From NCBI RefSeq assembly GCF_003725545.1, contig NZ_RJLN01000014.1, positions 1 to 64,000 of the forward strand: a stretch of DNA of 64,000 nt, in the 5' to 3' direction. The position numbers and the translations under genes were made by a program. This document shows, in pieces, positions 1 to 64,000 of the stretch; position 1 is the stretch's first letter; each line of letters begins with the position of its first letter. The notes under the pieces were generated by a model. The model saw only the letters and a program-made list of their open reading frames with translations. It had not been told where the DNA came from and ran no database searches. Origin of the DNA: Micromonospora solifontis (lineage in GTDB: Bacteria > Actinomycetota > Actinomycetes > Mycobacteriales > Micromonosporaceae).

Positions 1-11
1 GGCAGGACACC

Positions 12-103
12 CCCACCGAAATCGGACACCCCGGCCACCGCGACCGGACAACCAGCTCACCGCGACCGGACCATCCAGCCCACCGTGATCGGACGGCCCA
101 CCC
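12..103. repeat. Four tandem ~23-bp degenerate repeats
   Basis: Four units of about 23 bp follow each other (12-34, 35-57, 58-80, 81-103). They share a core like CACCGCGACCGGAC, and the first and last are more diverged (CACCGAAATCGGAC, CACCGTGATCGGAC). The array may continue to the left of the window. Such arrays occur at the ends of some insertion sequences, but no transposase is visible, so the origin is unknown. Confidence 0.5.
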
Positions 104-119
104 CAGCGGGACTGACAAA

Positions 120-162
120 CACCCCACAACGACCCGCTCGAACGGTCCGCGAGGCCTGCCGC
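120..162 (+). repeat. Direct repeat, copy 1 (copy 2 at 421-464)
   Basis: A block starting CACCCCACAACGAC and ending CCTGCCGC recurs 300 bp downstream at 421-464 with several substitutions (for example CGGTCCGCGAGG against CGGTCCGTGAAAG). Neither copy lies in a credible gene. Confidence 0.55.
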
Positions 163-238
163 CCGCGCCGCTCGCCATGCTCTTCTTCGGCCGGCCGCCG
201 GAAGAGCTGCTCGTGAGCCGACCGCGACATCGCGGATG

Positions 239-286
239 TGGCGGTATCCGACCGCCCCGGACACGCCCAACTCGCCGACCTGCACC
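239..286 (+). repeat. Inverted repeat, copy 1 (copy 2 at 601-648)
   Basis: The segment reading TGGCGGTATCCGAC then CCCCGGACACGCCCA is found again as its reverse complement at 601-648. Only scattered mismatches separate the copies, and weaker similarity continues outward on both sides. The two copies enclose about 310 bp. Together with the direct and tandem repeats, this accounts for most of the gene-free 1-800 region, which otherwise shows no gene I would support. Confidence 0.6.
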
Positions 287-803
287 GGCCGACCCCCGAA
301 CGGGGCACTCGGCCTGCCGCACAGGGCGGCCATCAGCAATCCGGACACCGCGACCTGCCGCAGCGTGGTAGCCGCGGCGTTCCAGCACTGGCCGGGCCTC
401 CCCGGCCAGCACCGGGCATTCACCCCACAACGACCTGCCCGACCGGTCCGTGAAAGCCTGCCGCTCGCTGGCGGCCCCGCGGCCGACTGCTGTGCGCGGG
501 GGCCCTTCGCCGATGATCGACTCGGGTTGCGGCGAGGTGGGGCTTCGGAGCGGCGGCCTGACCCCGGTCCGCGGCATGCCGAGTGGCTCCGGGTGGGGCC
601 CGTGCAGGTCGCCGAGGTGGGCGTGTCCGGGGCTGTCGGATACCGCCAGTTCGGCGATGCGGTGTAAGGCCAAGTAGGGGACCCGCGCCCGGCCGGGTCC
701 GCTCGACTCGCGACCCCACCTGCCGGTGCCCGTCCTCGACCATCCGGCCCGGCTGGCGGGGAGATGGGAGATCAGGCTGCCCGGGGCGAGGCGGGAGGGG
801 CCG

Positions 804-1487
804 TCACGGCTCGAACTTGTAGCCCAGGCCCCGGACGGTGACGATGTAGCGCGGCGCGGACGGCTCCGGCTCGACCTTGGAGCGCAGCCGCTTGACGTGC
901 ACGTCCAGCGTCTTGGTGTCGCCCACGTAGTCGGCGCCCCAGACCCGGTCGATGAGCTGGCCCCGGGTGAGCACCCGGCCGGCGTTGCGCAGCAGCAGTT
1001 CCAGCAGCTCGAACTCCTTGAGCGGCAGTTGCACGGGCGCCCCGTCGACGGTCACCACGTGCCGCTCGATGTCCATCCGGACCGGACCGGCGGCCAGCGT
1101 CGGCGCACCCGACTCGGCCGCCTCCGCGCTCTGCCGGCGCAGCACCGCCCGGATGCGGGCGACCAGCTCGCGCGGCGAGTACGGCTTGGTCACGTAGTCG
1201 TCGGCCCCGATCTCCAGGCCGACCACCTTGTCGATCTCGCTGTCCCGCGCGGTCACCATGATGATCGGGACGTGCGACCGCTGCCGGAGCTGGCGGCAGA
1301 CCTCGGTACCCGACATCTCCGGCAACATCAGGTCGAGCAGCACGATGTCGGCGCCGGTCCGGTCGAACTCGGTGAGGGCGGAGGGGCCCGTCGCGGCGAC
1401 GGAGACCTCGAAACCCTCCTTGCGGAGCATGTAGGACAGGGCGTCGGAGAACGATTCCTCGTCCTCGACCACCAGTACGCGGCTCAA
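804..1487 (-). CDS. regX3: Phosphate-responsive response regulator RegX3 (PhoP-type)
   Basis: OmpR-family DNA-binding response regulator of 227 residues. The receiver domain starts MSRVLVVEDEE and has the phosphoacceptor Asp52 in IVLLDLMLPEMSG and a conserved Lys in VTKPYSP. The winged-helix effector (about 125-227) has the typical LKEFELLELLLRN and DVHVKRLRSKVE elements. It lies 23 bp downstream of senX3 in the same direction, so the two form a two-component operon divergent from phoU. In actinobacteria this pair (SenX3-RegX3, PhoR-PhoP in Streptomyces) controls phosphate-starvation genes through PHO boxes, three of which occur in this window. Identification rests on sequence plus context. 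Confidence 0.93.
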   Translation of the reverse strand: MSRVLVVEDEESFSDALSYMLRKEGFEVSVAATGPSALTEFDRTGADIVLLDLMLPEMSGTEVCRQLRQRSHVPIIMVTARDSEIDKVVGLEIGADDYVTKPYSPRELVARIRAVLRRQSAEAAESGAPTLAAGPVRMDIERHVVTVDGAPVQLPLKEFELLELLLRNAGRVLTRGQLIDRVWGADYVGDTKTLDVHVKRLRSKVEPEPSAPRYIVTVRGLGYKFEP

Positions 1488-1510
1488 CGGGGTGTTTCCT
1501 TTCCTGTCGG

Positions 1511-2800
1511 TCAGACCTGCCGGAGCTCGGCCGGGCCGGCCTCGATCTCAGCGGAGTTGAGTGTCGCCTCCAGGTCGTCCGGGGGACGGGCGGGCAGCCG
1601 GAGGGTGAACGTCGACCCCCCACCAAGAGTGCTCGAGACATCCACCCGACCGCCATGGTTGCTGGCGATGTGCTTGACGATGGCCAGGCCGAGGCCGGTG
1701 CCGCCGGTCGCGCGGGAGCGGGCCTGGTCGGCCCGGTAGAACCGCTCGAAGATCCGGTCGACCTCGTTCGGGGCGATGCCGATGCCCTGGTCGGCCACGG
1801 CGATCTCCACGTGCTCGTCGGTGGCCCGGGCGGTCACCCGGACCATGGTGTCCTCGCCCGAGTAGTTGATCGCGTTCTCCACCAGGTTCGCCACCGCGGT
1901 GGCGAGCTGGCTGTCGCTGCCGTACACGGTGAGGCCCCGCTGGCCGTCCACGGCGATCTCCACCCGGCGGGCGGCGGCCGCGGTCCGGGTCCGGTCCAGC
2001 ACCTCGGCGATCACCCAGTCGACCGCGACCGGCTCAGGCGCGGGCTGCGGCTCGGCGCCCTGGAGCCGGGTGAGTTCGAGCAGCTCCTGGACCAGCCGGC
2101 CGAGCCGGGTCGACTCGTGCTGGATCCGTTCGGCGAACCGTCGGGCGGCGACCAGGTCCGCGGAAAGGTCCGCCGCGCCGCCGCCGGCCGGCTCGGTGGC
2201 GTCCACCAGCGCCTCGGCGAGGAGCTGGAGGGCGCCGATCGGGGTCTTCAGCTCGTGGCTCACGTTGGCCACGAAGTCCCGCCGGACCCGGGCCAGCCGG
2301 TGCGACTCGGTGACGTCGGCCGCCTCGATCGAGACGTAACCGGCGCCGAGCCCCATGGCGCGCAGATGCACGCCGAGCGGGTTGTCCCCCGCGCTGTCGC
2401 GGCCGCGTGGCAGGTCCAGCTCGATCTCGCGCCGCACGCCCGTGCGCCGGACCTGCCCGGCGAGGGTACGGATCAACGGGTGGGCGGCGATCGAACCCGG
2501 CGTCGTCCCGGTGCGGAGCAGACCCATCGCCCGCGCTGCCGGGTTGACCAGCACCGGCGTGTCGTCCGGGGCGAGCACCACCACACCGGCCCGGAGCGAG
2601 TCGATCGTCTTGCGGCCGAGAGCGGAGAGCCCGCCCAGCTCGTCGTCGGGAATCAGTGGCCTCCCTGCACTCCGGCGGAAGCTCTCGCCCCCCGATGCCG
2701 ACCGGCGCCACCAGGCCCGGACGGGCTCGGACAGCAGCAGCCCGGCGACCAGTCCGGCCACCAGAGCCACGGCCACCCCGGCCGCCACCGCCCATTCCAC
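1511..2800 (-). CDS. senX3: Phosphate sensor histidine kinase SenX3 (PhoR-type)
   Basis: Sensor kinase of 429 residues. One N-terminal membrane segment (about 5-24) is followed by a PAS-like region (about 65-165), then HisKA with the phosphorylated His182 in NVSHELKTPIGAL. The HATPase domain shows an N box (NLVENAINYS), G1 (ADQGIGIA), an F box and G2 (GGTGLGLAI). The GTG start at 2800 is supported by TACGAT six bases upstream, a likely -10 element of a leaderless transcript. It presumably senses phosphate status through the Pst/PhoU complex, as known for the family, and phosphorylates RegX3 encoded next to it. Confidence 0.92.
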   Translation of the reverse strand: MEWAVAAGVAVALVAGLVAGLLLSEPVRAWWRRSASGGESFRRSAGRPLIPDDELGGLSALGRKTIDSLRAGVVVLAPDDTPVLVNPAARAMGLLRTGTTPGSIAAHPLIRTLAGQVRRTGVRREIELDLPRGRDSAGDNPLGVHLRAMGLGAGYVSIEAADVTESHRLARVRRDFVANVSHELKTPIGALQLLAEALVDATEPAGGGAADLSADLVAARRFAERIQHESTRLGRLVQELLELTRLQGAEPQPAPEPVAVDWVIAEVLDRTRTAAAARRVEIAVDGQRGLTVYGSDSQLATAVANLVENAINYSGEDTMVRVTARATDEHVEIAVADQGIGIAPNEVDRIFERFYRADQARSRATGGTGLGLAIVKHIASNHGGRVDVSSTLGGGSTFTLRLPARPPDDLEATLNSAEIEAGPAELRQV

Positions 2801-2872
2801 CCGGCGATCGTAGGGTCATTGTTCACCTGGCGATCGGGCAGAAGGGGACGAACCACTCTCGCTTTCCGGGAA

Positions 2873-2916
2873 GTTCACTTCCGGGTCCCGCGTCGTTCAC
2901 CGGCGTTCACCTTCCT
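2873..2916 (+). promoter_or_regulatory. PHO box array between senX3 and phoU
   Basis: Successive 11-bp units are visible: GTTCACTTCCG (2873), a degenerate GGTCCCGCGTC (2884), GTTCACCGGCG (2895) and TTCACCTTCCT (2906). This is the spacing and core (G[T/G]TCAC) known for actinobacterial PhoP/RegX3 sites. A further isolated GTTCACCTGG lies at 2821, next to the senX3 start. The array fits autoregulation of senX3-regX3 and control of phoU. Confidence 0.75.
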
Positions 2917-3011
2917 GCCGGCTCCCCCGACCTACGGTTGTCGCGCACCTGCTCACGCCATGCACGGCCCTCTCCGGGCCGGGCGGCGACCACCGACCCC
3001 AGGAAGTGACG

Positions 3012-3665
3012 ATGCGCGACGAGTTCCGGGCCGACCTGCAGATCGTCAGCCAGCTGCTGGTGGACATGGCGGAGGGGGTCCGCGCCGCCCTGCGCCAGGC
3101 CACCCGGGGCCTGCTCACCGCCGACCGCGCGGCGTCGGAGACCGTGATCGCGCGGGACGCCGAGATCGACGACCTCTACCGGCACGTGGAGGAGCGGGTC
3201 TGCGACCTGCTGGCCCGACAGGCGCCGGTCGCCTCCGACCTGCGTGCCATGATCACCGCCCTGCACGTGGCGGCCGACCTGGAGCGGATGGGCGACCTGG
3301 CCGACCACGTGGCGAAGACCGCGCTGCGCCGGCACCCGTCACCCGCGGTGCCGGCCGAGCTGCGGCCGGTCTTCACCGACATGGCCGGGATCGCCGACCG
3401 GATGGCCGAGAAGATCGCCGCGGTGCTGGCCAAGCCCGATGCCGACCTCGCGGCCGAGCTCGACCGCGACGACGACGCCATGGACGACCTGCACAAGAGC
3501 CTCTTCGGCGTGCTGCTCGGGGACGACTGGCCGTACGGGGTGGAGACCGCGATCGACGCCACCCTGCTCGGCCGCTTCTACGAGCGCTTCGCCGACCACG
3601 CGGTGAACGTCGGCGAGCACGTCGTCTACCTGATCACCGGCGAGGCCACGCCGTCGCCGAACTGA
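3012..3665 (+). CDS. phoU: Phosphate signalling protein PhoU
   Basis: Protein of 217 residues with two repeated three-helix bundles, the PhoU fold. Characteristic segments are MRDEFRADLQIVSQLLVDMA, HVAADLERMGDLADHVAK and its second-half counterpart FYERFADHAVNVGEHVVYL. PhoU links the Pst transporter to the sensor kinase and represses the Pho regulon when phosphate is plentiful. The ATG at 3012 is preferred because AGGAAG ends five bases upstream; the in-frame GTG at 3006 would overlap that ribosome site. It is transcribed away from senX3-regX3 with a PHO box array between them. Confidence 0.92.
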   Translation: MRDEFRADLQIVSQLLVDMAEGVRAALRQATRGLLTADRAASETVIARDAEIDDLYRHVEERVCDLLARQAPVASDLRAMITALHVAADLERMGDLADHVAKTALRRHPSPAVPAELRPVFTDMAGIADRMAEKIAAVLAKPDADLAAELDRDDDAMDDLHKSLFGVLLGDDWPYGVETAIDATLLGRFYERFADHAVNVGEHVVYLITGEATPSPN

Positions 3666-3674
3666 GCCGAACCC

Positions 3675-3704
3675 GACGAAGGCCCCGGGACCGGGGCCTT
3701 CGTC
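3675..3704. terminator. Bidirectional terminator between phoU and gpmA
   Basis: A perfect 14-bp stem (GACGAAGGCCCCGG with its complement) and a 2-nt loop lie between the stop codons of convergent phoU and gpmA. There is no long T tract, as is usual in high-GC actinobacteria. Confidence 0.85.
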
Positions 3705-3714
3705 GTAGGGACGG

Positions 3715-4482
3715 TCAGCGGCCCTGGTTGGCGACCGCGGCGGCGGCCTCCTTGGCGGCCTCCGGGTCCAGGTACGTCCCACCGAGGACCTGCGGGCGCA
3801 GGTCGGGGTCGAGGTCGTACCGCAACGGGATGCCGGTGGGAATGTTCAGCTTGGCGATCGCCTCGTCGGAGATCTGGTCGAGGTGCTTGACCAGAGCGCG
3901 CAGCGAGTTGCCGTGCGCGACCACCAGCACCGTCCGCCCGGCCATGATGTCCGGCACGATCGAGTCGTACCAGTAGGGCAGCATCCGGTCGACGACGTCC
4001 TTCAGGCACTCCGTACGCGGCATCAGCTCCGGCGGGAGCAGCGCGTACCGGGGATCCCCGACCTGCGACCACTGGTCGTTGTCGTCGATCGGCGGCGGCG
4101 GCATGTCGTACGACCGCCGCCAGAGCATGAACTGTTCCTCGCCGTACTCGTCCAGGGTCTGCTTCTTGTTCTTGCCCTGCAGCGCGCCGTAGTGCCGCTC
4201 GTTGAGCCGCCACGACCGGCGCACCGCGATCCAGTGCCGGTCGGCGGCGTTCAGCGCCAGCTCGGCGGTGCGGATCGCCCGTCGCAGCACGCTGGTGTGC
4301 ACCACGTCCGGCAGCAGGTTGTGCTCGCGGAGCAGCTCACCGCCGCGCCGCGCCTCGCTCTCACCCTTGGCGGTCAGGTCGACGTCGACCCAGCCGGTGA
4401 AGAGGTTCTTCGCGTTCCAGTCGCTCTCGCCGTGCCGCAGCAGGACCAGCGTCCCGACGGTGGGCCCCTCGCTCGCAGTCAT
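3715..4482 (-). CDS. gpmA: 2,3-bisphosphoglycerate-dependent phosphoglycerate mutase
   Basis: Glycolytic enzyme that interconverts 3- and 2-phosphoglycerate. The catalytic motif [12 protein letters not shown] carries the phosphohistidine (His17 with this start). The other family blocks [25 protein letters not shown] and [17 protein letters not shown] (second active-site His) are intact, and the length of 255 residues is normal. The ATG at 4482 is preferred because GGCAGG lies nine bases upstream; an in-frame ATG at 4491 has no spacing from it. It is monocistronic, convergent with phoU. Confidence 0.95.
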
Positions 4483-4583
4483 GCGGATCATCCTGCCGTA
4501 CCGCGTGCACGGACACGCGGGGAGCGGTCGTGACGACCACCACGTGGAAAAGCTGATGACCGGCGCTCGGGATCGGCACTAGG

Positions 4584-4620
4584 TTGTAAGGCGCTGAAGA
4601 TATATCGGTCATTACCGAAA
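4584..4620 (+). promoter_or_regulatory. AT-rich promoter region with small inverted repeat before MFS gene
   Basis: A short AT-rich patch (AAGATATATCGG) unlike its surroundings is followed by a 5-bp inverted repeat TCGGT-CATT-ACCGA at 4605-4618. It ends 15 bp before the transporter start. It looks like a core promoter with an overlapping operator; the regulator is not identifiable. Confidence 0.4.
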
Positions 4621-4633
4621 CGGGGGCGTCGGG

Positions 4634-5956
4634 ATGCGGACGGTACGGAGCTGGTTCCGGGACACGACAGGCGGGCTGCCGCGGGCGTTCTGGTACCTCT
4701 GGACCGGCACCCTGATCAACCGGCTCGGCTCGTTCGTGCTGGTCTTCCTCGCCATCTACCTGACCCGGGAGCGCGGCTTCTCGGCCTCGCAGGCCGGCCT
4801 GGTGATCGGGCTCTGGGGCGTCGGCGGCGCGGTCGGCACCACGGTGGGCGGCACTCTGACCGACCGGTGGGGGCGCCGACCCACCCTGCTCACCGCCCAC
4901 CTCGGCGCGGCGACCATGATGCTCGCGCTCGGCCTGGCCCGGCCGCTCTGGGCGGTGGCCCTGGGCGCGCTGCTGCTGGGCACCTTCGCCGAGGCGGCCC
5001 GCCCGGCGTTCGGCGCCATGATGATCGACGTGGTGCCGGAGAAGGACCGGCTGCGCGCCTTCTCGCTGAACTACTGGGCGATCAACCTCGGCTTCGCCTG
5101 CGCCGCGGTCCTCGCCGGGTTCGCCGCTCAGGCCGGCTACCTGCTGCTCTTCGTGGTCGACGCGGCCACGACCCTGGTCACCGCACTGATCATCTTCGCC
5201 CGGGTGAAGGAGACCCGGTCGGCCGTCGCCGGCCCGACCGTCAAGCACGCCGCCCCGGCCGGGGCGCTGCGGACCATCCTCACCGACCGGGTCTTCCTGG
5301 GGTTCGTGACGCTCAACCTGTTCGCCGCGCTGGTCTTCCTCCAGCACATCTCGATGCTGCCGATCGCCATGGGCGACTCCGGTCTGAGCCCCGCCACGTA
5401 CGGCTCGGTGATCGCGCTCAACGGGGTGCTGATCGTGGTCGGTCAGCTCTTCGTACCCCGGCTGATCAAGGGCCGGAGCCGCTCGCACGTCCTGGCCCTC
5501 GCCGCGCTGGTGATGGGCGTCGGCTTCGGCCTGACCGCGTTCGCCGGGGCGGCCTGGTTCTACGGCCTCACCGTGCTCGTCTGGACGGTGGGCGAGATGC
5601 TCAACTCGCCCTCCAACTCCACCCTCATCGCCGAGCTCTCCCCCGCCGCGCTCCGCGGTCGCTACCAGGGCGTCTTCTCGCTCTCCTGGCAGCTCGCGGG
5701 GGCGACCGCGCCGATCCTCGGCGGCCTGGTCCGGGAGCACGCCGGCAACACGACGCTCTGGCTCGGCTGCGCCCTGGTCGGCGGCGTTGTCGCGGTGGCC
5801 CACCTGGTCTCCGGCCCGGCCCGGGAGCGCCGGGCGGCGCAGCTGCGGACCCCGGCCACCCCGGCCCGGCCGGTCACGGTGACCCGCACCCCGGCGCCCG
5901 AGGCGGCCGAGGCCGCGGCTACCGCGCCCGCCGAGCCGGTCCGCGCCGCCCCCTGA
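4634..5956 (+). CDS. MFS transporter (drug/efflux type)
   Basis: Major facilitator protein of 440 residues with about twelve predicted membrane helices. The conserved loop 2-3 motif reads GGTLTDRWGRRPTLL (motif A type), and a central cytoplasmic linker (about 190-215) separates the halves. The C-terminal 45 residues are a Pro/Ala-rich cytosolic tail. The substrate cannot be read from sequence. The next gene, 250 bp downstream in the same direction, is a clear paralogue: both start with a W-x(5-8)-GLP-x-FWYLW block and share QLFVPRLI. Export of a small molecule is the likely role, but this is only the family default. Confidence 0.85.
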   Translation: MRTVRSWFRDTTGGLPRAFWYLWTGTLINRLGSFVLVFLAIYLTRERGFSASQAGLVIGLWGVGGAVGTTVGGTLTDRWGRRPTLLTAHLGAATMMLALGLARPLWAVALGALLLGTFAEAARPAFGAMMIDVVPEKDRLRAFSLNYWAINLGFACAAVLAGFAAQAGYLLLFVVDAATTLVTALIIFARVKETRSAVAGPTVKHAAPAGALRTILTDRVFLGFVTLNLFAALVFLQHISMLPIAMGDSGLSPATYGSVIALNGVLIVVGQLFVPRLIKGRSRSHVLALAALVMGVGFGLTAFAGAAWFYGLTVLVWTVGEMLNSPSNSTLIAELSPAALRGRYQGVFSLSWQLAGATAPILGGLVREHAGNTTLWLGCALVGGVVAVAHLVSGPARERRAAQLRTPATPARPVTVTRTPAPEAAEAAATAPAEPVRAAP

Positions 5957-6202
5957 GGTACGCCGGCCCCGGCCCCGTCGTCGCACCCCGCTGGGGCGTC
6001 CGGGCGGTGGGGGCCACGCATCCGGGCGGGGCCGCTGGCCGCAGGCTGATCCGTTCACGTCGTCAGGTTTGCAGGCGCTCAGACAGGTCATCTCCGGCAG
6101 CGGGACGAGGCGGCGGTAGGTGACCAGCGCCACGCTGGCGCGGGTCGGTCCGGCTGCCTACGGTCGACGGCGGAGCTGTTAACAAACCTTCATGGAGGAC
6201 GG

Positions 6203-7456
6203 GTGCGCGGCCTGCGGCGCTGGTGGGACGACTCGGCCGGCGGACTCCCCGCCACCTTCTGGTACCTCTGGTCCGGTCTGCTGATCAACCGGGCCGGCGC
6301 CTTCGCGATGCTCTTCCTCTCGCTCTACCTGACCGCCGCGCGCGGGGCGTCGCCCGCCCTCGCCGGACTGGTGGTCGGGGCGTACGGGGCGGGCGGGGCG
6401 GCGGGCACGCTGCTCGGCGGGGTGCTCGCGGACCGGTGGGGCCGGCGGGCCACCCTGCTCGCCGCGCACCTCGGCGCGGCCGGGCTGATGGTGGCGCTGG
6501 CGTTCAGCCGGCACCTGCTGGTGATCGCCGTACTCGCCGCGCTGGTCGGGGTGGTGCACTCGATGCCCAGCCCCGCCTTCGTCGCGGCCATCGTGGACGT
6601 GGTGCCGGAGGATCGCCGCGCCCGCGCGTTCAACCTCCAGTTCTGGGCGTTCAACCTCGGCATGGCGGTGGCGTCGCTGCTGGCGGGCGTGCTCGCCGAG
6701 GCGAGCTTCCTCGCGCTCTTCCTGGTGGACGCCGGCACGACCCTGGCCGCGGCGGCGGTGCTCGCGCTGAAGGTTCCGGAGACGCTCGACCGGCGTATCC
6801 GGGTCCCCGCCACGACGGGCCGCCGGCCCGGGCTGCACACCGCGCTGACCGACCGCGTCTTCCTCGTCTTCGTCGGGCTGACCTTCCTGCTGGCCGTGCT
6901 CACCATGCAGACCTCGACGATCATGCCGCTGGCGATGCGCGACGACGGCCTGCGCCCCTCCGCGTACGGGATGGTGGTGGCCCTGGGCGGCGCCCTGATC
7001 GTGGCCGGGCAGCTCTTCGTGCCCCGGCTGATCGCGCCGTACCGGAAGGCGACCGTGCTGTCGGTCTCCACCGGCCTGATGGCGCTCGGCTTCGGCGTGC
7101 TGGCCGTCGCCGACGAGCTGCCGCTCTACCTGGGCGCGGCGGTGGTGTGGACGGTCGGGCAGATGCTCGCCGCGCCGCCGAACGCCCAGATCAACGCGGA
7201 TCTCGCCCCGCCGGAACTGCGCGCCCGCTACCAGTCGGTCTTCTACCTGACCTTCCCGGCGGCGTCCTTCGTCGCGCCGGCACTCGGCGGCCTCAGCCTG
7301 GAGCACCTCGGCGAGCGCCACTGGCTGGTGGTCGGCGCCCTGGGACTGGTCGCGGCGGCCGGGCACCTGCTGGCCGGGCCGTCCCGGGAACGTCGGGTCG
7401 ACACGCTCCGGGCCGCCGTGGCGGGCCGGGAGAAGGCGCTGGCCGGGAAGCGTTGA
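6203..7456 (+). CDS. MFS transporter, paralogue of the preceding gene
   Basis: Major facilitator protein of 417 residues with twelve predicted helices. It shares the N-terminal W-WDDSAGGLPATFWYLW block, motif A (GGVLADRWGRRATLL), DVVPE(D/K)R in loop 4-5 and GQLFVPRLI with the gene at 4634. The two probably arose by tandem duplication. The GTG start at 6203 follows GGAGG by four bases. The 246-bp gap before it has a short AT-rich stretch (GTTAACAAACC) near 6178 that may belong to its own promoter, so the pair need not be co-transcribed. Substrate unknown. Confidence 0.85.
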   Translation: MRGLRRWWDDSAGGLPATFWYLWSGLLINRAGAFAMLFLSLYLTAARGASPALAGLVVGAYGAGGAAGTLLGGVLADRWGRRATLLAAHLGAAGLMVALAFSRHLLVIAVLAALVGVVHSMPSPAFVAAIVDVVPEDRRARAFNLQFWAFNLGMAVASLLAGVLAEASFLALFLVDAGTTLAAAAVLALKVPETLDRRIRVPATTGRRPGLHTALTDRVFLVFVGLTFLLAVLTMQTSTIMPLAMRDDGLRPSAYGMVVALGGALIVAGQLFVPRLIAPYRKATVLSVSTGLMALGFGVLAVADELPLYLGAAVVWTVGQMLAAPPNAQINADLAPPELRARYQSVFYLTFPAASFVAPALGGLSLEHLGERHWLVVGALGLVAAAGHLLAGPSRERRVDTLRAAVAGREKALAGKR

Positions 7457-7464
7457 ACGGCATC

Positions 7465-7500
7465 GAGCGCCCACCCTGACCCCCGTCAGGATGGGCGCTC
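7465..7500. terminator. Terminator hairpin after second MFS gene
   Basis: A 16-bp stem with one mismatch (GAGCGCCCACCCTGAC paired to GTCAGGATGGGCGCTC) and a CCCC loop start 8 bp after the stop codon. A second hairpin (GGGCGAC at 7523-7529 with GTCGCCC at 7546-7552) follows. Confidence 0.8.
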
Positions 7501-7552
7501 GCACCGTACACCCGGCGGCGGCGGGCGACACTCACCCCCGTAAGCGTCGCCC

Positions 7553-7784
7553 GCACGCGCCGCCGGTTCCACGGGTGGCACCGTCCCCCAACGGTGTGCT
7601 CCACCCGATCCCTCGCGCCTCGCCTGCGCGGATCTGATCGATCCGTCGCTCCCCCGAACGATTACAAGCGTGGCGCGGTGCAATAAAGTTAGTTCGCCCG
7701 GATCTCCGGATTCAACTCAGATCGCTGTCTCGCCCGTCACAACGATGGCCAACAGCGGATCCCCGCCAGCCATTCCCGTAAACC
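7553..7784. other. Gene-free stretch between convergent genes
   Basis: Together with the two hairpins, the gap between the MFS gene and the convergent Rho_N-type gene is 328 bp. About 7655-7760 is clearly less GC-rich than the flanks (for example TTACAAGC, GCAATAAAGTTAG). I see no ORF, tRNA fold or recognised element in it. Confidence 0.4.
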
Positions 7785-8663
7785 TCACGCGTCCTCCCGA
7801 TTCGGGTTCTCCGTACGGAAGAAGTTGCTCTGCCGCCCGTCCCGCATCTGCTCCTGGTAGATCAGGTTCAGACCGCGCTGGTCGAAGGTCCGGAACCAGT
7901 CGTCCCAGGTGACCTGGCGGATCCGGCTGCTCTCCCGGTACCCGGGGATGTTGAAGGTGAGCACCCCCGGACGGCCCTCCCGCTCGGTGCCGGCGATGGT
8001 GGCCGGCTTCGCGTTGCGGGCCCGCGCCCACCGCTGGATCACCTCATGGTTCGCCGTGACCAGGCTCCGGCCCGGACGCTCCGGACGGTCGCTCAACGAG
8101 GTGATCTGCTGGGACGAACTCACCGAACGGGACGCCGACCGCCCGCTGCGGACCGCGGTCGCCCCCGTACCCCGGGCGGGAGCGGCCCGGGACGGGGCGG
8201 CCTTACGGGCGGGCGCCGCCTTGCGGGCCCCCGTCGCCCTGGCCCGGGCGCCGGTGGCCTTCGCGGCCGGCGCCGCCTTGGCCCGCGAGGCCGGTGCCTT
8301 GGCCCGTGCGGAAGGCGCCTTCTTCGCGGCGGCCGTCTTCCGCGCGGCCGTGGTCTTCTTGGCGGCGGTGGTCTTCTTGGTCGCCGACGCCCGGCCGGCG
8401 GGGCCGGTGCTCTTCCGCGCCGCGCCGCCCCCGGCCCGGCTCTCCGACCGCAGGGTCCGGGCGAGCGTCTTCACCAACTCCGGCTTGCGCAGCGCGGAGA
8501 TCCCGGAGACGCCGCGCCGGCGGAGCTGGCCCCGGATGTCGTCGACCTTCATCCGGGAGATCTCGGACTCGGAAATTCCCGGCGTGTTCGGGGTCTGGTT
8601 GCCGGTTCGCCGTTTGGTCCTGGTCGCCGTCGTGCCGCGACCTGAGCTGATGCGCTGAGCCAT
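7785..8663 (-). CDS. Rho_N / histone H1-like nucleoid-type protein
   Basis: Protein of 292 residues in three parts. Residues about 30-68 form a Rho N-terminal (SAP-like) helix-extended-loop-helix module (MKVDDIRGQLRRRGVSGISA...KPELVKTLA). Residues about 75-175 are a low-complexity Lys/Ala/Arg tail with repeated AAKKTTAA/ARKAAP units like histone H1 and mycobacterial HupB tails. The C-terminal 95 residues form a compact acidic/aromatic domain (VTWDDWFRTFDQRGLNLIYQE) found at the end of many small actinobacterial proteins of unknown function. DNA or RNA binding is likely from the first two parts. It is transcribed alone, downstream of a 22-bp palindrome. Confidence 0.75.
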   Translation of the reverse strand: MAQRISSGRGTTATRTKRRTGNQTPNTPGISESEISRMKVDDIRGQLRRRGVSGISALRKPELVKTLARTLRSESRAGGGAARKSTGPAGRASATKKTTAAKKTTAARKTAAAKKAPSARAKAPASRAKAAPAAKATGARARATGARKAAPARKAAPSRAAPARGTGATAVRSGRSASRSVSSSQQITSLSDRPERPGRSLVTANHEVIQRWARARNAKPATIAGTEREGRPGVLTFNIPGYRESSRIRQVTWDDWFRTFDQRGLNLIYQEQMRDGRQSNFFRTENPNREDA

Positions 8664-8711
8664 GGGACACGCTCCTCGACAGTCCGTCCTCGGCCCGCGG
8701 TGGGTCCCAAG

Positions 8712-8733
8712 TGCCGCACCGCGCGGTGCGGCA
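8712..8733. terminator. Perfect 22-bp palindrome
   Basis: TGCCGCACCGC and its exact complement abut without a loop between the ybjN-like gene and the Rho_N-type gene, both on the minus strand. It probably ends the upstream transcript; an operator for the downstream gene is the alternative. Confidence 0.55.
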
Positions 8734-8739
8734 TACCCG

Positions 8740-9273
8740 TCAGGACGGCTCCGAACCTCCGGCCCCGGAGGTCGCGCCCGCCGAGGGTTCGAAGAGGTGC
8801 GCGAAGGCGGCCAGGTTGGCGGTCGACTCGCCCCGCTTGACCCGCCACTCCCACTCCCGGCGGATGGCGGTGCCGAAGCCGATCTCCAGCATGCCGTCGA
8901 AGGACTCGTCGGCGTAGGTCAGCACGGCGCCGAGCAGCCGGTCCAGCTCGTCCTCGTCCACCCCCGACAGGCTGACCCGGCCGGTCAGGTAGACGTCGCC
9001 GACCGCGTCGATGGAAAAGGACACCCCGTACATCCGGGCGTTGCGCTGGAGCAGCCAGGCCCAGAGCTCCTCGCGGCGCTCGTCGGGCTGGCGCATCACG
9101 AACGCCTCGATCCGCAGCGCGTGCTCACCGACGATCAGGTTGCAGATCGTCTTGAGCTTGTGGGTGCCCGGCAGGGTGACCGCGTACGACGCCTCGCCGG
9201 TGGACTCCCACTCCAGCTCGCGCTCGGCGCAGACGGACTCGATCAGCGCGGCGACCTCACTCCTGCGGCTCAT
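8740..9273 (-). CDS. YbjN domain protein
   Basis: Protein of 177 residues with the YbjN (type III secretion chaperone-like) fold: a mixed sheet/helix domain covering nearly the whole length, with the LRIEAFVMRQPDE and VYLTGRVSL strands. Its molecular role is not established. It lies just downstream of mshA in the same direction, an arrangement also known around mshA in Streptomyces. The ATG at 9273 is chosen because TAGAGT ends seven bases upstream, a likely -10 element for a leaderless mRNA. An in-frame GTG at 9282 would fall inside the promoter gap. Confidence 0.8.
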   Translation of the reverse strand: MSRRSEVAALIESVCAERELEWESTGEASYAVTLPGTHKLKTICNLIVGEHALRIEAFVMRQPDERREELWAWLLQRNARMYGVSFSIDAVGDVYLTGRVSLSGVDEDELDRLLGAVLTYADESFDGMLEIGFGTAIRREWEWRVKRGESTANLAAFAHLFEPSAGATSGAGGSEPS

Positions 9274-9325
9274 CGCACCCACTCTACGGTCGGTTCCGCA
9301 CCCGCGCCGCGCGCCCGGCGGCCGG

Positions 9326-10690
9326 TCACCAGGAGCAGGACAGGGCCGGATCCCCGGCGAGCCGGCCGGCCAGCCGGGCCCGCTGCTCCGCGATCGCCTC
9401 GCCGTACACGGTGAGCAGGCCGGAGACCGTGCGGTGCCAGGAGAAGTCGCGGGCGTGCCGCTCCGCGCCCCGGCCCAGCGCCACCCGGCGCAGCCGATCG
9501 GGCAGCAGGCGAGCCAGCGTACGGGCCCAGTCGACCGGGTCGTGGCCGTCGATGAGCACCCCGCTGACCCCGTCCCGGACGGCGGTCACCAGCCCGCCCA
9601 CGGCCGCCGCCAGCACGGGCGTGCCGCAGGCCTGGGCCTCCAGCGCGACCAGCCCGAACGACTCGTTGTACGAGGGCACCGCGACCAGGTCGGCGGCGCG
9701 ATAGAGGGCGGGCAGGTCGTCGCCGGTCTGCGGCGGCAGGAAGCGCACCCGGTCGGCGACGCCGAGGGAGTTGGCCAGCTCGATCAGGGCGGTGGGCCGG
9801 TCCAGGCCGCTGCCGCTGGGGCCGCCGCAGATCACCACGGTCAGCTCGGCGGCCAGCGCGGGATCCCGCTCGCGCAGCGCGGCGGCCGCCCGGATCAGCA
9901 CGTCGGGGGCCTTGAGCGGCTGGATGCGGCCGACGAAGGCCACCACGTACCCGGTGGTGGGCAGCCCGAGCCGGTGGCGGGCGGCGAGCCGGGCCGCCTC
10001 CCGGTCGCCGGCGGCCGGGCGGAACCGGTCCAGGTCCACGCCGGGCTCCACCACGGCCACCCGGGCCGGGTCGGCGGCGTACCGGTCGATCAGGTCGCGG
10101 GCCTCGACCCGCGTGTTCGCGACCAGCCGGTTGGCCTCGGCGACCACCTGCTCCTCGCCGATGACGCGGGCCTTCGGCTCGGGCCGGTCGCCGGCGGCGA
10201 GCTGGGCGTTCTTGACCTTCGCCAGGGTGTGCGCGGTGTGCACCAGCGGCACCCCCCAGCGTTCCTTGGCCAGCCAGCCGACCTGCCCGGAGAGCCAGTA
10301 GTGCGAGTGGATGAGGTCGTAGTGGCCCGGCGGGCGGGCCGCCTCGGCGCGCAGCACGCCGGCGGTGAAGGCGCAGAGCTGGCCGGGCAGCTCCTCCTTG
10401 GTCAGCCCCTCGAGCGGGCCGGAGGTCACGTGCCGGACGTGCACGCCCGGGGCCATCTCAACCACCGGCGGCAGGTCGCCCGAGGTGGCGCGGGTGAAGA
10501 TCTCCACCTCGACGTCGGCCTCGGCGAGCCGGCGCGCGACCTCCAGGATGTAGACGTTCATGCCCCCGGCGTCACCCGTGCCGGGCTGGTGCAGTGGCGA
10601 GGTGTGCACGGAGAGCGTCGCGATCCGGCGTGGCCGCGGCCACGGCAGAACACCTCGCTGACGACCGACACCGGTGTGCAACTCCGCCAC
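9326..10690 (-). CDS. mshA: D-inositol-3-phosphate glycosyltransferase MshA (mycothiol step 1)
   Basis: GT4-family glycosyltransferase of 454 residues that transfers GlcNAc from UDP-GlcNAc to 1L-myo-inositol 1-phosphate, the first step of mycothiol synthesis. Diagnostic segments are [46 protein letters not shown] and the nucleotide-binding [20 protein letters not shown]. The open frame runs on to 11281 but that extension overlaps the divergent SDR gene. The GTG at 10690 ([13 protein letters not shown]) is preferred because GGGAG lies five bases upstream. A second mycothiol gene, mshD, is at 44724. Confidence 0.93.
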
Positions 10691-10862
10691 GTCCGCTCCC
10701 TCTGTCACGGTTGATGCCGTCCCCGCACGCCCGGCGCTTTTCGGACAACGTCCTCGCCGGATGTCATCTTCCCGATCGGCGGGTGCTAATGCGTGGGGGC
10801 GGCCCGCCGGCGTGACGGACCTCATCGCCGCATCGGGGCGTACGCCGGGAGAGAATGACCGG

Positions 10863-11624
10863 ATGACCTCTGTCGCGATCGTCACCGGGGCCTCCAGCGG
10901 GATCGGCGCGGCCACCGCCCGCCGGCTGGCCACCGAGGGTTTCCACGTGCTCGCCGCCGCGCGGCGGACCGACCGGCTGGCCGGCCTGGTCGCCGAGATC
11001 GAGGCGGCCGGCGGCGCGGCCACGGCCGTGGCGTGCGACGTCACCTCGGACGAGTCGGTCGCCGCGCTGGCCGCCGCGGCCGCCGCCGCGCCCGGCCCGG
11101 TCACCCTGCTGGTCAACAACGCCGGCGGGGCGCGCGGCCTGGACCCGGTGGAGTCCGGCTCGGTGACCGACTGGCAGTGGATGTACGAGGTGAACGTGCT
11201 CGGCACGGTCCGGGTCACCCAGGCGCTGCTGCCCGCGCTGGAGGCGTCCGGCGCCGGCACCATCGTGATCATCGGCTCCACCGCCGGCCAGGTGGTCTAC
11301 GAGGGCGGTGGCGGCTACACCGCCGCCAAGCACGCGCAGACCGCCGTCGCCGGCACGCTCCGGCTGGAGCTGTGCGGCCGTCCGGTCCGGGTCATCGAGA
11401 TCGACCCGGGGATGGTGAAGACCGAGGAGTTCGGCCTGGTCCGGTTCGGCGGCGACGCCGACAAGGCCGCCGCGGTCTACGCCGGGGTGGCCGAGCCGCT
11501 GCTCGCCGACGACATCGCCGACTGCGTCGCCTGGTGCGCCACCCGGCCGCACCACGTGAACGTCGACCGGCTGGTGGTCCGCCCGCTGGCCCAGGCCGCT
11601 CAGCACAAGGTGCACCGGGTGTGA
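10863..11624 (+). CDS. Short-chain dehydrogenase/reductase
   Basis: Classical SDR of 253 residues. The N-terminal cofactor motif [12 protein letters not shown] (residues about 85-88), the catalytic Ser in IIGSTAG and the YTAAK active-site Tyr/Lys are all present. The basic residues after strand 2 (AARRTDR) suggest NADP(H). It belongs to the YdfG-like group that often acts on hydroxy acids, but the substrate is open. It is divergent from mshA and only 4 bp upstream of the methyltransferase-like gene, so these two are probably co-transcribed. Confidence 0.87.
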
Positions 11625-11628
11625 GCTG

Positions 11629-12408
11629 ATGAAACCGCTGGGCGTCGCCACCCGCGGGACGACGAATCCCAACCGGCTCCGGCGGGTGGACAACTGGATC
11701 GTCGAGACCTGCGGCGACGCCCTGCGGGCGGCCGCCGACCCGCTGGTGGTCGACCTGGGCTACGGGGCCACCCCGATCACGGCGGTCGAACTCCGGGCCC
11801 GGCTCGCGGCCGGGGTCCGCGCCGACGTCCGGGTGGTCGGGCTGGAGATCGATCCGGTACGCGTGGCCGCCGCCCAGCCGGCCGCCGACCCACCCGGGCT
11901 GGTCTTCGCGCGGGGCGGCTTCGAGCTGGCCGGCCTCCGGCCCGCGCTGGTCCGGGCGTTCAACGTGCTGCGCCAGTACGACGAGAGCGAGGTGGCCGAC
12001 GCCTGGCGTACGGTCACCGGTCGGCTGGCCCCGGGCGGGCTGCTGGTCGAGGGGACCTGCGACGAGTTGGGCCGGCTGGGCAGCTGGGTGCTGCTGGACC
12101 GGACCGGCCCGCGCACGCTGACCCTGGCCGCGCGCCCGACCACCCTGGAGAGCCCGGCGCAGCTCGCCGAGCGGCTGCCCAAGGCGCTGATCCATCGCAA
12201 CGTCCCCGGCGAACGGATCCACGACCTGATCCGCGCCCTGGCGGACGCCTGGCAGGCCGCCGCCGGCTACGCCCCCTTCGGCCCCCGCGACCGCTGGACC
12301 CGCACGGTCGCCGCCGTGAAGGACGCGGGCTGGCCGGTCCTGGACCGCCCCCGCCGCTGGCGCCACGGCGAAGTCACCCTTCCCTGGCCCGCCGTCTCCC
12401 CCACCTAA
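11629..12408 (+). CDS. Class I SAM-dependent methyltransferase-like protein
   Basis: Protein of 259 residues. The N-terminal block PLVVDLGYGATPITAVEL resembles SAM-binding motif I (D-L-G-x-G) and VVGLEIDPVRVAAA resembles motif II with its acidic residue. RAFNVLRQYDESEV and APGGLLVEGTCDE follow as motifs IV-V. No substrate-specific signature is seen. It follows the SDR after 4 bp and is convergent with murB. Confidence 0.7.
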   Translation: MKPLGVATRGTTNPNRLRRVDNWIVETCGDALRAAADPLVVDLGYGATPITAVELRARLAAGVRADVRVVGLEIDPVRVAAAQPAADPPGLVFARGGFELAGLRPALVRAFNVLRQYDESEVADAWRTVTGRLAPGGLLVEGTCDELGRLGSWVLLDRTGPRTLTLAARPTTLESPAQLAERLPKALIHRNVPGERIHDLIRALADAWQAAAGYAPFGPRDRWTRTVAAVKDAGWPVLDRPRRWRHGEVTLPWPAVSPT

Positions 12409-12424
12409 CCCCCCCCGGGTCCAA

Positions 12425-12494
12425 CCCCGGCGATCATGAAGTTAGCTGTGCCGGACGCCCTATTTGTTCCGGCTAACCTCATGATCGACCGGGG
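12425..12494. repeat. 55-bp inverted-repeat element (copy 1) acting as convergent terminator
   Basis: The arms CGATCATGAAGTTAGC (12431-12446) and GCTAACCTCATGATCG (12472-12487) pair with one mismatch, and outer CCCCGG/CCGGGG extend the stem. The GATC-to-GATC distance is 55 bp, exactly as in the copy at 34268-34324, and the inner 25 bp also align (about 14 identities). It lies between convergent genes. Confidence 0.8.
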
Positions 12495-12507
12495 TCTCGG
12501 GGGTGGG

Positions 12508-13599
12508 TCAGATGGTGCAGTTGATGAGGACGGGTTCGGGGTGGAGGGTTACGCCGAAGCGGTCGTGGACGCCGTCTCGGATCTCCCTCGCCAGGGCGAC
12601 CAGCGCGGCCGTGGGGGCGGTGCCGCTGCGGTTGGTGAGGGCGAGGGTGTGTTTGCTGGAGATGGCGACCCCGTCCGGGCCCGCGTACCCCTTGCCGAAG
12701 CCGGCCTTGTCGATCAGCCAGGCGGCGCTCACCTTGACCACGTCGCCGGCGCCCGACCAGTGCGGCGGCTCGCCGAGGTCGGCGGCGCGCTCCTGGAGCA
12801 GCTCGTACGCCTCCGACTCCAGCACCGGATTGGTGAAGAACGAGCCCACCGACCGGGTGTCCGGGTCGTCCGCGTCGAGCACCATGCCCTTGCCCGCGCG
12901 TAGCCGCAGCACGGTGGCCCGGGCGTCGGCCAGCGGCACCCGGTCGCCGACCTCGACGCCGAGCGCACGGGCCAGCTCGGCGTAGCGGACCGGGCCGGAG
13001 ACCGGGGAGCGGGTGAGCCGGAAGTCGACCGTGAGCACCACCCAACGGTCGCTGTACTTGAAGATGCTGCCCCGGTACGCGAATCCGCAGTCGGCGGCCT
13101 CGATCCGCACCACCGCGCCGTGGGTGCGGTCGTACGCCTCGACGGCGGTGATCGTCTCGGCGACCTCCTGGCCGTACGCGCCGACATTCTGGATCGGGGT
13201 GGCGCCGGCCGACCCGGGGACGCCGGAGAGGCACTCCAGCCCGGACCAGCCGCGCTCCACGGTGGCGGCGACCAGGTCGTCCCAGGGCTCGCCGGCCTCG
13301 ACCCGGACGGTGACCGTGTCGGCGTCCTCGGCGACCACCCGGAATCCCCTGGACCGGATCAGCACGACGGTGCCCGGGAAGCCCTGGTCGCCGATCACCA
13401 CGTTGCTGCCGCCGGCGAGGACGAGGACCGGCTCGTCCCGCGACTGCGCTTCCCGCACCTTCTGTACGATTTCGTCGGCGCTGGTGGCGGTCTCCAACCG
13501 GCCGGCGGCGCCACCGAGCCGGAGGGTGGTGTAACGCGCCAGGGTGGCCGGGTCGGTCGGGTCGGCTCCGGTCGCCGGTTCGGCGTAGACGTCTGACAC
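12508..13599 (-). CDS. murB: UDP-N-acetylenolpyruvoylglucosamine reductase
   Basis: Flavoenzyme that reduces UDP-GlcNAc-enolpyruvate to UDP-MurNAc in peptidoglycan synthesis. The FAD-binding N-terminal domain shows VLAGGSNVVIGDQGFPG and CLSGVPGSAGATPIQNVGAYGQE. The C-terminal MurB domain has SVGSFFTNPVL with the catalytic Ser, and AAWLIDKAGFGKGY. At 363 residues it is the type I long form. The GTG at 13599 is chosen because TAGGGT ends seven bases upstream (leaderless promoter); an in-frame GTG at 13608 is the alternative. Confidence 0.93.
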   Translation of the reverse strand: MSDVYAEPATGADPTDPATLARYTTLRLGGAAGRLETATSADEIVQKVREAQSRDEPVLVLAGGSNVVIGDQGFPGTVVLIRSRGFRVVAEDADTVTVRVEAGEPWDDLVAATVERGWSGLECLSGVPGSAGATPIQNVGAYGQEVAETITAVEAYDRTHGAVVRIEAADCGFAYRGSIFKYSDRWVVLTVDFRLTRSPVSGPVRYAELARALGVEVGDRVPLADARATVLRLRAGKGMVLDADDPDTRSVGSFFTNPVLESEAYELLQERAADLGEPPHWSGAGDVVKVSAAWLIDKAGFGKGYAGPDGVAISSKHTLALTNRSGTAPTAALVALAREIRDGVHDRFGVTLHPEPVLINCTI

Positions 13600-13669
13600 G
13601 CCCTTCACCCTAGGCTGAGGGGTAGCCGCGGCACCCACTGGTGGCCCGGTCACCCCCGGGAGGATTGCG

Positions 13670-14425
13670 ATGAGCAGACTGCACGGCACGAAGGACTTCT
13701 GGCTCGGCGCGCTGCGGACGGAGGGCCCCGCCTTCGCCGCCGCGGTCGCGGAGGCACCCCCGCAGACACCGGTGCTCTCCTGTCCCGGCTGGACGGTCTC
13801 GGACCTCGCTCACCACCTCACCCGGGTGTACATGTGGGCCCGCACGGTCGTGACCGCCGGGACCGCGACCCGGCCCGAGCGGCAGGACCCGGAGCCGCCG
13901 GCCGGGCTGACCGCCGCGCAGTGGTACCGGCGGGAGTACGACCAGCTCATGGCGCTCTTCGAGGGGCTCGACGTGGAGACCCCGGCGTGGAACTTCGCGC
14001 CGCAGCCGAAGAAGGCCGGGTTCTGGCCGCGCCGGATGGCGCACGAGACGGCGGTCCACCGCTGGGACGCCCAGCTCGCGATCGGCGCCGGGGAACCGAT
14101 CGAGGCCAAGCTCGCCGCCGACGGGGTGAGTGAGGTGCTGGACACCTGGCTGCCGGCCGGCCGGCGGATCGAGTCCGGCCAGTGGCACGGGGTGGTGCAG
14201 TTGACCGCGACCGACGCCGCTCAGGACTGGTACCTGCGGCTGCGCGGCGAGGGGATGGCGCTGCTGGACACCGCGACGATCCTGGATCACGACGAGCACC
14301 ACGCCCGGGCCCAGGTCAGCGGCACCGCGAGCGACCTGCTGCTGGCCCTGATGGGCCGGATCAGCTTCGACGCCCTCGGGGTGGCCGGCGACCGCCGGCT
14401 GCTGAGCGGGCTGCGGGTGGGCTGA
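13670..14425 (+). CDS. Mycothiol-dependent maleylpyruvate isomerase-family protein
   Basis: DinB-fold protein of 251 residues of the actinobacterial MDMPI/TIGR03083 type. Metal-binding histidines are visible in DLAHHLTRVY (about residue 48) and RRMAHETAVHRWDAQLA (about 125-140), the usual three-His pattern. A C-terminal MDMPI-C domain ends with SGTASDLLLALMGR. The family uses mycothiol as cofactor, for isomerisation or detoxification, which fits mshA nearby, but the actual substrate is unknown. It is divergent from murB. ATG 13670 is preceded by GGGAGGATTGCG. Confidence 0.8.
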   Translation: MSRLHGTKDFWLGALRTEGPAFAAAVAEAPPQTPVLSCPGWTVSDLAHHLTRVYMWARTVVTAGTATRPERQDPEPPAGLTAAQWYRREYDQLMALFEGLDVETPAWNFAPQPKKAGFWPRRMAHETAVHRWDAQLAIGAGEPIEAKLAADGVSEVLDTWLPAGRRIESGQWHGVVQLTATDAAQDWYLRLRGEGMALLDTATILDHDEHHARAQVSGTASDLLLALMGRISFDALGVAGDRRLLSGLRVG

Positions 14426-14496
14426 CCTGGCTTCTGGGTGACCCCGGCTGCGGGTGGGCGGGCGCCGCGGCGGGCCGCGGCAGGAGACATCGCTTC

Positions 14497-14546
14497 GGAG
14501 CGGCATGTCTGAGAGACGTGATCATGTCTGTCAGACATGCCGCTCC
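14497..14546. terminator. Long hairpin between MDMPI gene and sugar operon
   Basis: The arms GGAGCGGCATGTCTGA (14497-14512) and TCAGACATGCCGCTCC (14531-14546) are exact complements. The loop contains a second partial copy of the arm, giving a nested palindrome TGTCTG-T-CAGACA. It probably terminates the upstream gene. Confidence 0.7.
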
Positions 14547-14591
14547 TGCATGGTCGGGGCTCGGCGGGCGGGCCGAGTTTCGTAACGGCCT

Positions 14592-14649
14592 GAGAGCGCT
14601 CTCTTGACAGGAGCCGGGGCAGCCACCACCCTCTTGTGAGAGCGCTCTC
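14592..14649 (+). promoter_or_regulatory. Twin LacI-type operators and -35 of the sugar operon
   Basis: Two identical 12-bp palindromes GAGAGCGCTCTC lie at 14592-14603 and 14638-14649, 46 bp apart. A perfect TTGACA (14604-14609) directly follows the first. The sequence resembles the CebR operator of Streptomyces (TGGGAGCGCTCCCA). The LacI-family regulator encoded at the end of the operon is the obvious ligand, blocking the promoter until a beta-glucoside or oligosaccharide binds. Confidence 0.8.
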
Positions 14650-14705
14650 TGAGAACCGGAACCACTCTCCACCACCCGTAACGACCAAGAGGGGTCAGAT
14701 AAGAG

Positions 14706-16016
14706 ATGGGTACCTTCACGCGCCGCCGGCTGGCGGCGGTGGCTTTGGTCGCCACCACCGCGCTGCTCGGCGCCACCGCCTGTGGCGGCGGCGAGGACAA
14801 GGCCGCCGCCGACGGTCCGGTCACGCTCACCGTCGACGTCTTCGGCCAGTTCGGCTACGACGAGCTGTACAAGGAGTACATGGCCAGCCACCCCAACGTG
14901 AAGATCGTTGAGCGGGGCACCGGCAGCAACCTGGACGAGTACTCGCCGAAGCTCACCCAGTGGCTCGCCGCGGGCAAGGGCGCGGGCGACATCGTCGCCA
15001 TCGAGGAGGGCCTGCTGGTCGAGTACAAGGCCAACCCGCAGAACTTCGTCAACCTGCTCGACCACGGCGCCGCCGACCTCAAGGGCAACTTCCTGGACTG
15101 GAAGTGGAACCAGGGCCTCACCGCCGACGGCAAGCAGTTGATCGGCCTCGGCACCGACGTCGGCGGCATGGCGATGTGCTACCGCAAGGACCTGTTCGCC
15201 AAGGCCGGCCTGCCCACCGACCGGGACGCCGTCTCGAAGCTCTGGCCCACCTGGCAGGACTACGTCAAGGTCGGCGAGCAGTTCAAGGCGAAGAACCCCG
15301 GGGCCGCGTTCCTCGACGCCGCCACCAACACCTTCAACACCATCCTGCTGCAGACCGCCGGCAACACCAGCGGCTACAGCTACTACGACACCAGCAACAA
15401 CCTGGTGGTCGACAGCAACCCGGCGGTCAAGCAGGCGTACGACACCACGATGGACATCATCGACTCCGGCCTCTCCGGCAAGTACGGCTCCTGGTCGGAG
15501 GAGTGGGTCTCCGCGTTCAAGCAGGGCAAGTTCGCCACCATCGCCTGCCCGGCCTGGATGACCGGGGTCATCGAGGGCAACGCCGGCCCGGGCGCCAAGG
15601 GCAAGTGGGACATCGCCCAGGTCCCCGGTAACGGCGGCAACTGGGGCGGCTCCTTCCTCGCCGTGCCGAAGCAGGGCAAGCACCAGGCCGAGGCGATCGA
15701 GCTGGCCAAGTTCCTGACCAGCGCCAAGGGGCAGATCGGCGCCTTCAAGGCCAAGGGCCCGCTGCCCTCGTCGCCGCAGGCCCTGGACGACCCCGCGATC
15801 GTCGACTCGAAGAACGCCTACTTCTCGGACGCCCCGGTCGGAAAGATCTTCGCCGCCGGCGCCAAGAGCCTCAAGCCGGTCTACATGGGCCCGAAGAACC
15901 AGGCCGTCCGGACCGAGGTGGAGAACGCCGTCCGCACCGTGGAGCTGGGCAAGCGCACCCCGGAGCAGGGCTGGACCGACGCGGTCGAGAACGCCAAGAA
16001 GGCCGCTGCCAAGTAA
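14706..16016 (+). CDS. Sugar ABC transporter substrate-binding lipoprotein (CebE-like)
   Basis: Extracytoplasmic solute-binding protein of family 1, 436 residues. An N-terminal signal with charged RRR and a lipobox LGATAC puts the lipid-anchored Cys at residue 26. The mature protein begins with VTLTVDVFGQFGYDELYKEY and carries GLGTDVGGMAMCYRKDLF in the hinge region, typical of oligosaccharide binders. It is the first gene of the operon downstream of the twin operators and is followed by two permeases, a GH1 enzyme and a LacI regulator. By this layout it likely captures cellobiose/cello-oligosaccharides or a related beta-glucoside. The operon has no ATPase gene, so a shared MsiK-type ATPase elsewhere must energise it. 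Confidence 0.87.
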   Translation: MGTFTRRRLAAVALVATTALLGATACGGGEDKAAADGPVTLTVDVFGQFGYDELYKEYMASHPNVKIVERGTGSNLDEYSPKLTQWLAAGKGAGDIVAIEEGLLVEYKANPQNFVNLLDHGAADLKGNFLDWKWNQGLTADGKQLIGLGTDVGGMAMCYRKDLFAKAGLPTDRDAVSKLWPTWQDYVKVGEQFKAKNPGAAFLDAATNTFNTILLQTAGNTSGYSYYDTSNNLVVDSNPAVKQAYDTTMDIIDSGLSGKYGSWSEEWVSAFKQGKFATIACPAWMTGVIEGNAGPGAKGKWDIAQVPGNGGNWGGSFLAVPKQGKHQAEAIELAKFLTSAKGQIGAFKAKGPLPSSPQALDDPAIVDSKNAYFSDAPVGKIFAAGAKSLKPVYMGPKNQAVRTEVENAVRTVELGKRTPEQGWTDAVENAKKAAAK

Positions 16017-16088
16017 CCCGAGCCAGTGCGTGCGGGCGGGGCCCCGGCGACGGGGCGCCGCCCGCACGGCGGAAAGGAGTCACGGGCC

Positions 16089-17081
16089 ATGGCAGTCCAG
16101 CTCGACGCCCGCCCGCCGGTCAGACCGGCGCACCGCATCGCCCGCCCCGGCCGGGGCGCCCGGCTCAGCCGGTTCGACACGAAGTACTCGCCCTACCTGT
16201 ACATCGCCCCGTTCTTCCTGCTCTTCGGGGTCTTCGGGGCCTACCCGCTGGCGTACACGTTCTGGGTCTCGCTGCACGACTGGGACCTGCTCGGCGCCGA
16301 GCACCCGTTCATCGGTCTCGACAACTACAGCCAGCTCCTGGCCGACCCGGACTTCTGGCACTCGGTGGTGAACACCCTCGGCATCTTCGTCATCTCCACG
16401 GTCCCGCAGCTGCTGCTGGCGCTCTGGCTGGCCAACCTGCTCAACCGGCAGCTCCGGGCCCGGACCACCTGGCGGATGGCGGTGCTGATCCCGAACGTCA
16501 CCTCCACCGCCGCGGTGGCGATCGTCTTCGCGGTGCTCTTCGGCCGCGAGTTCGGCATGATCAACTGGCTGCTCGACCACGTCGGCGTCGACGCGATCGA
16601 CTGGAAGGCCAACCGCCTGGCCTCCTGGGTGGCCATCTCCACGATGGTCGACTGGCGGTGGACCGGCTACAACGCGCTGATCTTCCTGGCCGCCATGCAG
16701 GCCATCCCCCGCGACCTCTACGAATCCGCCTCGATCGACGGTGCGAGCCGATCGCGGCAGTTCTGGTCGATCACCGTGCCGCTGCTGAAGCCGACGATCA
16801 TCTTCGCGGTCATCATCTCCACCATCGGCGGCCTCCAGCTCTTCACCGAGCCGCGGATGTTCAACTCCGGCACCAACGCGATCCGCGGCGGGCCGCTGCG
16901 CGAGTCGCAGACCGTGACCATGTACATGTTCGAGAACGCCTTCGCGCCCCACTACAACTTCGGCTACGGCTCGGCGATCGCCTGGCTGCTGTTCGCGCTG
17001 ATCGCGGTGGTCGCGGCCATCAACGTCCTGCTCCTCCGCCGGCTCGGCGGCGGTGCCGCCCGCAAGGAGGACTCCCGATGA
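16089..17081 (+). CDS. Sugar ABC transporter permease (CebF-like)
   Basis: Inner-membrane permease of 330 residues of the MalF/CebF group with six predicted helices. The first starts at YLYIAPFFLLFGVFGAYPLAY. The EAA loop that docks the ATPase reads ESASIDGASRSRQFWSITVP. ATG 16089 is preferred over the open frame upstream because AAAGGAG lies nine bases before it. It ends in an ATGA overlap with the second permease, so translation is coupled. Confidence 0.88.
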   Translation: MAVQLDARPPVRPAHRIARPGRGARLSRFDTKYSPYLYIAPFFLLFGVFGAYPLAYTFWVSLHDWDLLGAEHPFIGLDNYSQLLADPDFWHSVVNTLGIFVISTVPQLLLALWLANLLNRQLRARTTWRMAVLIPNVTSTAAVAIVFAVLFGREFGMINWLLDHVGVDAIDWKANRLASWVAISTMVDWRWTGYNALIFLAAMQAIPRDLYESASIDGASRSRQFWSITVPLLKPTIIFAVIISTIGGLQLFTEPRMFNSGTNAIRGGPLRESQTVTMYMFENAFAPHYNFGYGSAIAWLLFALIAVVAAINVLLLRRLGGGAARKEDSR

Positions 17082-17911
17082 CCCGCCTCTGGTCGGCCGG
17101 CCGGCTCACCTACCTGGCGCTGACCCTCACGGCCGTCCTGTCGATCTTCCCGATCTACTGGATGTTCGTGGTCGCCAGCAAGACCAGTGACGCCATGGGC
17201 CAGGTGCCGCCCCCGGTCGTCCCGGGTGGCAACCTCGGCGCCAACATCGCCAAGCTGTTCGACAACACCGACGCGTACTTCCTCACCGGTCTGATCAACT
17301 CGGCGATCGTGGCCGGCACGGTCACCGTCTCGGTGGTCTTCTTCTCCACGCTGGCCGGCTTCGCCTTCGCCAAGCTGCGCTTCCGCGGTCGCAACGCGCT
17401 GCTGCTGGTCATCGTCGCCACCATGATGGTCCCCACCCAGCTCGGCGTCATCCCGCTGTACCTGCTGATGACCAAGCTGAACTGGAACGACCGGCTGCCG
17501 GCGGTGATCGTGCCGGCGCTGGTCACCGGGTTCGGCGTGTTCATGATGCGCCAGTACGCGGGCCAGGCGGTCAGCACCGAGCTGATCGAGGCCGCCCGGA
17601 TGGACGGCTGCAACACCGCGCGGATCTACTGGAACGTGGTGCTGCCGGCGCTGCGCCCGGCCGCCGCGGTGCTCGGCCTGCTCACCTTCATGACCACCTG
17701 GAACGACTTCCTCTGGCCGTACGCGGTGCTGAACGACCCGGAGAACCCGACCGTGCAGTTGTCGCTGCGGGCCCTGTCCGACGGCTACTACCAGGACATG
17801 TCGCAGGTGTTCACCGGAACGGCCATCGCCACCCTTCCCCTGCTGCTGGTGTTCATCGTGTTCGGCCGCCAGATCATCGGCGGCATCATGGAAGGTGCGG
17901 TCAAGGCGTGA
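17078..17911 (+). CDS. Sugar ABC transporter permease (CebG-like)
   Basis: Permease of 277 residues of the MalG/CebG group. The EAA loop is IEAARMDGCNTARIYWNVVL, and an N-terminal helix begins at YLALTLTAVLSIFPIYWMFV. AAGGAGG is eight bases before the ATG. It overlaps the first permease by four bases (ATGA) and the following GH1 gene by four bases (GTGA), so the transport and hydrolysis genes are tightly coupled. Confidence 0.88.
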   Translation: MTRLWSAGRLTYLALTLTAVLSIFPIYWMFVVASKTSDAMGQVPPPVVPGGNLGANIAKLFDNTDAYFLTGLINSAIVAGTVTVSVVFFSTLAGFAFAKLRFRGRNALLLVIVATMMVPTQLGVIPLYLLMTKLNWNDRLPAVIVPALVTGFGVFMMRQYAGQAVSTELIEAARMDGCNTARIYWNVVLPALRPAAAVLGLLTFMTTWNDFLWPYAVLNDPENPTVQLSLRALSDGYYQDMSQVFTGTAIATLPLLLVFIVFGRQIIGGIMEGAVKA

Positions 17912-19287
17912 GCGCGAGGAGTGAGCTTCGATTTCCCGAGGGCTTCGTCTGGGGTGCGGCCACCGCCGCGTACCAGATCGAGGGTGCCGTCCGGGAGGAC
18001 GGTCGCGGCCCGTCCATCTGGGACACCTTCAGCCGTACGCCCGGAAAGGTGTTCCAGGGGCACACCGGCGACATCGCCTGCGACCACTACCACCGCTACC
18101 CCGACGACGTGGCGATGATGGCGGAGCTGGGCCTCCAGGCGTACCGCTTCTCGGTCGCCTGGCCCCGGATCCGGCCCGACGGCACCGGCCCGGTCAACCC
18201 GCGCGGCCTGGACTTCTACGACCGCCTGGTCGACTCCCTGCTGGCCCGGGGCATCGACCCGATCGTCACGCTCTACCACTGGGACCTGCCGCAGGGGCTG
18301 GAGGACCGGGGCGGCTGGACCACCCGGGAGACCGCCGAGCACTTCGCCGACTACGCGGTCGCCGTCCACCAGCGGCTCGGCGACCGGGTCCGCACCTGGA
18401 CCACTCTCAACGAGCCGTGGTGCTCGGCGTACCTCGGGTACGGCAACGGGGTGCACGCGCCGGGCGGGCAGGACGCGGGGGACGCGTTCCGGGCCGTACA
18501 CCATCTGCTGCTCGGCCACGGCCTGGCCACCCTGGCGCTGCGCGCGGCCGGCGTGGAGGTCCTGGGGATCACCCTCAACCTGGCCGACGTGCAGCCGGCG
18601 GACGCCGACAGCCCGGCGGACGCCGCCGCGGTGCGGCTGGTCGACGGGCTGCACAACCGGATCTTCCTGGACCCGCTGACCGGGGCCGGCTACCCGGACG
18701 ACGTGCTGGCGCACGTGAGCCGGCTGGTCGAGCCGGACTTCATCCGGGACGGGGACGAGAAGGTGATCGCCGCGCCGATCGACCTACTCGGGATCAACTA
18801 CTACGCGCCCACCTACGTGGCGGGCCGGGCGGGTGGCGCGGGTGGCAGCGCGTACCCGGGCAGCGCGGGCAGCGTCGAGTTCCTGCCGCCGGTCGGGCCG
18901 CTGACCGACATGGGCTGGATGATCGAGCCGGCCGGTCTCACCCGTCTGCTGGAGCGGGTGGCCGCCGACTACCCGGGCCTGCCGATGATCATCACGGAGA
19001 ACGGCGCGGCCTTCCCGGACAAGGCCGGCACCGAGCGGACCGGGTGGGTGGCCGACACCGACCGGGTCGCCTACCTCGACGGGCACCTGCGCGCGGTGCA
19101 CCAGGCCATCTCCCGTGGGGTCGACCTGCGGGGCTATCTCGTATGGTCATTGCTGGACAACTTCGAATGGGCCGAGGGCTACCGGAAGCGGTTCGGGATC
19201 GTGCACGTCGACTACCTGACCCAGCGGCGCACACCGAAGGAAAGTGCCCGCTGGTACCAGGGGGTGATCTCCCGGAACGGGCTGTGA
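17908..19287 (+). CDS. GH1 family beta-glucosidase
   Basis: Glycoside hydrolase family 1 enzyme of 459 residues, normal length. The acid/base Glu169 is in TTLNEPWCSAYLGY and the nucleophile Glu364 in MIITENGAAF. The N-terminal signature FPEGFVWGAATAAYQIEGAV and the substrate-pocket WSLLDNFEWAEGY are present. No signal peptide, so it hydrolyses imported cellobiose-like sugars in the cytoplasm. The first 19 bases, encoding MSARSE, are a dispersed repeat also found at 48167 and, inverted, near 35012. The conserved protein begins only at LRFPEGF, so the repeat seems to provide the start codon and coupling. Confidence 0.92.
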   Translation: MSARSELRFPEGFVWGAATAAYQIEGAVREDGRGPSIWDTFSRTPGKVFQGHTGDIACDHYHRYPDDVAMMAELGLQAYRFSVAWPRIRPDGTGPVNPRGLDFYDRLVDSLLARGIDPIVTLYHWDLPQGLEDRGGWTTRETAEHFADYAVAVHQRLGDRVRTWTTLNEPWCSAYLGYGNGVHAPGGQDAGDAFRAVHHLLLGHGLATLALRAAGVEVLGITLNLADVQPADADSPADAAAVRLVDGLHNRIFLDPLTGAGYPDDVLAHVSRLVEPDFIRDGDEKVIAAPIDLLGINYYAPTYVAGRAGGAGGSAYPGSAGSVEFLPPVGPLTDMGWMIEPAGLTRLLERVAADYPGLPMIITENGAAFPDKAGTERTGWVADTDRVAYLDGHLRAVHQAISRGVDLRGYLVWSLLDNFEWAEGYRKRFGIVHVDYLTQRRTPKESARWYQGVISRNGL

Positions 19288-19306
19288 CGAGGTGGTGGTA
19301 ACGGGG

Positions 19307-20314
19307 ATGACGACGGCACAACGGCCGACCCTGGAGGCGGTGGCGAAGCGGGCAGGCGTGTCCCGGGCCACGGTCTCCCGGGTGGTCAACGGTTCCACCA
19401 CCGTCGCGGAACCCATCCAGCAGGCGGTGCGCCGGGCGGTGGAGGAGCTGGGGTACGTCCCGAACCTCGCCGCCCGGAGCCTGGTCACCCAACGCACCGA
19501 CTCGGTCGCGCTGGTGATGCCCGAGGCGGCCACCCGGGTCTTCTCCGACGACCAGGTCTTCCCCGGGATCATCCGGGGGGCGGCCCAGGAGCTGGAGGCG
19601 GCGGACAAGCAGCTCGTGCTGATGCTGGCGGGCTCGCCGGCCGGGCACGAGCGGGTCGAGCGGTACACCACCGGCCGGCACGTGGACGGGGTGCTCTTCG
19701 CCTCGCTGCACGGCGAGGACCCGCTCCCGGGCAGGCTGGCCCGGCTCGGCATCCCGGTGGTGTGCAGCGGCCGGCCGCTGGACGGCGCCGAGGTCCCGTA
19801 CGTCGACGTCGACCACGTCGGTGGGGTCACCCGGGCGGTCCGGTACCTCATCGAGAACGGCCGGCGGCGGATCGCCACCATCGCCGGCCCGCAGGACATG
19901 GTCGCCGGCATCGAACGGCTGGAGGGCTACCGGAACACGATCACCGAGGCGGGCCTGCCGGTGCTGGTCGCGTACGGCGACTTCACCCGGGAGTCCGGCA
20001 CGGCGGCGATGCGGCAGCTGCTGGCCGAGCACCCGGACCTGGACGCCGTCTTCGCCGCCTCCGACCTGATGGCACACGCCGCGCTGCGCACCCTGCGGGA
20101 GGCGGGCCGGCGCGTGCCGCAGGACGTGGCGGTGATCGGTTTCGACGACATCGAGACGGCGGCCTACACCGAGCCGCCGCTGACCACCGTCCGGCAGCCC
20201 ATAGTGGAGCTGGGTCGGGCGATGACCCGACAGCTGCTGCGGATCGCCGCGGGCGAGGAGATCGAGCAGGCGCTCATGCTGCCGACCGAACTGGTCGTCC
20301 GCGAATCCGCCTGA
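19307..20314 (+). CDS. LacI-family repressor of the sugar operon
   Basis: LacI/GalR regulator of 335 residues. The N-terminal helix-turn-helix and hinge read LEAVAKRAGVSRATVSRVVN and end with YVPNLAARSL, followed by a periplasmic-binding-protein-like sensor domain (about 65-330). It lies 19 bp after the GH1 gene and is probably co-transcribed, so it represses its own operon through the GAGAGCGCTCTC operators. Start: ATG 19307 gives the family-like N-terminus MTTAQRPTLEAVA; in-frame GTG codons at 19292 and 19295 cannot be excluded. Confidence 0.88.
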   Translation: MTTAQRPTLEAVAKRAGVSRATVSRVVNGSTTVAEPIQQAVRRAVEELGYVPNLAARSLVTQRTDSVALVMPEAATRVFSDDQVFPGIIRGAAQELEAADKQLVLMLAGSPAGHERVERYTTGRHVDGVLFASLHGEDPLPGRLARLGIPVVCSGRPLDGAEVPYVDVDHVGGVTRAVRYLIENGRRRIATIAGPQDMVAGIERLEGYRNTITEAGLPVLVAYGDFTRESGTAAMRQLLAEHPDLDAVFAASDLMAHAALRTLREAGRRVPQDVAVIGFDDIETAAYTEPPLTTVRQPIVELGRAMTRQLLRIAAGEEIEQALMLPTELVVRESA

Positions 20315-20319
20315 CGTGC

Positions 20320-20367
20320 AAGGAGGGGCCCCGGTTGACGCCAGGCGTAGATCCGGGGCCCCTTCCT
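20320..20367. terminator. GGGGCCCC-type hairpin ending the sugar operon
   Basis: AGGAGGGGCCCCGG (20321-20334) pairs with CCGGGGCCCCTTCCT (20353-20367) with one bulge and an 18-nt loop, 6 bp after the lacI-type stop codon. Related hairpins lie at 22723 and 50118. Confidence 0.8.
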
Positions 20368-20469
20368 GACACCCCGCCGCCGGCCGCCAGGGGTCGGCCG
20401 GCCCGTCCCGCCCGTACCGAGGATTAATCCGCTCGCCCGGTGGCGCGGGACGGATCTAGGGTCAGCCGG

Positions 20470-21375
20470 ATGAGCGACGCCCTGATCCGCCCCGCCCGTC
20501 CCGAGGACGCGTCCGCCGTCGTGGCGCTGCGCGCGCTGGTCTACCCGTACCTGGTGCGCGGCGTCGAGTCGACCCGGCGCATGATCGTCCAGCCGCCGCC
20601 CGGCGAGGACTGGGCGGCCTGGGTGGCCGAGGCGGACGGGCGGCTGGTCGGCTGGGTGTCGGCGTACCGCAACTCGCAGACCTCGACCCCGGGGGTGGGC
20701 GAGGTCTCCACCCTGCATGTCGACCCGGCCCACCGGCGCCGGGGCGTCGGCACCGCCCTCCTCGACGCCGCCCTCGGTCACCTGCGGCGGATCGGCGCGA
20801 CCCGGGTGCTCATCCACTGCCGCACCGAATCCCTGCCGTTCGCCCGGCGGCACGGCTTCACGCCCAGCCGCGAGCTGCGCTACTCGGCGCTCGACCTGCG
20901 GCCCGCCCCGCCGATGCCCGAGCCGCCACCGGGCGTACGGCTGCTGCCGGCCGCCGGGGTCGACCCGCGCCGGATCCACCGGGCGGACGCCGAGTCGTCG
21001 TTGGACGAGCCGGGCGACGTCCCCACGGACGTGCTCGGCTACGACCTCTGGCACCACGAGGTGTGGGACAACCCGGGGCTGGACCGGCAGGCCAGCACGG
21101 TCGCCGAGGTGGACGGCGAGGTGGTCGCCCTCAGCCTGGTCAAGCGGGACGGCGACCGGATGTGGTCGGACTTCACCGGCACCGTGCCGGGGCACCGTGG
21201 CCGGGGTCTGGGCCGGCTGACCAAGCAGGCCGCCCTGCACCGCGCCGCCGCCGCGGGGGTACGGATCGCGTACACCTCGAACGACGAGGCGAACGCGCCA
21301 ATGTTGGCGATCAACGCCCGGCTCGGCTACCGGCCGGTGGACAGCCAGTGGTCCTGCCGACGCCGGCTCAGCTGA
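20470..21375 (+). CDS. Tandem-domain GNAT acetyltransferase
   Basis: Protein of 301 residues with two GNAT folds. The N-terminal domain is complete, with the acetyl-CoA loop VDPAHRRRGVGTALLDAAL. The C-terminal domain has GTVPGHRGRGLGRLTKQAAL followed by TSNDEANAPMLAINARLGYR, a typical GNAT end. This layout resembles MshD and Eis-like acyltransferases, but it lacks clear MshD signatures; the true MshD is at 44724. Substrate unknown. TAGGGT ends seven bases before the ATG, suggesting a leaderless transcript. The last 8 bases overlap the convergent macro-domain gene. Confidence 0.82.
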   Translation: MSDALIRPARPEDASAVVALRALVYPYLVRGVESTRRMIVQPPPGEDWAAWVAEADGRLVGWVSAYRNSQTSTPGVGEVSTLHVDPAHRRRGVGTALLDAALGHLRRIGATRVLIHCRTESLPFARRHGFTPSRELRYSALDLRPAPPMPEPPPGVRLLPAAGVDPRRIHRADAESSLDEPGDVPTDVLGYDLWHHEVWDNPGLDRQASTVAEVDGEVVALSLVKRDGDRMWSDFTGTVPGHRGRGLGRLTKQAALHRAAAAGVRIAYTSNDEANAPMLAINARLGYRPVDSQWSCRRRLS

Positions 21376-21886
21376 GCCCGGCGGCGACCCGTACGGCGGT
21401 CGCGTAGGTGTCCGCGCCGAGAAGCACCAGCCGGGCCTCGGCGACGTGCACCGGGTCGGCCCCGTGCAGCACGGTCAACGCCTGATGGACGGCGTCGTCG
21501 ACCGGCCAGCCGTAGACACCGGCGGAGATCAACGGGAAGGCGACGGTCAGCGCGCCCAGCTCGTCGGCGACCGCCAGGCTGTTGGCGTAGCAGGCGCGCA
21601 GCAGCGCGGACCGGTCCTCGCGAGCCGCGAAGACCGGCCCGACGGTGTGGATCACCCAGCGGGCCGGCAGGTCGCCGGCGGTGGTGGCGACCGCCTGGCC
21701 GGTCGGCAGGCCCTTGCCGTAGCGGGAGGCGCGCAGGGTCCGGCACGCCTCGAGGATCGCCGGGCCGCCCCGGCGGTGGATCGCGCCGTCCACCCCACCG
21801 CCACCGAGCAGCGAGGAGTTCGCCGCGTTGACGATCGCGTCGACGGGCTGGGCGGTGATGTCCCCCTCCACCAGCATGATCTCCAT
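21368..21886 (-). CDS. Macro domain O-acetyl-ADP-ribose deacetylase (YmdB-type)
   Basis: Single macro domain of 172 residues. Hallmarks are VEGDITAQPVDAIVNAANSS, GGGGVDGAIHRRGG around the catalytic Asp, the ATTAGDLPARWVIHTVGP strand and the phosphate-loop AFPLISAGVYGWP. It is predicted to bind ADP-ribose and remove O-acetyl or ADP-ribosyl groups. The ATG lies one base after the stop of the EI24-type gene, so the two are co-transcribed. Confidence 0.9.
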   Translation of the reverse strand: MEIMLVEGDITAQPVDAIVNAANSSLLGGGGVDGAIHRRGGPAILEACRTLRASRYGKGLPTGQAVATTAGDLPARWVIHTVGPVFAAREDRSALLRACYANSLAVADELGALTVAFPLISAGVYGWPVDDAVHQALTVLHGADPVHVAEARLVLLGADTYATAVRVAAGLS

Positions 21887-21887
21887 G

Positions 21888-22679
21888 TCACCCCTCCTCG
21901 ACGGGCTGCCCGAGCGACCGGCGGGCCAGCAGGGTGGCCCCGGCGACGGCGGCCGGCATGACCAGCACCGCGCCGAGCGGGATCAGGAAGCAGACGAAGA
22001 CCGCGACCCCGAAGCCGAGGGTGGTCGGCCGGTCCGCCTTCAGTATCGACCGGCGGTCCGGCAGCCGCATGCCGCGCCGGTAGAAGGGCGCACCGGCCAG
22101 CTCCAGGGCGAGGAACCAGCCACCCACCAGCGCGCCGACCACCGGGACCACCGTCTGGCCCACCACCGGGAGGAAGCCGGCCGCGAAGAGGGGTACGCCG
22201 ACCAGCGCGGAGATCGCCACCAGCCGCAGCGAGTCGACGATGCTGCGCCGCAGCGACGCCCAGAACGGCACGTCGACCGCGCCGGGCGTGCCGCCCAGCC
22301 GGTCCTCCACCCGCTCGGAGATCTTCTCGTAGAACGGGTCGCCGATGGCCAGGGTCACCGCGGTGAAGGTGAGCACCCCGAGCAGCCCGGCCAGTCCCAC
22401 GACGGCCAGCCCGGCGACCACCCGGACCAGTCCCCGCCAGGTCCCGGACCAGTCGTCCGCGAACGGGGTGACCAGCACGGCCAGATCGTCCACGAAGTAC
22501 AGCAGGGTGGCGAAGGCGGCGACGAAGAGCGCCCCGGAGATCAACGCCGGCACGATCCCCAGCAGCATCAGCCCAGGGCTGCGGACGTACAGGGCGAAGC
22601 CGCGCAGCAGCAGGCCGGCGCCGGCGACGAAGCGGGTGAGGGCGCCGGTCACGGGCGCGGCGAGGCGGGGTGCGTCCAC
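21888..22679 (-). CDS. EI24/CysZ-type membrane protein
   Basis: Membrane protein of 263 residues of the EI24/CysZ family with about six hydrophobic segments (near 30-55, 70-105, 150-175 and 225-250). The family block FLPVVGQTVVPVVGALVGGWF and the short RRGMRLPDRRSILKADRPTT loop are present. CysZ relatives move sulfate, but for the actinobacterial branch the role is unproven. The GTG at 22679 is chosen because TAGGCT ends eight bases upstream. It is co-transcribed with the macro-domain gene. Confidence 0.78.
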   Translation of the reverse strand: MDAPRLAAPVTGALTRFVAGAGLLLRGFALYVRSPGLMLLGIVPALISGALFVAAFATLLYFVDDLAVLVTPFADDWSGTWRGLVRVVAGLAVVGLAGLLGVLTFTAVTLAIGDPFYEKISERVEDRLGGTPGAVDVPFWASLRRSIVDSLRLVAISALVGVPLFAAGFLPVVGQTVVPVVGALVGGWFLALELAGAPFYRRGMRLPDRRSILKADRPTTLGFGVAVFVCFLIPLGAVLVMPAAVAGATLLARRSLGQPVEEG

Positions 22680-22722
22680 GACCGGACAGCCTAGTGGCAG
22701 ACCGCATCCCACCCGGTCAGCC

Positions 22723-22776
22723 CTGTTAGGAGGGGCCCCCTTTACTACCGGAGGCGTTAACAGGGGGCCCTTCCTT
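22723..22776. repeat. GGGGCCCC-type hairpin between divergent genes
   Basis: AGGAGGGGCCCCC (22728-22740) pairs with GGGGGCCCTTCCT (22763-22775). Here the hairpin sits between two divergent genes, 14 bp before the WYL gene start, so it cannot be a simple terminator for either. It is the same type of element as those at 20320 and 50118. Confidence 0.65.
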
Positions 22777-22789
22777 ACACAATGGGCGG

Positions 22790-23779
22790 GTGCGTGCGTC
22801 CCGGCTGATCTCGTTGCTCCTGCTGCTGCAGGCGCGGGAGACGATGACCGCGGCCGAGCTGGCCCGCGAGCTGGAGGTCTCCGAACGCACCGTCTACCGG
22901 GACGTGCTGGCGCTCTCCGCGGCCGGGGTGCCGGTGTACGCGGACCGGGGCCGGGCCGGCGGCTACCGCCTGCTCGGCGGCTACCGGACCCGGCTGACCG
23001 GGCTGACCCGGGACGAGGCGGAGGCGCTCTTCCTGGCCGGGCTGCCCGGCCCGGCCGGCGACATGGGCCTGGCCGACGCGGTGGCCGCCGCCGAGCTGAA
23101 GGTGCTCGCCGCGCTGCCGCCGAGCCTGCGGGACGCGCCCGCCCGCACCGGTCAGCGGTTCCACCTGGACGTACCGGGCTGGTTCCGCGAGTCGACCCCG
23201 CCCCCGTGGCTGGCCGAGCTGGCCCGCGCGGTCTGGCGGGACCGGGTGGTCGAGCTGCGCTACCGGCGCGGCGAGCGGGAGGTGACCCGCACGGTGCAGC
23301 CGTACGGGCTGGTGCTGAAGAGCGGGGTCTGGTATCTGGTCGGCCGGGTCGGCGACGGGCACCGGACCTACCGGGTGGACCGGGTGGTCGGCGTCGAGAC
23401 CGGCGCGGAGACCTTCGACCGGGACGAGGGCTTCGACCTGGGCGCGTACTGGCGGGAGCAGGCGGTGTCGTTCCTGCGCAGCATGCTGCGCGCCGAGGTC
23501 ACCGTCCGGCTCAGCCCCGCCGGCCTGCGCGCGCTCCGGCACGTGGCCGAGGCCCCCTTCGCGTACGAGGAGGCGGTGGCCGGGGCGGGCGAACCCGACG
23601 GGCAGGGGTGGGTGGTGACCCGGCTGCCCGTCGAGTCCGTCCCGGTGGCGTACGACGTGCTGCTCCGGCTCGGGCCGGAGGTCGAGGTGCTGGACCCGCC
23701 GGAGCTGCGGGCGCGGTTCGCCGAGGCGGCCCGGCGCGCGGCGGCGCGCTACGGGTTCGGGCCGGAGGGTCAGCGGTAG
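22790..23779 (+). CDS. YafY-type transcriptional regulator (HTH + WYL)
   Basis: Regulator of 329 residues. The N-terminal winged helix is AAELARELEVSERTVYRDVLALSAAGVPVY with the following GGYRLLGGY wing. The central WYL domain (about 135-215) reads PYGLVLKSGVWYLVGRV...TYRVDRVVGVE, and a WCX C-terminal extension follows. WYL domains bind nucleic acid or small ligands. It is convergent with the SDR gene and overlaps it by 10 bp. No operator was recognised. The GTG at 22790 is the only good start close to the HTH. Confidence 0.87.
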   Translation: MRASRLISLLLLLQARETMTAAELARELEVSERTVYRDVLALSAAGVPVYADRGRAGGYRLLGGYRTRLTGLTRDEAEALFLAGLPGPAGDMGLADAVAAAELKVLAALPPSLRDAPARTGQRFHLDVPGWFRESTPPPWLAELARAVWRDRVVELRYRRGEREVTRTVQPYGLVLKSGVWYLVGRVGDGHRTYRVDRVVGVETGAETFDRDEGFDLGAYWREQAVSFLRSMLRAEVTVRLSPAGLRALRHVAEAPFAYEEAVAGAGEPDGQGWVVTRLPVESVPVAYDVLLRLGPEVEVLDPPELRARFAEAARRAAARYGFGPEGQR

Positions 23780-24684
23780 CCCTTGTCGTCCGCCGGCTTG
23801 CCGGGCTTGATCACCTCTTCGTGATAGCGGAAGAAGTGCGGGCGGGTGCCGTCCAGGTCGGTGAAGCCGTACACCTGGGCCAGGCTGCCGGCGTCGACGG
23901 ACTCGCCGTTCCAGCGGGCCCGGTCCGGGTCGGCGGCCAGGGCGGCCACCGCGCGCCCGACGAAGGCCGGCGTCTCCGACATGAGGAAGTTCGGGTCCTT
24001 CGCCGCGCCGTCGCGCCAGTTGGCCTCGGTGACCCCGAAGTGCTCCAGCATCGCCTCCGAGCGCAGCCAGCCCGGGGTGAGCGCGACCGCGGTGCACCCG
24101 TGCGGCGCCAGTTCGTGCGCCTGGGTGAAGGCGAGCCGGTTCACCGACACCTTGGCCAGGTCGTAGAAGACCGAGAGCCGGTAGTTGTCGTCGTTGTACG
24201 CCTTGGTGCCGTCACCGACCTCGACGACCAGACCGCCCAGGTGGCGGATCAGCAACGGCAGCGCGTAGTGGCTGGTGATGATGTGGGTGTCCACGGCCAG
24301 CCGCAGGGTGCGGAAGCCGGCGTCGAGGGGTTGCTCCCAGACCGGCTTCTCCCAGGTGATCAGCGGGTCGGCGCCCCAGATGTCGTTGACCAGCACGTCG
24401 AGCCGGCCCTGCTCGGTGTCGATCCGCTCGACCAGGCGGCGTACCTGGTCCCGGTCGAGGTGGTCGACCGCGACCGCGATCCCGGTGCCGCCGGCCGCGG
24501 TGACCAGCTCGGCGGTCTCCTCGATGGTCTCCGGCCGGTCGAGTTCCGAGCGGCGCTCGCGGGTGGTCCGGCCGGTGGCGTAGACGGTGGCCCCGGCGGC
24601 GCCGAGCTGGACGGCGATCTGCCGGCCGGCGCCCCGGGTCGCCCCGGCGACGAGCGCGATCTTTCCTGTCAGCGGTTTCGTCAT
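23770..24684 (-). CDS. Short-chain dehydrogenase/reductase
   Basis: SDR of 304 residues, longer than the classical 250. The cofactor motif is GATRGAGRQIA, followed by TGRTTRERRSELDRPETIEE. The NNAG site is replaced by VNDIWG, and the active-site region is SVFYDLAKVSVNRLA (Tyr-x3-Lys). These variations and a long C-terminus match a DHRS1-like SDR subgroup. The substrate is unknown. ATG 24684 has a GAGGGTGG ribosome site upstream. Confidence 0.8.
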   Translation of the reverse strand: MTKPLTGKIALVAGATRGAGRQIAVQLGAAGATVYATGRTTRERRSELDRPETIEETAELVTAAGGTGIAVAVDHLDRDQVRRLVERIDTEQGRLDVLVNDIWGADPLITWEKPVWEQPLDAGFRTLRLAVDTHIITSHYALPLLIRHLGGLVVEVGDGTKAYNDDNYRLSVFYDLAKVSVNRLAFTQAHELAPHGCTAVALTPGWLRSEAMLEHFGVTEANWRDGAAKDPNFLMSETPAFVGRAVAALAADPDRARWNGESVDAGSLAQVYGFTDLDGTRPHFFRYHEEVIKPGKPADDKGYR

Positions 24685-24752
24685 GCCACCCACCCTCGCA
24701 CCGATACCTGACAGCCCAAGTCCGGTTTTCCGGGTGATCCGGATCCGCCATC

Positions 24753-25433
24753 ATGAGCGGCATGCACCTGCTGCTCTCCGGGATCGTCGGTTCGGTCGCG
24801 TACGGGCTGGCCGGCCCCGGGTCGGACGTGGACCGGATCGGCGTCTTCGCCGCGCCCACCGTGGCCTTCCACGGCCTGCACCCGCCGCGCGAGTCGGTGG
24901 TCACCACCGACCCGGACGTCACCCTGCACGAGGCGAGGAAGTACGCCCTCCTGGCGCTGAGCGGCAACCCGACCGCCACCGAGCTGATGTGGCTGCCCGA
25001 CGACTGCTACGAGACCCGCACCGAATTCGGCGAGCGGCTGATCGCCATCCGTTCGGCCTTCCTCAGCGCGCCCCGGGTCCGCGACGCCTACCTCGGCTAC
25101 GCCACCCAGCAGTTCCGCAAACTGACGACACGCGACTCCTCGACCGGCGGCCGGCGGCGTTCCGCGAAGCACGCCCGGCACCTGGCCCGGCTGCTGCACC
25201 AGGGGCGGGTGCTCTACGCCACCGGGGTGCTGGAGATCCGGCTGGCCGACCCGGAGTGGTTCCGGGCGTTCGGTGAGCGGGTCGCGGGCGGCGCGCTGGA
25301 CGAGGCGGAGGCGCTGGTCGCCGCGGCCGGGCGGGACTTCGACCGGATCCGCACCCCGCTGCCGGACGGGCCGGACGAGGAGACCGTGGAGCGGTGGCTG
25401 CTCGACGTCCGGGCCGCCCACCTGCCCGGTTGA
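24753..25433 (+). CDS. RlaP-family nucleotidyltransferase (RNA repair type, COG3541)
   Basis: Pol-beta-fold nucleotidyltransferase of 226 residues. The catalytic GS signature reads GSVAYGLAGPGSDVDRIGVF, with the two metal-binding Asp residues in SDVD. The C-terminal helical part has ARKYALLALSGNPTATELMW and KHARHLARLLHQGRVLYATG, typical of the RlaP/COG3541 family, which is predicted to add nucleotides during RNA repair. Residues 120-140 are a basic stretch (GGRRRSAKH). ATG 24753 and an in-frame ATG at 24762 are both possible. It ends 3 bp from the convergent alanyl-tRNA editing gene. Confidence 0.75.
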   Translation: MSGMHLLLSGIVGSVAYGLAGPGSDVDRIGVFAAPTVAFHGLHPPRESVVTTDPDVTLHEARKYALLALSGNPTATELMWLPDDCYETRTEFGERLIAIRSAFLSAPRVRDAYLGYATQQFRKLTTRDSSTGGRRRSAKHARHLARLLHQGRVLYATGVLEIRLADPEWFRAFGERVAGGALDEAEALVAAAGRDFDRIRTPLPDGPDEETVERWLLDVRAAHLPG

Positions 25434-25435
25434 GT

Positions 25436-26173
25436 TCAGTCGACCAGGCGGACGCGTACCCGGCGGTTGGCCCGACCCTTGCTCTCCACCTTGACCACCT
25501 GGACCTTGCCGATCTGCGCGGTGGAGGCGACGTGGGTACCCCCGTCGGCCTGCACGTCCAGCCCCACGATGTCGACGATCCGGACCTGCTGCTCGTCGGG
25601 CGGGATCAGGTTGGACTGGGTGCGGATGATGTCCGGCAGCGCGAGGGCCTCGGCCCGCGGCAGCACCCGCACGGCGACCGCCCGGTCGGCGGCCACCTCG
25701 GCGTTGACCAGCTCCTCGATCCGGCCCTTGAAGTCCGGCGGCACCTCGGGGAGGTTGAAGTCCATCCGGGCCTCGCCGGGCTCCATGTTCCCGCCGGTGA
25801 CCAGCGCGCCGAAGTCGCGGAAGACCACCCCGCAGAGCACGTGCAGCCCGGAGTGGGTACGCATCAGCATGGTCCGCCGGTCGTCCTCGACCGCGCCGGT
25901 GACGGCGGTGCCGACCGGCGGCAGCGGGTCACCCTCGGCCGGGATCAGCCACAGGTCGTCGCCCTTGCGGGTGCCCACGATCCGGGTCTGCGCCCCCTGC
26001 CACAGCAGCACTCCGTGATCCGGCGGCTGCCCCCCGCCACCCGGGTAGAAGGCCGACCGGTCCAGCACGATGCCCTGCTCGGGGTCGGCCGCCAGCACCG
26101 TGCACGCCCATTCCCGGAGGGTGGGGTCGGCGAGGTCGAGGCGGTGCGTACGGCCGTGGTGTGTGACGCCCAT
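25436..26173 (-). CDS. AlaX-type alanyl-tRNA editing protein
   Basis: Stand-alone editing-domain homologue of AlaRS, 245 residues, which would hydrolyse mischarged tRNA(Ala). The N-terminal part has FYPGGGGQPPDHG. The first metal motif is present in RTHSGLHVL (H-x3-H). In the second motif the usual Cys of CGGTH is replaced by Asp in ADGGTHVAST, leaving the final His. TAACCT lies eight bases before the ATG, fitting a leaderless start. It is adjacent to and convergent with the RlaP gene. Confidence 0.85.
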   Translation of the reverse strand: MGVTHHGRTHRLDLADPTLREWACTVLAADPEQGIVLDRSAFYPGGGGQPPDHGVLLWQGAQTRIVGTRKGDDLWLIPAEGDPLPPVGTAVTGAVEDDRRTMLMRTHSGLHVLCGVVFRDFGALVTGGNMEPGEARMDFNLPEVPPDFKGRIEELVNAEVAADRAVAVRVLPRAEALALPDIIRTQSNLIPPDEQQVRIVDIVGLDVQADGGTHVASTAQIGKVQVVKVESKGRANRRVRVRLVD

Positions 26174-26184
26174 GACAGCGGAGG

Positions 26185-27072
26185 TTACCCGTTCAGGAAC
26201 GTCGAGATCCGCTCGCGCAGGTCGGCGCGTTCCGTCCAGAGCACGCCCGGTCGGTCGTACACGTGCAGGGTGGCGTTCGGGAGCGCGGCGGCCAACCGCT
26301 CGGCGACCGGCACCGGGTGCAGGTCGTCCCCCGCGCAGGCGATCACCAGCGCCGGCGCGGTCACCGCGGCGAGCGCCCCGGCGTCGCGCAGCGGCGCCTG
26401 CTCCGGCAGGCTGGCCAGCCCCGGCGCGAGGCCGTCCCGGAGCAGTTGGTCGAGCCGCTGCCGCAGGTACGCCCAGCCCGCCGGGGTGTTGCGGACCGAC
26501 GGCGGCAGCTCCAGCGACACCACGTCGGCCAGCGCCGAGGCGTCCCCGTCGGCCACCGCCTCCAGCAGGCCGGTCAGCCGGGTCCGGGCCACCTCACCGC
26601 GCGGCTCGTCGAGCACGGCGGGCAGGAAGAAGACGAGCTTCTCGAAGCGTTCCGGACTCTCGGCGAGCAGCCGGCAGAGCGCGCCCGCGCCGAGGCTGGC
26701 CCCGAAGGCCCGGGTGGCGCCCGCGAGGTCGGCGATCGCCCGCAGGTCACGGGCCAGTTCCAGGTAGGTCCAGGGTCCGGGGGGCGAGTCGGAACGGCCG
26801 TGCCCGCGGAACTGGAAGAAGACCTTCCGCCCGCTGACCGCGCTGCCGAACGGACGGGTGGTCGCGATGCCGTTGCCCAGCCCGTGCGCGAACACCGTCA
26901 CCGGCTCACCGGTGCCGGTGACCAGTCGCTCCAGCCGTACCCCGTGCGGGGTGGTGACCAGCTCGGTCTCCGGCTCGGGCAGCGCCGGCCGGCCGGTCCG
27001 CGGTGCCCCGGGGCCGGGACCCCAGGTGCGCGGGCCGCCGTCGGGCGGCGGGGGCCAGCGGAAACCTCTCAC
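26185..27072 (-). CDS. Alpha/beta hydrolase
   Basis: Alpha/beta-hydrolase fold protein of 295 residues with a Pro/Gly-rich N-terminal 35 residues. HG of the oxyanion hole is in VFAHGLGNG, and the nucleophile elbow is GASLGAG (Ser about residue 125). The acid and His are expected in CAGDDLHPVP and near DRPGVLW; the usual late His is not obvious, so catalytic competence is uncertain. The GTG start overlaps the stop of the DUF2516 gene by four bases, indicating one operon. Confidence 0.78.
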   Translation of the reverse strand: MRGFRWPPPPDGGPRTWGPGPGAPRTGRPALPEPETELVTTPHGVRLERLVTGTGEPVTVFAHGLGNGIATTRPFGSAVSGRKVFFQFRGHGRSDSPPGPWTYLELARDLRAIADLAGATRAFGASLGAGALCRLLAESPERFEKLVFFLPAVLDEPRGEVARTRLTGLLEAVADGDASALADVVSLELPPSVRNTPAGWAYLRQRLDQLLRDGLAPGLASLPEQAPLRDAGALAAVTAPALVIACAGDDLHPVPVAERLAAALPNATLHVYDRPGVLWTERADLRERISTFLNG

Positions 27073-27392
27073 CAGAAGCCCCGGCCGTCGTGCAGGTCGC
27101 GCAGCCCGACCCGCACGTCCAGCAGGTAGATCAGGGCGGCCGCGATGCCGACCAGCCCGAAGATGCTGATCGCGCCGCCGAATCCGAAGAACGGCAGGGT
27201 GAGCAGCATGCAGACCGCCAGGATGGCGATCCAGCCACCCTTGGGCAGGGTGCCGATCGCGGGGAACGCGTCGGAGCGCTGGGTGATCGCGTGCACCAGC
27301 GCCACTCCCTCGATGATCAGGGCGAAGACGAGCAGGAGCAGCTCGATCACATAGCGGACTTCGAACGCGAAGATCGGCGCGGCGATGGCCAT
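27069..27392 (-). CDS. DUF2516 small membrane protein
   Basis: Protein of 107 residues with three hydrophobic segments (about 5-33, 51-68 and 72-91) and a short basic C-terminus (VGLRDLHDGRGFW). It matches the DUF2516 family, as does Rv0476 of M. tuberculosis, which lies directly after hbhA there, as here. The function is unknown; a partner of HBHA-type surface proteins can be suggested from the conserved order only. It overlaps the alpha/beta hydrolase gene by four bases. Confidence 0.8.
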   Translation of the reverse strand: MAIAAPIFAFEVRYVIELLLLVFALIIEGVALVHAITQRSDAFPAIGTLPKGGWIAILAVCMLLTLPFFGFGGAISIFGLVGIAAALIYLLDVRVGLRDLHDGRGFW

Positions 27393-27411
27393 GTCGGCAA
27401 GCTTATGCCGA

Positions 27412-27448
27412 GACCCCGGAAACGTCCGACAGGACGCTGTCCGGGGTC
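27412..27448. terminator. Hairpin between hbhA-like and DUF2516 genes
   Basis: GACCCCGGA (27412-27420) and TCCGGGGTC (27440-27448) are exact complements with a 19-nt loop. It lies inside a same-strand gene series, so partial termination or mRNA processing between the two genes is likely. Confidence 0.6.
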
Positions 27449-27464
27449 CCGGTCCAGATTCGAC

Positions 27465-28127
27465 TCACTCGGCGGCGGGGCGGGTCCGCTTCGTGACCTT
27501 CGGCAGCTTGGCCGACGGGGTGGCGGGCTTGGTCGCACCGGCCTTGGCGGCGGTGGCCTTGGTGGCCCGGGTCCGCTTCACGGCGGCCGGCTTGCTCGCC
27601 ACGGCCTCGGCCACCTCGGCCGGGGACGGCGCCTCGACCGGCTTCGCGGCCTCGGTGACCGGCGCGGCCTCGGTCGCCTCGATGTCGGCGTTCACCGTGT
27701 CGGCAGCCTCCAGCACGCCGGCGCCGACGACCCGCTCGCCCCGGGCGACCAGCTCGGCGTACGCCGCCAGGGCGCGCGCCTGGGCGGCCTGCGCGCCGGT
27801 CAGCACGGCGGCGGCGTTGCGGGTGGCGGCCTCACGGATCTTGTCCAGGGTGGCCACCTCGCGGAGCTTGTCCAGGTCGAGGTCGGCGGGGACGGCCTTC
27901 TCCCGCAGGCCGACGGCGGTCAGGTTGGCGGTCTTCAGCGTGGTGTTCGCCTTCTGGCGCAGCTCGACGCCGGTGACGACGGCCTTGCCGCTCAGGTCGG
28001 CGACGACCCGGGTGCCGAGGTCGCTGACCACGGTGGGGAGCTTGCGCAGCTGCTCGAGGGCCAGCTCGCCGGCGCCGGCGGCGGCGTAGACGGGGGCCGG
28101 AATGCGGTTGGTCTTCGGCTGGGTCAT
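27465..28127 (-). CDS. hbhA: Heparin-binding hemagglutinin (HBHA)-like protein
   Basis: Protein of 220 residues. The N-terminal 110 residues are helical and probably coiled-coil (GELALEQLRKLPTVVSDLG, DLDKLREVATLDKIREAATR). The C-terminal 45 residues form a Lys/Ala/Pro-rich basic tail (KPAAVKRTRATKATAAKAG), the part that in mycobacterial HBHA binds heparan sulfate. No signal peptide, as in HBHA. The gene order XRE regulator - HBHA - DUF2516 is the same as Rv0474-Rv0476. In a soil actinomycete an adhesion role is doubtful; cell-surface or lipid-related binding is possible. Confidence 0.78.
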   Translation of the reverse strand: MTQPKTNRIPAPVYAAAGAGELALEQLRKLPTVVSDLGTRVVADLSGKAVVTGVELRQKANTTLKTANLTAVGLREKAVPADLDLDKLREVATLDKIREAATRNAAAVLTGAQAAQARALAAYAELVARGERVVGAGVLEAADTVNADIEATEAAPVTEAAKPVEAPSPAEVAEAVASKPAAVKRTRATKATAAKAGATKPATPSAKLPKVTKRTRPAAE

Positions 28128-28741
28128 GACTTCTCCTCCTCGGCCGCACCGGCGGCCTTGCGGACCGCCCGACGGGCGGCCTTCTTCTCGGGGACGGCGG
28201 TGGTCGGGGTGGGTGTGGCGCCCGCCTCGGTGACGGCGACCGACTCGAGAACCGCCTCGGTCGGGGTGCCGTCCGGCGTCGTGGGGCCGGTCGCGGCCGG
28301 CGTGGCGGTGGCCGGGGCCTCCGGCGCGCTCCGGGGCTCGGCGACCTCGGCCGAGGTCGGCTCGGTGGCCGCCTGGGCGGCGGCGGTCGCCTCGGCGAGC
28401 CGGGCGTTCTCCCGGCGGAACGTCTCGTAGATCTGGGTGAGGGACTGCTTCTGGGCCATGGTCAGCTCGGGATCGACGGCGATCGCCGCGAGCACACCCT
28501 GCCCCTCCTTGTCGTCCAGCAGCCCGGCCCGCAGGTACATCGCCGGGGTGGAGACCCGCAGGGCGCTGGCCAGCTGTTGGAGCACCTCGGCGCTCGGCTT
28601 GCGCAGCCCGCGCTCGATCTGGCTGAGGTACGGGTTGCTGACGCCGGCCTGCTCGGCGAGCTGGCGCAGGGAAATCTTCGCGTTACGCCGCAGGTCGCGA
28701 ATGAACCCGCCGACGTCGGGAAGGTCCTTACCGTTGGCCAT
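28124..28741 (-). CDS. XRE-family regulator (Rv0474-like)
   Basis: Protein of 205 residues. The N-terminal helix-turn-helix is IRDLRRNAKISLRQLAEQAG followed by VSNPYLSQIERGLRKPSAEV, covering residues about 12-66. A helical middle (about 70-120) is followed by a long Ala/Pro/Thr-rich, probably disordered tail ending in a basic KKAARRAVRKAAG. It overlaps the hbhA-like gene by four bases (ATGA). TAGTGT six bases before the ATG suggests a leaderless mRNA. Three TGCTAGC-type sites upstream may be its operator. Confidence 0.85.
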   Translation of the reverse strand: MANGKDLPDVGGFIRDLRRNAKISLRQLAEQAGVSNPYLSQIERGLRKPSAEVLQQLASALRVSTPAMYLRAGLLDDKEGQGVLAAIAVDPELTMAQKQSLTQIYETFRRENARLAEATAAAQAATEPTSAEVAEPRSAPEAPATATPAATGPTTPDGTPTEAVLESVAVTEAGATPTPTTAVPEKKAARRAVRKAAGAAEEEKS

Positions 28742-28750
28742 GCCTCAACA

Positions 28751-28801
28751 CTAGCTCGCGATGCTAGCTACTGCAAGCAAAGTGCTAGCCAGAGTTAGCG
28801 A
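28751..28801 (-). promoter_or_regulatory. Repeated TGCTAGC sites upstream of XRE-hbhA
   Basis: TGCTAGC at 28762, TGCAAGC at 28772 and TGCTAGC at 28783 recur at 10-11 bp steps. Related CTAGCT (28751) and GTTAGCG (28795) flank them. The helical phasing on one face of DNA, next to an XRE gene, suggests an autoregulatory operator. It lies between divergent genes and could serve both. Confidence 0.6.
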
Positions 28802-28852
28802 GGTCACGAATTGGCGGTTGCGCACCCGGTGGACGGTCCGTACCGTGCCCCC

Positions 28853-29650
28853 GTGGTCAAGATCGAGGTCAACGGCACCCAGCTCGCGTACGACGAGGCC
28901 GGCAGCGGGAGCCCGGTGGTGCTGCTGCACGCCGGCATCGCCGACCGGCGGATGTGGCGGGGCCAGCTCCCCGCGCTCGCCGCCCGGCACCGGGTGATCG
29001 CCCCCGACCTGCGCGGCTACGGCGACTCGGAGCTGCCGCCGGCACCCTTCGCGCACCACGATGACGTGATCGGGCTGCTGGACGCCCTCGGCATCGCACA
29101 GGCGGCCCTGGTGGGCTGCTCCTTCGGCGGCCGGGTCGCGGTGGACACCGCGCTGGCGTACCCGGAGCGGGTCTCCGCGCTCGCCCTCCTCGGCGCGCCG
29201 GTCTCCGGCCACGAATGGACCGAGGAGACCGAGCGGCTCTGGAACGAACTGGTCGGCGACGTGGACCCGGAGGACTTCGCGGCCACCGCCCAGGGCGAGG
29301 TGCGGTTCTGGGTGGTCGGGCCGACCCGGGAGCCGGCCGACGTCGACCCGGAACTGATCCGGTTCGCCGTGGAGCTGGACCGCCGCGCGCTCGCCGCCGA
29401 GCAGGCGCTCAGCGCCGTCGAGGTGGGCGAGCTCGACCCGCCCGCCGTCGACCGGCTCGGCGAGCTGCGGATGCCGGTGCTGGCCGGGACCGGCGCGGAC
29501 GACGTCGCGGACCTGCGCCGGCTCGCCGACCGGATCGCCGCCGAGGCCCCGCGCGGCGTCCGCCTGCCCGACGTCCCGGACGCCGCGCACCTGCTGCCAC
29601 TGGAGCGCCCCGAGCCGGTCAACGCCGCCCTGCTCGACTTCCTCCCCTGA
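28853..29650 (+). CDS. Alpha/beta hydrolase
   Basis: Alpha/beta-hydrolase protein of 265 residues. The HAG oxyanion block is in VVLLHAGIADRRMW, the nucleophile is Ser in LVGCSFGGRVA, an Asp is in AGTGADDVADL and the catalytic His in VPDAAHLLPLERPE. This matches esterase/lactonase-like members, for example 3-oxoadipate enol-lactonase relatives; the substrate cannot be decided. The GTG at 28853 is preferred because TACCGT ends six bases upstream. It is divergent from the XRE regulator. Confidence 0.85.
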   Translation: MVKIEVNGTQLAYDEAGSGSPVVLLHAGIADRRMWRGQLPALAARHRVIAPDLRGYGDSELPPAPFAHHDDVIGLLDALGIAQAALVGCSFGGRVAVDTALAYPERVSALALLGAPVSGHEWTEETERLWNELVGDVDPEDFAATAQGEVRFWVVGPTREPADVDPELIRFAVELDRRALAAEQALSAVEVGELDPPAVDRLGELRMPVLAGTGADDVADLRRLADRIAAEAPRGVRLPDVPDAAHLLPLERPEPVNAALLDFLP

Positions 29651-29814
29651 CCGTCGCCCTGACGGGCGGGCGCCGCAGCCGGCGAGTCGCGGTGAACCGG
29701 GTCAATCTCGGGCCCGGACGACCCGACCTGCCGCATCCGGCGCGGACCAAGCCAGGCCACGCCCGCCGGAAAACCCGGACCTGCCGCATGCTGGTCGGGG
29801 TCGGGCGGGGTCGG

Positions 29815-30774
29815 TCACCAGACCGGGCGGACCGCCCCGACCGGGAGTCCGCCGCCGAGCAGCGGCACCTCGGCGTACTCCATCAGCACCGGGGCCTCGA
29901 CGCCGAGCCGGCGCAAGGCCGCGACCAGCACCGGCATCCGGGCCCGCGCGCCGCCGTCGTCGATCTTGAGAGCGACCGCGCCGACCCCCGGCACCGCCGC
30001 CGCGATGACGCCCTCCGCGCCGACCTTCGCCAGCAGCCCCGGTACGCCCCGCATGAGCCGGGTGTCGTCGGCCTGGGTGCCGCCCACCAGCTCCGGGAAC
30101 GTCCGCATCGCGTCCGCCACGGTCCGCTCCACCGTGCCCGGCTCCGCGGAGACCAACCGCAGGTACGCCCGCGCCAGCCCGGTCAGCGACACGGCGAGTA
30201 CGGGCGCGCCGCAGCCATCCACCCCGACGGCCGCCGCCGGCTCGCCGGTGAACTCCTCGATGGCGGCGGACAGCCGCTGCTGGAGCGGGTGCTCGGGCAG
30301 CCAGTAGCCGTTCAGCGGCCAGCCGGCCGCGAGACAGGTGAGCAGCATCCCGGTGTGCTTGCCGGAGCAGTTCATCTGGATCCGCCGTGGCCCGCCGCCG
30401 GACCGCAGCACCGCGTCCCGCGCCGCGTCCCCGACCGGCAGGTCCGGCGGGCAGTGCAGGGCCTCCTCGTCGAGTCCGCCCCGGCGCAGCAGCCCGGCGA
30501 CCCGCTCCACGTGGAACTCCTCGCCGGCGTGGCTGGCCGAGACGAGCGCCACGTCGGCCGGGTCGGTCAGCGGCAGGCCGGCCCGGAGCATCCCGATCGC
30601 CTGCATCGGCTTGTTGGACGACCGGGGGAAGATCGGCGAGGTGCCGTCCCCCGCCCCGGCCACGGGCGTACCGGCGGCGTCGAGCACCACCACGGAACCC
30701 CGGTGCAGGCCCTCCACGAACCCGGACCGGACCACCTCGGCGAGCGGCACGCCGCCCTCGTACGTCTTTCCCAC
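29815..30774 (-). CDS. Asparaginase II family protein (R. etli type)
   Basis: Protein of 319 residues of the asparaginase II family, distinct from E. coli AnsA/B. It converts asparagine to aspartate and ammonia. Conserved blocks are RSSNKPMQAIG with the Ser-Lys pair, MNCSGKHTGMLLTC and VGVDGCGAPV. The Cys and Lys residues in the last two correspond to the Zn/active-site residues known for R. etli ReAV. The GTG start follows TACCGT by seven bases (leaderless). It is monocistronic; the gap before the upstream hydrolase carries only a short duplicated CCTGCCGCAT motif. Confidence 0.88.
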   Translation of the reverse strand: MGKTYEGGVPLAEVVRSGFVEGLHRGSVVVLDAAGTPVAGAGDGTSPIFPRSSNKPMQAIGMLRAGLPLTDPADVALVSASHAGEEFHVERVAGLLRRGGLDEEALHCPPDLPVGDAARDAVLRSGGGPRRIQMNCSGKHTGMLLTCLAAGWPLNGYWLPEHPLQQRLSAAIEEFTGEPAAAVGVDGCGAPVLAVSLTGLARAYLRLVSAEPGTVERTVADAMRTFPELVGGTQADDTRLMRGVPGLLAKVGAEGVIAAAVPGVGAVALKIDDGGARARMPVLVAALRRLGVEAPVLMEYAEVPLLGGGLPVGAVRPVW

Positions 30775-30868
30775 GGAGTGGACGGTACCGAGAGTTCCGG
30801 AGGCGCCGGCACCGGGGTGACCAGCGGCGGCGTCCGGGGCCGTACAGGGGTGGCGGGCGGGGCGTGGC

Positions 30869-31696
30869 TTACAGGCCGAGCAGCGCCCGGGCCTCGGCGG
30901 TGGTCAGCGGCGGGCGCTGGGCGAGCTGGGCGAAGCCGACCGCGCGGGCGACCAGCTGCATGTTCGACTCGACCGGCCGGCCCTTGGCGTAGGTGACCGT
31001 GTCCTCCATGCCGACCCGCAGGTGACCGCCGGCCGACAGGGACGCCAGCAGCACCGGGATGGTGCTACGGCCGATCCCGGTCGCCGAGAAGGTGGTGCCC
31101 TCGGGCAGGTCGCGCAGCATCTGCTGGGCGGCGACCAGGGTCGCGGTGGTGCCCGGCATCCCGCCCGGCACCCCCATCACGAAGTCGACGTGCACGTGGC
31201 CGCCGTGCGGCAGGCCGTACTTGCCGAGCAGGCGCTGGAGCGCGGTGAGGTGGCCGAGGTCGAAGATCTCGTACTCGGGGACGACGCCCTTCTCCTGCAT
31301 CCGGGTGTGCAGGTCGACGATGAACTCCCAGCGGTTCATGAAGACGTCGTCGCCGAAGTTGACCGTGCCCATGGTGCAGGAGGCCATGTCCGGCCCGGCG
31401 TCCAGCACGGCCAGCCGGTCGGCCTCCGGGTCGGTGACCGCGCCGCCGGAGGAGAGCTGCACGATCAGGTCGGTGCTCTCCCGCAGCGCCGCCACGGTCT
31501 CCCGCAGCCGGCCCTGGTCCAGGGTGGGCTTCGCCTGGTCGTCGCGGATGTGGACGTGGATCACGGCGGCGCCGAGCGCCTCGCACTCCTTGGCGGTCAG
31601 CAGCAGCTCGTCGAGGGTCACCGGCAGCGCCGGCACCTCCGCCTTGGCCGACTCCGCGCCGGTGGGGGCAACCGTGATCAACGTCCCTGTCGTCAT
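30869..31696 (-). CDS. BKACE family 3-keto acid cleavage enzyme
   Basis: Protein of 275 residues of the beta-keto acid cleavage enzyme family (DUF849, founding member 3-keto-5-aminohexanoate cleavage enzyme). It condenses a beta-keto acid with acetyl-CoA to give acetoacetate and a CoA ester. Metal-binding His residues are visible in VIHVHIRDD and in HVHVDFVMG; a strand with QLSSGG and the ESNMQLV end are typical. The substrate class cannot be named from sequence. TAGGAT six bases before the ATG marks a likely leaderless promoter. Confidence 0.87.
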   Translation of the reverse strand: MTTGTLITVAPTGAESAKAEVPALPVTLDELLLTAKECEALGAAVIHVHIRDDQAKPTLDQGRLRETVAALRESTDLIVQLSSGGAVTDPEADRLAVLDAGPDMASCTMGTVNFGDDVFMNRWEFIVDLHTRMQEKGVVPEYEIFDLGHLTALQRLLGKYGLPHGGHVHVDFVMGVPGGMPGTTATLVAAQQMLRDLPEGTTFSATGIGRSTIPVLLASLSAGGHLRVGMEDTVTYAKGRPVESNMQLVARAVGFAQLAQRPPLTTAEARALLGL

Positions 31697-31766
31697 GTCG
31701 GGATCCTAGACCGCCGGCTCGCCTCCGGTCGACAGCCGCGAGGCAACAGAAATCCGCGTCTCAGCC

Positions 31767-31796
31767 GCGTCAAACGGGAAATCTTCCGCTTGACGC
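31767..31796 (-). terminator. Terminator after the ygfZ-like gene
   Basis: GCGTCAAACGGGAA (31767-31780) pairs with TTCCGCTTGACGC (31784-31796) with one mismatch and a bulge around a 3-nt loop. It sits just upstream of the BKACE gene on the map and just downstream of the ygfZ-like stop codon. Confidence 0.6.
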
Positions 31797-31814
31797 CCGT
31801 TGAGGCGGCACCCC

Positions 31815-32927
31815 TTACGCCGGCTCGATGGCGGCGGCCGTCTCCCCGACCATCAGTCGGGCGTCGTCGGCGACGTTGCGCTTGACCACCGCGAGGGCGA
31901 TCTGACCCAGCTCGTAGTGGTGCACCGCGGTGCCCACGAAGCCGACCGTGCGGCCGTCCAGGGTCACCGGCGTACCGGCGACCGGCGGCTGGTCGGTGGT
32001 CACCCCGTCCAGGTGCAACAGGACCAGGCGTCGCGGCGGCTTGCCCAGGTTGTGCACCCGGGCCACGGTCTCCTGGCCCCGGTAACAGCCCTTGTCGAGA
32101 TGCACGGCCGGAGCGATCAGGTCCACCTCGGCCGGGATCGTCCGGTGATCGGTGTCCACTCCGGCCCGGGCGCGCCGGGCGGCCACCCGGACCGCCTCGT
32201 ACGCCCACAGCCCGGCCACCGGCACCCCGGCGCCGCGCAGCTCGTCCACCACCTGGGTCATCGCCTCCCGGGGGATCAGCAGGTCCACGCCGAGCGCCAC
32301 CCGTCGGGCCCACCCGCCGATCGGCAGCGGCTTCACGTCGTACACCACGGTGGGTCGGGGCGGCAGCTCACCGGAGCGGAACTTCGGGCCCGGCACCGCG
32401 ACCACGTCGGGCGCGGCCAGCCCGGTGACCCCCAGGGTGTCGAGCGCGCCGGCGGCCTCCGGCCCGACCAGCGAGAGCACGGCGTGGTCGGCGGTGGCGT
32501 CGCGCGGCTCCACCTTGCTGAAGAACCGCATCCTCTCCAGGTACGACAGCAGGCCGGTGGTCATCCCCGGCTCGGTGTCCAGCCAGGTGGTCTCGCCGTC
32601 CTCGGTCACCATGGCGTGCTGGTCCACGTGCCCGTGCGGGGAGAGGACCAGCAGCTCGGTGCCCTGCCACGGGCCCAGCGCGGCGAGATGCTGGCTGGTC
32701 AGAGTGTGCAGCCAGCTGCTCCGCTCCTCGCCGGGCACCGCCACCACACCGCGGTGCGAGCGGTCGACCAGACCGACCCCGGTGGCGAGGGTGCGCTGCT
32801 CGCGCATCGGGTCGCCGTAGTGAGCGGCGACCGGGCCGACCCCGGCCGCCCGGTGGACCGGCTCGGGCTGGTCCCGGGTCTCCTCGTCGATGGCCTCGGT
32901 GGTCACCGCACCCGCGATGTCGATCAT
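31815..32927 (-). CDS. ygfZ: YgfZ/GcvT-like folate-binding protein (Fe-S maintenance)
   Basis: Protein of 370 residues with the aminomethyltransferase-like tetrahydrofolate-binding fold. The YgfZ signature with its essential Cys is present as DKGCYRGQETVAR (about residue 265). GcvT relatives lack this motif. YgfZ proteins help maintain certain Fe-S enzymes. The ATG at 32927 overlaps the stop codon of the Fur-family gene (ATGA), so the two are translationally coupled, which fits a metal-related role. Confidence 0.88.
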   Translation of the reverse strand: MIDIAGAVTTEAIDEETRDQPEPVHRAAGVGPVAAHYGDPMREQRTLATGVGLVDRSHRGVVAVPGEERSSWLHTLTSQHLAALGPWQGTELLVLSPHGHVDQHAMVTEDGETTWLDTEPGMTTGLLSYLERMRFFSKVEPRDATADHAVLSLVGPEAAGALDTLGVTGLAAPDVVAVPGPKFRSGELPPRPTVVYDVKPLPIGGWARRVALGVDLLIPREAMTQVVDELRGAGVPVAGLWAYEAVRVAARRARAGVDTDHRTIPAEVDLIAPAVHLDKGCYRGQETVARVHNLGKPPRRLVLLHLDGVTTDQPPVAGTPVTLDGRTVGFVGTAVHHYELGQIALAVVKRNVADDARLMVGETAAAIEPA

Positions 32928-33352
32928 TCTCGTCCCCCGTCCTCGCACTGGCCGCAGACGCCGAAGAGCGCCACGTGCCCGATGTCGACCTGGAACCCGC
33001 GTTGCCCGGCCAACTGGTCGGCCAGCGGGCGGAGCAGCTCCGGCTCGATCTCGTCGATCGCGCCGCACTCCCGGCAGACCAGGTGTACGTGCTGGTGCTC
33101 GCCCGCCGCGTGGTACGTCGGCGAGCCGTGCGACAGGTGGGTGTGGGTCACCAGGCCGAGCCGCTCCAGCAGCTCCAGCGTCCGGTAGATGGTGGTGATG
33201 TTGACCCCGGCGGCCACCTCACGGACCGCCGTGTGCACCTGCTCCGGCGTGGCGTGCCCCAACTCCATGACCGCCTGGAGGACCAACTGCCGCTGCGCCG
33301 TCAGCCGCAGCCCACGGGAGCGGAGCAGTTCCGCGAGGGAGGATTCGGACAC
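32924..33352 (-). CDS. Fur-family metal-responsive regulator
   Basis: Repressor of 142 residues. The winged helix contains RLTAQRQLVLQAV and NITTIYRTLELLERLGLV. The metal-binding/dimerisation domain has HQHVHLVCRECG and FGVCGQCEDG, giving two CxxC structural-zinc pairs and a His cluster. It could be Fur, Zur or a PerR-like regulator; sequence alone does not settle it. The GTG at 33352 follows TATGAT by six bases, a very good -10 for a leaderless mRNA. The longer frame to 33379 would span this promoter. Confidence 0.88.
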   Translation of the reverse strand: MSESSLAELLRSRGLRLTAQRQLVLQAVMELGHATPEQVHTAVREVAAGVNITTIYRTLELLERLGLVTHTHLSHGSPTYHAAGEHQHVHLVCRECGAIDEIEPELLRPLADQLAGQRGFQVDIGHVALFGVCGQCEDGGRE

Positions 33353-33415
33353 CGTCCGATCATAGTTCGGCCGCCGCACCGAACCGGCCGCCGTACGCCG
33401 CTACCCTCGGCGGTC

Positions 33416-34276
33416 GTGGTGACCTCGCGGGTGGCGGTGCTGGGCCGGGGCGTCGTACCGGCCGGGGAGCCGGTGCTGCGCGGCGACGACCGGGGCGTGC
33501 TGCACGGCGACGGGCTGTTCGAGACCATGCACCTGCGCGGCGGGGAGCCATGGCTGCGCGACGCACACCTGAACCGGCTGCGCGCCGGCGCGGCGGCGAT
33601 CGAACTGGACCTGCCGCCCGCCGGCGCGCTGGTGGACCTGATCGACACGGTCCGCGCCGGGTGGCCGCCTGAGCGGGAGGGGGCGCTGCGGCTGGTCTGC
33701 ACCCGAGGCCCGGAGGGCGGCGGGCCGCCGACCGTCTACGCCACCCTGGCCGAGGTCCCGGCGGCGGCGAGGCGGGCCCGGCGGGACGGCGTGACGGTGG
33801 CCACCCTGCCGCTCGGGGTCACCGCCCGGGCCCGACCGGAGCTGGACTGGCTCCCGGTGGGCCTGAAGTCCACCTCGTACGCGGTGAACACCGCGGCCCG
33901 GCGCTGGGCGGCCCGGACCGGCGTGGACGACGTGCTGTGGGTCTCCACGGACGGGTACGTGCTGGAGGGGCCGACCGCCAACGTCGTCTGGCTCAGCGGC
34001 ACGACGCTCGGCACGGTGCCGGCGGCGGCCACCGGGATACTGCCCGGGGTGACCGCCGGCTGGCTGCTGGACCGGGCGCCCGAACTGGGCCTGCGGGCGG
34101 AGGAACGCCTGATCACCCCGCCGGAACTGCACCGCGCGGACGCCATCTGGCTGACCTCGTCCATCCGCGGCCTCGCGGAGATCAGATCCCTCGACGCCAC
34201 CCCCCGCGCCCCCTCCCCCCTGACGGCCCCCCTCCTCACCCTCCTCGGCTTCCCCCGGCCTCCGCGTCGATCATGA
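33416..34276 (+). CDS. pabC: Aminodeoxychorismate lyase-like class IV aminotransferase
   Basis: PLP-dependent class IV protein of 286 residues. Conserved segments are DRGVLHGDGLFETMHLRGGE, the Schiff-base Lys in GLKSTSYAVN, EGPTANVVW and ILPGVT. This pattern fits PabC (4-amino-4-deoxychorismate to p-aminobenzoate, folate route) better than branched-chain or D-amino acid aminotransferases, but assignment within class IV is not certain. The folate link with neighbouring ygfZ is suggestive. The GTG at 33416 follows TACCCT by eight bases. The stop codon lies inside the inverted-repeat element that starts at 34268. Confidence 0.75.
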   Translation: MVTSRVAVLGRGVVPAGEPVLRGDDRGVLHGDGLFETMHLRGGEPWLRDAHLNRLRAGAAAIELDLPPAGALVDLIDTVRAGWPPEREGALRLVCTRGPEGGGPPTVYATLAEVPAAARRARRDGVTVATLPLGVTARARPELDWLPVGLKSTSYAVNTAARRWAARTGVDDVLWVSTDGYVLEGPTANVVWLSGTTLGTVPAAATGILPGVTAGWLLDRAPELGLRAEERLITPPELHRADAIWLTSSIRGLAEIRSLDATPRAPSPLTAPLLTLLGFPRPPRRS

Positions 34277-34324
34277 AGTTAGCGGCGACGAATGTCCCAT
34301 TCGTCGCCGCTAACTTCATGATCG
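34268..34324. repeat. 55-bp inverted-repeat element (copy 2), perfect 27-bp arms
   Basis: Arms at 34268-34294 and 34298-34324 are exact complements with a 3-nt loop (TCC). The outer part CGATCATGAAGTTAGC is identical to the element at 12431. The TGA of the pabC-like gene (34274-34276) is contributed by GATCATGA of the element. It lies between convergent genes and should terminate both. Confidence 0.88.
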
Positions 34325-34365
34325 CCGGGACAGTGGAGGGGTGGGAGGGGGGTGGGGGTGGGGGG

Positions 34366-34953
34366 TTAGCCGGCTACGCGGGTTAGGCGGGCGGAGAGGT
34401 GGGGGCTCAGGGCTTGGCCCATGGCGGCCATCTCCTGGGCGTAGAGCAGGGCGCCCTCGACGATGCCGAACAGGCGGGCACCGGCGGTGACCTCCTTGGC
34501 GGTGGCCGTCCGGATCACGGCGTCCGTCGCGAACTCGATCTGGGTGCCCGTCCGCTTGCCGATGTGCAGCTCCATCACGCCCGTCGGCGTGGTCATCAGC
34601 GCTTCCAGCTCGTCGGTGACCCGGTCGCCGTCCATCACCGGGCGCCACCAGCCCACCTCACGCCCGGCCGGCCGGACCGGGCGGCTCTCCTCGTCGAGGA
34701 TCCAGGCCCGGGACTCGTAGAACAGGAACGGCCGGCCGTCGTGGCTGATCCGGATCTCCTGCGCGTAGTCGAAGTCCTCGATGGTGGGATAGCCACCCCG
34801 CCCACGCCCGCGCCACACCCCGATGTACGGCAGCAGCCCGTCCAGGCTCCGGTGCAGCTTCGGGCCGACGCGCAGGTCGTGACTCTCCTCGTACGGGTAA
34901 GGGTCGACCGGCGGCGCGTTCAGCCACGGGGGCTGGAGCGGGTTCTCGCTCAC
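34366..34953 (-). CDS. Nitrobindin-like heme-binding beta-barrel protein
   Basis: Protein of 195 residues of the nitrobindin (THAP4-like/DUF1794) family, a ten-stranded barrel. The GxWxGxG-type signature is IGVWRGRGRGGYP (about residue 43). The late His in LSPHLSARL is the expected proximal heme ligand. Homologues such as Rv2717c bind ferric heme and can isomerise peroxynitrite. The GTG start at 34953 lies 15 bp from the dispersed repeat at 34969, which forms its immediate upstream region. Confidence 0.83.
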   Translation of the reverse strand: MSENPLQPPWLNAPPVDPYPYEESHDLRVGPKLHRSLDGLLPYIGVWRGRGRGGYPTIEDFDYAQEIRISHDGRPFLFYESRAWILDEESRPVRPAGREVGWWRPVMDGDRVTDELEALMTTPTGVMELHIGKRTGTQIEFATDAVIRTATAKEVTAGARLFGIVEGALLYAQEMAAMGQALSPHLSARLTRVAG

Positions 34954-34968
34954 CGCGCCACCTTCGTT

Positions 34969-35012
34969 CGCGACTGCGGGGCTCGCAAACCCGGCTCACT
35001 CCTCACGCTCAC
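34969..35012 (-). repeat. Dispersed gene-junction repeat (minus-strand copy)
   Basis: Read on the minus strand it starts GTGAGCGTGAGGAGTGAGC and continues through GCGAGCCCCGCAGTCGCG. The copy at 48167-48211 on the plus strand differs at only a few positions. It contains a small hairpin. Here it also provides the stop codon of the 34-residue membrane protein gene. Confidence 0.8.
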
Positions 35013-35113
35013 CATTTTCCTCTCGAGATGCGAACAGCCAGGTACACCAGGCCACCGGCGAGCGCGCCGAGGCCGGCGACCAGCAGGCTGACGAACCCGA
35101 TCTCGGTAACCAT
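35009..35113 (-). CDS. 34-residue single-pass membrane protein
   Basis: Too short for usual gene finding. It encodes MVTEIGFVSLLVAGLGALAG and then GLVYLAVRISRGKW: one hydrophobic helix (about 6-29) and a positively charged C-terminus, so the tail should be cytoplasmic. Support for reality: TAGGAT ends seven bases before the ATG, the same leaderless promoter pattern as many genes here, and this -10 overlaps that of the divergent DsrE gene. The alternative start ATG 35122 would lie within the promoter. Function unknown. Confidence 0.6.
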   Translation of the reverse strand: MVTEIGFVSLLVAGLGALAGGLVYLAVRISRGKW

Positions 35114-35120
35114 CCGGGCC

Positions 35121-35130
35121 ATCCTATGCT
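35121..35130. promoter_or_regulatory. Overlapping divergent -10 elements
   Basis: The ten bases ATCCTATGCT contain TATGCT on the plus strand, seven bases before the DsrE ATG. They also contain TAGGAT on the minus strand, seven bases before the ATG of the 34-residue protein. Both transcripts would be leaderless and could not be initiated at the same time. Confidence 0.6.
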
Positions 35131-35137
35131 GGGCGGC

Positions 35138-35500
35138 ATGGCCCGCACTCTCGTCGTCAAGGCCACCGCCGGCGCCGACGCCCCGGAGCGTTGCGCGCAG
35201 GCCTTCACCGTCGCCGCCACCGCGGCCGCCGCCGGGGTCGACGTGTCGCTCTGGCTGACCGGGGAGTCGACCTGGTTCGCGCTGCCCGGGCGGGCGCAGG
35301 ACTTCGAGCTGCCGCACTCCGCGCCGCTGGCCGAGCTGCTGCACGTGATCCTGGCCACCGGAAAGGTGACGGCCTGCACCCAGTGCGCGGCCCGCCGGGA
35401 CATCGGCCAGGACGACGTCATTCCCGGCGTACGCATCGCCGGCGCGGCGGTCTTCGTCGAGGAGGCGATGGCCGAGGGGGCGCAGGCGCTGGTCTACTGA
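35138..35500 (+). CDS. DsrE/DsrF-like protein
   Basis: DsrE-fold protein of 120 residues. The N-terminal strand is RTLVVKATAGADAPERC and the second conserved region is ATGKVTACTQCAARRDIG. Cys residues in TACTQCA could act in sulfur relay, as in DsrE/TusD, although this actinobacterial branch is uncharacterised. ATG 35138 is supported by TATGCT seven bases upstream; an in-frame ATG at 35126 falls in the promoter. Confidence 0.82.
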   Translation: MARTLVVKATAGADAPERCAQAFTVAATAAAAGVDVSLWLTGESTWFALPGRAQDFELPHSAPLAELLHVILATGKVTACTQCAARRDIGQDDVIPGVRIAGAAVFVEEAMAEGAQALVY

Positions 35501-35586
35501 GGCCGCTCGCCGCGACGGAATGTTCGTTCCGGGGGCGGAGCGCCGATATTGACCCGACATTTCCGACTGCTGCCTACCATTCGGAT

Positions 35587-35970
35587 GTGGGCGAGGCGAT
35601 CGAGCGGTTCTTCGCGGCACTGCCGGCGCGTGCCCCGGCGGTGCTGCGCGGCCCGACCAGTGGCCTGCTCCAGATCGACCTGACCTGCGGCAACCGCACC
35701 GAGCACTGGTACGTGGAGTTGGCGCCCGGCACGGTCCGGGTGAGCCAGGAGCAGGCGCGCCCCGCCGACGCCGTCTTCACGGTCAGCAGCGAACTGTTCG
35801 AGGAACTGGTCACCGGCCGCGAGGCCGGCATGGCCGCGGTGCTGCGCAACGAAGCCACGTTCAGCGGCAACGTGGTGCTGTTCCTGCTCTTCCGCCGGTT
35901 CTTCCCCGACCCGCCCGGCACCCGGGACCCCCGGGAGACCGCCCGCCGACACGTCGGAAGGTCCGGATGA
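35587..35970 (+). CDS. SCP2-like sterol carrier domain protein
   Basis: Protein of 127 residues made up of one SCP2 domain (RGPTSGLLQIDLTCGNRTEH then DAVFTVSSELFEELVTGREA and GNVVLFLLFRRFF). Such domains form a hydrophobic tunnel for lipids. In small actinobacterial proteins the ligand is unknown. TACCAT lies six bases before the GTG (leaderless). The stop overlaps the start of the glycosidase gene, so the two are coupled. Confidence 0.75.
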   Translation: MGEAIERFFAALPARAPAVLRGPTSGLLQIDLTCGNRTEHWYVELAPGTVRVSQEQARPADAVFTVSSELFEELVTGREAGMAAVLRNEATFSGNVVLFLLFRRFFPDPPGTRDPRETARRHVGRSG

Positions 35971-38024
35971 TGAAGGAGCGGGTCAGCATCCTGGACGGCA
36001 ACACCTTCCTGGTCAGCGACCGACGCGGCAACATCGAGCCCTCCTTCGACTTTCCCACCGGGCTCTTCTCCTTCGACACCCGGTTCATCTCGACCTGGGT
36101 CCTCACCCTCAACGGCGAGAAGCTGCACGCCCTGTCCATCGACGACTCGCAGTCCTACCGGACGCGCTTCTTCCTGGTGCCCGGCGAGCCCACGCACTAC
36201 CTGGACGCCAAGGTCTCCCTGATCCGCAGCCGGTCGATCGGCGGCAGCTTCGACGAGGAGCTGACCTTGCTCAACCACGCGGAGCAGGAGGTCGAGTTCA
36301 GCCTTCGACTCGACATCGGCTCCGACTTCGCCGACCTGTTCGAGATCAAGCACAAGCGGCGGAAGAAGGGCCGGACCACGCCGACGGTCGGGCAGGACGA
36401 GCTCCGGCTCACCTACCGCCGGGAGGGGTTCCACCGGGAGGCGGTGATCACCACGACCGCCCCGGCCGCCATCGACGAGAGCGGCATGACCTTCCGGATC
36501 CGGATCGGGCCGCACGGCGAGTGGACCACCCGGTTGCACACCGCCACGTTCATCTACGGCGCCCGTGGCGAGGACATCCGGGCCACCCTGCCGCTGGGCG
36601 GCCACCGCTCGGTCGCGGCCATCCACGCCGAGCAGGACGAGCTGATCGCCCGCGCCCCGAAGCTCGGCTGCGACTGCCAGCCGCTGGCGGGGGCGTACCG
36701 GCGCAGCCTGAACGACCTGGCCGCCCTCCGCTACGAGTCGATCGCGCTCGGCGTACGGCTGCTCGCCGCCGGGCTGCCCTGGTTCATGACCCTGTTCGGG
36801 CGGGACAGCATCTTCACCTCGCTGCAGGTGCTGCCGTTCCTGCCCGAGCTGGTGCCGCCGACGATCCTCATGCTGGCCGCGCTCCAGGGCAGCCGGTTGG
36901 ACGACTTCCGGGACGAGGAGCCCGGCAAGATCCTGCACGAGCTGCGCTACGGCGAGACCGCCGGCTTCGGGGAGCAGCCACACTCCCCGTACTACGGCTC
37001 GGCCGACTCGACCGCGCTCTTCGTGATCCTGCTCGACGAGTACGAGCGGTGGACCGGTGACGGGAAGCTGGTCCGGTTGCTGGAGCACGAGACCCGGGCG
37101 GCGCTGGCCTGGATCGACACCTACGGGGACCTGCTCGGCACCGGCTACGTCTGGTACCTGACCCGCAACCCGGAGACCGGGCTGCAGAACCAGTGCTGGA
37201 AGGACTCCTGGGACTCGATCTCCTACTCCGACGGCCGGATGCCCGAGTTCCCCCGGGCAACCTGCGAGCTCCAGGGGTACGCGTACGACGCCAAGCTGCG
37301 CGGTGCCCGGCTGGCCCGCACCTTCTGGAACGACCCCGCCTACGCGGACCGCCTGGAACGCGAGGCGGCGGCGCTGAAGGAACGGTTCAACCGGGACTTC
37401 TGGATCCCGGAGCGGGAGTACTACGCGCTGGCCCTGGACCCCGACGGGCAGCAGGTGGACGCCCTCTCCTCGAACATCGGCCACCTGCTGTGGAGCGGCA
37501 TCGTCGACGAGTCACGGGCGGCGGCGGTCGCCCAGCACCTGCTCGGACCGCGGCTCTTCTCCGGCTGGGGGGTGCGGACCCTCGCTGACGACCAGGCCCG
37601 GTACAACCCGATCGGCTACCACGTCGGCACGGTCTGGCCGTTCGACAACTCGATCATCGCCTGGGGCCTGTGGAAGTACGGCTTCCGGGAGGAGGCCGGC
37701 CAGATCTGCTCGGCGATGCTCAACGCCTCCCGCTTCTTCCAGGGGCGGCTGCCGGAGGCGTTCGCCGGCTACGAACGCAACCTCACCGACTACCCGGTGC
37801 AGTACCCGACCGCGTGCAGCCCGCAGGCCTGGTCCGCCGGGACGCCGCTGCTGCTGCTGCGGGTGATGCTCGGCCTCGAGCCGCAGGGCGAGCATCTGAT
37901 CATCGACCCGTCGGTGCCGGACGGGATGGGCCGGGTGGAGCTGCTCGACATCCCCGGCCGCTGGGGCCGGGTGGACGCGCTGGGCCGCAGCCGTGGCCCG
38001 CACGACCACGAGCGCGACGACTGA
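35967..38024 (+). CDS. Glycogen-debranching-type amylo-alpha-1,6-glucosidase family protein
   Basis: Protein of 685 residues. The N-terminal domain (about 10-200) is the GDE N-terminal 'bis' type (FDTRFISTWVLTLNGE, SRSIGGSFDEELTL). The C-terminal part (about 270-660) is a six-hairpin alpha/alpha barrel with FGRDSIFTSLQVLPFL, WKDSWDSISYSDGR and GTVWPFDNSIIAWGL. Acidic residues in these blocks match the catalytic region of related glycoside hydrolases. Likely substrate: alpha-1,6-branched glucans or other glucosides in the cytoplasm, since there is no signal peptide. The start overlaps the SCP2-like gene. Confidence 0.85.
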   Translation: MMKERVSILDGNTFLVSDRRGNIEPSFDFPTGLFSFDTRFISTWVLTLNGEKLHALSIDDSQSYRTRFFLVPGEPTHYLDAKVSLIRSRSIGGSFDEELTLLNHAEQEVEFSLRLDIGSDFADLFEIKHKRRKKGRTTPTVGQDELRLTYRREGFHREAVITTTAPAAIDESGMTFRIRIGPHGEWTTRLHTATFIYGARGEDIRATLPLGGHRSVAAIHAEQDELIARAPKLGCDCQPLAGAYRRSLNDLAALRYESIALGVRLLAAGLPWFMTLFGRDSIFTSLQVLPFLPELVPPTILMLAALQGSRLDDFRDEEPGKILHELRYGETAGFGEQPHSPYYGSADSTALFVILLDEYERWTGDGKLVRLLEHETRAALAWIDTYGDLLGTGYVWYLTRNPETGLQNQCWKDSWDSISYSDGRMPEFPRATCELQGYAYDAKLRGARLARTFWNDPAYADRLEREAAALKERFNRDFWIPEREYYALALDPDGQQVDALSSNIGHLLWSGIVDESRAAAVAQHLLGPRLFSGWGVRTLADDQARYNPIGYHVGTVWPFDNSIIAWGLWKYGFREEAGQICSAMLNASRFFQGRLPEAFAGYERNLTDYPVQYPTACSPQAWSAGTPLLLLRVMLGLEPQGEHLIIDPSVPDGMGRVELLDIPGRWGRVDALGRSRGPHDHERDD

Positions 38025-38073
38025 TCCACCGGTCGGTGAGCCGCCGGCCGGCCTCCGGGGCAGCCGGCGCGGG

Positions 38074-38913
38074 TCAGCCGGCGCAGCCGGTGGAGGCGAC
38101 CAGGCGGAGCTTCCCGCCGGTGCTGTCGGCCAGCACGGCGACGGAGCCGACGCGGTAGGCGTACAGCTCGGGGCGGTCGACCACGACGGCGCCGAGCGGC
38201 CGGAGCGCGGCCAGCGAGGCGGGCACCGCGCCGGCGGTGACGCCGACCGTCCGGGCGAGCCCGCCCCCCGGGCAGGGAGCCGCGGCGACCTGCGCGGCGT
38301 CCGGCGGCGGCGCCTGGCCCAGCGCCCGCAGCGCCGCGGTCAGCTCCGGCCCGACGGGATGGCCGGGCAGCAGCTCGACGAGTTCGGTGTCGGCCGGGCG
38401 GCAACCGGTGGCGGCGGAGAAGCGGACCAGGCCGTCGGCCACCACCCGGCCGTCGACCGCGATGAACTCCCCCGCGTCGGCCCGCAGCCGGGGCCGGCCC
38501 GCCTCGGTGGCCACCCCGGCCCGCCAGTCGGCGGGCAGCCGCTGCGCCACCCGGTCCAGCAGGGCCCGCTCGCTCCCGACGGGCACCGGCACGTCCAGTC
38601 CCCGGGTCAGGGTCGCGCCGTCGGACAGCGGGGTGACCCGGCAGCCCCGCGCCACCCGCACCGGGGTCAGCTCCCAGGCGTCGTCGTCGAGCGCGGCCAC
38701 CAGGCGGCCCATCGCCCGGTCCACCACCGGCGCCGCCTCGCCGAGGGTGCGCTGTTCCTTCACGGTCGGCGGGTCGTGCCGCACCGACCACCAGGTCAGC
38801 CCGGCGAGCAGCACCGCCCAGACCACCGCCGCCGGCACCAGCCAGCGCCGGCCGGGCGCCGGCTGGTCGGGACGGCTCGGCGGGGCGTAGCCCGCCTGGA
38901 GGGCACCACTCAC
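38074..38913 (-). CDS. Membrane-anchored protein of unknown function
   Basis: Protein of 279 residues. A Pro-rich cytoplasmic N-terminus is followed by one membrane helix (about 25-42, WLVPAAVVWAVLLAGLTWW) and an extracytoplasmic region with several Cys (RGCRVTP, ATGCRPAD, AAPCPGG, ASTGCAG) that may form disulfides. No family was recognised. It is convergent with the glycosidase gene and may be monocistronic. Alternation of hydrophobic and Gly/Ala/Arg segments suggests a compact two-repeat domain, but this is a guess. Confidence 0.7.
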   Translation of the reverse strand: MSGALQAGYAPPSRPDQPAPGRRWLVPAAVVWAVLLAGLTWWSVRHDPPTVKEQRTLGEAAPVVDRAMGRLVAALDDDAWELTPVRVARGCRVTPLSDGATLTRGLDVPVPVGSERALLDRVAQRLPADWRAGVATEAGRPRLRADAGEFIAVDGRVVADGLVRFSAATGCRPADTELVELLPGHPVGPELTAALRALGQAPPPDAAQVAAAPCPGGGLARTVGVTAGAVPASLAALRPLGAVVVDRPELYAYRVGSVAVLADSTGGKLRLVASTGCAG

Positions 38914-38981
38914 CGGGCCATCGTGTCACGCCCGCACGACCCACCCCGCCACCCCCGCACCCCTCCGACCCGAGACGGGGC

Positions 38982-39039
38982 CTGATTCACGGAAAGAGTG
39001 GCCTCCGCAGCTCGGAAGGCCACTCTTTCCGTGAATCAG
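38982..39039. terminator. Perfect 23-bp hairpin (AAAGAGTGGCCT family)
   Basis: Arms at 38982-39004 and 39017-39039 are exact complements with a 12-nt loop. It lies between the sulfurtransferase operon and the next minus-strand gene, so it serves as terminator of that operon. The inner motif AAAGAGTGGCCTC recurs in another hairpin at 57229. Confidence 0.85.
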
Positions 39040-39116
39040 CGCGCACCGAGGGCGGGGGGAACGCCGTGGCCCGCCGCCCCCACGGGGGCGGCGGGCCACG
39101 AGCGGCAGAGCGTGGG

Positions 39117-39440
39117 TCAGGCGGCGACCGTGACGGTCACCTCGTTGATCCCGCGAGCGGCGGTGACGGCGGTGTCGCCGTTGCCGTGCCGGGAGAGCGC
39201 CCGCAGGGTCCAGTCACCGGGCGCGGCGAAAAACCGGAACTGGCCGGCCGGAGAGGTCACCACCTCGGCGGTGAACTCGCCGGTGGCGTCGAGCAGCCGG
39301 ACGTACGCGCCGGGGACGGCCTCCCCGGACTCGGCCTTGACCAGGCCGGTGATCACGGTCTCCTTCTCCAGGTCCAGGCTGGCCGGCAGCGGGGCGGCCT
39401 GGTCCGGAGCGGCGCAACCGGCGGCGGTGGGAGCAGTCAT
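39117..39440 (-). CDS. DUF1416 protein (SseC-like)
   Basis: Protein of 107 residues with a transthyretin/CarboxypepD-like beta-sandwich (ITGLVKAESGEAVPGAYVRL, SPAGQFRFFAAPGDWTLRAL). It matches DUF1416, the family of mycobacterial SseC, which lies directly downstream of the thiosulfate sulfurtransferase CysA2, as here (2-bp gap). A role in sulfur metabolism is inferred only from this conserved pairing. The early CAAP motif holds its single Cys. Confidence 0.85.
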   Translation of the reverse strand: MTAPTAAGCAAPDQAAPLPASLDLEKETVITGLVKAESGEAVPGAYVRLLDATGEFTAEVVTSPAGQFRFFAAPGDWTLRALSRHGNGDTAVTAARGINEVTVTVAA

Positions 39441-39442
39441 GA

Positions 39443-40318
39443 TCAGGCCTCCCCGACAGAGCTGTTGGGCCCGGCTTCGCCGGGCGTGTCGCCGAGCGCC
39501 ACCGGCACGCCGACCAGCGAGCCGTACTCGGTCCAGGATCCGTCGTAGTTCTTCACGTTGCGGTGGCCGAGCAGTTCCTGCAGGACGAACCAGGTGTGCG
39601 AGGAGCGCTCGCCGATCCGGCAGTAGGCGATGGTCTCCCGGCTGTCGTCCAGCCCGGCATCGGCGTAGATCTTGCGCAGCTCGTCGTCGGACTTGAAGGT
39701 GCCGTCCTCGTTGGCCGCCTTCGACCACGGGACGCTGATCGCGGTCGGCACGTGGCCGGCGCGCTGGGCCTGCTCCTGCGGCAGGTGGGCGGGGGCGAGC
39801 AGGCGGCCCGCGTACTCGTCGGGGCTGCGCACGTCGACCAGGTTCCGGGTGCCGATCGCGGCGACCACCTCGTCGCGGAAGGCGCGGATCGAGGTGTCCG
39901 GCTCCTGCGCGACGTACTGCGTCGCCGGGCGGGTCACCGCGTCGGTGACCAGCGGACGGGCGTCCAGCTCCCACTTCTTGCGGCCACCGTCGAGCAGCTT
40001 CACGTCGCGGTGTCCGTAGAGCTTGAAGTACCAGTACGCGTACGCGGCGAACCAGTTGTTGTTACCGCCGTAGAGGATGACGGTGTCGTCGTTGGCGATG
40101 CCCCGCTCGGAGAGCAGCGCCTCGAACTGGGCCTTGTTGACGAAGTCCCGGCGGACCGGGTCCTGGAGGTCGGTCCGCCAGTCCAGCTTGATCGCACCGG
40201 CGATGTGGCCGGTGTCGTAGGCCGAGGTGTCTTCGTCGACCTCGACGAAGACGACGCCCGGGGCGTCGATGTTCTTCTCGGCCCACTCGGCCGAGACGAG
40301 TGCGGTGTCGCGACTCAT
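39443..40318 (-). CDS. cysA2: Thiosulfate sulfurtransferase (rhodanese), CysA2-like
   Basis: Two-domain rhodanese of 291 residues that moves sulfane sulfur from thiosulfate to cyanide or thiol acceptors. The inactive N-terminal domain reads VDEDTSAYDTGHIAGAIKLD and LYGGNNNWFAAYAYWYFKLY. The C-terminal domain has the active-site Cys in the loop AYCRIGERSSHTWF. The sequence is strongly similar throughout to mycobacterial CysA2/CysA3. It is preceded by a 206-bp leader with a cysteine-rich ORF (40525-40602) and a palindrome, so expression is probably controlled by cysteine supply. Confidence 0.92.
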   Translation of the reverse strand: MSRDTALVSAEWAEKNIDAPGVVFVEVDEDTSAYDTGHIAGAIKLDWRTDLQDPVRRDFVNKAQFEALLSERGIANDDTVILYGGNNNWFAAYAYWYFKLYGHRDVKLLDGGRKKWELDARPLVTDAVTRPATQYVAQEPDTSIRAFRDEVVAAIGTRNLVDVRSPDEYAGRLLAPAHLPQEQAQRAGHVPTAISVPWSKAANEDGTFKSDDELRKIYADAGLDDSRETIAYCRIGERSSHTWFVLQELLGHRNVKNYDGSWTEYGSLVGVPVALGDTPGEAGPNSSVGEA

Positions 40319-40492
40319 CAGATCACTCCCTGGTGAGGATGGATGGTGAGCCTGCGCGCGGAGATTGAAGTTGGTGATTGTCGCACCACGCGCGGGACCC
40401 AGAGCTAGGAACGGATCACGGGTACGTGCGACGGCGCCGCTGCCGGGCGATCAGGGGGAAAACCGGAGGGTACGCGGACCCTGTGTGCCGGT

Positions 40493-40508
40493 GGCCGCCT
40501 AGGCGGCC
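40493..40508 (-). promoter_or_regulatory. Palindrome in the cysA2 leader (possible attenuator)
   Basis: GGCCGCCT-AGGCGGCC is a perfect 16-bp palindrome that starts 16 bp after the stop codon of the cysteine-rich leader ORF. Such a structure downstream of a leader peptide could change with ribosome stalling. The rest of the leader (40319-40490) shows no ORF or recognised riboswitch. Confidence 0.45.
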
Positions 40509-40524
40509 GAGGACAGCCCCGCCG

Positions 40525-40602
40525 TCAGATGACGGGGCGACACAGGCAGGTGGCCACGCGGCACAGGTCGACCGCGCGCCGTTTGGTGAGGAGCGTCCCC
40601 AT
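40525..40602 (-). CDS. Cysteine-rich leader peptide upstream of cysA2
   Basis: ORF of 25 codons, missed by length filters. It begins MGTLLTKRRA and ends VDLCRVATCLCRPVI, with three Cys codons within eight residues and four residues before the stop. TAGTCT ends eight bases before the ATG, so translation should start on a leaderless mRNA. Cys-codon-rich leaderless ORFs upstream of sulfur genes are known as cysteine-responsive attenuators in mycobacteria, including upstream of cysA2. Scarce charged tRNA(Cys) would stall ribosomes on the Cys codons and allow downstream expression. Role inferred by analogy; the ORF and its position are seen directly. Confidence 0.75.
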   Translation of the reverse strand: MGTLLTKRRAVDLCRVATCLCRPVI

Positions 40603-40682
40603 GAGGTGGGAGACTACCAGCCACTCCGCCCGAAGCCACCGGGCCGACCAGCATCCGGGACACCCGGCGGGCGGGTCCGGTC

Positions 40683-41465
40683 TCAGCTCACCGAGTTGAT
40701 CGGCACGTTCTTCGCGTCGGCGGTGACGACCAGCCCGTCCGGCTTCGGTTCCACCTTGCGGACGTTGAGCTGGAACGGCAGCTCCGGCAGGGGCACGTCG
40801 ATCGAGATGCCCTTGGCGTAGTTGGTCAGCACCTGTCGGGCCAGCGGCAGGTTCGGCAGACCCTCGGCGGTCAGCTCGTTGAAGCGCAGCGCGACCTTGC
40901 CGCCGGCGACCGTGACGTCGGCGGTGCCGTGCACGGTGAGCTTGACGCCCAGCACGTCCACCGGCGCGGTGACGGTGAGCTTGCCGTTCTGCTCACCCAG
41001 CTTCAGCCCGGGCCGGTCGAGCAGCTTGGCGAGGCTGTCGTAGGTGACCGTGCCGCGGCCGTCGACCGTCTCGGCGGTCACGTCCCCCTGCCGGCTGCGG
41101 AGGGTGTCCAGCGACGCCTTCACGTTGCGGGCGTCCACGTCGAGCCGGGGCACGTCGACCGCGTCGCCCTGCACCTTGCCCTGCACATCGGTGAGCACGA
41201 TCGAGATGTGCTGGTACTTCCCGGCCAGCACCTGGGTGAGGAACGGGAAGCCGGCCACGTCGACCTTCGGGGGCGCCGAGGTCGCGTCCTGCTTGGCGAC
41301 CTCCTGCTCGACCTGGTCGGCGATGGCCCGTTCGGCCGCCCCGGCCGCCAGCCGGTCGGCGACCACCAGCAACCCCGCCAGGACCAGCAGCAGGACCACG
41401 AAACCGGTCAACACCCGGCGACCACGTCGCCGGGGTCGCTCCTCGTACGCCGGGGCCTCTGCCAC
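40683..41465 (-). CDS. DUF2993 (LmeA-like) envelope protein
   Basis: Protein of 260 residues with an Arg-rich N-terminus, one membrane helix (VLTGFVVLLLVLAGLLVVAD, about 18-37) and an extracytoplasmic DUF2993 domain. The domain has VDVAGFPFLTQVLAGKYQHI and VHGTADVTVAGGKVALRF. Mycobacterial LmeA of this family acts in lipomannan maturation. The tunnel-like fold suggests phospholipid binding. GTG 41465 has AGGAGG four bases upstream. The longer open frame to 41516 lacks such support. Confidence 0.82.
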   Translation of the reverse strand: MAEAPAYEERPRRRGRRVLTGFVVLLLVLAGLLVVADRLAAGAAERAIADQVEQEVAKQDATSAPPKVDVAGFPFLTQVLAGKYQHISIVLTDVQGKVQGDAVDVPRLDVDARNVKASLDTLRSRQGDVTAETVDGRGTVTYDSLAKLLDRPGLKLGEQNGKLTVTAPVDVLGVKLTVHGTADVTVAGGKVALRFNELTAEGLPNLPLARQVLTNYAKGISIDVPLPELPFQLNVRKVEPKPDGLVVTADAKNVPINSVS

Positions 41466-41610
41466 GCCGCCTCCTGTCCACCTGCCGGACGCCGCGGCGC
41501 GGCGCACGGTCCTCACGCTCGGGTCGCCGTCGTGCGCCGGGCCCGGTGGCCCGTCGCCGTCCGGCGGCGCAACGGTACTTACCCGACGCGCCGATCCCCC
41601 AACCGTGCGC

Positions 41611-42660
41611 TCAGAGGAACAGCACGCACATGGCGTACGCGGCCGGCGCGGCGAGCGCGAACCCGCCCAGCGGACCCTGCATGTGCCGGGCGATCCACAT
41701 GGTCGGCGGCTCGCCGGCCATCAGCCGGCCCGCCTCGGCGTACCCGACGGCGAGGTCGGCCAGCACGGCGGTGGCGGCGGTGACCAGGCCGACCAGGGCG
41801 GCGCTGGTCGGCGTGAAGCCGACCAGGTAGCTGCCGAGGACCGCGCTGGTCAGCGTGCCGAGCATGGCGCCGGCGACCACCCCGGCGGCGCCCCGGGGCA
41901 CCTGCGGGGCGAGCCGGGGCCACGGCGCCACCGCGTCGGTGAGCCGGGCCACCAGCAGGGCGACGCCGGTGGCGGTGAGGCAGACGGTGATCGCCTGGGT
42001 GCCCTTCGGGATCCGGCTGAGCACGATCAGGGTGGCGAACGCGACCACCCCCACCACGATCAGCAGGGTGCCGCCGAGCGAGTCGGTCACCCGGACCCGG
42101 TCCACCCGGCGGACGAGCTGACCGAGCACACCCAGCACGAACCCGGCCGCCGCGGCGTACCCGAGGGGGGCCAGCCCGGCGATCTCCGACTGCACCGCCG
42201 CAACGTCGGCGATGCCGGCCGCCGCGGCGCTGACCAGCGCGACCACCAGCAGCGCGGGTGGCCGCATGGCCATCGTCCAGGCCAGCACGAAGAGCAGTTG
42301 GACGCCGAAGATGATGGCCGCGAACGGCAGCCGGTGGCCGGGGCCGGCGGTCTGCGCGCCGAGCACCAGGCCGACGCCGAGCAGCGCGGCGAACCCGGCG
42401 ACGGTGAGGGCCAGCGGGCGGCGAACCGGGACCGGCGGCACCTCCTCCTCGGGCGCCTCGTCGGTCTCGTCGTCCGGACGCCGACCCGGGCCGCCCTTGC
42501 GGAGCCGGCGCGGACCCTTCCGCTCCGGCCGCTCCCCACCGTCGTCGGCCGGGCCGGTACGCGGAGCCGGCGGGTAGCCACGGGAGGGACCGACCGACCC
42601 TGAGCGGGCGTCGTCGGTCCACGGGTCGCGGCCGGTCTCGGGCGAGGTCGAGGGAAACAC
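41611..42660 (-). CDS. Multi-pass membrane protein of unknown function
   Basis: Protein of 349 residues. The first 80 residues are a charged, Pro/Gly-rich cytosolic stretch (RPERKGPRRLRKGGPGRRPD). About eight hydrophobic helices follow between 83 and 349, starting with LALTVAGFAALLGVGLVLGA. No transporter or enzyme motif was recognised. It is divergent from glnR, with a 250-bp gap, and 145 bp upstream of the DUF2993 gene on the same strand. Confidence 0.75.
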   Translation of the reverse strand: MFPSTSPETGRDPWTDDARSGSVGPSRGYPPAPRTGPADDGGERPERKGPRRLRKGGPGRRPDDETDEAPEEEVPPVPVRRPLALTVAGFAALLGVGLVLGAQTAGPGHRLPFAAIIFGVQLLFVLAWTMAMRPPALLVVALVSAAAAGIADVAAVQSEIAGLAPLGYAAAAGFVLGVLGQLVRRVDRVRVTDSLGGTLLIVVGVVAFATLIVLSRIPKGTQAITVCLTATGVALLVARLTDAVAPWPRLAPQVPRGAAGVVAGAMLGTLTSAVLGSYLVGFTPTSAALVGLVTAATAVLADLAVGYAEAGRLMAGEPPTMWIARHMQGPLGGFALAAPAAYAMCVLFL

Positions 42661-42911
42661 GCCCCGATCGTGCCAGACCAGGCCGCCCGGGCGGAGGTCA
42701 CGGTTTCGGCAACGTTAAAACCTGGGCCGCGATCGGGGGCAGATCCGACAAACAGGAAAGGGCACGGAGGTGAAGGCCGGGCGATCCGTTACGCTCAAGC
42801 CGTTACCCGCCCGTCAGCGACGCCGGGACCCACGCAAGTTCTCAGCGCCTCCCCTGCCGGAGTGCCGCTGGTCGCGCGCGGCCGACCGGCCGCCGGGACG
42901 GAGGTGATCGT

Positions 42912-43625
42912 GTGGAGATCCTGCTGCTGGTGACCGCGCGCGCAGGTGAACCATCCGTGGTGCTGCCGGCACTCGACCTGCTGCCGCACTCGGTGCGGAC
43001 GGCCCCACGGGACGTCCGCACGCTGGTCTCCGGCCCGAGCCCCGACGCCGTGCTGGTGGACGCCCGCTCCGAGCTGAGCGAGGCCCGCGCGACCTGCCGG
43101 ATGCTGCACGCCACCGGGCTCGGCGTACCGCTGGTCGCGGTGGTCACCGAGGCCGGCCTGATCGCGCTGAACGCGGACTGGGGCGTGGACGACGTCATCC
43201 TGGCCGGGGCGGGGCCGGCCGAGGTGGAGGCCCGGCTGCGGCTCGCGGTCGGCCGGCTGAGCAACGCCACGGCCGGCGCCGGCGGCTCGATCCGGGCCGG
43301 CGAGCTCACCATCGACCCGGACACCTACGCCGCCAAGCTCAAGGGCCGCCCGCTGGACCTCACCTACAAGGAGTTCGAGCTGCTGAAGTTCCTGGCCCAG
43401 CACCCGGGCCGGGTCTTCACCCGGGACCAGCTGCTCCGCGAGGTCTGGGGGTACGACTACTTCGGCGGCACCCGCACCGTGGACGTGCACGTGCGGCGGC
43501 TGCGGGCCAAGCTCGGCTCGGAGTACGAGTCGATGATCGGCACGGTGCGCCAGGTCGGCTACAAGTTCGTCGTGCCGCCGTCCCGCTCGCTGCCGGAGTC
43601 GGAGCCCGCCCCGCTGCCGGTCTGA
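42912..43625 (+). CDS. glnR: Nitrogen regulator GlnR
   Basis: OmpR-type orphan response regulator of 237 residues, the master nitrogen regulator of actinomycetes. The N-terminal receiver-like domain is atypical, as in GlnR ([47 protein letters not shown]), and homodimerises rather than being phosphorylated. The winged helix reads [20 protein letters not shown] and [20 protein letters not shown]. No partner kinase is adjacent. The neighbouring mshD and pst genes recall the Streptomyces glnR-mshD-pst region. The GTG start at 42912 is followed directly by the conserved MEILLLVT. Confidence 0.9.
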
Positions 43626-43802
43626 CCGGATCCGCGCCCGTCCCTCCCTTCGAGGGACCGTTTCCTGATTGCCCTTTTTGCCCCTGAAGTCGGACCTATT
43701 CTGACTGCCGGATTGGTCCGGGGCAGAGGGGGCGATGGTGCGTGCGGTGACCACGGGGGCGACGAGGGCTGCGCGCCCCGCTCCGAATGGGCGGGCCGGC
43801 TG

Positions 43803-44657
43803 ATGTCGCGGACCACCCTGCGCGCGGCCGGCCTGGTGACGCTGGTGATCGCCGCGCTGCTCGGCTCGGCGTACGCGCTGGGACGCAGCCTGGTGCCCGA
43901 GCAGCAGGCGCGCCGCGCCACCGGGGTGACCGCCGGCGCGAACAGTCCGCACTACGCCGACCAGCCGCCCAGCCGGGAGTTCCCCGCCCCGCCGCCGGAC
44001 AGTCCGAGCCCCACCAGGAGCGACTCGGCGCCGCCGGCCGGCGACGCCGGCGACGGCCCGTACGGCAGCCGCATCTCCACCGGCTCGTCCCGGATCGCGC
44101 TCACCTTCGACGACGGCCCGGACCCGCAGTACACCCCGCAGGTGCTCGCCCTGTTGAAGGAGTACGGCGTCAAGGCCACCTTCTGCGTGGTCGGAGAGAA
44201 CGCCGAGAACCACCCGGACCTGATCCAGGCGATCGTGAACGACGGCCACACCCTCTGCAACCACTCCTGGAACCACGACGAGAACCTGGGCAAGCGGTCG
44301 CCGGACGCGATCCGGGCCGACCTGCTGCGCACCAGCGACGCGATCCACGCCGCCGCGCCGGACGCGCGGATCGCGTACTACCGGCAGCCCGGCGGGAACT
44401 GGACGTCCCGGGTGGTGTCGACCTGCGAGGACCTGGGCATGACCCCGCTGCACTGGGCGGTCGACCCGGCGGACTGGACGGCGCCGGGCGCCCAGAAGAT
44501 CATCAACACGGTCATGACTCAGGTCGAGCCCGGCTCGATCGTGCTGATGCACGACGCCGGCGGCAACCGCTCGGGGACGGTGCAGGCGCTGCAGTACCTG
44601 CTGCCCGAACTGCTGGACCGCTACCAACTGGAGGCGCTGCCCGTCGGCAGCACGTGA
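43803..44657 (+). CDS. Polysaccharide deacetylase (NodB-type)
   Basis: Membrane-anchored or secreted protein of 284 residues. An N-terminal hydrophobic segment (about 8-26) is followed by a Pro/Ser linker (about 50-90) and a NodB domain. Motif 1 is LTFDDGPDPQYT with the base and metal Asp, motif 2 HSWNHDENLG with two metal-binding His, and later YYRQPGGNW and LMHDAGGNRSGT. It removes acetyl or similar groups from peptidoglycan or other GlcNAc polymers outside the membrane. ATG 43803 is preferred because the upstream frame (to 43713) has no membrane or domain content. Confidence 0.88.
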   Translation: MSRTTLRAAGLVTLVIAALLGSAYALGRSLVPEQQARRATGVTAGANSPHYADQPPSREFPAPPPDSPSPTRSDSAPPAGDAGDGPYGSRISTGSSRIALTFDDGPDPQYTPQVLALLKEYGVKATFCVVGENAENHPDLIQAIVNDGHTLCNHSWNHDENLGKRSPDAIRADLLRTSDAIHAAAPDARIAYYRQPGGNWTSRVVSTCEDLGMTPLHWAVDPADWTAPGAQKIINTVMTQVEPGSIVLMHDAGGNRSGTVQALQYLLPELLDRYQLEALPVGST

Positions 44658-44723
44658 CCGCCGCCACCACGCCGTGCCCGCGTCCGGCATGATCGGCGCC
44701 CCGCCGGCCGCTACCGTGACGGG

Positions 44724-45653
44724 ATGAGCAGCAGCGAGCCCAGGACGGCGGACCGCGTCGCCCGCGCCGACCGGCTGGCACCGGTCGAGGTGGCCGAGGT
44801 GCTGGCGCTGGCCCGTACGGCCGGGGACGCCGACGGCGCGGACCCGCTCGACGAGCACGTGCTGCTGCGGCTGCGGGACCCGGAGGCGGCGGCCGTGCAC
44901 CTCGTCGCCCGGGCCACCGACAACACCCTCACCGGGTACGCCCACGTCGACACCACCGACCCGGCGAACGGCATCGGGGTGGAGTTGGTGGTGCACCCGG
45001 CGTACCGGCGACGGGGCACCGGACGGGCGCTGGCTCGCGGCGTGCTGGTGGCGGCCTCCGGACCGCTGCGCGCCTGGGCGCACGGCGACCACCCGTCGGC
45101 CGCCGCGCTCGCGGTCGACCTGGGCTTCGCCCGGGCCCGGGTGCTCTGGCAGCTGCGCCGGCCGTTGACCGCCGCGCTGGCCGAGCCGGCCCTGCCCGAG
45201 GGCGTGGAGCTGCGCGCGTTCCGCCCCGGCGAGGACGACGAGGCGTGGCTCGCGGTCAACAACGCGGCCTTCGCCCAGCATCCCGAGCAGGGCCGGTGGA
45301 CCCTCGCCGACCTGCGGGTACGTCTCGCCGAGCCGTGGTTCGACCCGGCTGGCTTCCTGCTCGCGGTGGAGTCCGCGACCGGCCGGCTGCTCGGCTTCCA
45401 CTGGACCAAGGTGCACGAGCGGCCCGGCTCGGCCCCGATCGGCGAGGTCTACGTGCTCGGGGTGGACCCGGGCGCGCACCGGGGTGGGCTGGGCCGGGTG
45501 CTCACCGCCGCCGGCCTGGCGTACCTGCGCGACCGGCGCGGGCTGGACCGGGTGATGCTCTACGTCGACGAGTCCAACACCCCGGCGGTGGCGCTCTACG
45601 AGCGGCTCGGCTTCGCCCGCTGGTCGGCCCACGTCAACTACCAGCTCGGCTGA
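44724..45653 (+). CDS. mshD: Mycothiol synthase MshD
   Basis: Acetyltransferase of 309 residues with two GNAT domains that acetylates Cys-GlcN-Ins to mycothiol. The N-terminal CoA loop is VVHPAYRRRGTGRALARGVL. The active C-terminal domain has LGVDPGAHRGGLGRVLTAAG and ends with YVDESNTPAVALYERLGFAR, which is diagnostic for MshD. AFAQHPEQGRWTLADL is a further family block. TACCGT six bases before the ATG indicates a leaderless transcript. Together with mshA at 9326, two of the mycothiol genes are in this window. Confidence 0.93.
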   Translation: MSSSEPRTADRVARADRLAPVEVAEVLALARTAGDADGADPLDEHVLLRLRDPEAAAVHLVARATDNTLTGYAHVDTTDPANGIGVELVVHPAYRRRGTGRALARGVLVAASGPLRAWAHGDHPSAAALAVDLGFARARVLWQLRRPLTAALAEPALPEGVELRAFRPGEDDEAWLAVNNAAFAQHPEQGRWTLADLRVRLAEPWFDPAGFLLAVESATGRLLGFHWTKVHERPGSAPIGEVYVLGVDPGAHRGGLGRVLTAAGLAYLRDRRGLDRVMLYVDESNTPAVALYERLGFARWSAHVNYQLG

Positions 45654-45767
45654 CCCGCCGCCGGCTCGCCGGCGTCCCGCGGAGCGGTCACGGTGGTGTC
45701 ACGCGGTGGACTCGACCGGATAACGGCTGCCCGGAAAAATAGTATTAATAGCGATAGCGGGCCGCGA

Positions 45768-45866
45768 GTTCACGTAACGGACAACACTTCCTCGGCCCAC
45801 GGCCACCCCGTCGGTCGCACCTGTTCATCCGCCGTTCACTTCCGGCCGGCAAACCGTCCACCTGGC
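45768..45866 (+). promoter_or_regulatory. PHO box array of the pst operon
   Basis: Consecutive 11-bp units GTTCATCCGCC (45823), GTTCACTTCCG (45834), a degenerate GCCGGCAAACC (45845) and GTCCACCTGGC (45856) match the PhoP/RegX3 consensus. An isolated GTTCACG at 45768 is exactly five units (55 bp) upstream, in phase. An AT-rich patch (AAAAATAGTATTAATAG) lies just before it at 45736-45752. Strong phosphate-starvation control of pstS is expected. Confidence 0.82.
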
Positions 45867-45954
45867 ACTTCTAACTTTCGTGTCAGCCGGTCAGCGCCGG
45901 CACCCGGGCCACGACCCGGGCGACCTGACCAAAGACGTGAAGGGAAACCCTCAG

Positions 45955-47058
45955 GTGAAGCTCCAGCGGCACGGCGCCATCGCCTGCCTCGCTCTTACCG
46001 CGGTGCTCGGTCTCAGCGCCTGCGGCTCGGACAACAACGAGCCGACCGGCACCTCCGCCTCCGGCTCCGCCGCCGCCGTCGACTGCGGCAAGGGCACGCT
46101 GAACGCGCAGGGCTCCTCCGCGCAGAAGAACGCCATGGCCGAGTGGATCAAGGCCTACCAGCAGAAGTGCGCCGGCACCACGATCAACTACGAGCCCACC
46201 GGCTCGGGCGCCGGCATCCAGGCGTTCATCGCCGGCACCGCCGACTTCGCCGGCTCCGACTCCGCCCTCAAGCCCGAGGAGCAGCCGCAGGCCGACGCCA
46301 AGTGCGCCGGCGGCCAGGCCCTCAACCTGCCGATGGTGATCGGCCCGGTGGCGGTCGTCTACAACGTCAGCGGCGCGGACAACCTCCAGTTCAGCCCGGC
46401 CACCCTGGCGAAGATCTTCGCCGGCAAGGTCACCAAGTGGGACGACCCGGCGATCAAGGCCGACAACCCGGACGCCAAGCTGCCGTCGACCGCCATCCAG
46501 GCGGTGCACCGCTCCGACGAGTCGGGCACCACCGACAACTTCACCAACTACCTCGCCAAGACCGCCGAGGCGGACTGGACCTACGGCAAGGCCAAGGCCT
46601 GGAAGGCCCCGGGCGGCGTCGGCGCCGCCAAGTCCGACGGCGTGGCCAGCAAGGTCAAGAGCACCGACGGCACCATCAGCTACGTCGAGCTGTCGTACGC
46701 CGAGAACTCCGGCCTGAAGAAGGCCAAGGTGAAGAACGGCGCCGGTGAGTTCACCGAGCTGACCGCCGAGTCGGCCGGCAAGACCATCGCCGGGGCCAAG
46801 TTCGAGGGCCAGGGCAACGACCTCAAGATGTCGATCGACTACAACACCAAGGAGGCCGGGGCGTACCCGATCGTCCTGGCGACCTACGAGATCGTCTGCA
46901 GCAAGGGCCTCGCCGCCGACAAGCTGCCGCTGGTCAAGGGCCTGCTGGGCCACGCCGCCAGCGCCGAGGGCCAGCAGGACCTGGTCGAGCTGGGCTACGC
47001 CCCGCTGCCCGAGAGCGTCCGTACCAAGGTCGAGACCGCGGTCAAGAGCCTCTCCTGA
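45955..47058 (+). CDS. pstS: Phosphate-binding lipoprotein PstS
   Basis: Periplasmic-type phosphate receptor of 367 residues, lipid-anchored. The signal and lipobox LGLSAC put the modified Cys at residue 23. Phosphate-binding segments are LNAQGSSAQKNAMAEWI, FAGSDSALKPEEQ and HRSDESGTTDNFTNYL. GTG 45955 follows AAGGGAAA by about nine bases; the longer open frame has no signal-peptide logic. It is the first gene of pstSCAB and sits under the PHO box array. Confidence 0.94.
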   Translation: MKLQRHGAIACLALTAVLGLSACGSDNNEPTGTSASGSAAAVDCGKGTLNAQGSSAQKNAMAEWIKAYQQKCAGTTINYEPTGSGAGIQAFIAGTADFAGSDSALKPEEQPQADAKCAGGQALNLPMVIGPVAVVYNVSGADNLQFSPATLAKIFAGKVTKWDDPAIKADNPDAKLPSTAIQAVHRSDESGTTDNFTNYLAKTAEADWTYGKAKAWKAPGGVGAAKSDGVASKVKSTDGTISYVELSYAENSGLKKAKVKNGAGEFTELTAESAGKTIAGAKFEGQGNDLKMSIDYNTKEAGAYPIVLATYEIVCSKGLAADKLPLVKGLLGHAASAEGQQDLVELGYAPLPESVRTKVETAVKSLS

Positions 47059-47090
47059 CACCACCTCCTCTACGCGAAGCGAGCGAGCAG

Positions 47091-48170
47091 ATGGGTGACA
47101 CCCCTCAGCGCTCGGCGCACGCCGGCACCGGCGGGACCACCGTGGCCACGAGCCACGGCTGGCCCGCCGGTGCCTCGGCGCGTGTGGCCGAGCCCTCCGG
47201 TAACCCTGGTACGCCCGGTCCGGGTGGCGGCGACGCGCTGCCCCGGGCCAAGGCCTTCGGGGCGGAACGCGCATTCCGCGGCCTGACCCTGGCCGCCGGC
47301 ACCTTCGTGCTGGTGGTCATCGCGGCGATCGCGATCTTCCTGATCGCCAAGGCCGTCCCGGCACTGCGGGCGAACAGCGAGTCGTTCTGGACCTTCGAGG
47401 GCTGGTTCCCGAACGACAACCCGCCGAAGTTCGGCATCGGCGCGCTCGCCTTCGGCACCGTGCTCACCGCCCTGCTGGCCCTACTGATGGCGGTGCCGGT
47501 GGCGCTGGGCATCGCCCTCTACCTGTCCCACTACGCGCCGCGCCGGCTGGGCAACGGCCTCGGCTTCCTGGTCGACCTGCTGGCCGCGGTGCCCAGCGTG
47601 GTCTTCGGGCTCTGGGGCCGGGACTACTTCGCCCAGCCGGTCGCCGACCTGTCGGCCTGGCTGAACCGGTACTTCGGCTGGATCCCGATCTTCGGTGACG
47701 GCCCGTACGGCAACTCGATCCTGCTCGGATCGGTGGTCCTGGCGATCATGGTGCTGCCAATCGTCACCTCGCTCTCCCGCGAGGTGTTCCGGCAGACCCC
47801 GACCGCCAACGAGGAGGCCGCCCTGGCGCTCGGCGCCACCCGCTGGGAAATGGTCCGCACGGCGGTGCTGCCGTACGGCCGTCCCGGGGTCATCGCCGCG
47901 GTGATGCTCGGCCTGGGCCGGGCCCTCGGCGAGACCATCGCCCTGGCGCTGACCCTCGGCTCGACGTACGCCATCTCGTTCAACGTCCTGGCCAGCGGCG
48001 GCAACACCATCGCCGCGAACATCGCGAACCGGTTCGCCGAGGCGAACGACACCGGGCGGGGCGCCCTGATCGCCTCCGGCCTGGTGCTCTTCGCGATCAC
48101 CCTGATCGTCAACATCACCGCCCGGGCGATCATCTACCGCCGCCGTGAGTTCACGGAGTCTGCGGCGTGA
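47091..48170 (+). CDS. pstC: Phosphate ABC transporter permease PstC
   Basis: Permease of 359 residues with about six helices and a long cytosolic N-terminus (about 60 residues, Gly/Pro/Ala-rich) as in other actinobacteria. Conserved blocks are LLAAVPSVVFGLWG and the EAA loop EEAALALGATRWEMVRTAVL. With PstA it forms the membrane channel for high-affinity phosphate import. It lies 32 bp after pstS; its last bases enter the dispersed repeat that fills the gap to pstA. Confidence 0.93.
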   Translation: MGDTPQRSAHAGTGGTTVATSHGWPAGASARVAEPSGNPGTPGPGGGDALPRAKAFGAERAFRGLTLAAGTFVLVVIAAIAIFLIAKAVPALRANSESFWTFEGWFPNDNPPKFGIGALAFGTVLTALLALLMAVPVALGIALYLSHYAPRRLGNGLGFLVDLLAAVPSVVFGLWGRDYFAQPVADLSAWLNRYFGWIPIFGDGPYGNSILLGSVVLAIMVLPIVTSLSREVFRQTPTANEEAALALGATRWEMVRTAVLPYGRPGVIAAVMLGLGRALGETIALALTLGSTYAISFNVLASGGNTIAANIANRFAEANDTGRGALIASGLVLFAITLIVNITARAIIYRRREFTESAA

Positions 48171-48211
48171 GCGCGAGGAGTGAGCCGGGGTTGCGAGCCC
48201 CGCAGTCGCGA
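48167..48211 (+). repeat. Dispersed gene-junction repeat (plus-strand copy)
   Basis: It starts GTGAGCGCGAGGAGTGAGC at the stop codon of pstC and continues through GCGAGCCCCGCAGTCGCGA. The near-identical inverted copy is at 34969-35012, and the first 19 bases are identical to the start of the GH1 gene at 17908. GGGGTT-GCG-AGCCCC can form a small hairpin between pstC and pstA. Confidence 0.85.
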
Positions 48212-48228
48212 GCTGAAGGAAGCCCAGC

Positions 48229-49314
48229 ATGACAACCATCACCACCCACCGCCCGCGGCCGCCGGCACAGCCGGCCAGCCTGCGGGCCAGGCGCCTTCCC
48301 GGGTACGCCCCGCCGGCCATCGCCGTCGTGGCGCTCCTCGCGTCGGCCGGCATCGTGTACGGCGCCGGCATCGGCGGCGCGGTCCTGGTCGTGGTCGTCG
48401 CGGCGCTGCTCTACCTGGCCGGTCTCTTCCTCGCCGCGAACGCGGTCGAGGGCCGCCGGTCCGCCCGCAACCGGACCTGGAGCGCGCTGATCCACTCGGC
48501 CTTCGTGCTGGCGGTGCTGCCGCTGGCCTCGGTGGTCTGGACCCTGGTCAGCAAGGGCTCCGCGCGGCTCGACGGCAACTTCTTCGGCACCTCGATGAAC
48601 AACATCGGGGCCCGGGACGCCAACGGCGGCGCGTACCACGCCATCGTGGGCACGCTGGAGCAGGTCGGCATCGCCACGCTGATCACCGTCCCGCTCGGGG
48701 TGCTCTGCGCGATCTACGTTGTCGAGTACGGCCGGGGCCGGTTCGCCTTCACCATCCGCTTCTTCGTGGACGTGATGACCGGCATCCCGTCGATCGTCAC
48801 CGGTCTGTTCGTACTGGCCTTCTGGGTGCTGATCGTCTCGCCCGTGTTCAACGACGGGCGGCCGGGCTTCTCCGGCTTCGCCGCCGCACTGGCGCTGAGC
48901 GTGCTGATGCTGCCCACCGTGGTCCGCTCCACCGAGGAGATGCTCCGCCTCGTGCCGGCGCCGCTGCGCGAGGGCTCGTACGCGCTCGGTGTGCCGAAAT
49001 GGAAGACCATCCTGCGGGTCGTGCTGCCGACCGCGCTGCCCGGCATCGTCACCGGCATCATGCTCGCCATCGCGCGGGCCGCCGGCGAGACCGCGCCGGT
49101 GCTGCTCGTCGCCGGCGGCGGCGCGGCGATCAACTTCAACCCGTTCGAGAACAACCAGTCCTCGCTGGCCCTCTTCGTCTACCAGCAGGCCGGCGAGGCC
49201 TCGAAGTACTCGCCGGCGCGGGCCTGGACCGCGGCGCTGACCCTGGTCGCCCTCGTCCTCGTCCTGACCGTCGCGGCGAAGTTGCTGGCCCGTCGCAACC
49301 GGCTCGGCCGATGA
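48229..49314 (+). CDS. pstA: Phosphate ABC transporter permease PstA
   Basis: Permease of 361 residues. An N-terminal extension with two extra helices (about 28-65) precedes the core. Family blocks are [35 protein letters not shown] and the EAA loop [20 protein letters not shown]. It pairs with PstC. The start is separated from pstC by the dispersed repeat; GAAGGAAG lies upstream of the ATG. Confidence 0.93.
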
Positions 49315-49334
49315 ACCCCGGAGGTACCGCCACC

Positions 49335-50111
49335 ATGGCCAAGCGCATCGAAGCCACCGACGTCACCGCGTACTACGGCGGTTTCAAGGCGATCGAGAAC
49401 ATCAACCTGACCGTCGAGCCGAAGACGGTGACCGCCCTGATCGGCCCATCGGGCTGCGGCAAGTCCACCTTCCTGCGGTCGATCAACCGGATGCACGAGG
49501 TGCTGCCGGGTGCCCGGGTCGAGGGCAGCCTGACCATCGACGACCAGGACATCTACGACCGGGACGTGGACGTCACCGCGGTCCGCCGGATGATCGGCAT
49601 GGTCTTCCAGCGGCCCAACCCGTTCCCCACCATGAGCATCTTCGAGAACGTGGTGGCCGGCCTGCGGCTCAACGGTGTCCGGCGCAAGTCCATCCTGGAG
49701 GAGGCGGCCGAGAAGGCGCTCCGCTCGGCGAACCTCTGGGACGAGGTGAAGGACCGGCTCGGCAAGCCGGGCGCCGGCCTCTCCGGCGGGCAGCAGCAGC
49801 GGCTCTGCATCGCCCGGACCATCGCGGTCGAGCCGCAGGTGGTGCTGATGGACGAGCCCTGCTCGGCGCTGGACCCGATCTCCACGCTGGCGATCGAGGA
49901 CCTGATGTTCCAGCTCAAGGACAAGTTCACCATCATCATCGTCACGCACAACATGCAGCAGGCCGCCCGGGTGTCGGACCGGACCGCCTTCTTCTCGATC
50001 GAGAAGACCGGCGACCCGGGCCGCCTGATCGAGTACGACAACACCCAGAAGATCTTCAGCAACCCGAGCCAGAAGAAGACCGAGGACTACATCACCGGCC
50101 GCTTCGGCTGA
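49335..50111 (+). CDS. pstB: Phosphate ABC transporter ATPase PstB
   Basis: ABC ATPase of 258 residues. Walker A is GPSGCGKST (37-45), the Q loop [12 protein letters not shown], the signature LSGGQQQR, and Walker [14 protein letters not shown] with switch His in IVTHNMQQA. It energises PstSCA. ATG 49335 has GGAGG 11 bases upstream. A longer in-frame ATG (49311), overlapping the pstA stop, would add eight non-conserved residues and hide that ribosome site. Confidence 0.94.
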
Positions 50112-50117
50112 GCTGCA

Positions 50118-50165
50118 CGGAGGGGCCCCTTCTCAGCGCTGTTCGCGGAGGAACGGGCCCCTCTT
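50118..50165. terminator. GGGGCCCC-type hairpin ending the pst operon
   Basis: AGGGGCCC (50121-50128) pairs with GGGCCCCT (50155-50162) around a 26-nt loop between convergent pstB and the epoxide hydrolase gene. Flanking TTCTC and CTCTT resemble the elements at 20320 and 22723. Confidence 0.7.
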
Positions 50166-50177
50166 GACGTCCCGGGC

Positions 50178-51365
50178 TCAGCGCAGCTTCGCGAAGAACT
50201 GCCGGATGTCCGCCACCAGCAGATCCGGGGCGTCGTGCGCGGCGAAGTGGCTGCCCCGGTCGTACGTGTTCCAGGAGACGATGTTCTTGTGGTCCCGCTC
50301 GGCGAGAGTGCGGATCGACGCGAAGTCCCAGGCGAAGTTGGCCAGCCCCAGCGGCACTGTGGTCGGCTCCAGCGGTTCCGCTCCCCGGCCGTTCACCTTC
50401 TGGGTCGGCGGCACCGCCTCCGCGTCCTCGTAGTAGTAGCGGGCCGACGAGGCGGCGGTGTTGGTCAGCCAGTAGATCATCACGTTGGTGAGCACGTAGT
50501 CCGGGTCGAGGAACTCCCCCATCAGCTGCGCGCTCCATCCGAGCAGGCCGGCCGGCGAGTCGGCCAGCGCGTGCGCGACGTTCTGCGGCTCGGTCGAGTG
50601 CAGCTTGTCGTAGCCGCCCTTGCGCTGGACGAACCAGTCGGCGAACGCCACCTTGCCGCGCTCCTCCTCGGTCAGCGCGGCCAGCTCGGCCGGGTCGCCC
50701 GAGGGCAGCGAGAACACCTGGGTGACGTGCACTCCGAGCACATGCGCGGGATCGGCCCGACCCACCTCCGGGGCGACGAAGGAGCCCAGGTCGTTGCCGG
50801 CGGAGCCGTAGCGGTCGTAGCCGAGGCGGCGCATCAGCTCGGCCCAGGCACGGGCCACCCGGAACCGGTTCCAGCCGCGCTCCCGGGTGGGACCGGAGAA
50901 GCCGAAACCGGGGACCGACGGGACGACCAGGTGGAAGGCGTCGGCCGGGTCGCCGCCGTGGGCCCGGGGATCGGTGAGCGGGCCGATCACGTCCAGCCAC
51001 TCGACCACGGTGGTGGGCCAGCCGTGGGTGAGGATCAGCGGGGTGGCGTCCGGCTCCGGCGAGCGGACGTGCAGGAAGTGCACGCTCTGCCCGTCGATCT
51101 CGGTGGTGAACTGCGGGTACGCGTTGAGCTTCGCCTCCCAGGCCCGCCAGTCGTACGTCGTCCGCCAGCGCTCGACCAGCCGCCGCACGTAACCGACCGG
51201 GACGCCGTACTCCCAGCCGGGCGGGACCGGGCCGGCGGGGGTCGCGCCGGGGTCGGCGGGCAGTTCCTCGGCCCAGCGGGTCCGGGCCAGCCGGTCGGCG
51301 AGGTCGTCCAGCTCGGCCTGCGGGACATCGATACGGAACGGAACGATCGCGGTGTTGTCTGCCAT
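50178..51365 (-). CDS. Epoxide hydrolase (EHN family)
   Basis: Protein of 395 residues. An N-terminal epoxide-hydrolase domain ([20 protein letters not shown], about 8-115) is fused to an alpha/beta hydrolase. HGWP of the oxyanion hole is in [17 protein letters not shown], and the nucleophilic Asp is in [15 protein letters not shown]. The ring-opening Tyr and C-terminal His ([13 protein letters not shown]) are plausible. It hydrolyses epoxides to diols; the natural substrate is unknown. It is divergent from a WYL regulator with a palindrome between them. Confidence 0.88.
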
Positions 51366-51386
51366 GCCACCGACACTAGGGATCGA

Positions 51387-51407
51387 TTAGGAACACTTCG
51401 TTCCTAA
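51387..51407. promoter_or_regulatory. Palindromic operator between epoxide hydrolase and WYL regulator
   Basis: TTAGGAAC-N5-GTTCCTAA is a perfect palindrome with 8-bp arms, centred in the 63-bp divergent gap. It is 22 bp from each start codon, the natural place for the WYL regulator to control both genes. Confidence 0.7.
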
Positions 51408-51428
51408 TGATCGGGCATTCTTGGCGGC

Positions 51429-52409
51429 ATGTTGGAAACCTCGGCCCGGCTGCTGCGCCTGCTGTCGCTGTTGCAGACCCCCCGCGAATGGACCGGCACC
51501 GAGTTGGCCGAGCGGCTCTCGGTGAGCACCCGGACGGTACGCAACGACGTGGAACGGCTGCGCACCCTCGGTTATCCGGTGCACGGCACCCGGGGCGCGG
51601 TCGGCGGCTACCGGCTCGGCGCGGGCGCCGCCCTGCCGCCGCTGCTCCTCGACGACGAGGAGGCGGTCGCCGTGGCGGTCGGGCTGCGCACCGCCGCCGC
51701 CGGCGGCGTCGCCGGCATCGAGGAGACCTCGCTGCGGGCGCTCGCCAAGCTGGAACAGGTGCTCCCGCACCGGCTGCGCCGCCGGGTCGGCGCGCTGCAC
51801 ACGCACACCGTCGGGGTGCCGCACGACCGGCCCGGCCCGACCGTGGACGCGGAAACCCTCAGCGTGCTCAGCGCCGCCTGCCGCGACCGGGAACGGGTGC
51901 GCTTCGACTACGTCCGGCACGACGGCACCGCGGACCGGCGGGAGGTCGAGCCGTACCGGCTGGTCATCTGGGGCCGCCGCTGGTACCTCGTGGCCTTCGA
52001 CCCGGCCCGGGACGACTGGCGGACCTTCCGGGTGGACCGGATCAGCCCGCGTACCCCGGCCGGCCCCCGCTTCGCGCCCCGGGAACTGCCCGAGGACGTG
52101 GTGGACCGGGTCCGGCACGGCGTCTCCTCGGCCGCCTGGCGGCACCGGGCCCGGATCCGGGTGCACGCCCCCGCCGAGGCGGTGGCCGAGCGCATCAACC
52201 CCGCGGTCGGCACCGTCGAGCCGGTTGACGCGGAGACCTGCCTGCTGCACACCGGCGCCGACCGGCTGGAGACCATCGCGGTCTGGGCGGGCCTGCTCGA
52301 CCTCGACTTCACCGTCGAGGACCCGCCCGAACTGGCCGACCTGCTGCGTACCCTCGCGGCCCGCTACCTCCGCGCCACCGACGGACCCCCGCCGCTGGCA
52401 GCGTCATGA
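51429..52409 (+). CDS. YafY-type transcriptional regulator (HTH + WYL)
   Basis: Regulator of 326 residues. The winged helix is TGTELAERLSVSTRTVRNDV with the wing GAVGGYRLGAG. The WYL domain (about 135-215) reads YRLVIWGRRWYLVAFDPARD and TFRVDRISPRTP, followed by a WCX region. It is presumably a repressor or activator of the divergent epoxide hydrolase through the TTAGGAAC palindrome. CATTCT seven bases before the ATG could be the -10 of a leaderless mRNA. Confidence 0.87.
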   Translation: MLETSARLLRLLSLLQTPREWTGTELAERLSVSTRTVRNDVERLRTLGYPVHGTRGAVGGYRLGAGAALPPLLLDDEEAVAVAVGLRTAAAGGVAGIEETSLRALAKLEQVLPHRLRRRVGALHTHTVGVPHDRPGPTVDAETLSVLSAACRDRERVRFDYVRHDGTADRREVEPYRLVIWGRRWYLVAFDPARDDWRTFRVDRISPRTPAGPRFAPRELPEDVVDRVRHGVSSAAWRHRARIRVHAPAEAVAERINPAVGTVEPVDAETCLLHTGADRLETIAVWAGLLDLDFTVEDPPELADLLRTLAARYLRATDGPPPLAAS

Positions 52410-52492
52410 TCAACTCGACGGCGGCGGGTCGGGGCAGCCAGGCCGCCGGACACCGCGGGTTGCCGCGCATCGCGCGGACCTCGTGGGCGGGA

Positions 52493-53320
52493 TCAGCGCA
52501 GGTGAAAGCGGGCCTCCCCGTCGTCGGACAGGTCGAGGCGGGGGGTGACCGGAGTGGCGGCGTCCCGGGTGGCGGCCGCCGCCGCCACCCCGGCCAGGTC
52601 GCCGGCGGCGGCGACCTGGGCCAGCGTGACCATGGTGGGCGGAAGCATGTTCAACTCGCCGGACTCCGCCCGGGCCAGGGCGTCCGCCGGGCGGATCCAC
52701 AGGGTGTGGTCGGCCTCCCCGGAGACGTCCCGGGTCCGCTGCCCCTCGGGCAGCAGGGACACGAAGAAGTACGTGTCGAAGCGACGCGGCTCGAACTCGG
52801 GGGTGATCCACCGGCTCCACGGCAGCAGCAGGTCGGAGCGGAGGGTGAGCCGGCGGCCCGCCAGCAGATCCGCGAAACCGGTACGGCGGGCCTCCAGGTC
52901 CTGCCGGGCGGCCTCCCAGTCGTCGCCGCTCACGTCACCCACCACGGTCGCCGCGCCCGGGCCGGCCAGCAGCACCCCGGCCTCCTCGAAGACCTCCCGG
53001 GCGGCCGCGCAGACCACCGCCTGGGCGGCGTCCGGAGCGAGCGCGAGGCGCTCACCCCACGCGGCCGGGTCGGGTCCGGCCCAGTCCAGGTGCGCCTGCG
53101 AGTCCGAGGCGTCGACCCCGCCGCCGGGGAACGCGTACATTCCGCCGAAGGCCATCGCGGCGACCCGGCGGATCAGGTACACCTCGAAGTCGGCGCCGGA
53201 CGGGCGGAGCAGCAGCACGGTGGCCGCGACCCGGGGCGCGGCCGGGACGCCACCCTGGGCGCGGAACCGGCGGGCGTGCTCCACCAGGGCGGGGGGTGCG
53301 GCGAAGCCGTCGTTGGTCAT
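52493..53320 (-). CDS. Nudix hydrolase (NUDT19-like)
   Basis: Protein of 275 residues. The Nudix box is split by an insertion as in NUDT7/19-type coenzyme A hydrolases: FPGGGVDASDS, about 30 residues, then AAAREVFEEAGVLL (the REx2EE core is intact). It begins with VAATVLLLRPSGADFEVYLI, typical for this subgroup. It may hydrolyse CoA esters or other nucleoside diphosphate compounds. TAGGCT lies six bases before the ATG. It is divergent from the Gfo/Idh gene. Confidence 0.85.
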   Translation of the reverse strand: MTNDGFAAPPALVEHARRFRAQGGVPAAPRVAATVLLLRPSGADFEVYLIRRVAAMAFGGMYAFPGGGVDASDSQAHLDWAGPDPAAWGERLALAPDAAQAVVCAAAREVFEEAGVLLAGPGAATVVGDVSGDDWEAARQDLEARRTGFADLLAGRRLTLRSDLLLPWSRWITPEFEPRRFDTYFFVSLLPEGQRTRDVSGEADHTLWIRPADALARAESGELNMLPPTMVTLAQVAAAGDLAGVAAAAATRDAATPVTPRLDLSDDGEARFHLR

Positions 53321-53391
53321 CCCGCGAGCCTAGTTCCCGCTGGGTGGATCATCCTCCCGGCCGCCGGGCGGTAGGGGATACCGTGCCGGAC

Positions 53392-54360
53392 ATGACGCGT
53401 TGGGGGATCCTGGCCACCGGACACATCGCCGGCCGTTTCGCCGAGGACCTGCGGCTGGTGCCGGGGGCCGAGCTGGTCGCGGTCGGCTCGCGGACCCGGG
53501 AGAGCGCCGAGCTCTTCGCCGCCCGGCACGGCGTGCCCCGCGCGTACGCCTCCTGGGCGGAGCTGGCCGCGGACCCGGACGTCGACGTCATCTACGTGGC
53601 CACCCCGCACGCCGCGCACCACGAGGCGACGATGACCTGCCTGGCCGGTGACAAGGCCGTGCTGGTCGAGAAGCCCTGCACCCTCGACCTGGCCACCACC
53701 ACGGAGCTGGTCGAGACCGCCCGCCGCCGTGGCCTCTTCCTCATGGAGGCCATGTGGATGCGATGCAACCCGATCATCCTCCGGGTGGTCGAGCTGATCG
53801 CGGCGGGCGCGATCGGCGAGGTGACCCACGTACGGGCGGACTTCGGGGCGGCCGGGCCGTTCCCGCCGGAGCACCGGATGCGGGCCCGGACGCTGGGCGG
53901 CGGCGCGCTGCTCGACCTGGGCGTCTATCCGATCAGCCTGGCCCACCTGCTGCTCGGTGTGCCGCAGCAGGTGCGGGCCTGGGCGCGGCTGAGCCCGGAG
54001 GGCGTGGACGAGAACACCGGCCTGGTGTTCGGCTGGGACTCCGGCGCGGTGGCGACGCTGAGCTGCGGGATGGTCGGCGCCACCGCGATCACCGCGGCGA
54101 TCACCGGCACCACCGGCCGGATCGACCTGCCCGAGCCGTTCTACCGGCCCGGCGCGGCGGTGCTGCACCGGGCCGGGGCCGAGCCGGAAACCATCCCGGC
54201 GGACCTGACCGGCGGCGGCTACCAGCACGAGGCGATCGAGGTGCAGCGCTGCCTGGCCGCCGGGCTGACCGAGAGCCCACTGGTGCCGCACTCCGCCACG
54301 CTCGAGGTGATGGCCCTCCTCGACGACATCAAGGCCGAGATCGGCGTCTCCTACGACTGA
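53392..54360 (+). CDS. Gfo/Idh/MocA family oxidoreductase
   Basis: NAD(P)-dependent dehydrogenase of 322 residues. The N-terminal Rossmann fold starts WGILATGHIAGRFAEDL. The EKP motif with the catalytic Lys is in VLVEKPCTLD, followed by LMEAMWMRCNP and GGGALLDLGVYPI, with a C-terminal beta-sheet domain. It resembles trans-1,2-dihydrobenzene-1,2-diol dehydrogenase-like sugar dehydrogenases. TACCGT seven bases before ATG 53392 supports the start; the open frame begins further upstream inside the divergent gap. Confidence 0.87.
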   Translation: MTRWGILATGHIAGRFAEDLRLVPGAELVAVGSRTRESAELFAARHGVPRAYASWAELAADPDVDVIYVATPHAAHHEATMTCLAGDKAVLVEKPCTLDLATTTELVETARRRGLFLMEAMWMRCNPIILRVVELIAAGAIGEVTHVRADFGAAGPFPPEHRMRARTLGGGALLDLGVYPISLAHLLLGVPQQVRAWARLSPEGVDENTGLVFGWDSGAVATLSCGMVGATAITAAITGTTGRIDLPEPFYRPGAAVLHRAGAEPETIPADLTGGGYQHEAIEVQRCLAAGLTESPLVPHSATLEVMALLDDIKAEIGVSYD

Positions 54361-54380
54361 GGGCCCCCGGCCGGGGGCCC
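54361..54380. terminator. Perfect 20-bp GC palindrome, bidirectional terminator
   Basis: GGGCCCCCGG and its complement CCGGGGGCCC directly follow the stop of the Gfo/Idh gene, 16 bp before the stop of convergent pit. Confidence 0.75.
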
Positions 54381-54396
54381 TCAGCGCGTCGGCTGC

Positions 54397-55401
54397 TCAG
54401 AAGAGCGGGCGGACCAGCAGGTACGCGAGGCAGGCGATGGCCGCCGCCGCCGGGAAGGTGATGATCCAGGCGATCACGATGTTGCCGGCCACGTTCCAGC
54501 GCACCGCGGAGAGCCGCTTGGTGGCGCCGACACCCATGATCGCCGAGGTGATCGTGTGGGTGGTGGAGATCGGGGCCTTCAGCACCAGGGCGTTGAAGTA
54601 GAGCACCGCGCTGGCCACCGTCTCGGCCGCGAAGCCCTCCGGCGGACCCAGGTCGATGATCTTGCGGCCGAGGGTCCGGATGATCCGCCAGCCGCCGGAG
54701 TACGTGCCGAGCGCCAGCATGGCCGCCGAGGTCCAGAACACCCACTGCGGGATGTGCGTCTTGTCGTTCTGGTAGCCGCCGGTGTAGAGCGCCAGCACGA
54801 TGATGCCCATGGTCTTGGCCGCATCCTGCATACCGTGGCCGACCGACATGGCGGCGGCCGACACGGTCTGTGCCCAGCGGAAGCCCCGGTTGAGCTTGCC
54901 CGGCTGCCCCTTCCGGAAGAGCCAGAGGATCGCCAGCATCACCAGGAAGCCCAGGATCAGGCCGACCACCGGCGAGAGCACCATCGGGACGATGACCTTC
55001 TCCCAGATGTTGCCCCACTGCACGACACCGCCGGTGGCGAGCAGGGTCGCACCGACCAGACCGCCGAAGAGGGCGTGCGAGGAGGACGACGGCAGGCCGA
55101 AGTACCAGGTGATCAGGTTCCAGGCGATGGCGCCGAGCACCCCGGCGAAGACCACGCCGAGGCTGGGCATCCCCTTCGGGAGCGTGACCAGGCCGTCGCC
55201 GACCGTCTTGGCGACGCCGGCGCCGAAGTGGGCGCCGACGAAGTTGCCGACGGCGGCGAGGGCCAGGGCGACCCGGGGGGTCAGCGCCCGGGTGGAGACG
55301 CTGGTGGCGATCGCGTTGGCCGCGTCATGGAAACCGTTCGTGTAGTCGAACGCCATCGCGGCCACGATCACCGCCAGTACGGCGATGAGTTCGGGACTCA
55401 C
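54397..55401 (-). CDS. pit: Low-affinity inorganic phosphate transporter Pit
   Basis: PiT-family symporter of 334 residues with about nine to ten helices. The family signature appears at the N-terminus as DYTNGFHDAANAIATSVSTR and its second copy as ISTTHTITSAIMGVGATKR, with FGLPSSSSHALFGGLVGA after the third helix. It carries metal-phosphate with protons when phosphate is ample. It lies 4 bp downstream of the DUF47 gene in one operon, with a PHO-box-like array upstream. Confidence 0.92.
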   Translation of the reverse strand: MSPELIAVLAVIVAAMAFDYTNGFHDAANAIATSVSTRALTPRVALALAAVGNFVGAHFGAGVAKTVGDGLVTLPKGMPSLGVVFAGVLGAIAWNLITWYFGLPSSSSHALFGGLVGATLLATGGVVQWGNIWEKVIVPMVLSPVVGLILGFLVMLAILWLFRKGQPGKLNRGFRWAQTVSAAAMSVGHGMQDAAKTMGIIVLALYTGGYQNDKTHIPQWVFWTSAAMLALGTYSGGWRIIRTLGRKIIDLGPPEGFAAETVASAVLYFNALVLKAPISTTHTITSAIMGVGATKRLSAVRWNVAGNIVIAWIITFPAAAAIACLAYLLVRPLF

Positions 55402-55405
55402 GGGA

Positions 55406-56032
55406 TCAGGACTCCTTGACCGTGATGGTCTCGACGGTGTTCGCCACGTGCTCGAAGGCGTCGCAGGCGGCCTCCAGTTCGTCGGCGACCTCCTTCATCT
55501 TCAGCACGGTGAGCGCGTCGTACTCGCCGGAGAAGAGCCGGACCAGCAGCATCCGGTACGCCTGGTCGCCGTCGTTCTCGAGGCGGTTGCACTCGATCCA
55601 GTAGGGCTCGAGGTTCTTCATCGAACGCAGCTGGGGCATGGCCTCGGCGGTGAGCTTGGCCTGCTGGTCGAGCACGTTCACCAGCTCGTGCATCTCCCGC
55701 GGCAGGGACGGCAGCTTGGTGAGGCCGTACAGGTAGAGCAGGTTGCCGACCGCCTCCAGGTGGTCCATCACGTCGTCGAGCAACGAGCCCAGACGGTAGA
55801 TGTCCTCCCGGTCGAAGGGGGTGATGAAGGTAGAGTTGATCTTCTTGTACAGCTCGTGGGTGATCTGGTCGCTGTCGTGCTCGACCTCGGTGAGCCGTTC
55901 GCTGACCGACTGGACCTCTACCCCCGGCAGAGCCAGCTCGTTGAGCAGCTCGGTCCCCTTCACCAGGTTCTGCGCGGCCCTGGTGAAGAGCTCGTAGAAG
56001 GCGCCCTCGGTGGGACGGAAGGAAAACTTCAC
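55406..56032 (-). CDS. DUF47 Pit accessory protein
   Basis: PhoU-like helical protein of 208 residues (DUF47, Pit accessory protein). Segments MKFSFRPTEGAFYELFTRAA, LEAVGNLLYLYGLTKLPSLP and KEVADELEAACDAFEHVANT are typical. It is coupled to pit (4-bp gap) and probably regulates its activity, as PhoU does for Pst. ATG 56032 is the first in frame. Confidence 0.9.
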   Translation of the reverse strand: MKFSFRPTEGAFYELFTRAAQNLVKGTELLNELALPGVEVQSVSERLTEVEHDSDQITHELYKKINSTFITPFDREDIYRLGSLLDDVMDHLEAVGNLLYLYGLTKLPSLPREMHELVNVLDQQAKLTAEAMPQLRSMKNLEPYWIECNRLENDGDQAYRMLLVRLFSGEYDALTVLKMKEVADELEAACDAFEHVANTVETITVKES

Positions 56033-56150
56033 AGCACGGACCTCGTCGTGTCGGTGGAAGGGTGGCCGTCGCCCCGAAAGGCGCGTGCTCTGGGCATGCT
56101 AGGTACCCCGCGGAACCGGGCAATCGCCGGCCCACCCCTGGTCAGGCCCG

Positions 56151-56183
56151 ATTCACCGTCCGTTCACCCGCCGTTCACCTTCG
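56151..56183 (+). promoter_or_regulatory. PHO box array overlapping the 3' end of ppk2, upstream of DUF47-pit
   Basis: Three adjoining 11-bp repeats ATTCACCGTCC (56151), GTTCACCCGCC (56162) and GTTCACCTTCG (56173) match the PhoP/RegX3 consensus. The last two overlap the final codons of ppk2. The array is about 120 bp upstream of the DUF47 start but in the opposite orientation to that gene, unlike the pstS array. Confidence 0.7.
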
Positions 56184-57141
56184 CCCTCCCGCTCTCGCCC
56201 CGCAACCGGCGGCGCTCACGCTCGACGTCGAAATCGGCAGGCGGATACCCCAGATCAAGTGCGTCGAACGTCTCCCGGAGCAGGTGGGCGACCGCCCAGT
56301 CCCGGTACCACTTGCGGTCCGCCGGCACCACGAACCAGGGCGCGTCGTCCGTGCCGCACCGGGCCAGGGCATCGGCGTACGCGGCCTGGTAATCGTCCCA
56401 GCGGGCCCGGGTGTCCAGATCGCTGGGGTTGTACTTCCAGTACTTCGTCGGGTCGGTGAGCCGCTCCATCAGCCGCTCGCCCTGCTCGGCGTACGAGATG
56501 TGCAGCATCACCTTCACCAGGGTGACCGAGTTCCCGGTCAGTTCCCGCTCGAATTCGTTGATCAGGTCGTACCGGGCCCGCCAGGTCGGCTCGTCGACCA
56601 GCGACTCGACCCGGGCGACCAGCACGTCCTCGTAGTGCGAGCGGTTGAAGATCCCCACGTACCCGGGCGGCGGCAGCGCCCGCCGGATCCGCCAGAGGAA
56701 GTCGTGCCGCAGCTCCTCCGCCGTGGGCGGGCCGAACGAGCGGATGTGCAGCCCGAGCGGGTTCATGGCGCCCGCCACCCGCTTGATCGTGCCGTCCTTG
56801 CCCCCGCAGTCCATCGCCTGGAGCACCAGCAGCACCCGGCGTGGGCGTCCACCGTCCAGGTGTGCGCCGGCCTGGCTGGGGGCGCCGGCGGGAGCCGCCG
56901 GCCCGGCGGCGCCCTTCGCGGCCGCGTACAGCATCTCCTGCCGCCGGCCGAGTTCCGCGCCGAGCAGCTCGACCTGCGCCCGCGCCCACTGCTTGCGTCC
57001 CTTCCCGCTCCCGGCCGCCGCCGGCAGCCCCGGGGTCGACCGGGGATCGATCGCCGCCAGGTCCACCGCGCCCGGAGCCGCGCGCAGCAGCTCCCGCACC
57101 GACCCGCCCGCGGGAAGCACGACCTCGTCCACACCGCTCAT
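56164..57141 (-). CDS. ppk2: Polyphosphate kinase 2
   Basis: PPK2-family protein of 325 residues, which uses polyphosphate to phosphorylate nucleotides or the reverse. Walker A-like VLQAMDCGGKDGTIKRV, FNRSHYEDVLVARV and ADRKWYRDWAVAHLL are the family blocks. The N-terminal 95 residues are low-complexity (Ala/Gly/Pro) with a helical region (WARAQVELLGAELGRRQEML). The nucleotide preference (AMP, ADP or GDP) cannot be told. Start ATG 57141 (MSGVDEVVLP); the open frame continues upstream through repeats and should not be used. It lies upstream of the DUF47-pit operon on the same strand. Confidence 0.9.
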   Translation of the reverse strand: MSGVDEVVLPAGGSVRELLRAAPGAVDLAAIDPRSTPGLPAAAGSGKGRKQWARAQVELLGAELGRRQEMLYAAAKGAAGPAAPAGAPSQAGAHLDGGRPRRVLLVLQAMDCGGKDGTIKRVAGAMNPLGLHIRSFGPPTAEELRHDFLWRIRRALPPPGYVGIFNRSHYEDVLVARVESLVDEPTWRARYDLINEFERELTGNSVTLVKVMLHISYAEQGERLMERLTDPTKYWKYNPSDLDTRARWDDYQAAYADALARCGTDDAPWFVVPADRKWYRDWAVAHLLRETFDALDLGYPPADFDVERERRRLRGESGRAKVNGG

Positions 57142-57228
57142 CCCTCGATCCTCACCCACCCCGCCCACCCCCGCCTCCCGAGCACCCCCCCCCGCCGCAT
57201 CGGCCGGGGCCGCCACGCCGCCCGCCGC

Positions 57229-57287
57229 GAGGCCACTCTTTCGGGGAAAGAGTGGCCTCGGCCGCGCGTGAGGCCCCTCTTTCCGTG
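57229..57287. repeat. AAAGAGTGGCCTC hairpin and extra arm copy
   Basis: GAGGCCACTCTTTC (57229-57242) and AAAGAGTGGCCTC (57247-57259) form a 13-bp stem with a GGGG-containing loop. A third, variant arm GAGGCCCCTCTTTCC follows at 57270. The same arm motif occurs in the hairpin at 38982. It lies in the gap between divergent ppk2 and the ECF gene. Confidence 0.7.
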
Positions 57288-57303
57288 TTTTTGCGCGGAT
57301 CTT

Positions 57304-57424
57304 GTGGCGGGGCGGGGCGGCGCGGGGCGGGGCGGGGCGGGGCGGGGCGGGGCGGCGCAGAGGGCGGGGCGGGGACGGGGCGGGGAGCGCGGGGGCGGGG
57401 CGGCGCAGGGGCGGCGGGGGCGCG
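57304..57424. repeat. GGGGC simple-sequence tract
   Basis: Uninterrupted GGGGC/GGCGG units cover 57306-57354 and continue irregularly to about 57424, almost purely G on the plus strand. It could form G-quadruplexes. No ORF here is credible; with the hairpin above it fills the 363-bp gap up to the ECF promoter. Confidence 0.75.
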
Positions 57425-57435
57425 GAACACGGATG

Positions 57436-57462
57436 TGTCACGTTTGGGGGCGGCGGGGCGTC
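57436..57462 (+). promoter_or_regulatory. ECF41-type promoter of the sigma factor gene
   Basis: TGTCACG (57436-57442) is followed after 16 bases by CGTC (57459-57462). This matches the published ECF41 promoter pattern TGTCACA-N16-CGTC. It lies 43 bp before the GTG of an ECF41 gene, indicating autoregulation. Confidence 0.75.
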
Positions 57463-57504
57463 CAGTGGGACGGGGAGAATGTGGGCGCGGGGAGGGAGCG
57501 GACG

Positions 57505-58461
57505 GTGGGCGATCTGGCGACGGAGTTCGAGGCGGAACGCGGGCACCTGCTGGCGGTCGCGTACCGGATGCTGGGCAGCCGGAGCGAGGCCGAGGACGCG
57601 GTGCAGGAGACCTGGCTGCGGTACGCGGGCGCGCTCGCCGACCCGGCCGCCCGCGCCCAGGTTCAGCAGCTCCGCGCCTGGCTCACCACCACCTGCTCCC
57701 GGATCTGCCTCGACGTGCTCCGGTCCGCCCGGGTCCGCCGGGAGGCGTACCCGGGTCAGTGGCTGCCGGAGCCGGTGGTGCGTGACGTGCAGACGGCCGA
57801 CGGGTTCGCCCCCGACCCGGCCGAGCGGGCGGTCCGGGCCGACCAGCTCGGCACCGCGTTGCTGGTGGTGCTGGAACGGCTGAGCCCGGAGCAGCGGGTG
57901 GCGTTCGTCCTGCACGACGTCTTCGCCGTGCCGTTCGCCACGGTCGCCGAGGTGCTCGGCACCACACCGGCAGCGGCCCGGCAGCTCGCCTCTCGGGGCC
58001 GGCGGGCGGTCGCCGCTCCGGACGCCCCCCGGCACACCGCCGACCTGGCCGAACAGCGGCGGGTCCTCGACGCGTTCGCCGCCGCGGTGGAGTCCGGTGA
58101 GCTGGACCGGCTGGTGCAGGTGCTCGCCCCGGACGTGATGCTCATCGGCGACAGCGGCGGGCACTTCCCGGCGGGCCGCCGGCCGGTGATCGGGGCCGAG
58201 ATCGTGGCCCGGTTCATCCTCGGCATCTACGGTCAGGCGGGCCGGCACGGTGGCCCGCTGCGCGCCCGGCCGGTGCTGGTCGACGGCGCCCTCGGCTGGC
58301 AACTGGAGACGACCTACCGGGACGGCCGCCCGCTGCGCATGGTCTGCGCGTACGCGGTGCACGAGGGGCGGGTCAGCGGCGTGTTCCACCAGCTCAACCC
58401 GGAGAAGCTGAGCCACCTGCCGGAGTTCGGGCCGGACGACGTGTGGCCGCCGCGGTGGTGA
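57505..58461 (+). CDS. ECF41-family RNA polymerase sigma factor with SnoaL-like C-domain (SigJ-like)
   Basis: Protein of 318 residues. Sigma2 (FEAERGHLLAVAYRMLGSRS, EAEDAVQETWLRY) is followed by the ECF41 linker motif WLPEP, sigma4 (LSPEQRVAFVLHDVFAVPFA, TVAEVLGTTPAAARQLASRG) and a fused SnoaL-like domain of about 120 residues. The domain contains HFPAGRRPVIG and ends with NPEKL, both ECF41 hallmarks. The fused domain replaces an anti-sigma factor. ECF41 genes usually sit beside a COE-type oxidoreductase/decarboxylase gene; none is adjacent here. GTG 57505 follows GGAGGGAG by six bases. Confidence 0.88.
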   Translation: MGDLATEFEAERGHLLAVAYRMLGSRSEAEDAVQETWLRYAGALADPAARAQVQQLRAWLTTTCSRICLDVLRSARVRREAYPGQWLPEPVVRDVQTADGFAPDPAERAVRADQLGTALLVVLERLSPEQRVAFVLHDVFAVPFATVAEVLGTTPAAARQLASRGRRAVAAPDAPRHTADLAEQRRVLDAFAAAVESGELDRLVQVLAPDVMLIGDSGGHFPAGRRPVIGAEIVARFILGIYGQAGRHGGPLRARPVLVDGALGWQLETTYRDGRPLRMVCAYAVHEGRVSGVFHQLNPEKLSHLPEFGPDDVWPPRW

Positions 58462-58468
58462 GGCCGGC

Positions 58469-58975
58469 TCAGACCACCAGGGCGAGCCACTTCCGGTACG
58501 ACGTGGCGAACGGCTCGGTGCCGTCGCCGAGCGCGCCGAAGAGCCAGCGGGCGGCCGCCTCGGCCTCGGCCACCAGCTCGTCGGGGTAGCCCCAGCGGGC
58601 CCGGTGCTCGGCGAACTCGTCCTCGTCGCGCAGCTCGACCACGCCGGTCTCCCGCCGGCGCACCACGTCGAGGTCGAGGTCGACCAGGTGGACGATGTCC
58701 TGCCCCTCCCACCGGGCCGGGGTGGCGATGTCGCAGTAGACCTCGCTGGTCCGGGGTGGCGGGTTGAACATGCCGGTCCACCAGCCGTGCCGGGGCACCA
58801 GCAGGACGAACGGGATCTGCTCGACCGAGGGCCGGCCGTGGTAGACCGACTCGGTGCCGGCCGGTACGCCGAGCCACACGCCGAGATCGTCCTCGGCGAG
58901 CCGGCGGGCCGGGTAGTCGCGATGGGCGCTGCCGTCGTACTTGCGGTAGATCACACGGACCACGTCGCTCGGCAT
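58469..58975 (-). CDS. DUF402 protein
   Basis: Protein of 168 residues of the DUF402 (FomD/Ntdp-like barrel) family. Conserved acidic and aromatic residues are in MFNPPPRTSEVYCDIATPA and HLVDLDLDVVRRRETGVVEL, followed by a C-terminal helical pair. Relatives include nucleoside tri/diphosphate phosphatases and FomD, which use metal ions held by these Asp residues. The substrate here is unknown. TAGGGT seven bases before the ATG indicates a leaderless mRNA. It is divergent from dinG and nearly abuts the convergent ECF gene. Confidence 0.82.
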   Translation of the reverse strand: MPSDVVRVIYRKYDGSAHRDYPARRLAEDDLGVWLGVPAGTESVYHGRPSVEQIPFVLLVPRHGWWTGMFNPPPRTSEVYCDIATPARWEGQDIVHLVDLDLDVVRRRETGVVELRDEDEFAEHRARWGYPDELVAEAEAAARWLFGALGDGTEPFATSYRKWLALVV

Positions 58976-59099
58976 GAGTGGCACCCTAGCCGATTCCGGC
59001 CACGCGACGCATTCGGCAGGTAACCCGGCGCGACCCGCCCGGCACGCCACGCGGTGGAGGGGCACGGCCGGTGTCGGGCGGGGCGGGTACGGTCGCACG

Positions 59100-61241
59100 G
59101 TGACCCCGCCTCGCACCGCCACCGGTTCCGCCGTGCCGAAAAAGCGTCGAGGTGCCCGGCCCGGCGGTGGCGAGTTGCTGGCCGCGGCGGTCGGCGCGGT
59201 CCCCGGCGGCGCGGCCCGCCCGGGCCAGCAGCAGATGACCGAGGCGATCGAGCGGAGCGTCGCCACCGGCGAGCACCTGCTGGTGCAGGCCGGCACGGGC
59301 ACCGGCAAGTCGCTGGCGTACCTGGCGCCGGCGCTGACCGTGGACGGCCCGGTGGTGGTCTCCACCGCCACCCTGGCGCTGCAGTCCCAGCTGGTCGACC
59401 ACGACCTGCCCCGGCTGGCCGACGCGGTCGAGCCGCTGCTGCACCGCCGCCCCACCTTCGCGGTGCTCAAGGGCCGGCACCACTACCTCTGCCTGGCCCG
59501 GCTGGACAGCTCCACCGAGGAGGAGCCGGAGGACACCCTCTTCGACACCCCCCGTCCCGGCGGCGGCACCAAGTGGCTCGGCGAGGCGGGCCGGCTGGGC
59601 AAGCAGATGCAGCGGCTGCGCGACTGGGCGGAGGAGACCGCCACCGGCGACCGCGACGAGCTGGACCCGGGCGTCGACGATCAGGTCTGGCGGACCGTCT
59701 CGATGCCGGCCCGGGAGTGCGTCGGCGCGACCCGGTGCCCGTTCGGGCAGGAGTGCTTCGCGGAGGCCTCGCGGGCCCGGGCCCGCGAGGCGGACATCGT
59801 GGTCACCAACCACAGCCTGCTCGCCGTCGACATGCTCGCCGGCCGGCACATCGTGCCGCCGCACAAGCTGCTCATCGTCGACGAGGCGCACGAACTGGCC
59901 GACCGGGTCTCCTCGGCGGCGCAGGCCGAGCTGGTCCCCGAGCTGATCGACCGGTCCACCCGCCGGGCCCGGCCACTGCTCCGCCCCGAGATCGCCGAAC
60001 GACTCACCGAGGCCGGTGACGCTCTGGCGGTCGGGCTGGCCGAGGCGCCGGCCGGGCGGCTCACCGCCGGCCTGCCGCCCGCGCTGCGCGAGGCGTGCAC
60101 CCTGCTCGACGCGGCGACCCGGGCCGCGCTGGAGGCCATCGGCGACATCAAGTCCGACGACCCGGACCCGGTCCGCAAGCAGCAGGCCAAGGCGGTGCTG
60201 GACGAGCTCTCCACCACCGCCCAGCGGCTGCTGGAGGAGGCCGACCACGACGTGGCCTGGGTGGAGAAGCCGGAGAACGGCAGCCGGCGGGCGCTGGTGG
60301 TCGCGCCCCTCTCGGTCGCCGGCACGCTCGCCACCCACCTGTACGACGAGCGCACCGTGGTCGCCACCTCGGCCACCCTGGCGCTGGGCGGCCGCTTCGA
60401 CACGGTGGCCCGGGCGCTGGGGCTGGAGGCACCGCCCCCCACCCCGCCCTCGCCGGCCGCCGCCGCGCTGGCCACCGCGGCCGCCGCCGGCCGGGCCACC
60501 GCCCCCGCCCCGGTGGCGAGCACCGAGGGCAGCCGGGCCGCGGTCGGCACGGTCCCGGCCACCGAGGGGCCGGGCTGGAAGTCGCTCGACGTCGGCTCGC
60601 CCTTCGACTACGCCCGGCAGGGCATCCTGTACGTCGCCGCGCACCTGCCCCGCCCCAGCGTCTCCGGGCTGCCCGAGGCGGCTGGCGAGGAGCTGCTGGC
60701 GCTGGTCGGGGCGCTCGGTGGACGTACCCTCGGCCTCTTCTCCTCCCGACGCGCCGCGCAGCAGGCGGCGGAGCTGCTGCGCGCCCGGACCGACCTGCCG
60801 GTGCTGCTCCAGGGTGAGGAGGCGCTGCCGCTGCTGGTCCGGCGCTTCCGCGAGGAGCGGGAGAGCTGCCTGTTCGGGGTGATGTCGCTCTGGCAGGGGG
60901 TGGACGTGCCGGGCGACTCCTGCCAGCTCGTGGTGATCGACCGGCTGCCCTTCCCCCGGCCGGACGAGCCGTTGGCGGCGGCCCGGGCGGCGGCGGTGGA
61001 CGCCGGCGGCGGCTCGGGGTTCGCGGCGGTCAGCGTGCCGATCGCGGCGGTCCGGCTGGCCCAGGGCGTCGGCCGGCTGATCCGGGCCACCGGCGACCGG
61101 GGTGTGGTGGCGGTGCTCGACTCCCGGCTGGAGACCGCCCGGGGGTACGGCCCGTTCCTGCGGCGCTCGCTGCCGCCGTTCTGGTACACCACCCGCCCCG
61201 ACGTCGCCCGCGGCGCCCTGGAACGCCTCGCCAAGAGCTGA
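59100..61241 (+). CDS. dinG: DinG-family ATP-dependent helicase
   Basis: Superfamily 2 Fe-S helicase of 713 residues related to DinG/XPD. Motif I is VQAGTGTGKSLAYLAPAL and the DEAH box is LLIVDEAHELADR. Cys residues in HHYLCLARL, ECVGATRCPFGQECF match an Fe-S cluster site. The C-terminal motor has GVMSLWQGVDVPGDSCQLVV and QGVGRLIRATGDRGVVAVLD. An Ala/Pro-rich low-complexity insertion (about 445-490) separates the two halves. It unwinds D-loops/R-loops or DNA-RNA hybrids in repair. GTG 59100 follows TACGGT by six bases (leaderless). Confidence 0.9.
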   Translation: MTPPRTATGSAVPKKRRGARPGGGELLAAAVGAVPGGAARPGQQQMTEAIERSVATGEHLLVQAGTGTGKSLAYLAPALTVDGPVVVSTATLALQSQLVDHDLPRLADAVEPLLHRRPTFAVLKGRHHYLCLARLDSSTEEEPEDTLFDTPRPGGGTKWLGEAGRLGKQMQRLRDWAEETATGDRDELDPGVDDQVWRTVSMPARECVGATRCPFGQECFAEASRARAREADIVVTNHSLLAVDMLAGRHIVPPHKLLIVDEAHELADRVSSAAQAELVPELIDRSTRRARPLLRPEIAERLTEAGDALAVGLAEAPAGRLTAGLPPALREACTLLDAATRAALEAIGDIKSDDPDPVRKQQAKAVLDELSTTAQRLLEEADHDVAWVEKPENGSRRALVVAPLSVAGTLATHLYDERTVVATSATLALGGRFDTVARALGLEAPPPTPPSPAAAALATAAAAGRATAPAPVASTEGSRAAVGTVPATEGPGWKSLDVGSPFDYARQGILYVAAHLPRPSVSGLPEAAGEELLALVGALGGRTLGLFSSRRAAQQAAELLRARTDLPVLLQGEEALPLLVRRFREERESCLFGVMSLWQGVDVPGDSCQLVVIDRLPFPRPDEPLAAARAAAVDAGGGSGFAAVSVPIAAVRLAQGVGRLIRATGDRGVVAVLDSRLETARGYGPFLRRSLPPFWYTTRPDVARGALERLAKS

Positions 61242-61258
61242 ACCGGCGCCACCGGGGG

Positions 61259-62557
61259 TCAGGGTGCCTGGGCGGCGACCACCACGGCGTCCGGCGGGGT
61301 GTCCGGCACGGTACGCGCGGCCAGCCGGCGGACGGCCGTGTTCAGCACCGCGATCAGCGGCACCGCGACCAGCGCGCCGGCGATCCCGGCGAGCACCACT
61401 CCGGCGGCGATCCCGATGATCACGGCGAGCGGGTGAATGGCCACCGCCCTGCCCATGATCAGCGGCTGGAGCACGTGCCCCTCGACCTGCTGCACGCCGA
61501 TCACGGCGCCCAGGATGATCAACGCGGTCACCGGGCCGCTGTCGACCAGCGCCACCAGCACCGCCACCACGCCGGAGAGGGTGGCCCCGACGATCGGGAT
61601 GAACGCGCCCAGGAAGACCAGCGCGGCCAGCGGGAACGCGAACGGGATGTCGAAGATGACGAGGAAGATCCCGATGCCGACCGCGTCGATGAAGGCGACC
61701 AGCACGGTGGCCCGGACATACGCGCCGAGCGTCGCCCAGGAGGCCCGGCCCGCGTCATCCACCTTCCAGCGCGCCTTCACCGGCAGCAGCCGGACCAGGA
61801 AGCGCCAGATCTTGTTGCCGTCCCGGAGGAAGAAGAAGGTCGCGAAGAGCACCAGGATGGTGCCGGTGAGCACCTCGGCCAGGGTGGCGGCGGTGTTGAG
61901 CGCGCCGCTGGTGAACGTCTTGGTGTTCTCGTCCACCCACTTCTGCGCCTCGTCGATGTAGTTGTTGAGCTGGCTGTCGGACAGGTGCAGCGGGCCGGTC
62001 TTGAGCCAGTTCTGGATCTGCCGGACGCCCTGCGACGTCTTCTCGCTCAACTCCGGCACGCCCTGGATGAACTCGTTCACCACGAGGGTCAGCGTGCCGA
62101 CCACCGCGGCCAGGCCGCCGACCAGCACCACGCCGGTGGCCAGCGACCGGGGGAAGCGGGCCCGGAGCAGCCAGCCGACCGCGGGGGCGAGCAGCGCGGA
62201 GAGCAGCAGGGCCACCGTCAGCGGGATGATCACGATACGGATGGTGCCGATGATCTGGAGCAGCGCCCAGGTGACGATGCCGACCACGATCAGCCGCCAG
62301 GACCAGGCCGCCGCGATCCGCAGTGCGTGCGGCACCTCGGTGTCGTCCCGGCTGGACGTCGTGGCGTGCATGACGGCGGGCGGTTCCGCGCCGACCACGG
62401 TCGCCGCGGGCGGGGCGGCCGGGCCCGGCGAGGACGGCGTGGCCACGCCCGACTCCCCCGGCGCGTGCTCGGGGTCGCTCCGGCGGGCCCGCGCCGATTG
62501 CCGGCCGGACTCGTACGCGCGGCGGAGCCGTCCGCGCAGCGCCTCGAAGCGGCTCAA
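61259..62557 (-). CDS. AI-2E family transporter-like membrane protein
   Basis: Membrane protein of 432 residues of the AI-2E (TqsA/PerM) family. An Arg/Pro-rich N-terminus of about 90 residues precedes eight predicted helices. Family blocks are IPLTVALLLSALLAPAVGWL, GAFIPIVGATLSGVVAVLVA and GHVLQPLIMGRAVAIHPLAV. Members export small molecules or act as Na+/H+ antiporters; the role is unproven here. The TTG at 62557 is suggested because GGAGG lies five bases upstream; the GTG at 62563 would overlap it. Divergent from the Cpn10-like gene. Confidence 0.85.
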   Translation of the reverse strand: MSRFEALRGRLRRAYESGRQSARARRSDPEHAPGESGVATPSSPGPAAPPAATVVGAEPPAVMHATTSSRDDTEVPHALRIAAAWSWRLIVVGIVTWALLQIIGTIRIVIIPLTVALLLSALLAPAVGWLLRARFPRSLATGVVLVGGLAAVVGTLTLVVNEFIQGVPELSEKTSQGVRQIQNWLKTGPLHLSDSQLNNYIDEAQKWVDENTKTFTSGALNTAATLAEVLTGTILVLFATFFFLRDGNKIWRFLVRLLPVKARWKVDDAGRASWATLGAYVRATVLVAFIDAVGIGIFLVIFDIPFAFPLAALVFLGAFIPIVGATLSGVVAVLVALVDSGPVTALIILGAVIGVQQVEGHVLQPLIMGRAVAIHPLAVIIGIAAGVVLAGIAGALVAVPLIAVLNTAVRRLAARTVPDTPPDAVVVAAQAP

Positions 62558-62711
62558 GCGCACCTCCGGAAACTTTGGCCCGCCCACGTCACAGGGGGGA
62601 CAGGATACGTCCGTCCGCCCCACCCTAGGGGGACTCCGCCACACATTGCCCCTCCCCGGTCACGCTCAACCACGGGAGGATCGACCGTGGCGCACGCGGT
62701 AGCGTCTTCGC

Positions 62712-63059
62712 GTGACCGTCGACCAGAACCTCGACACCGGCCTGCCGATCCGCCTGCTGCACGACCGTGTGCTGGTGCGTACGGAGAACGGCGAGGGTGA
62801 GCGCCGCTCCACCGCCGGCATCGTGATCCCCGCGACCGCGGCCGTGGGCAAGCGGCTGGCCTGGGCCACCGCGGTGGGCGTGGGCCCGCACGTGCGCTCC
62901 ATCGTCGCCGGCGACCGGGTGCTCTTCGACCCCGACGACCGCTCCGAGGTCGAACTGCACGGCCGGGCGTACGTGCTGCTGCGTGAGCGGGACGTGCACG
63001 CCGTCGCCGCTGAACGGGTGGAGCGGGAGTCGACCGGCTCGACCGGCCTCTACCTCTAG
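62712..63059 (+). CDS. GroES/Cpn10-like protein
   Basis: Protein of 115 residues with the Cpn10 barrel: PIRLLHDRVLVRTENGEGE, STAGIVIPATAAVGK (mobile-loop region), VRSIVAGDRVLFDPDD, and EVELHGRAYVLLRERDVHAV at the end. It differs from the true GroES in lacking the usual VKPLxDRI start and in its C-terminal extension of about 20 residues. No groEL is adjacent. TAGCGT lies six bases before the GTG, so the mRNA should be leaderless. It may serve an accessory chaperonin or act alone. Confidence 0.82.
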   Translation: MTVDQNLDTGLPIRLLHDRVLVRTENGEGERRSTAGIVIPATAAVGKRLAWATAVGVGPHVRSIVAGDRVLFDPDDRSEVELHGRAYVLLRERDVHAVAAERVERESTGSTGLYL

Positions 63060-63071
63060 GACCCCCACCCG

Positions 63072-63132
63072 CCCCAGGGCGCCGTTTGCACCGCTGCCCG
63101 GCGGGAAGCCCAGGCACCTCAGCGCCCTGGGG
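63072..63132 (+). terminator. Long-loop hairpin between Cpn10-like gene and small membrane protein
   Basis: CCCCAGGGCGC (63072-63082) and GCGCCCTGGGG (63122-63132) are exact complements, 39 nt apart. The second arm reaches the ribosome site of the next gene, so it could limit either read-through or translation. Confidence 0.5.
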
Positions 63133-63140
63133 AGGGGACC

Positions 63141-63308
63141 ATGCCGGTACTCGTGAAGAAGATACTGACCTGGGGATTCGTCATATTCCTGATCTACTTC
63201 ATGGCGTTCCGGCCGGACGGCGCCGCGCAGGTGTTCAAGGGGATCGGGGTGGCCCTGATGGCGATCTTCCAGGGCTTCGGCGACTTCCTCACCGGCCTGA
63301 TGAGCTGA
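63141..63308 (+). CDS. 55-residue membrane protein
   Basis: Small ORF below the length of normal gene calls. It begins MPVLVKKILTWGFVIFLIYF and continues MAFRPDGAAQVFKGIGVALM, with two hydrophobic segments (about 8-22 and 33-54). A strong ribosome site (GGGGAGGGG) lies just upstream of the ATG. The codon use is like its neighbours, with GC-rich third positions. It follows the Cpn10-like gene by 81 bp. Function unknown. Confidence 0.7.
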   Translation: MPVLVKKILTWGFVIFLIYFMAFRPDGAAQVFKGIGVALMAIFQGFGDFLTGLMS

Positions 63309-63344
63309 CCGCGGCACGGCGCCGGACGAGCCGGGCGCGGGCCG

Positions 63345-64000
63345 TCAGGCACCGGGCGGCCAGGGGGCGGCCGGGCGCGGACCGTACCAGCCGGGCGGGC
63401 CGTAGCCGGTGAGGTGGGCCGGGGGCGGGGGTGGGGCGAGCACCACCGGGATCGGCACCACCGGCTCGTCCGGTGCCTCGACCGCCCGCTGCGACCCGTC
63501 CGGGAACCGCAGGTGGTAGCGCTGCCCGTCCCAGACCCCGACCGGCGCCTGCGGGTCCCGGCCCACGAAGAACGACCGGTACGCGCTGATCGCGTCCAGC
63601 AGCTCCCGTTCCTCCCGCACCGTCCTTTCCCGCTCGGCCGGCTTGCGGTCCAGTCCCCGGCGCATGCCGTCACGCAGCAGCGCCAGCCGGGTGGCCGCGA
63701 ACTGGTAGCCCCGCATCGCCTTCACCCCGCCGTCGCCGGCCACCCGCCGGGCCCAGGTGCGCGCGGCGTGCCGCCGCCCCAGGCTGCCCAGCGCGGCCAC
63801 CTCGGGCGGGGTGAGCCAGCCGGCCCGGACGTAGTCGGGCAGGGTCCGCTCGGTCAGCCGCCCCTCCCAGGCGCGCAGCCAGATCGCCAGCCCGACCATG
63901 CCGAAGAAGATCGGCACCATCACGCCGATGTAGCCGTACAGGGCGATCAGCGGCTGGCCGGTCGCGGCGGCCAGCGAGGGCAGCAGGTTCCAGGTGCCGT
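63345..64000 (-). CDS. PrsW-family intramembrane metalloprotease, C-terminal part (cut by window)
   Basis: The frame is open to the right edge, so at least 218 codons belong to a larger gene whose N-terminal part is outside. The visible start TWNLLPSLAAATGQPLIALY resembles the last conserved block of PrsW proteases (His-x2-Trp-Asn). It is followed by a membrane helix (VMVPIFFGMVGLAIWLR), then a long basic cytosolic region with helices (VREERELLDAISAYRSFFVG), and a Pro/Gly-rich tail. The in-frame ATG at 63923 is probably internal. The PrsW assignment is inferred from the partial block. Confidence 0.65.
   Translation of the reverse strand, partial: GTWNLLPSLAAATGQPLIALYGYIGVMVPIFFGMVGLAIWLRAWEGRLTERTLPDYVRAGWLTPPEVAALGSLGRRHAARTWARRVAGDGGVKAMRGYQFAATRLALLRDGMRRGLDRKPAERERTVREERELLDAISAYRSFFVGRDPQAPVGVWDGQRYHLRFPDGSQRAVEAPDEPVVPIPVVLAPPPPPAHLTGYGPPGWYGPRPAAPWPPGA

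Follow-up and report, generated by a model that had tools for sequence, protein, structure and literature searches.

The short open reading frame (ORF) upstream of cysA2 in Micromonospora solifontis encodes a genuine leader peptide, as its strong conservation shows, and its family membership brings a system known from mycobacteria to Micromonospora and the family around it. We consider it fairly probable that this peptide, translated from a leaderless transcript, senses cysteine and controls translation of the cysA2-DUF1416 operon. In the alignment of the intervening spacer we identify two competing conserved folds that are predicted to end on the cysA2 start codon. The leader also obeys a codon-level rule that we did not expect: the Cys nine residues past the Asp of its VDL motif (D+9; all offsets are counted from this Asp) is almost always encoded by the rare UGU, at this one fixed place.

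The leader ORF and its relatives

The ORF lies on the minus strand of the window (the whole 64,000-nt stretch analyzed), where it reads from an ATG at 40602-40600 to a TGA at 40527-40525, with Cys codons at positions 14, 19, and 21. The features of the locus are as follows.

40525-40602, minus strand: leader ORF, MGTLLTKRRAVDLCRVATCLCRPVI followed by TGA, 25 codons (NF042933/NF042934)
40555-40581, minus strand: family block RRAVDLCRV, codons 8-16; residues conserved, codons variable in 61 class-wide leaders past a motif filter
40540-40542, minus strand: codon 21, the third for Cys (TGT), at D+9 relative to Asp12; proposed regulatory codon
40611-40616, minus strand: -10-like hexamer TAGTCT, 8 nt 5' of the leader ATG; TANNNT spacing found across loci
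40493-40508, minus strand: 16-bp palindrome GGCCGCCTAGGCGGCC, a variable spacer hairpin 3' of the leader stop
40326-40330, minus strand: Shine-Dalgarno GGGAG of cysA2, read from the sequence, inside the loop of helix H5 (below)
39443-40318, minus strand: cysA2, rhodanese-type thiosulfate sulfurtransferase (PF00581, two stretches)
39117-39440, minus strand: DUF1416 gene, the second gene of the operon (PF07210, 138.3 bits)

A sequence-only reading had pointed to a 25-codon ORF about 200 bp 5' of cysA2, to TAGTCT eight bases before its ATG, and to a 16-bp palindrome soon past its stop. All three are in place: the gap from the leader stop to the cysA2 ATG (40318) is 206 nt on the minus strand, the hexamer occupies 40616-40611, and the palindrome 40508-40493. 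The gene upstream of the leader is LmeA-like (PF11209). Past the DUF1416 gene, a long, almost perfect GC-rich inverted repeat without a T run (39065-39100) is perhaps the end of the operon.

The leader peptide had no match in Pfam, and Rfam gave none at E up to 10 across 40000-41000. In NCBIfam, it scores 61.1 bits (E 5.7e-17, positions 3-27 of 27) against NF042933, "Ms5788A family Cys-rich leader peptide" (curated cut-off, 45 bits), and 39.5 bits against NF042934 (cis_reg_atten, putative leader peptide; cut-off, 27 bits). Matches to NF042933 over the cut-off occur in 41 of 61 relatives, including 37/37 same-genus genomes; at the family level, 200 genomes gave matches with E up to 1e-4 in 196 and over the cut-off in 154. 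The reading frame, the three Cys codons, and the downstream cysA2 are kept in all 37 same-genus loci, where cysA2 starts 182-216 nt past the leader stop; at one of them (L050), the usual stop is lost and reading continues for nine codons. A DNA pattern of the peptide core matched at least 119 named loci, and among the matches listed cysA2 starts downstream in 117 of 119, the other two having at most 164 nt of downstream sequence each.

Conservation of the peptide outside mycobacteria, which the sequence-only reading had left conditional, is thus borne out by the 37 genus genomes and the 117 of 119 listed loci, and the loss of frame and Cys codons in relatives, named there as grounds for rejecting the proposal, was not seen. 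The family match likewise supports its assignment, as a type of leader, to the Cys-responsive attenuators. Two traits that it had singled out are in fact general: the RRxVDLxRV block is a hallmark of the family, NF042933 itself containing the leader, and spaced Cys residues are the usual form in cysA2-linked leaders (Cys at D+2 in 84/86, at D+7 in 83/86, and at D+9 in 86/86). A poly-Cys tail together with the same block is found in the order-level relatives L106 and L109 (LTKRRAVDLCRVAGCCCCCCSC). Contiguous Cys codons, the mark of a polycysteine attenuator, are absent here (codons 14, 19, and 21), and the leader is therefore filed under NF042933 by its score and not as polycysteine. It is this membership, together with the presence of cysA2 in 37/37 loci, that argues for an extension of the mycobacterial system.

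Some members of the family have other surroundings. In L053, L054, L057, L064, and L092, the gap from leader to cysA2 is 501-598 nt and contains an extra gene that, from its sequence, we take to resemble DUF4395. The M. solifontis genome itself holds two further copies, both below the NF042934 cut-off (coordinates are those of the loci L044 and L045):

L044 2715-2804, minus strand: extra leader, 25.1 bits, 5' of an SDF-type symporter
L045 1767-1898, plus strand: extra leader, 24.3 bits, 5' of an ABC transporter with SBP_bac_3

These transporters perhaps serve cystine uptake. Class-wide, the leaders precede what we take, from the translations, to be cysA2, DUF4395-like, cysteine-synthase-like, sulfite-reductase-like, and monooxygenase-like genes and transporters.

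Of the 119 named loci among the matches listed, 117 have TANNNT 12-14 nt 5' of the leader start, the two without the hexamer having at most 9 nt of upstream sequence each, and its background frequency is 14 of 5994 positions. This spacing is of the leaderless type, from which we infer that the transcript starts at the leader ATG. The sequence-only reading had also suggested scoring synonymous sites upstream of cysA2, and change in the leader core is low: over 37 genus genomes it is 0.018 there versus 0.201 in amino-acid-matched cysA2 codons, the three Cys codons having no cysA2 match and being counted on the leader side only, and over the wider family (40 sequences, in which the cysA2 of L096 aligned poorly) 0.176 versus 0.325. 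With so little synonymous change, the constraint falls on the RNA and not on the peptide alone. In the 61 class-wide leaders past the motif filter described below, the residues of the block are conserved and the codons variable, the same amino acid being carried by a different codon at 0.39-0.73 for the R, D, L, and R of the block; we conclude that the peptide is selected class-wide and, in the family of Micromonospora, the RNA also.

The UGU codon at D+9

In the 69 class-wide leaders, all of them found with a block profile, the D+9 codon is TGT in 67 and TGC in 1, and 1 leader lacks the Cys. A motif filter fixing D, L, and R was passed by 61 of the 69; Cys is present at D+9 in 60 of these, every one TGT, and the remaining Cys codons of the 61 are TGC in 68 cases and TGT in 17. 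The eight leaders dropped by the filter have TGT seven times and TGC once. Among cysA2-linked leaders, D+9 is TGT in 86/86, and the four omitted ones have TGT too. When the block profile was made to stop at D+4, where it is blind to the D+9 Cys, it led to TGT at D+9 in 30/30 loci, these being the best match per genome and many coming from genomes already counted. With a DNA pattern permitting TGT or TGC, D+9 is TGT in 119/119 named loci among the matches listed, related genomes being not independent in this or the other UGU counts; the other two Cys positions of these listed loci are TGC in 116/119 and 117/119. In 80 pattern loci among the matches listed, the long ORFs whose GC3 exceeds 0.85 contain 1161 TGC and 156 TGT. 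Neighboring codons vary freely, which speaks against simple inheritance as the cause of the constant UGU.

Two leaders depart from the rule. L144 (G340:C10:124480-125983; LLVRRRHVDFCRVTGAAC) is the sole class-wide leader found with TGC, and VDF replaces VDL in it; L150 (G331:C1:6969241-6970744; HIDLQRVCSAMGSQG), the one filtered leader without the D+9 Cys, has the block and a Cys at D+5. A second codon-level bias concerns the Ser at D+6, which is AGC in 37/41 class-wide leaders. Pairing with a downstream CACACAGG was considered as an explanation of the UGU and set aside: the partner exists in the window's own sequence and is not conserved in the alignment.

ARAGORN found one tRNA-Cys gene, with anticodon GCA, among 49 tRNA matches in an assembly that is 93% complete; with this lone tRNA-Cys, UGU would be read by wobble. 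The D+9 Cys typically stands three or four residues ahead of the stop. The R-x3-D-L-x-R block might act from the exit tunnel and aid a stall with the D+9 UGU in the A site, so that the peptide itself would be sensed besides the Cys codon; to this we give some tentative credence, short of favoring it, and it would add to the explanation preferred here and not replace it. It agrees with block residues that stay the same across leaders of many operons although the codons for them differ (0.39-0.73), with Cys at D+9 in 68/69 leaders, and with D+9 Cys in 30/30 loci, best match per genome, of the block-only profile. However, all 69 leaders were found by a profile of the block itself, the 61 were prefiltered for D, L, and R, and the invariance of these residues fails once the eight dropped leaders are included, L being present in 65/69; the block may, moreover, be kept for RNA reasons. 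A wider proposal, that the class as a whole combines this nascent-chain motif with an obligatory UGU Cys at D+9 in nascent-chain-assisted sensors of wobble decoding, is in our view rather doubtful. If wobble sensing does occur, stalling could report both the charging of tRNA-Cys and its modification state. The modification state of tRNA-Cys depends on sulfur supply, a link that is speculative here.

Competing folds in the spacer

Between the leader and cysA2 we find five helices, all on the minus strand.

40517-40537: H1, 40537-40531 with 40523-40517, the stop codon in its loop; 88.2% of cells paired (n = 75)
40429-40527: H2, 40527-40520 and 40517-40514 with 40442-40439 and 40436-40429; 93.7% (ten pairs) and 81.4% (two pairs) in 75 sequences
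40380-40432: H3, 40432-40426 with 40386-40380; 88.4% of cells paired (n = 75)
40351-40396: H4, the anti-sequestor, 40396-40386 with 40361-40351, one internal mismatch; 86.4% (nine pairs) and 76.1% (one pair) in 75 sequences
40309-40356: H5, the sequestor, 40356-40347 with 40317-40309, pairing the cysA2 start codon region; 93.9% of cells paired (n = 75)

Bases are shared between H1 and H2, H2 and H3, H3 and H4, and H4 and H5, and H2 is mutually exclusive with H1 and H3. The statistics derive from one alignment of 75 spacers with gaps under 400 nt (37 from the genus, 38 from the family). Fold A (H1+H3+H5) has 90.5% of its cells paired, against at most 60.3% in slid versions; it has 10 pairs with two-sided changes versus 3.0 in shuffles (0/500 as high), although slid versions also reach 10 and its 16 cells compare with up to 18 slid. 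Fold B (H2+H4) has 88.9% of its cells paired, against at most 49.5% when slid, with 38 two-sided cells versus 12.8 shuffled (0/500 as high) and at most 28 slid, and 13 two-sided pairs versus 8.0 shuffled and at most 10 slid. Paired changes thus favor fold B, and pairing and one-sided changes favor fold A, H5 foremost. A second alignment of the 75 gave comparable pairing, with 88.2% for H1, 96.2% for the H2 core, 85.3% for H4, and 94.2% for H5, but only 72.9% for H3 when its two outer positions were included. Of 79 named loci among the matches listed, 64 contain a six-base stretch complementary to the start region (13.7 expected, at most 22 in shuffles); three Phytohabitans, four Catellatospora, Rhizocola, one Micromonospora, and several metagenome bins are among the 15 loci that lack it. 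Since the helices were derived from some of the same sequences and the arms of H2 are partly coding, their conservation may also have other causes. The palindrome past the leader stop, which the sequence-only reading had noted, is variable as a hairpin (first pair gapped in 12/36 rows and paired in 17 of the 24 others) and dispensable, and we rejected it as the regulatory hairpin; the conserved helices were found instead.

Our preferred explanation, in which transcription start, ribosome stalling, and the sign of the cysteine response are inferred, runs as follows. Transcription would begin at the leader ATG, and when charged tRNA-Cys is scarce, the ribosome would wait at codon 21 (UGU), cover transcript nt 66-72, and block H1. 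H2 could then form and prevent H3, H4 would form and weaken the H5 hairpin on the cysA2 start codon, and cysA2 would be translated. With plentiful cysteine, the ribosome would finish the leader, H1, H3, and H5 would form, and cysA2 would be off. The leader would thus probably switch on a sulfur-metabolism gene when cysteine is short.

To mimic a stall at Cys3, the 5' part of the RNA was hidden as far as the ribosome would cover it, taken as 12 nt beyond the A site, and folding was computed for 53 of the 75 sequences, the 22 others being excluded because too few pairs are possible at the aligned positions. H2 changed from 0.08 to 0.73, H3 from 0.36 to 0.10, H4 from 0.34 to 0.54, and H5 from 0.52 to 0.43. 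When the RNA was cut before the start codon, H4 went from 0.28 to 0.62, versus 0.27 with the ribosome at the stop. A Cys2 stall covers part of the H1 5' arm and leaves H2 intermediate (0.40). As the Cys3 stall hides this arm and the Cys2 stall does so only partly, codon 21 would be the natural control codon. Imposed on the window's own sequence, H1+H3+H5, H2+H4, and H2+H5 have -88.6, -88.3, and -85.0 kcal/mol, and the lowest-energy fold of this RNA from nt 64 consists of H1, H4, and part of H5. The equilibrium unpaired fraction of the start codon was flat at every position of the hidden 5' end (genus, 0.17-0.23; family, 0.25-0.32); we rejected it as a read-out of the switch, and it is evidence against the model in its simple form. 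With such flat pairing, the switch would need folding during transcription.

The arrangement is that predicted for translation attenuation, with the start codon in a conserved hairpin and a conserved hairpin competing with it. The hairpin with a U run 5' of the gene that would mark intrinsic-terminator attenuation was not found, and between 39000 and 41000 the coding strand has no site resembling a terminator. With the same leader and stall, the output could instead be Rho-dependent transcription termination within the 206-nt spacer, if the stalled ribosome masks a site where Rho loads. We think this unlikely: it suits a coding strand without an intrinsic terminator, and it was raised for mycobacterial cys leaders in PMC1262725, which calls its own prediction rather weak, but the conserved elements of the spacer are helices ending on the cysA2 start codon, and the pyrimidine-rich stretch sits in a variable part. 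A role of the spacer element as another promoter or an operator of cysA2, with the leader of little relevance, is very improbable, for although some 100 nt 5' of cysA2 there is a conserved block that includes an interrupted inverted repeat, a search restricted to sigma-70-type sites found none, the arms hold while loop length varies, and the helices pair across the cysA2 start codon.

Known systems and significance

In Mycobacterium smegmatis, ribosomes were seen on the cysA2 uORF (Shell 2015, PMC4633059), and Cys attenuation is reported to act on translation (Canestrari 2020, as cited by PMC9031893 and PMC13236596). Like the NF042933 leader of mycobacterial cysA2/Msmeg_5788 (PMC4633059), the Micromonospora leader has cysA2 downstream, spacing of the leaderless type, and Cys codons near the stop. 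Unlike the mycobacterial Ms5788A case, in which the Cys codons are worded as contiguous (PMC9031893), it has three spaced Cys, and its 206-nt spacer carries predicted, conserved helices. It shares the block and the D+9 Cys with NF042934 leaders, and within that family, which at large precedes many kinds of genes, it represents a cysA2 subtype. The candidate cys leaders of Mycobacterium and, outside mycobacteria, of Propionibacterium acnes and Bifidobacterium longum (PMC1262725) resemble it as short ORFs with Cys near the stop and no terminator found, but are described there as runs of Cys codons, with no conserved hairpins reported. The uORFC-8-2 cysS leader of Rhodobacterales (PMC8632094) is likewise a Cys-codon leader, but with tandem, UGC-dominated Cys codons and an intrinsic terminator at its end. 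We found no report of the UGU rule, or of the leader in Micromonosporaceae, in the literature searched, in which coverage of subscription papers was poor.

Together, our results would extend cysteine control by the ribosome beyond mycobacteria, to Micromonospora and the rest of its family, and they predict a concrete RNA switch in a family so far known mainly by sequence. The predicted switch is well supported by the comparisons made here, and the codon-level rule deserves a direct test: a near-fixed UGU at a fixed distance from a peptide motif, common to the leaders of many genes, opens questions that can be put at the level of a single codon.
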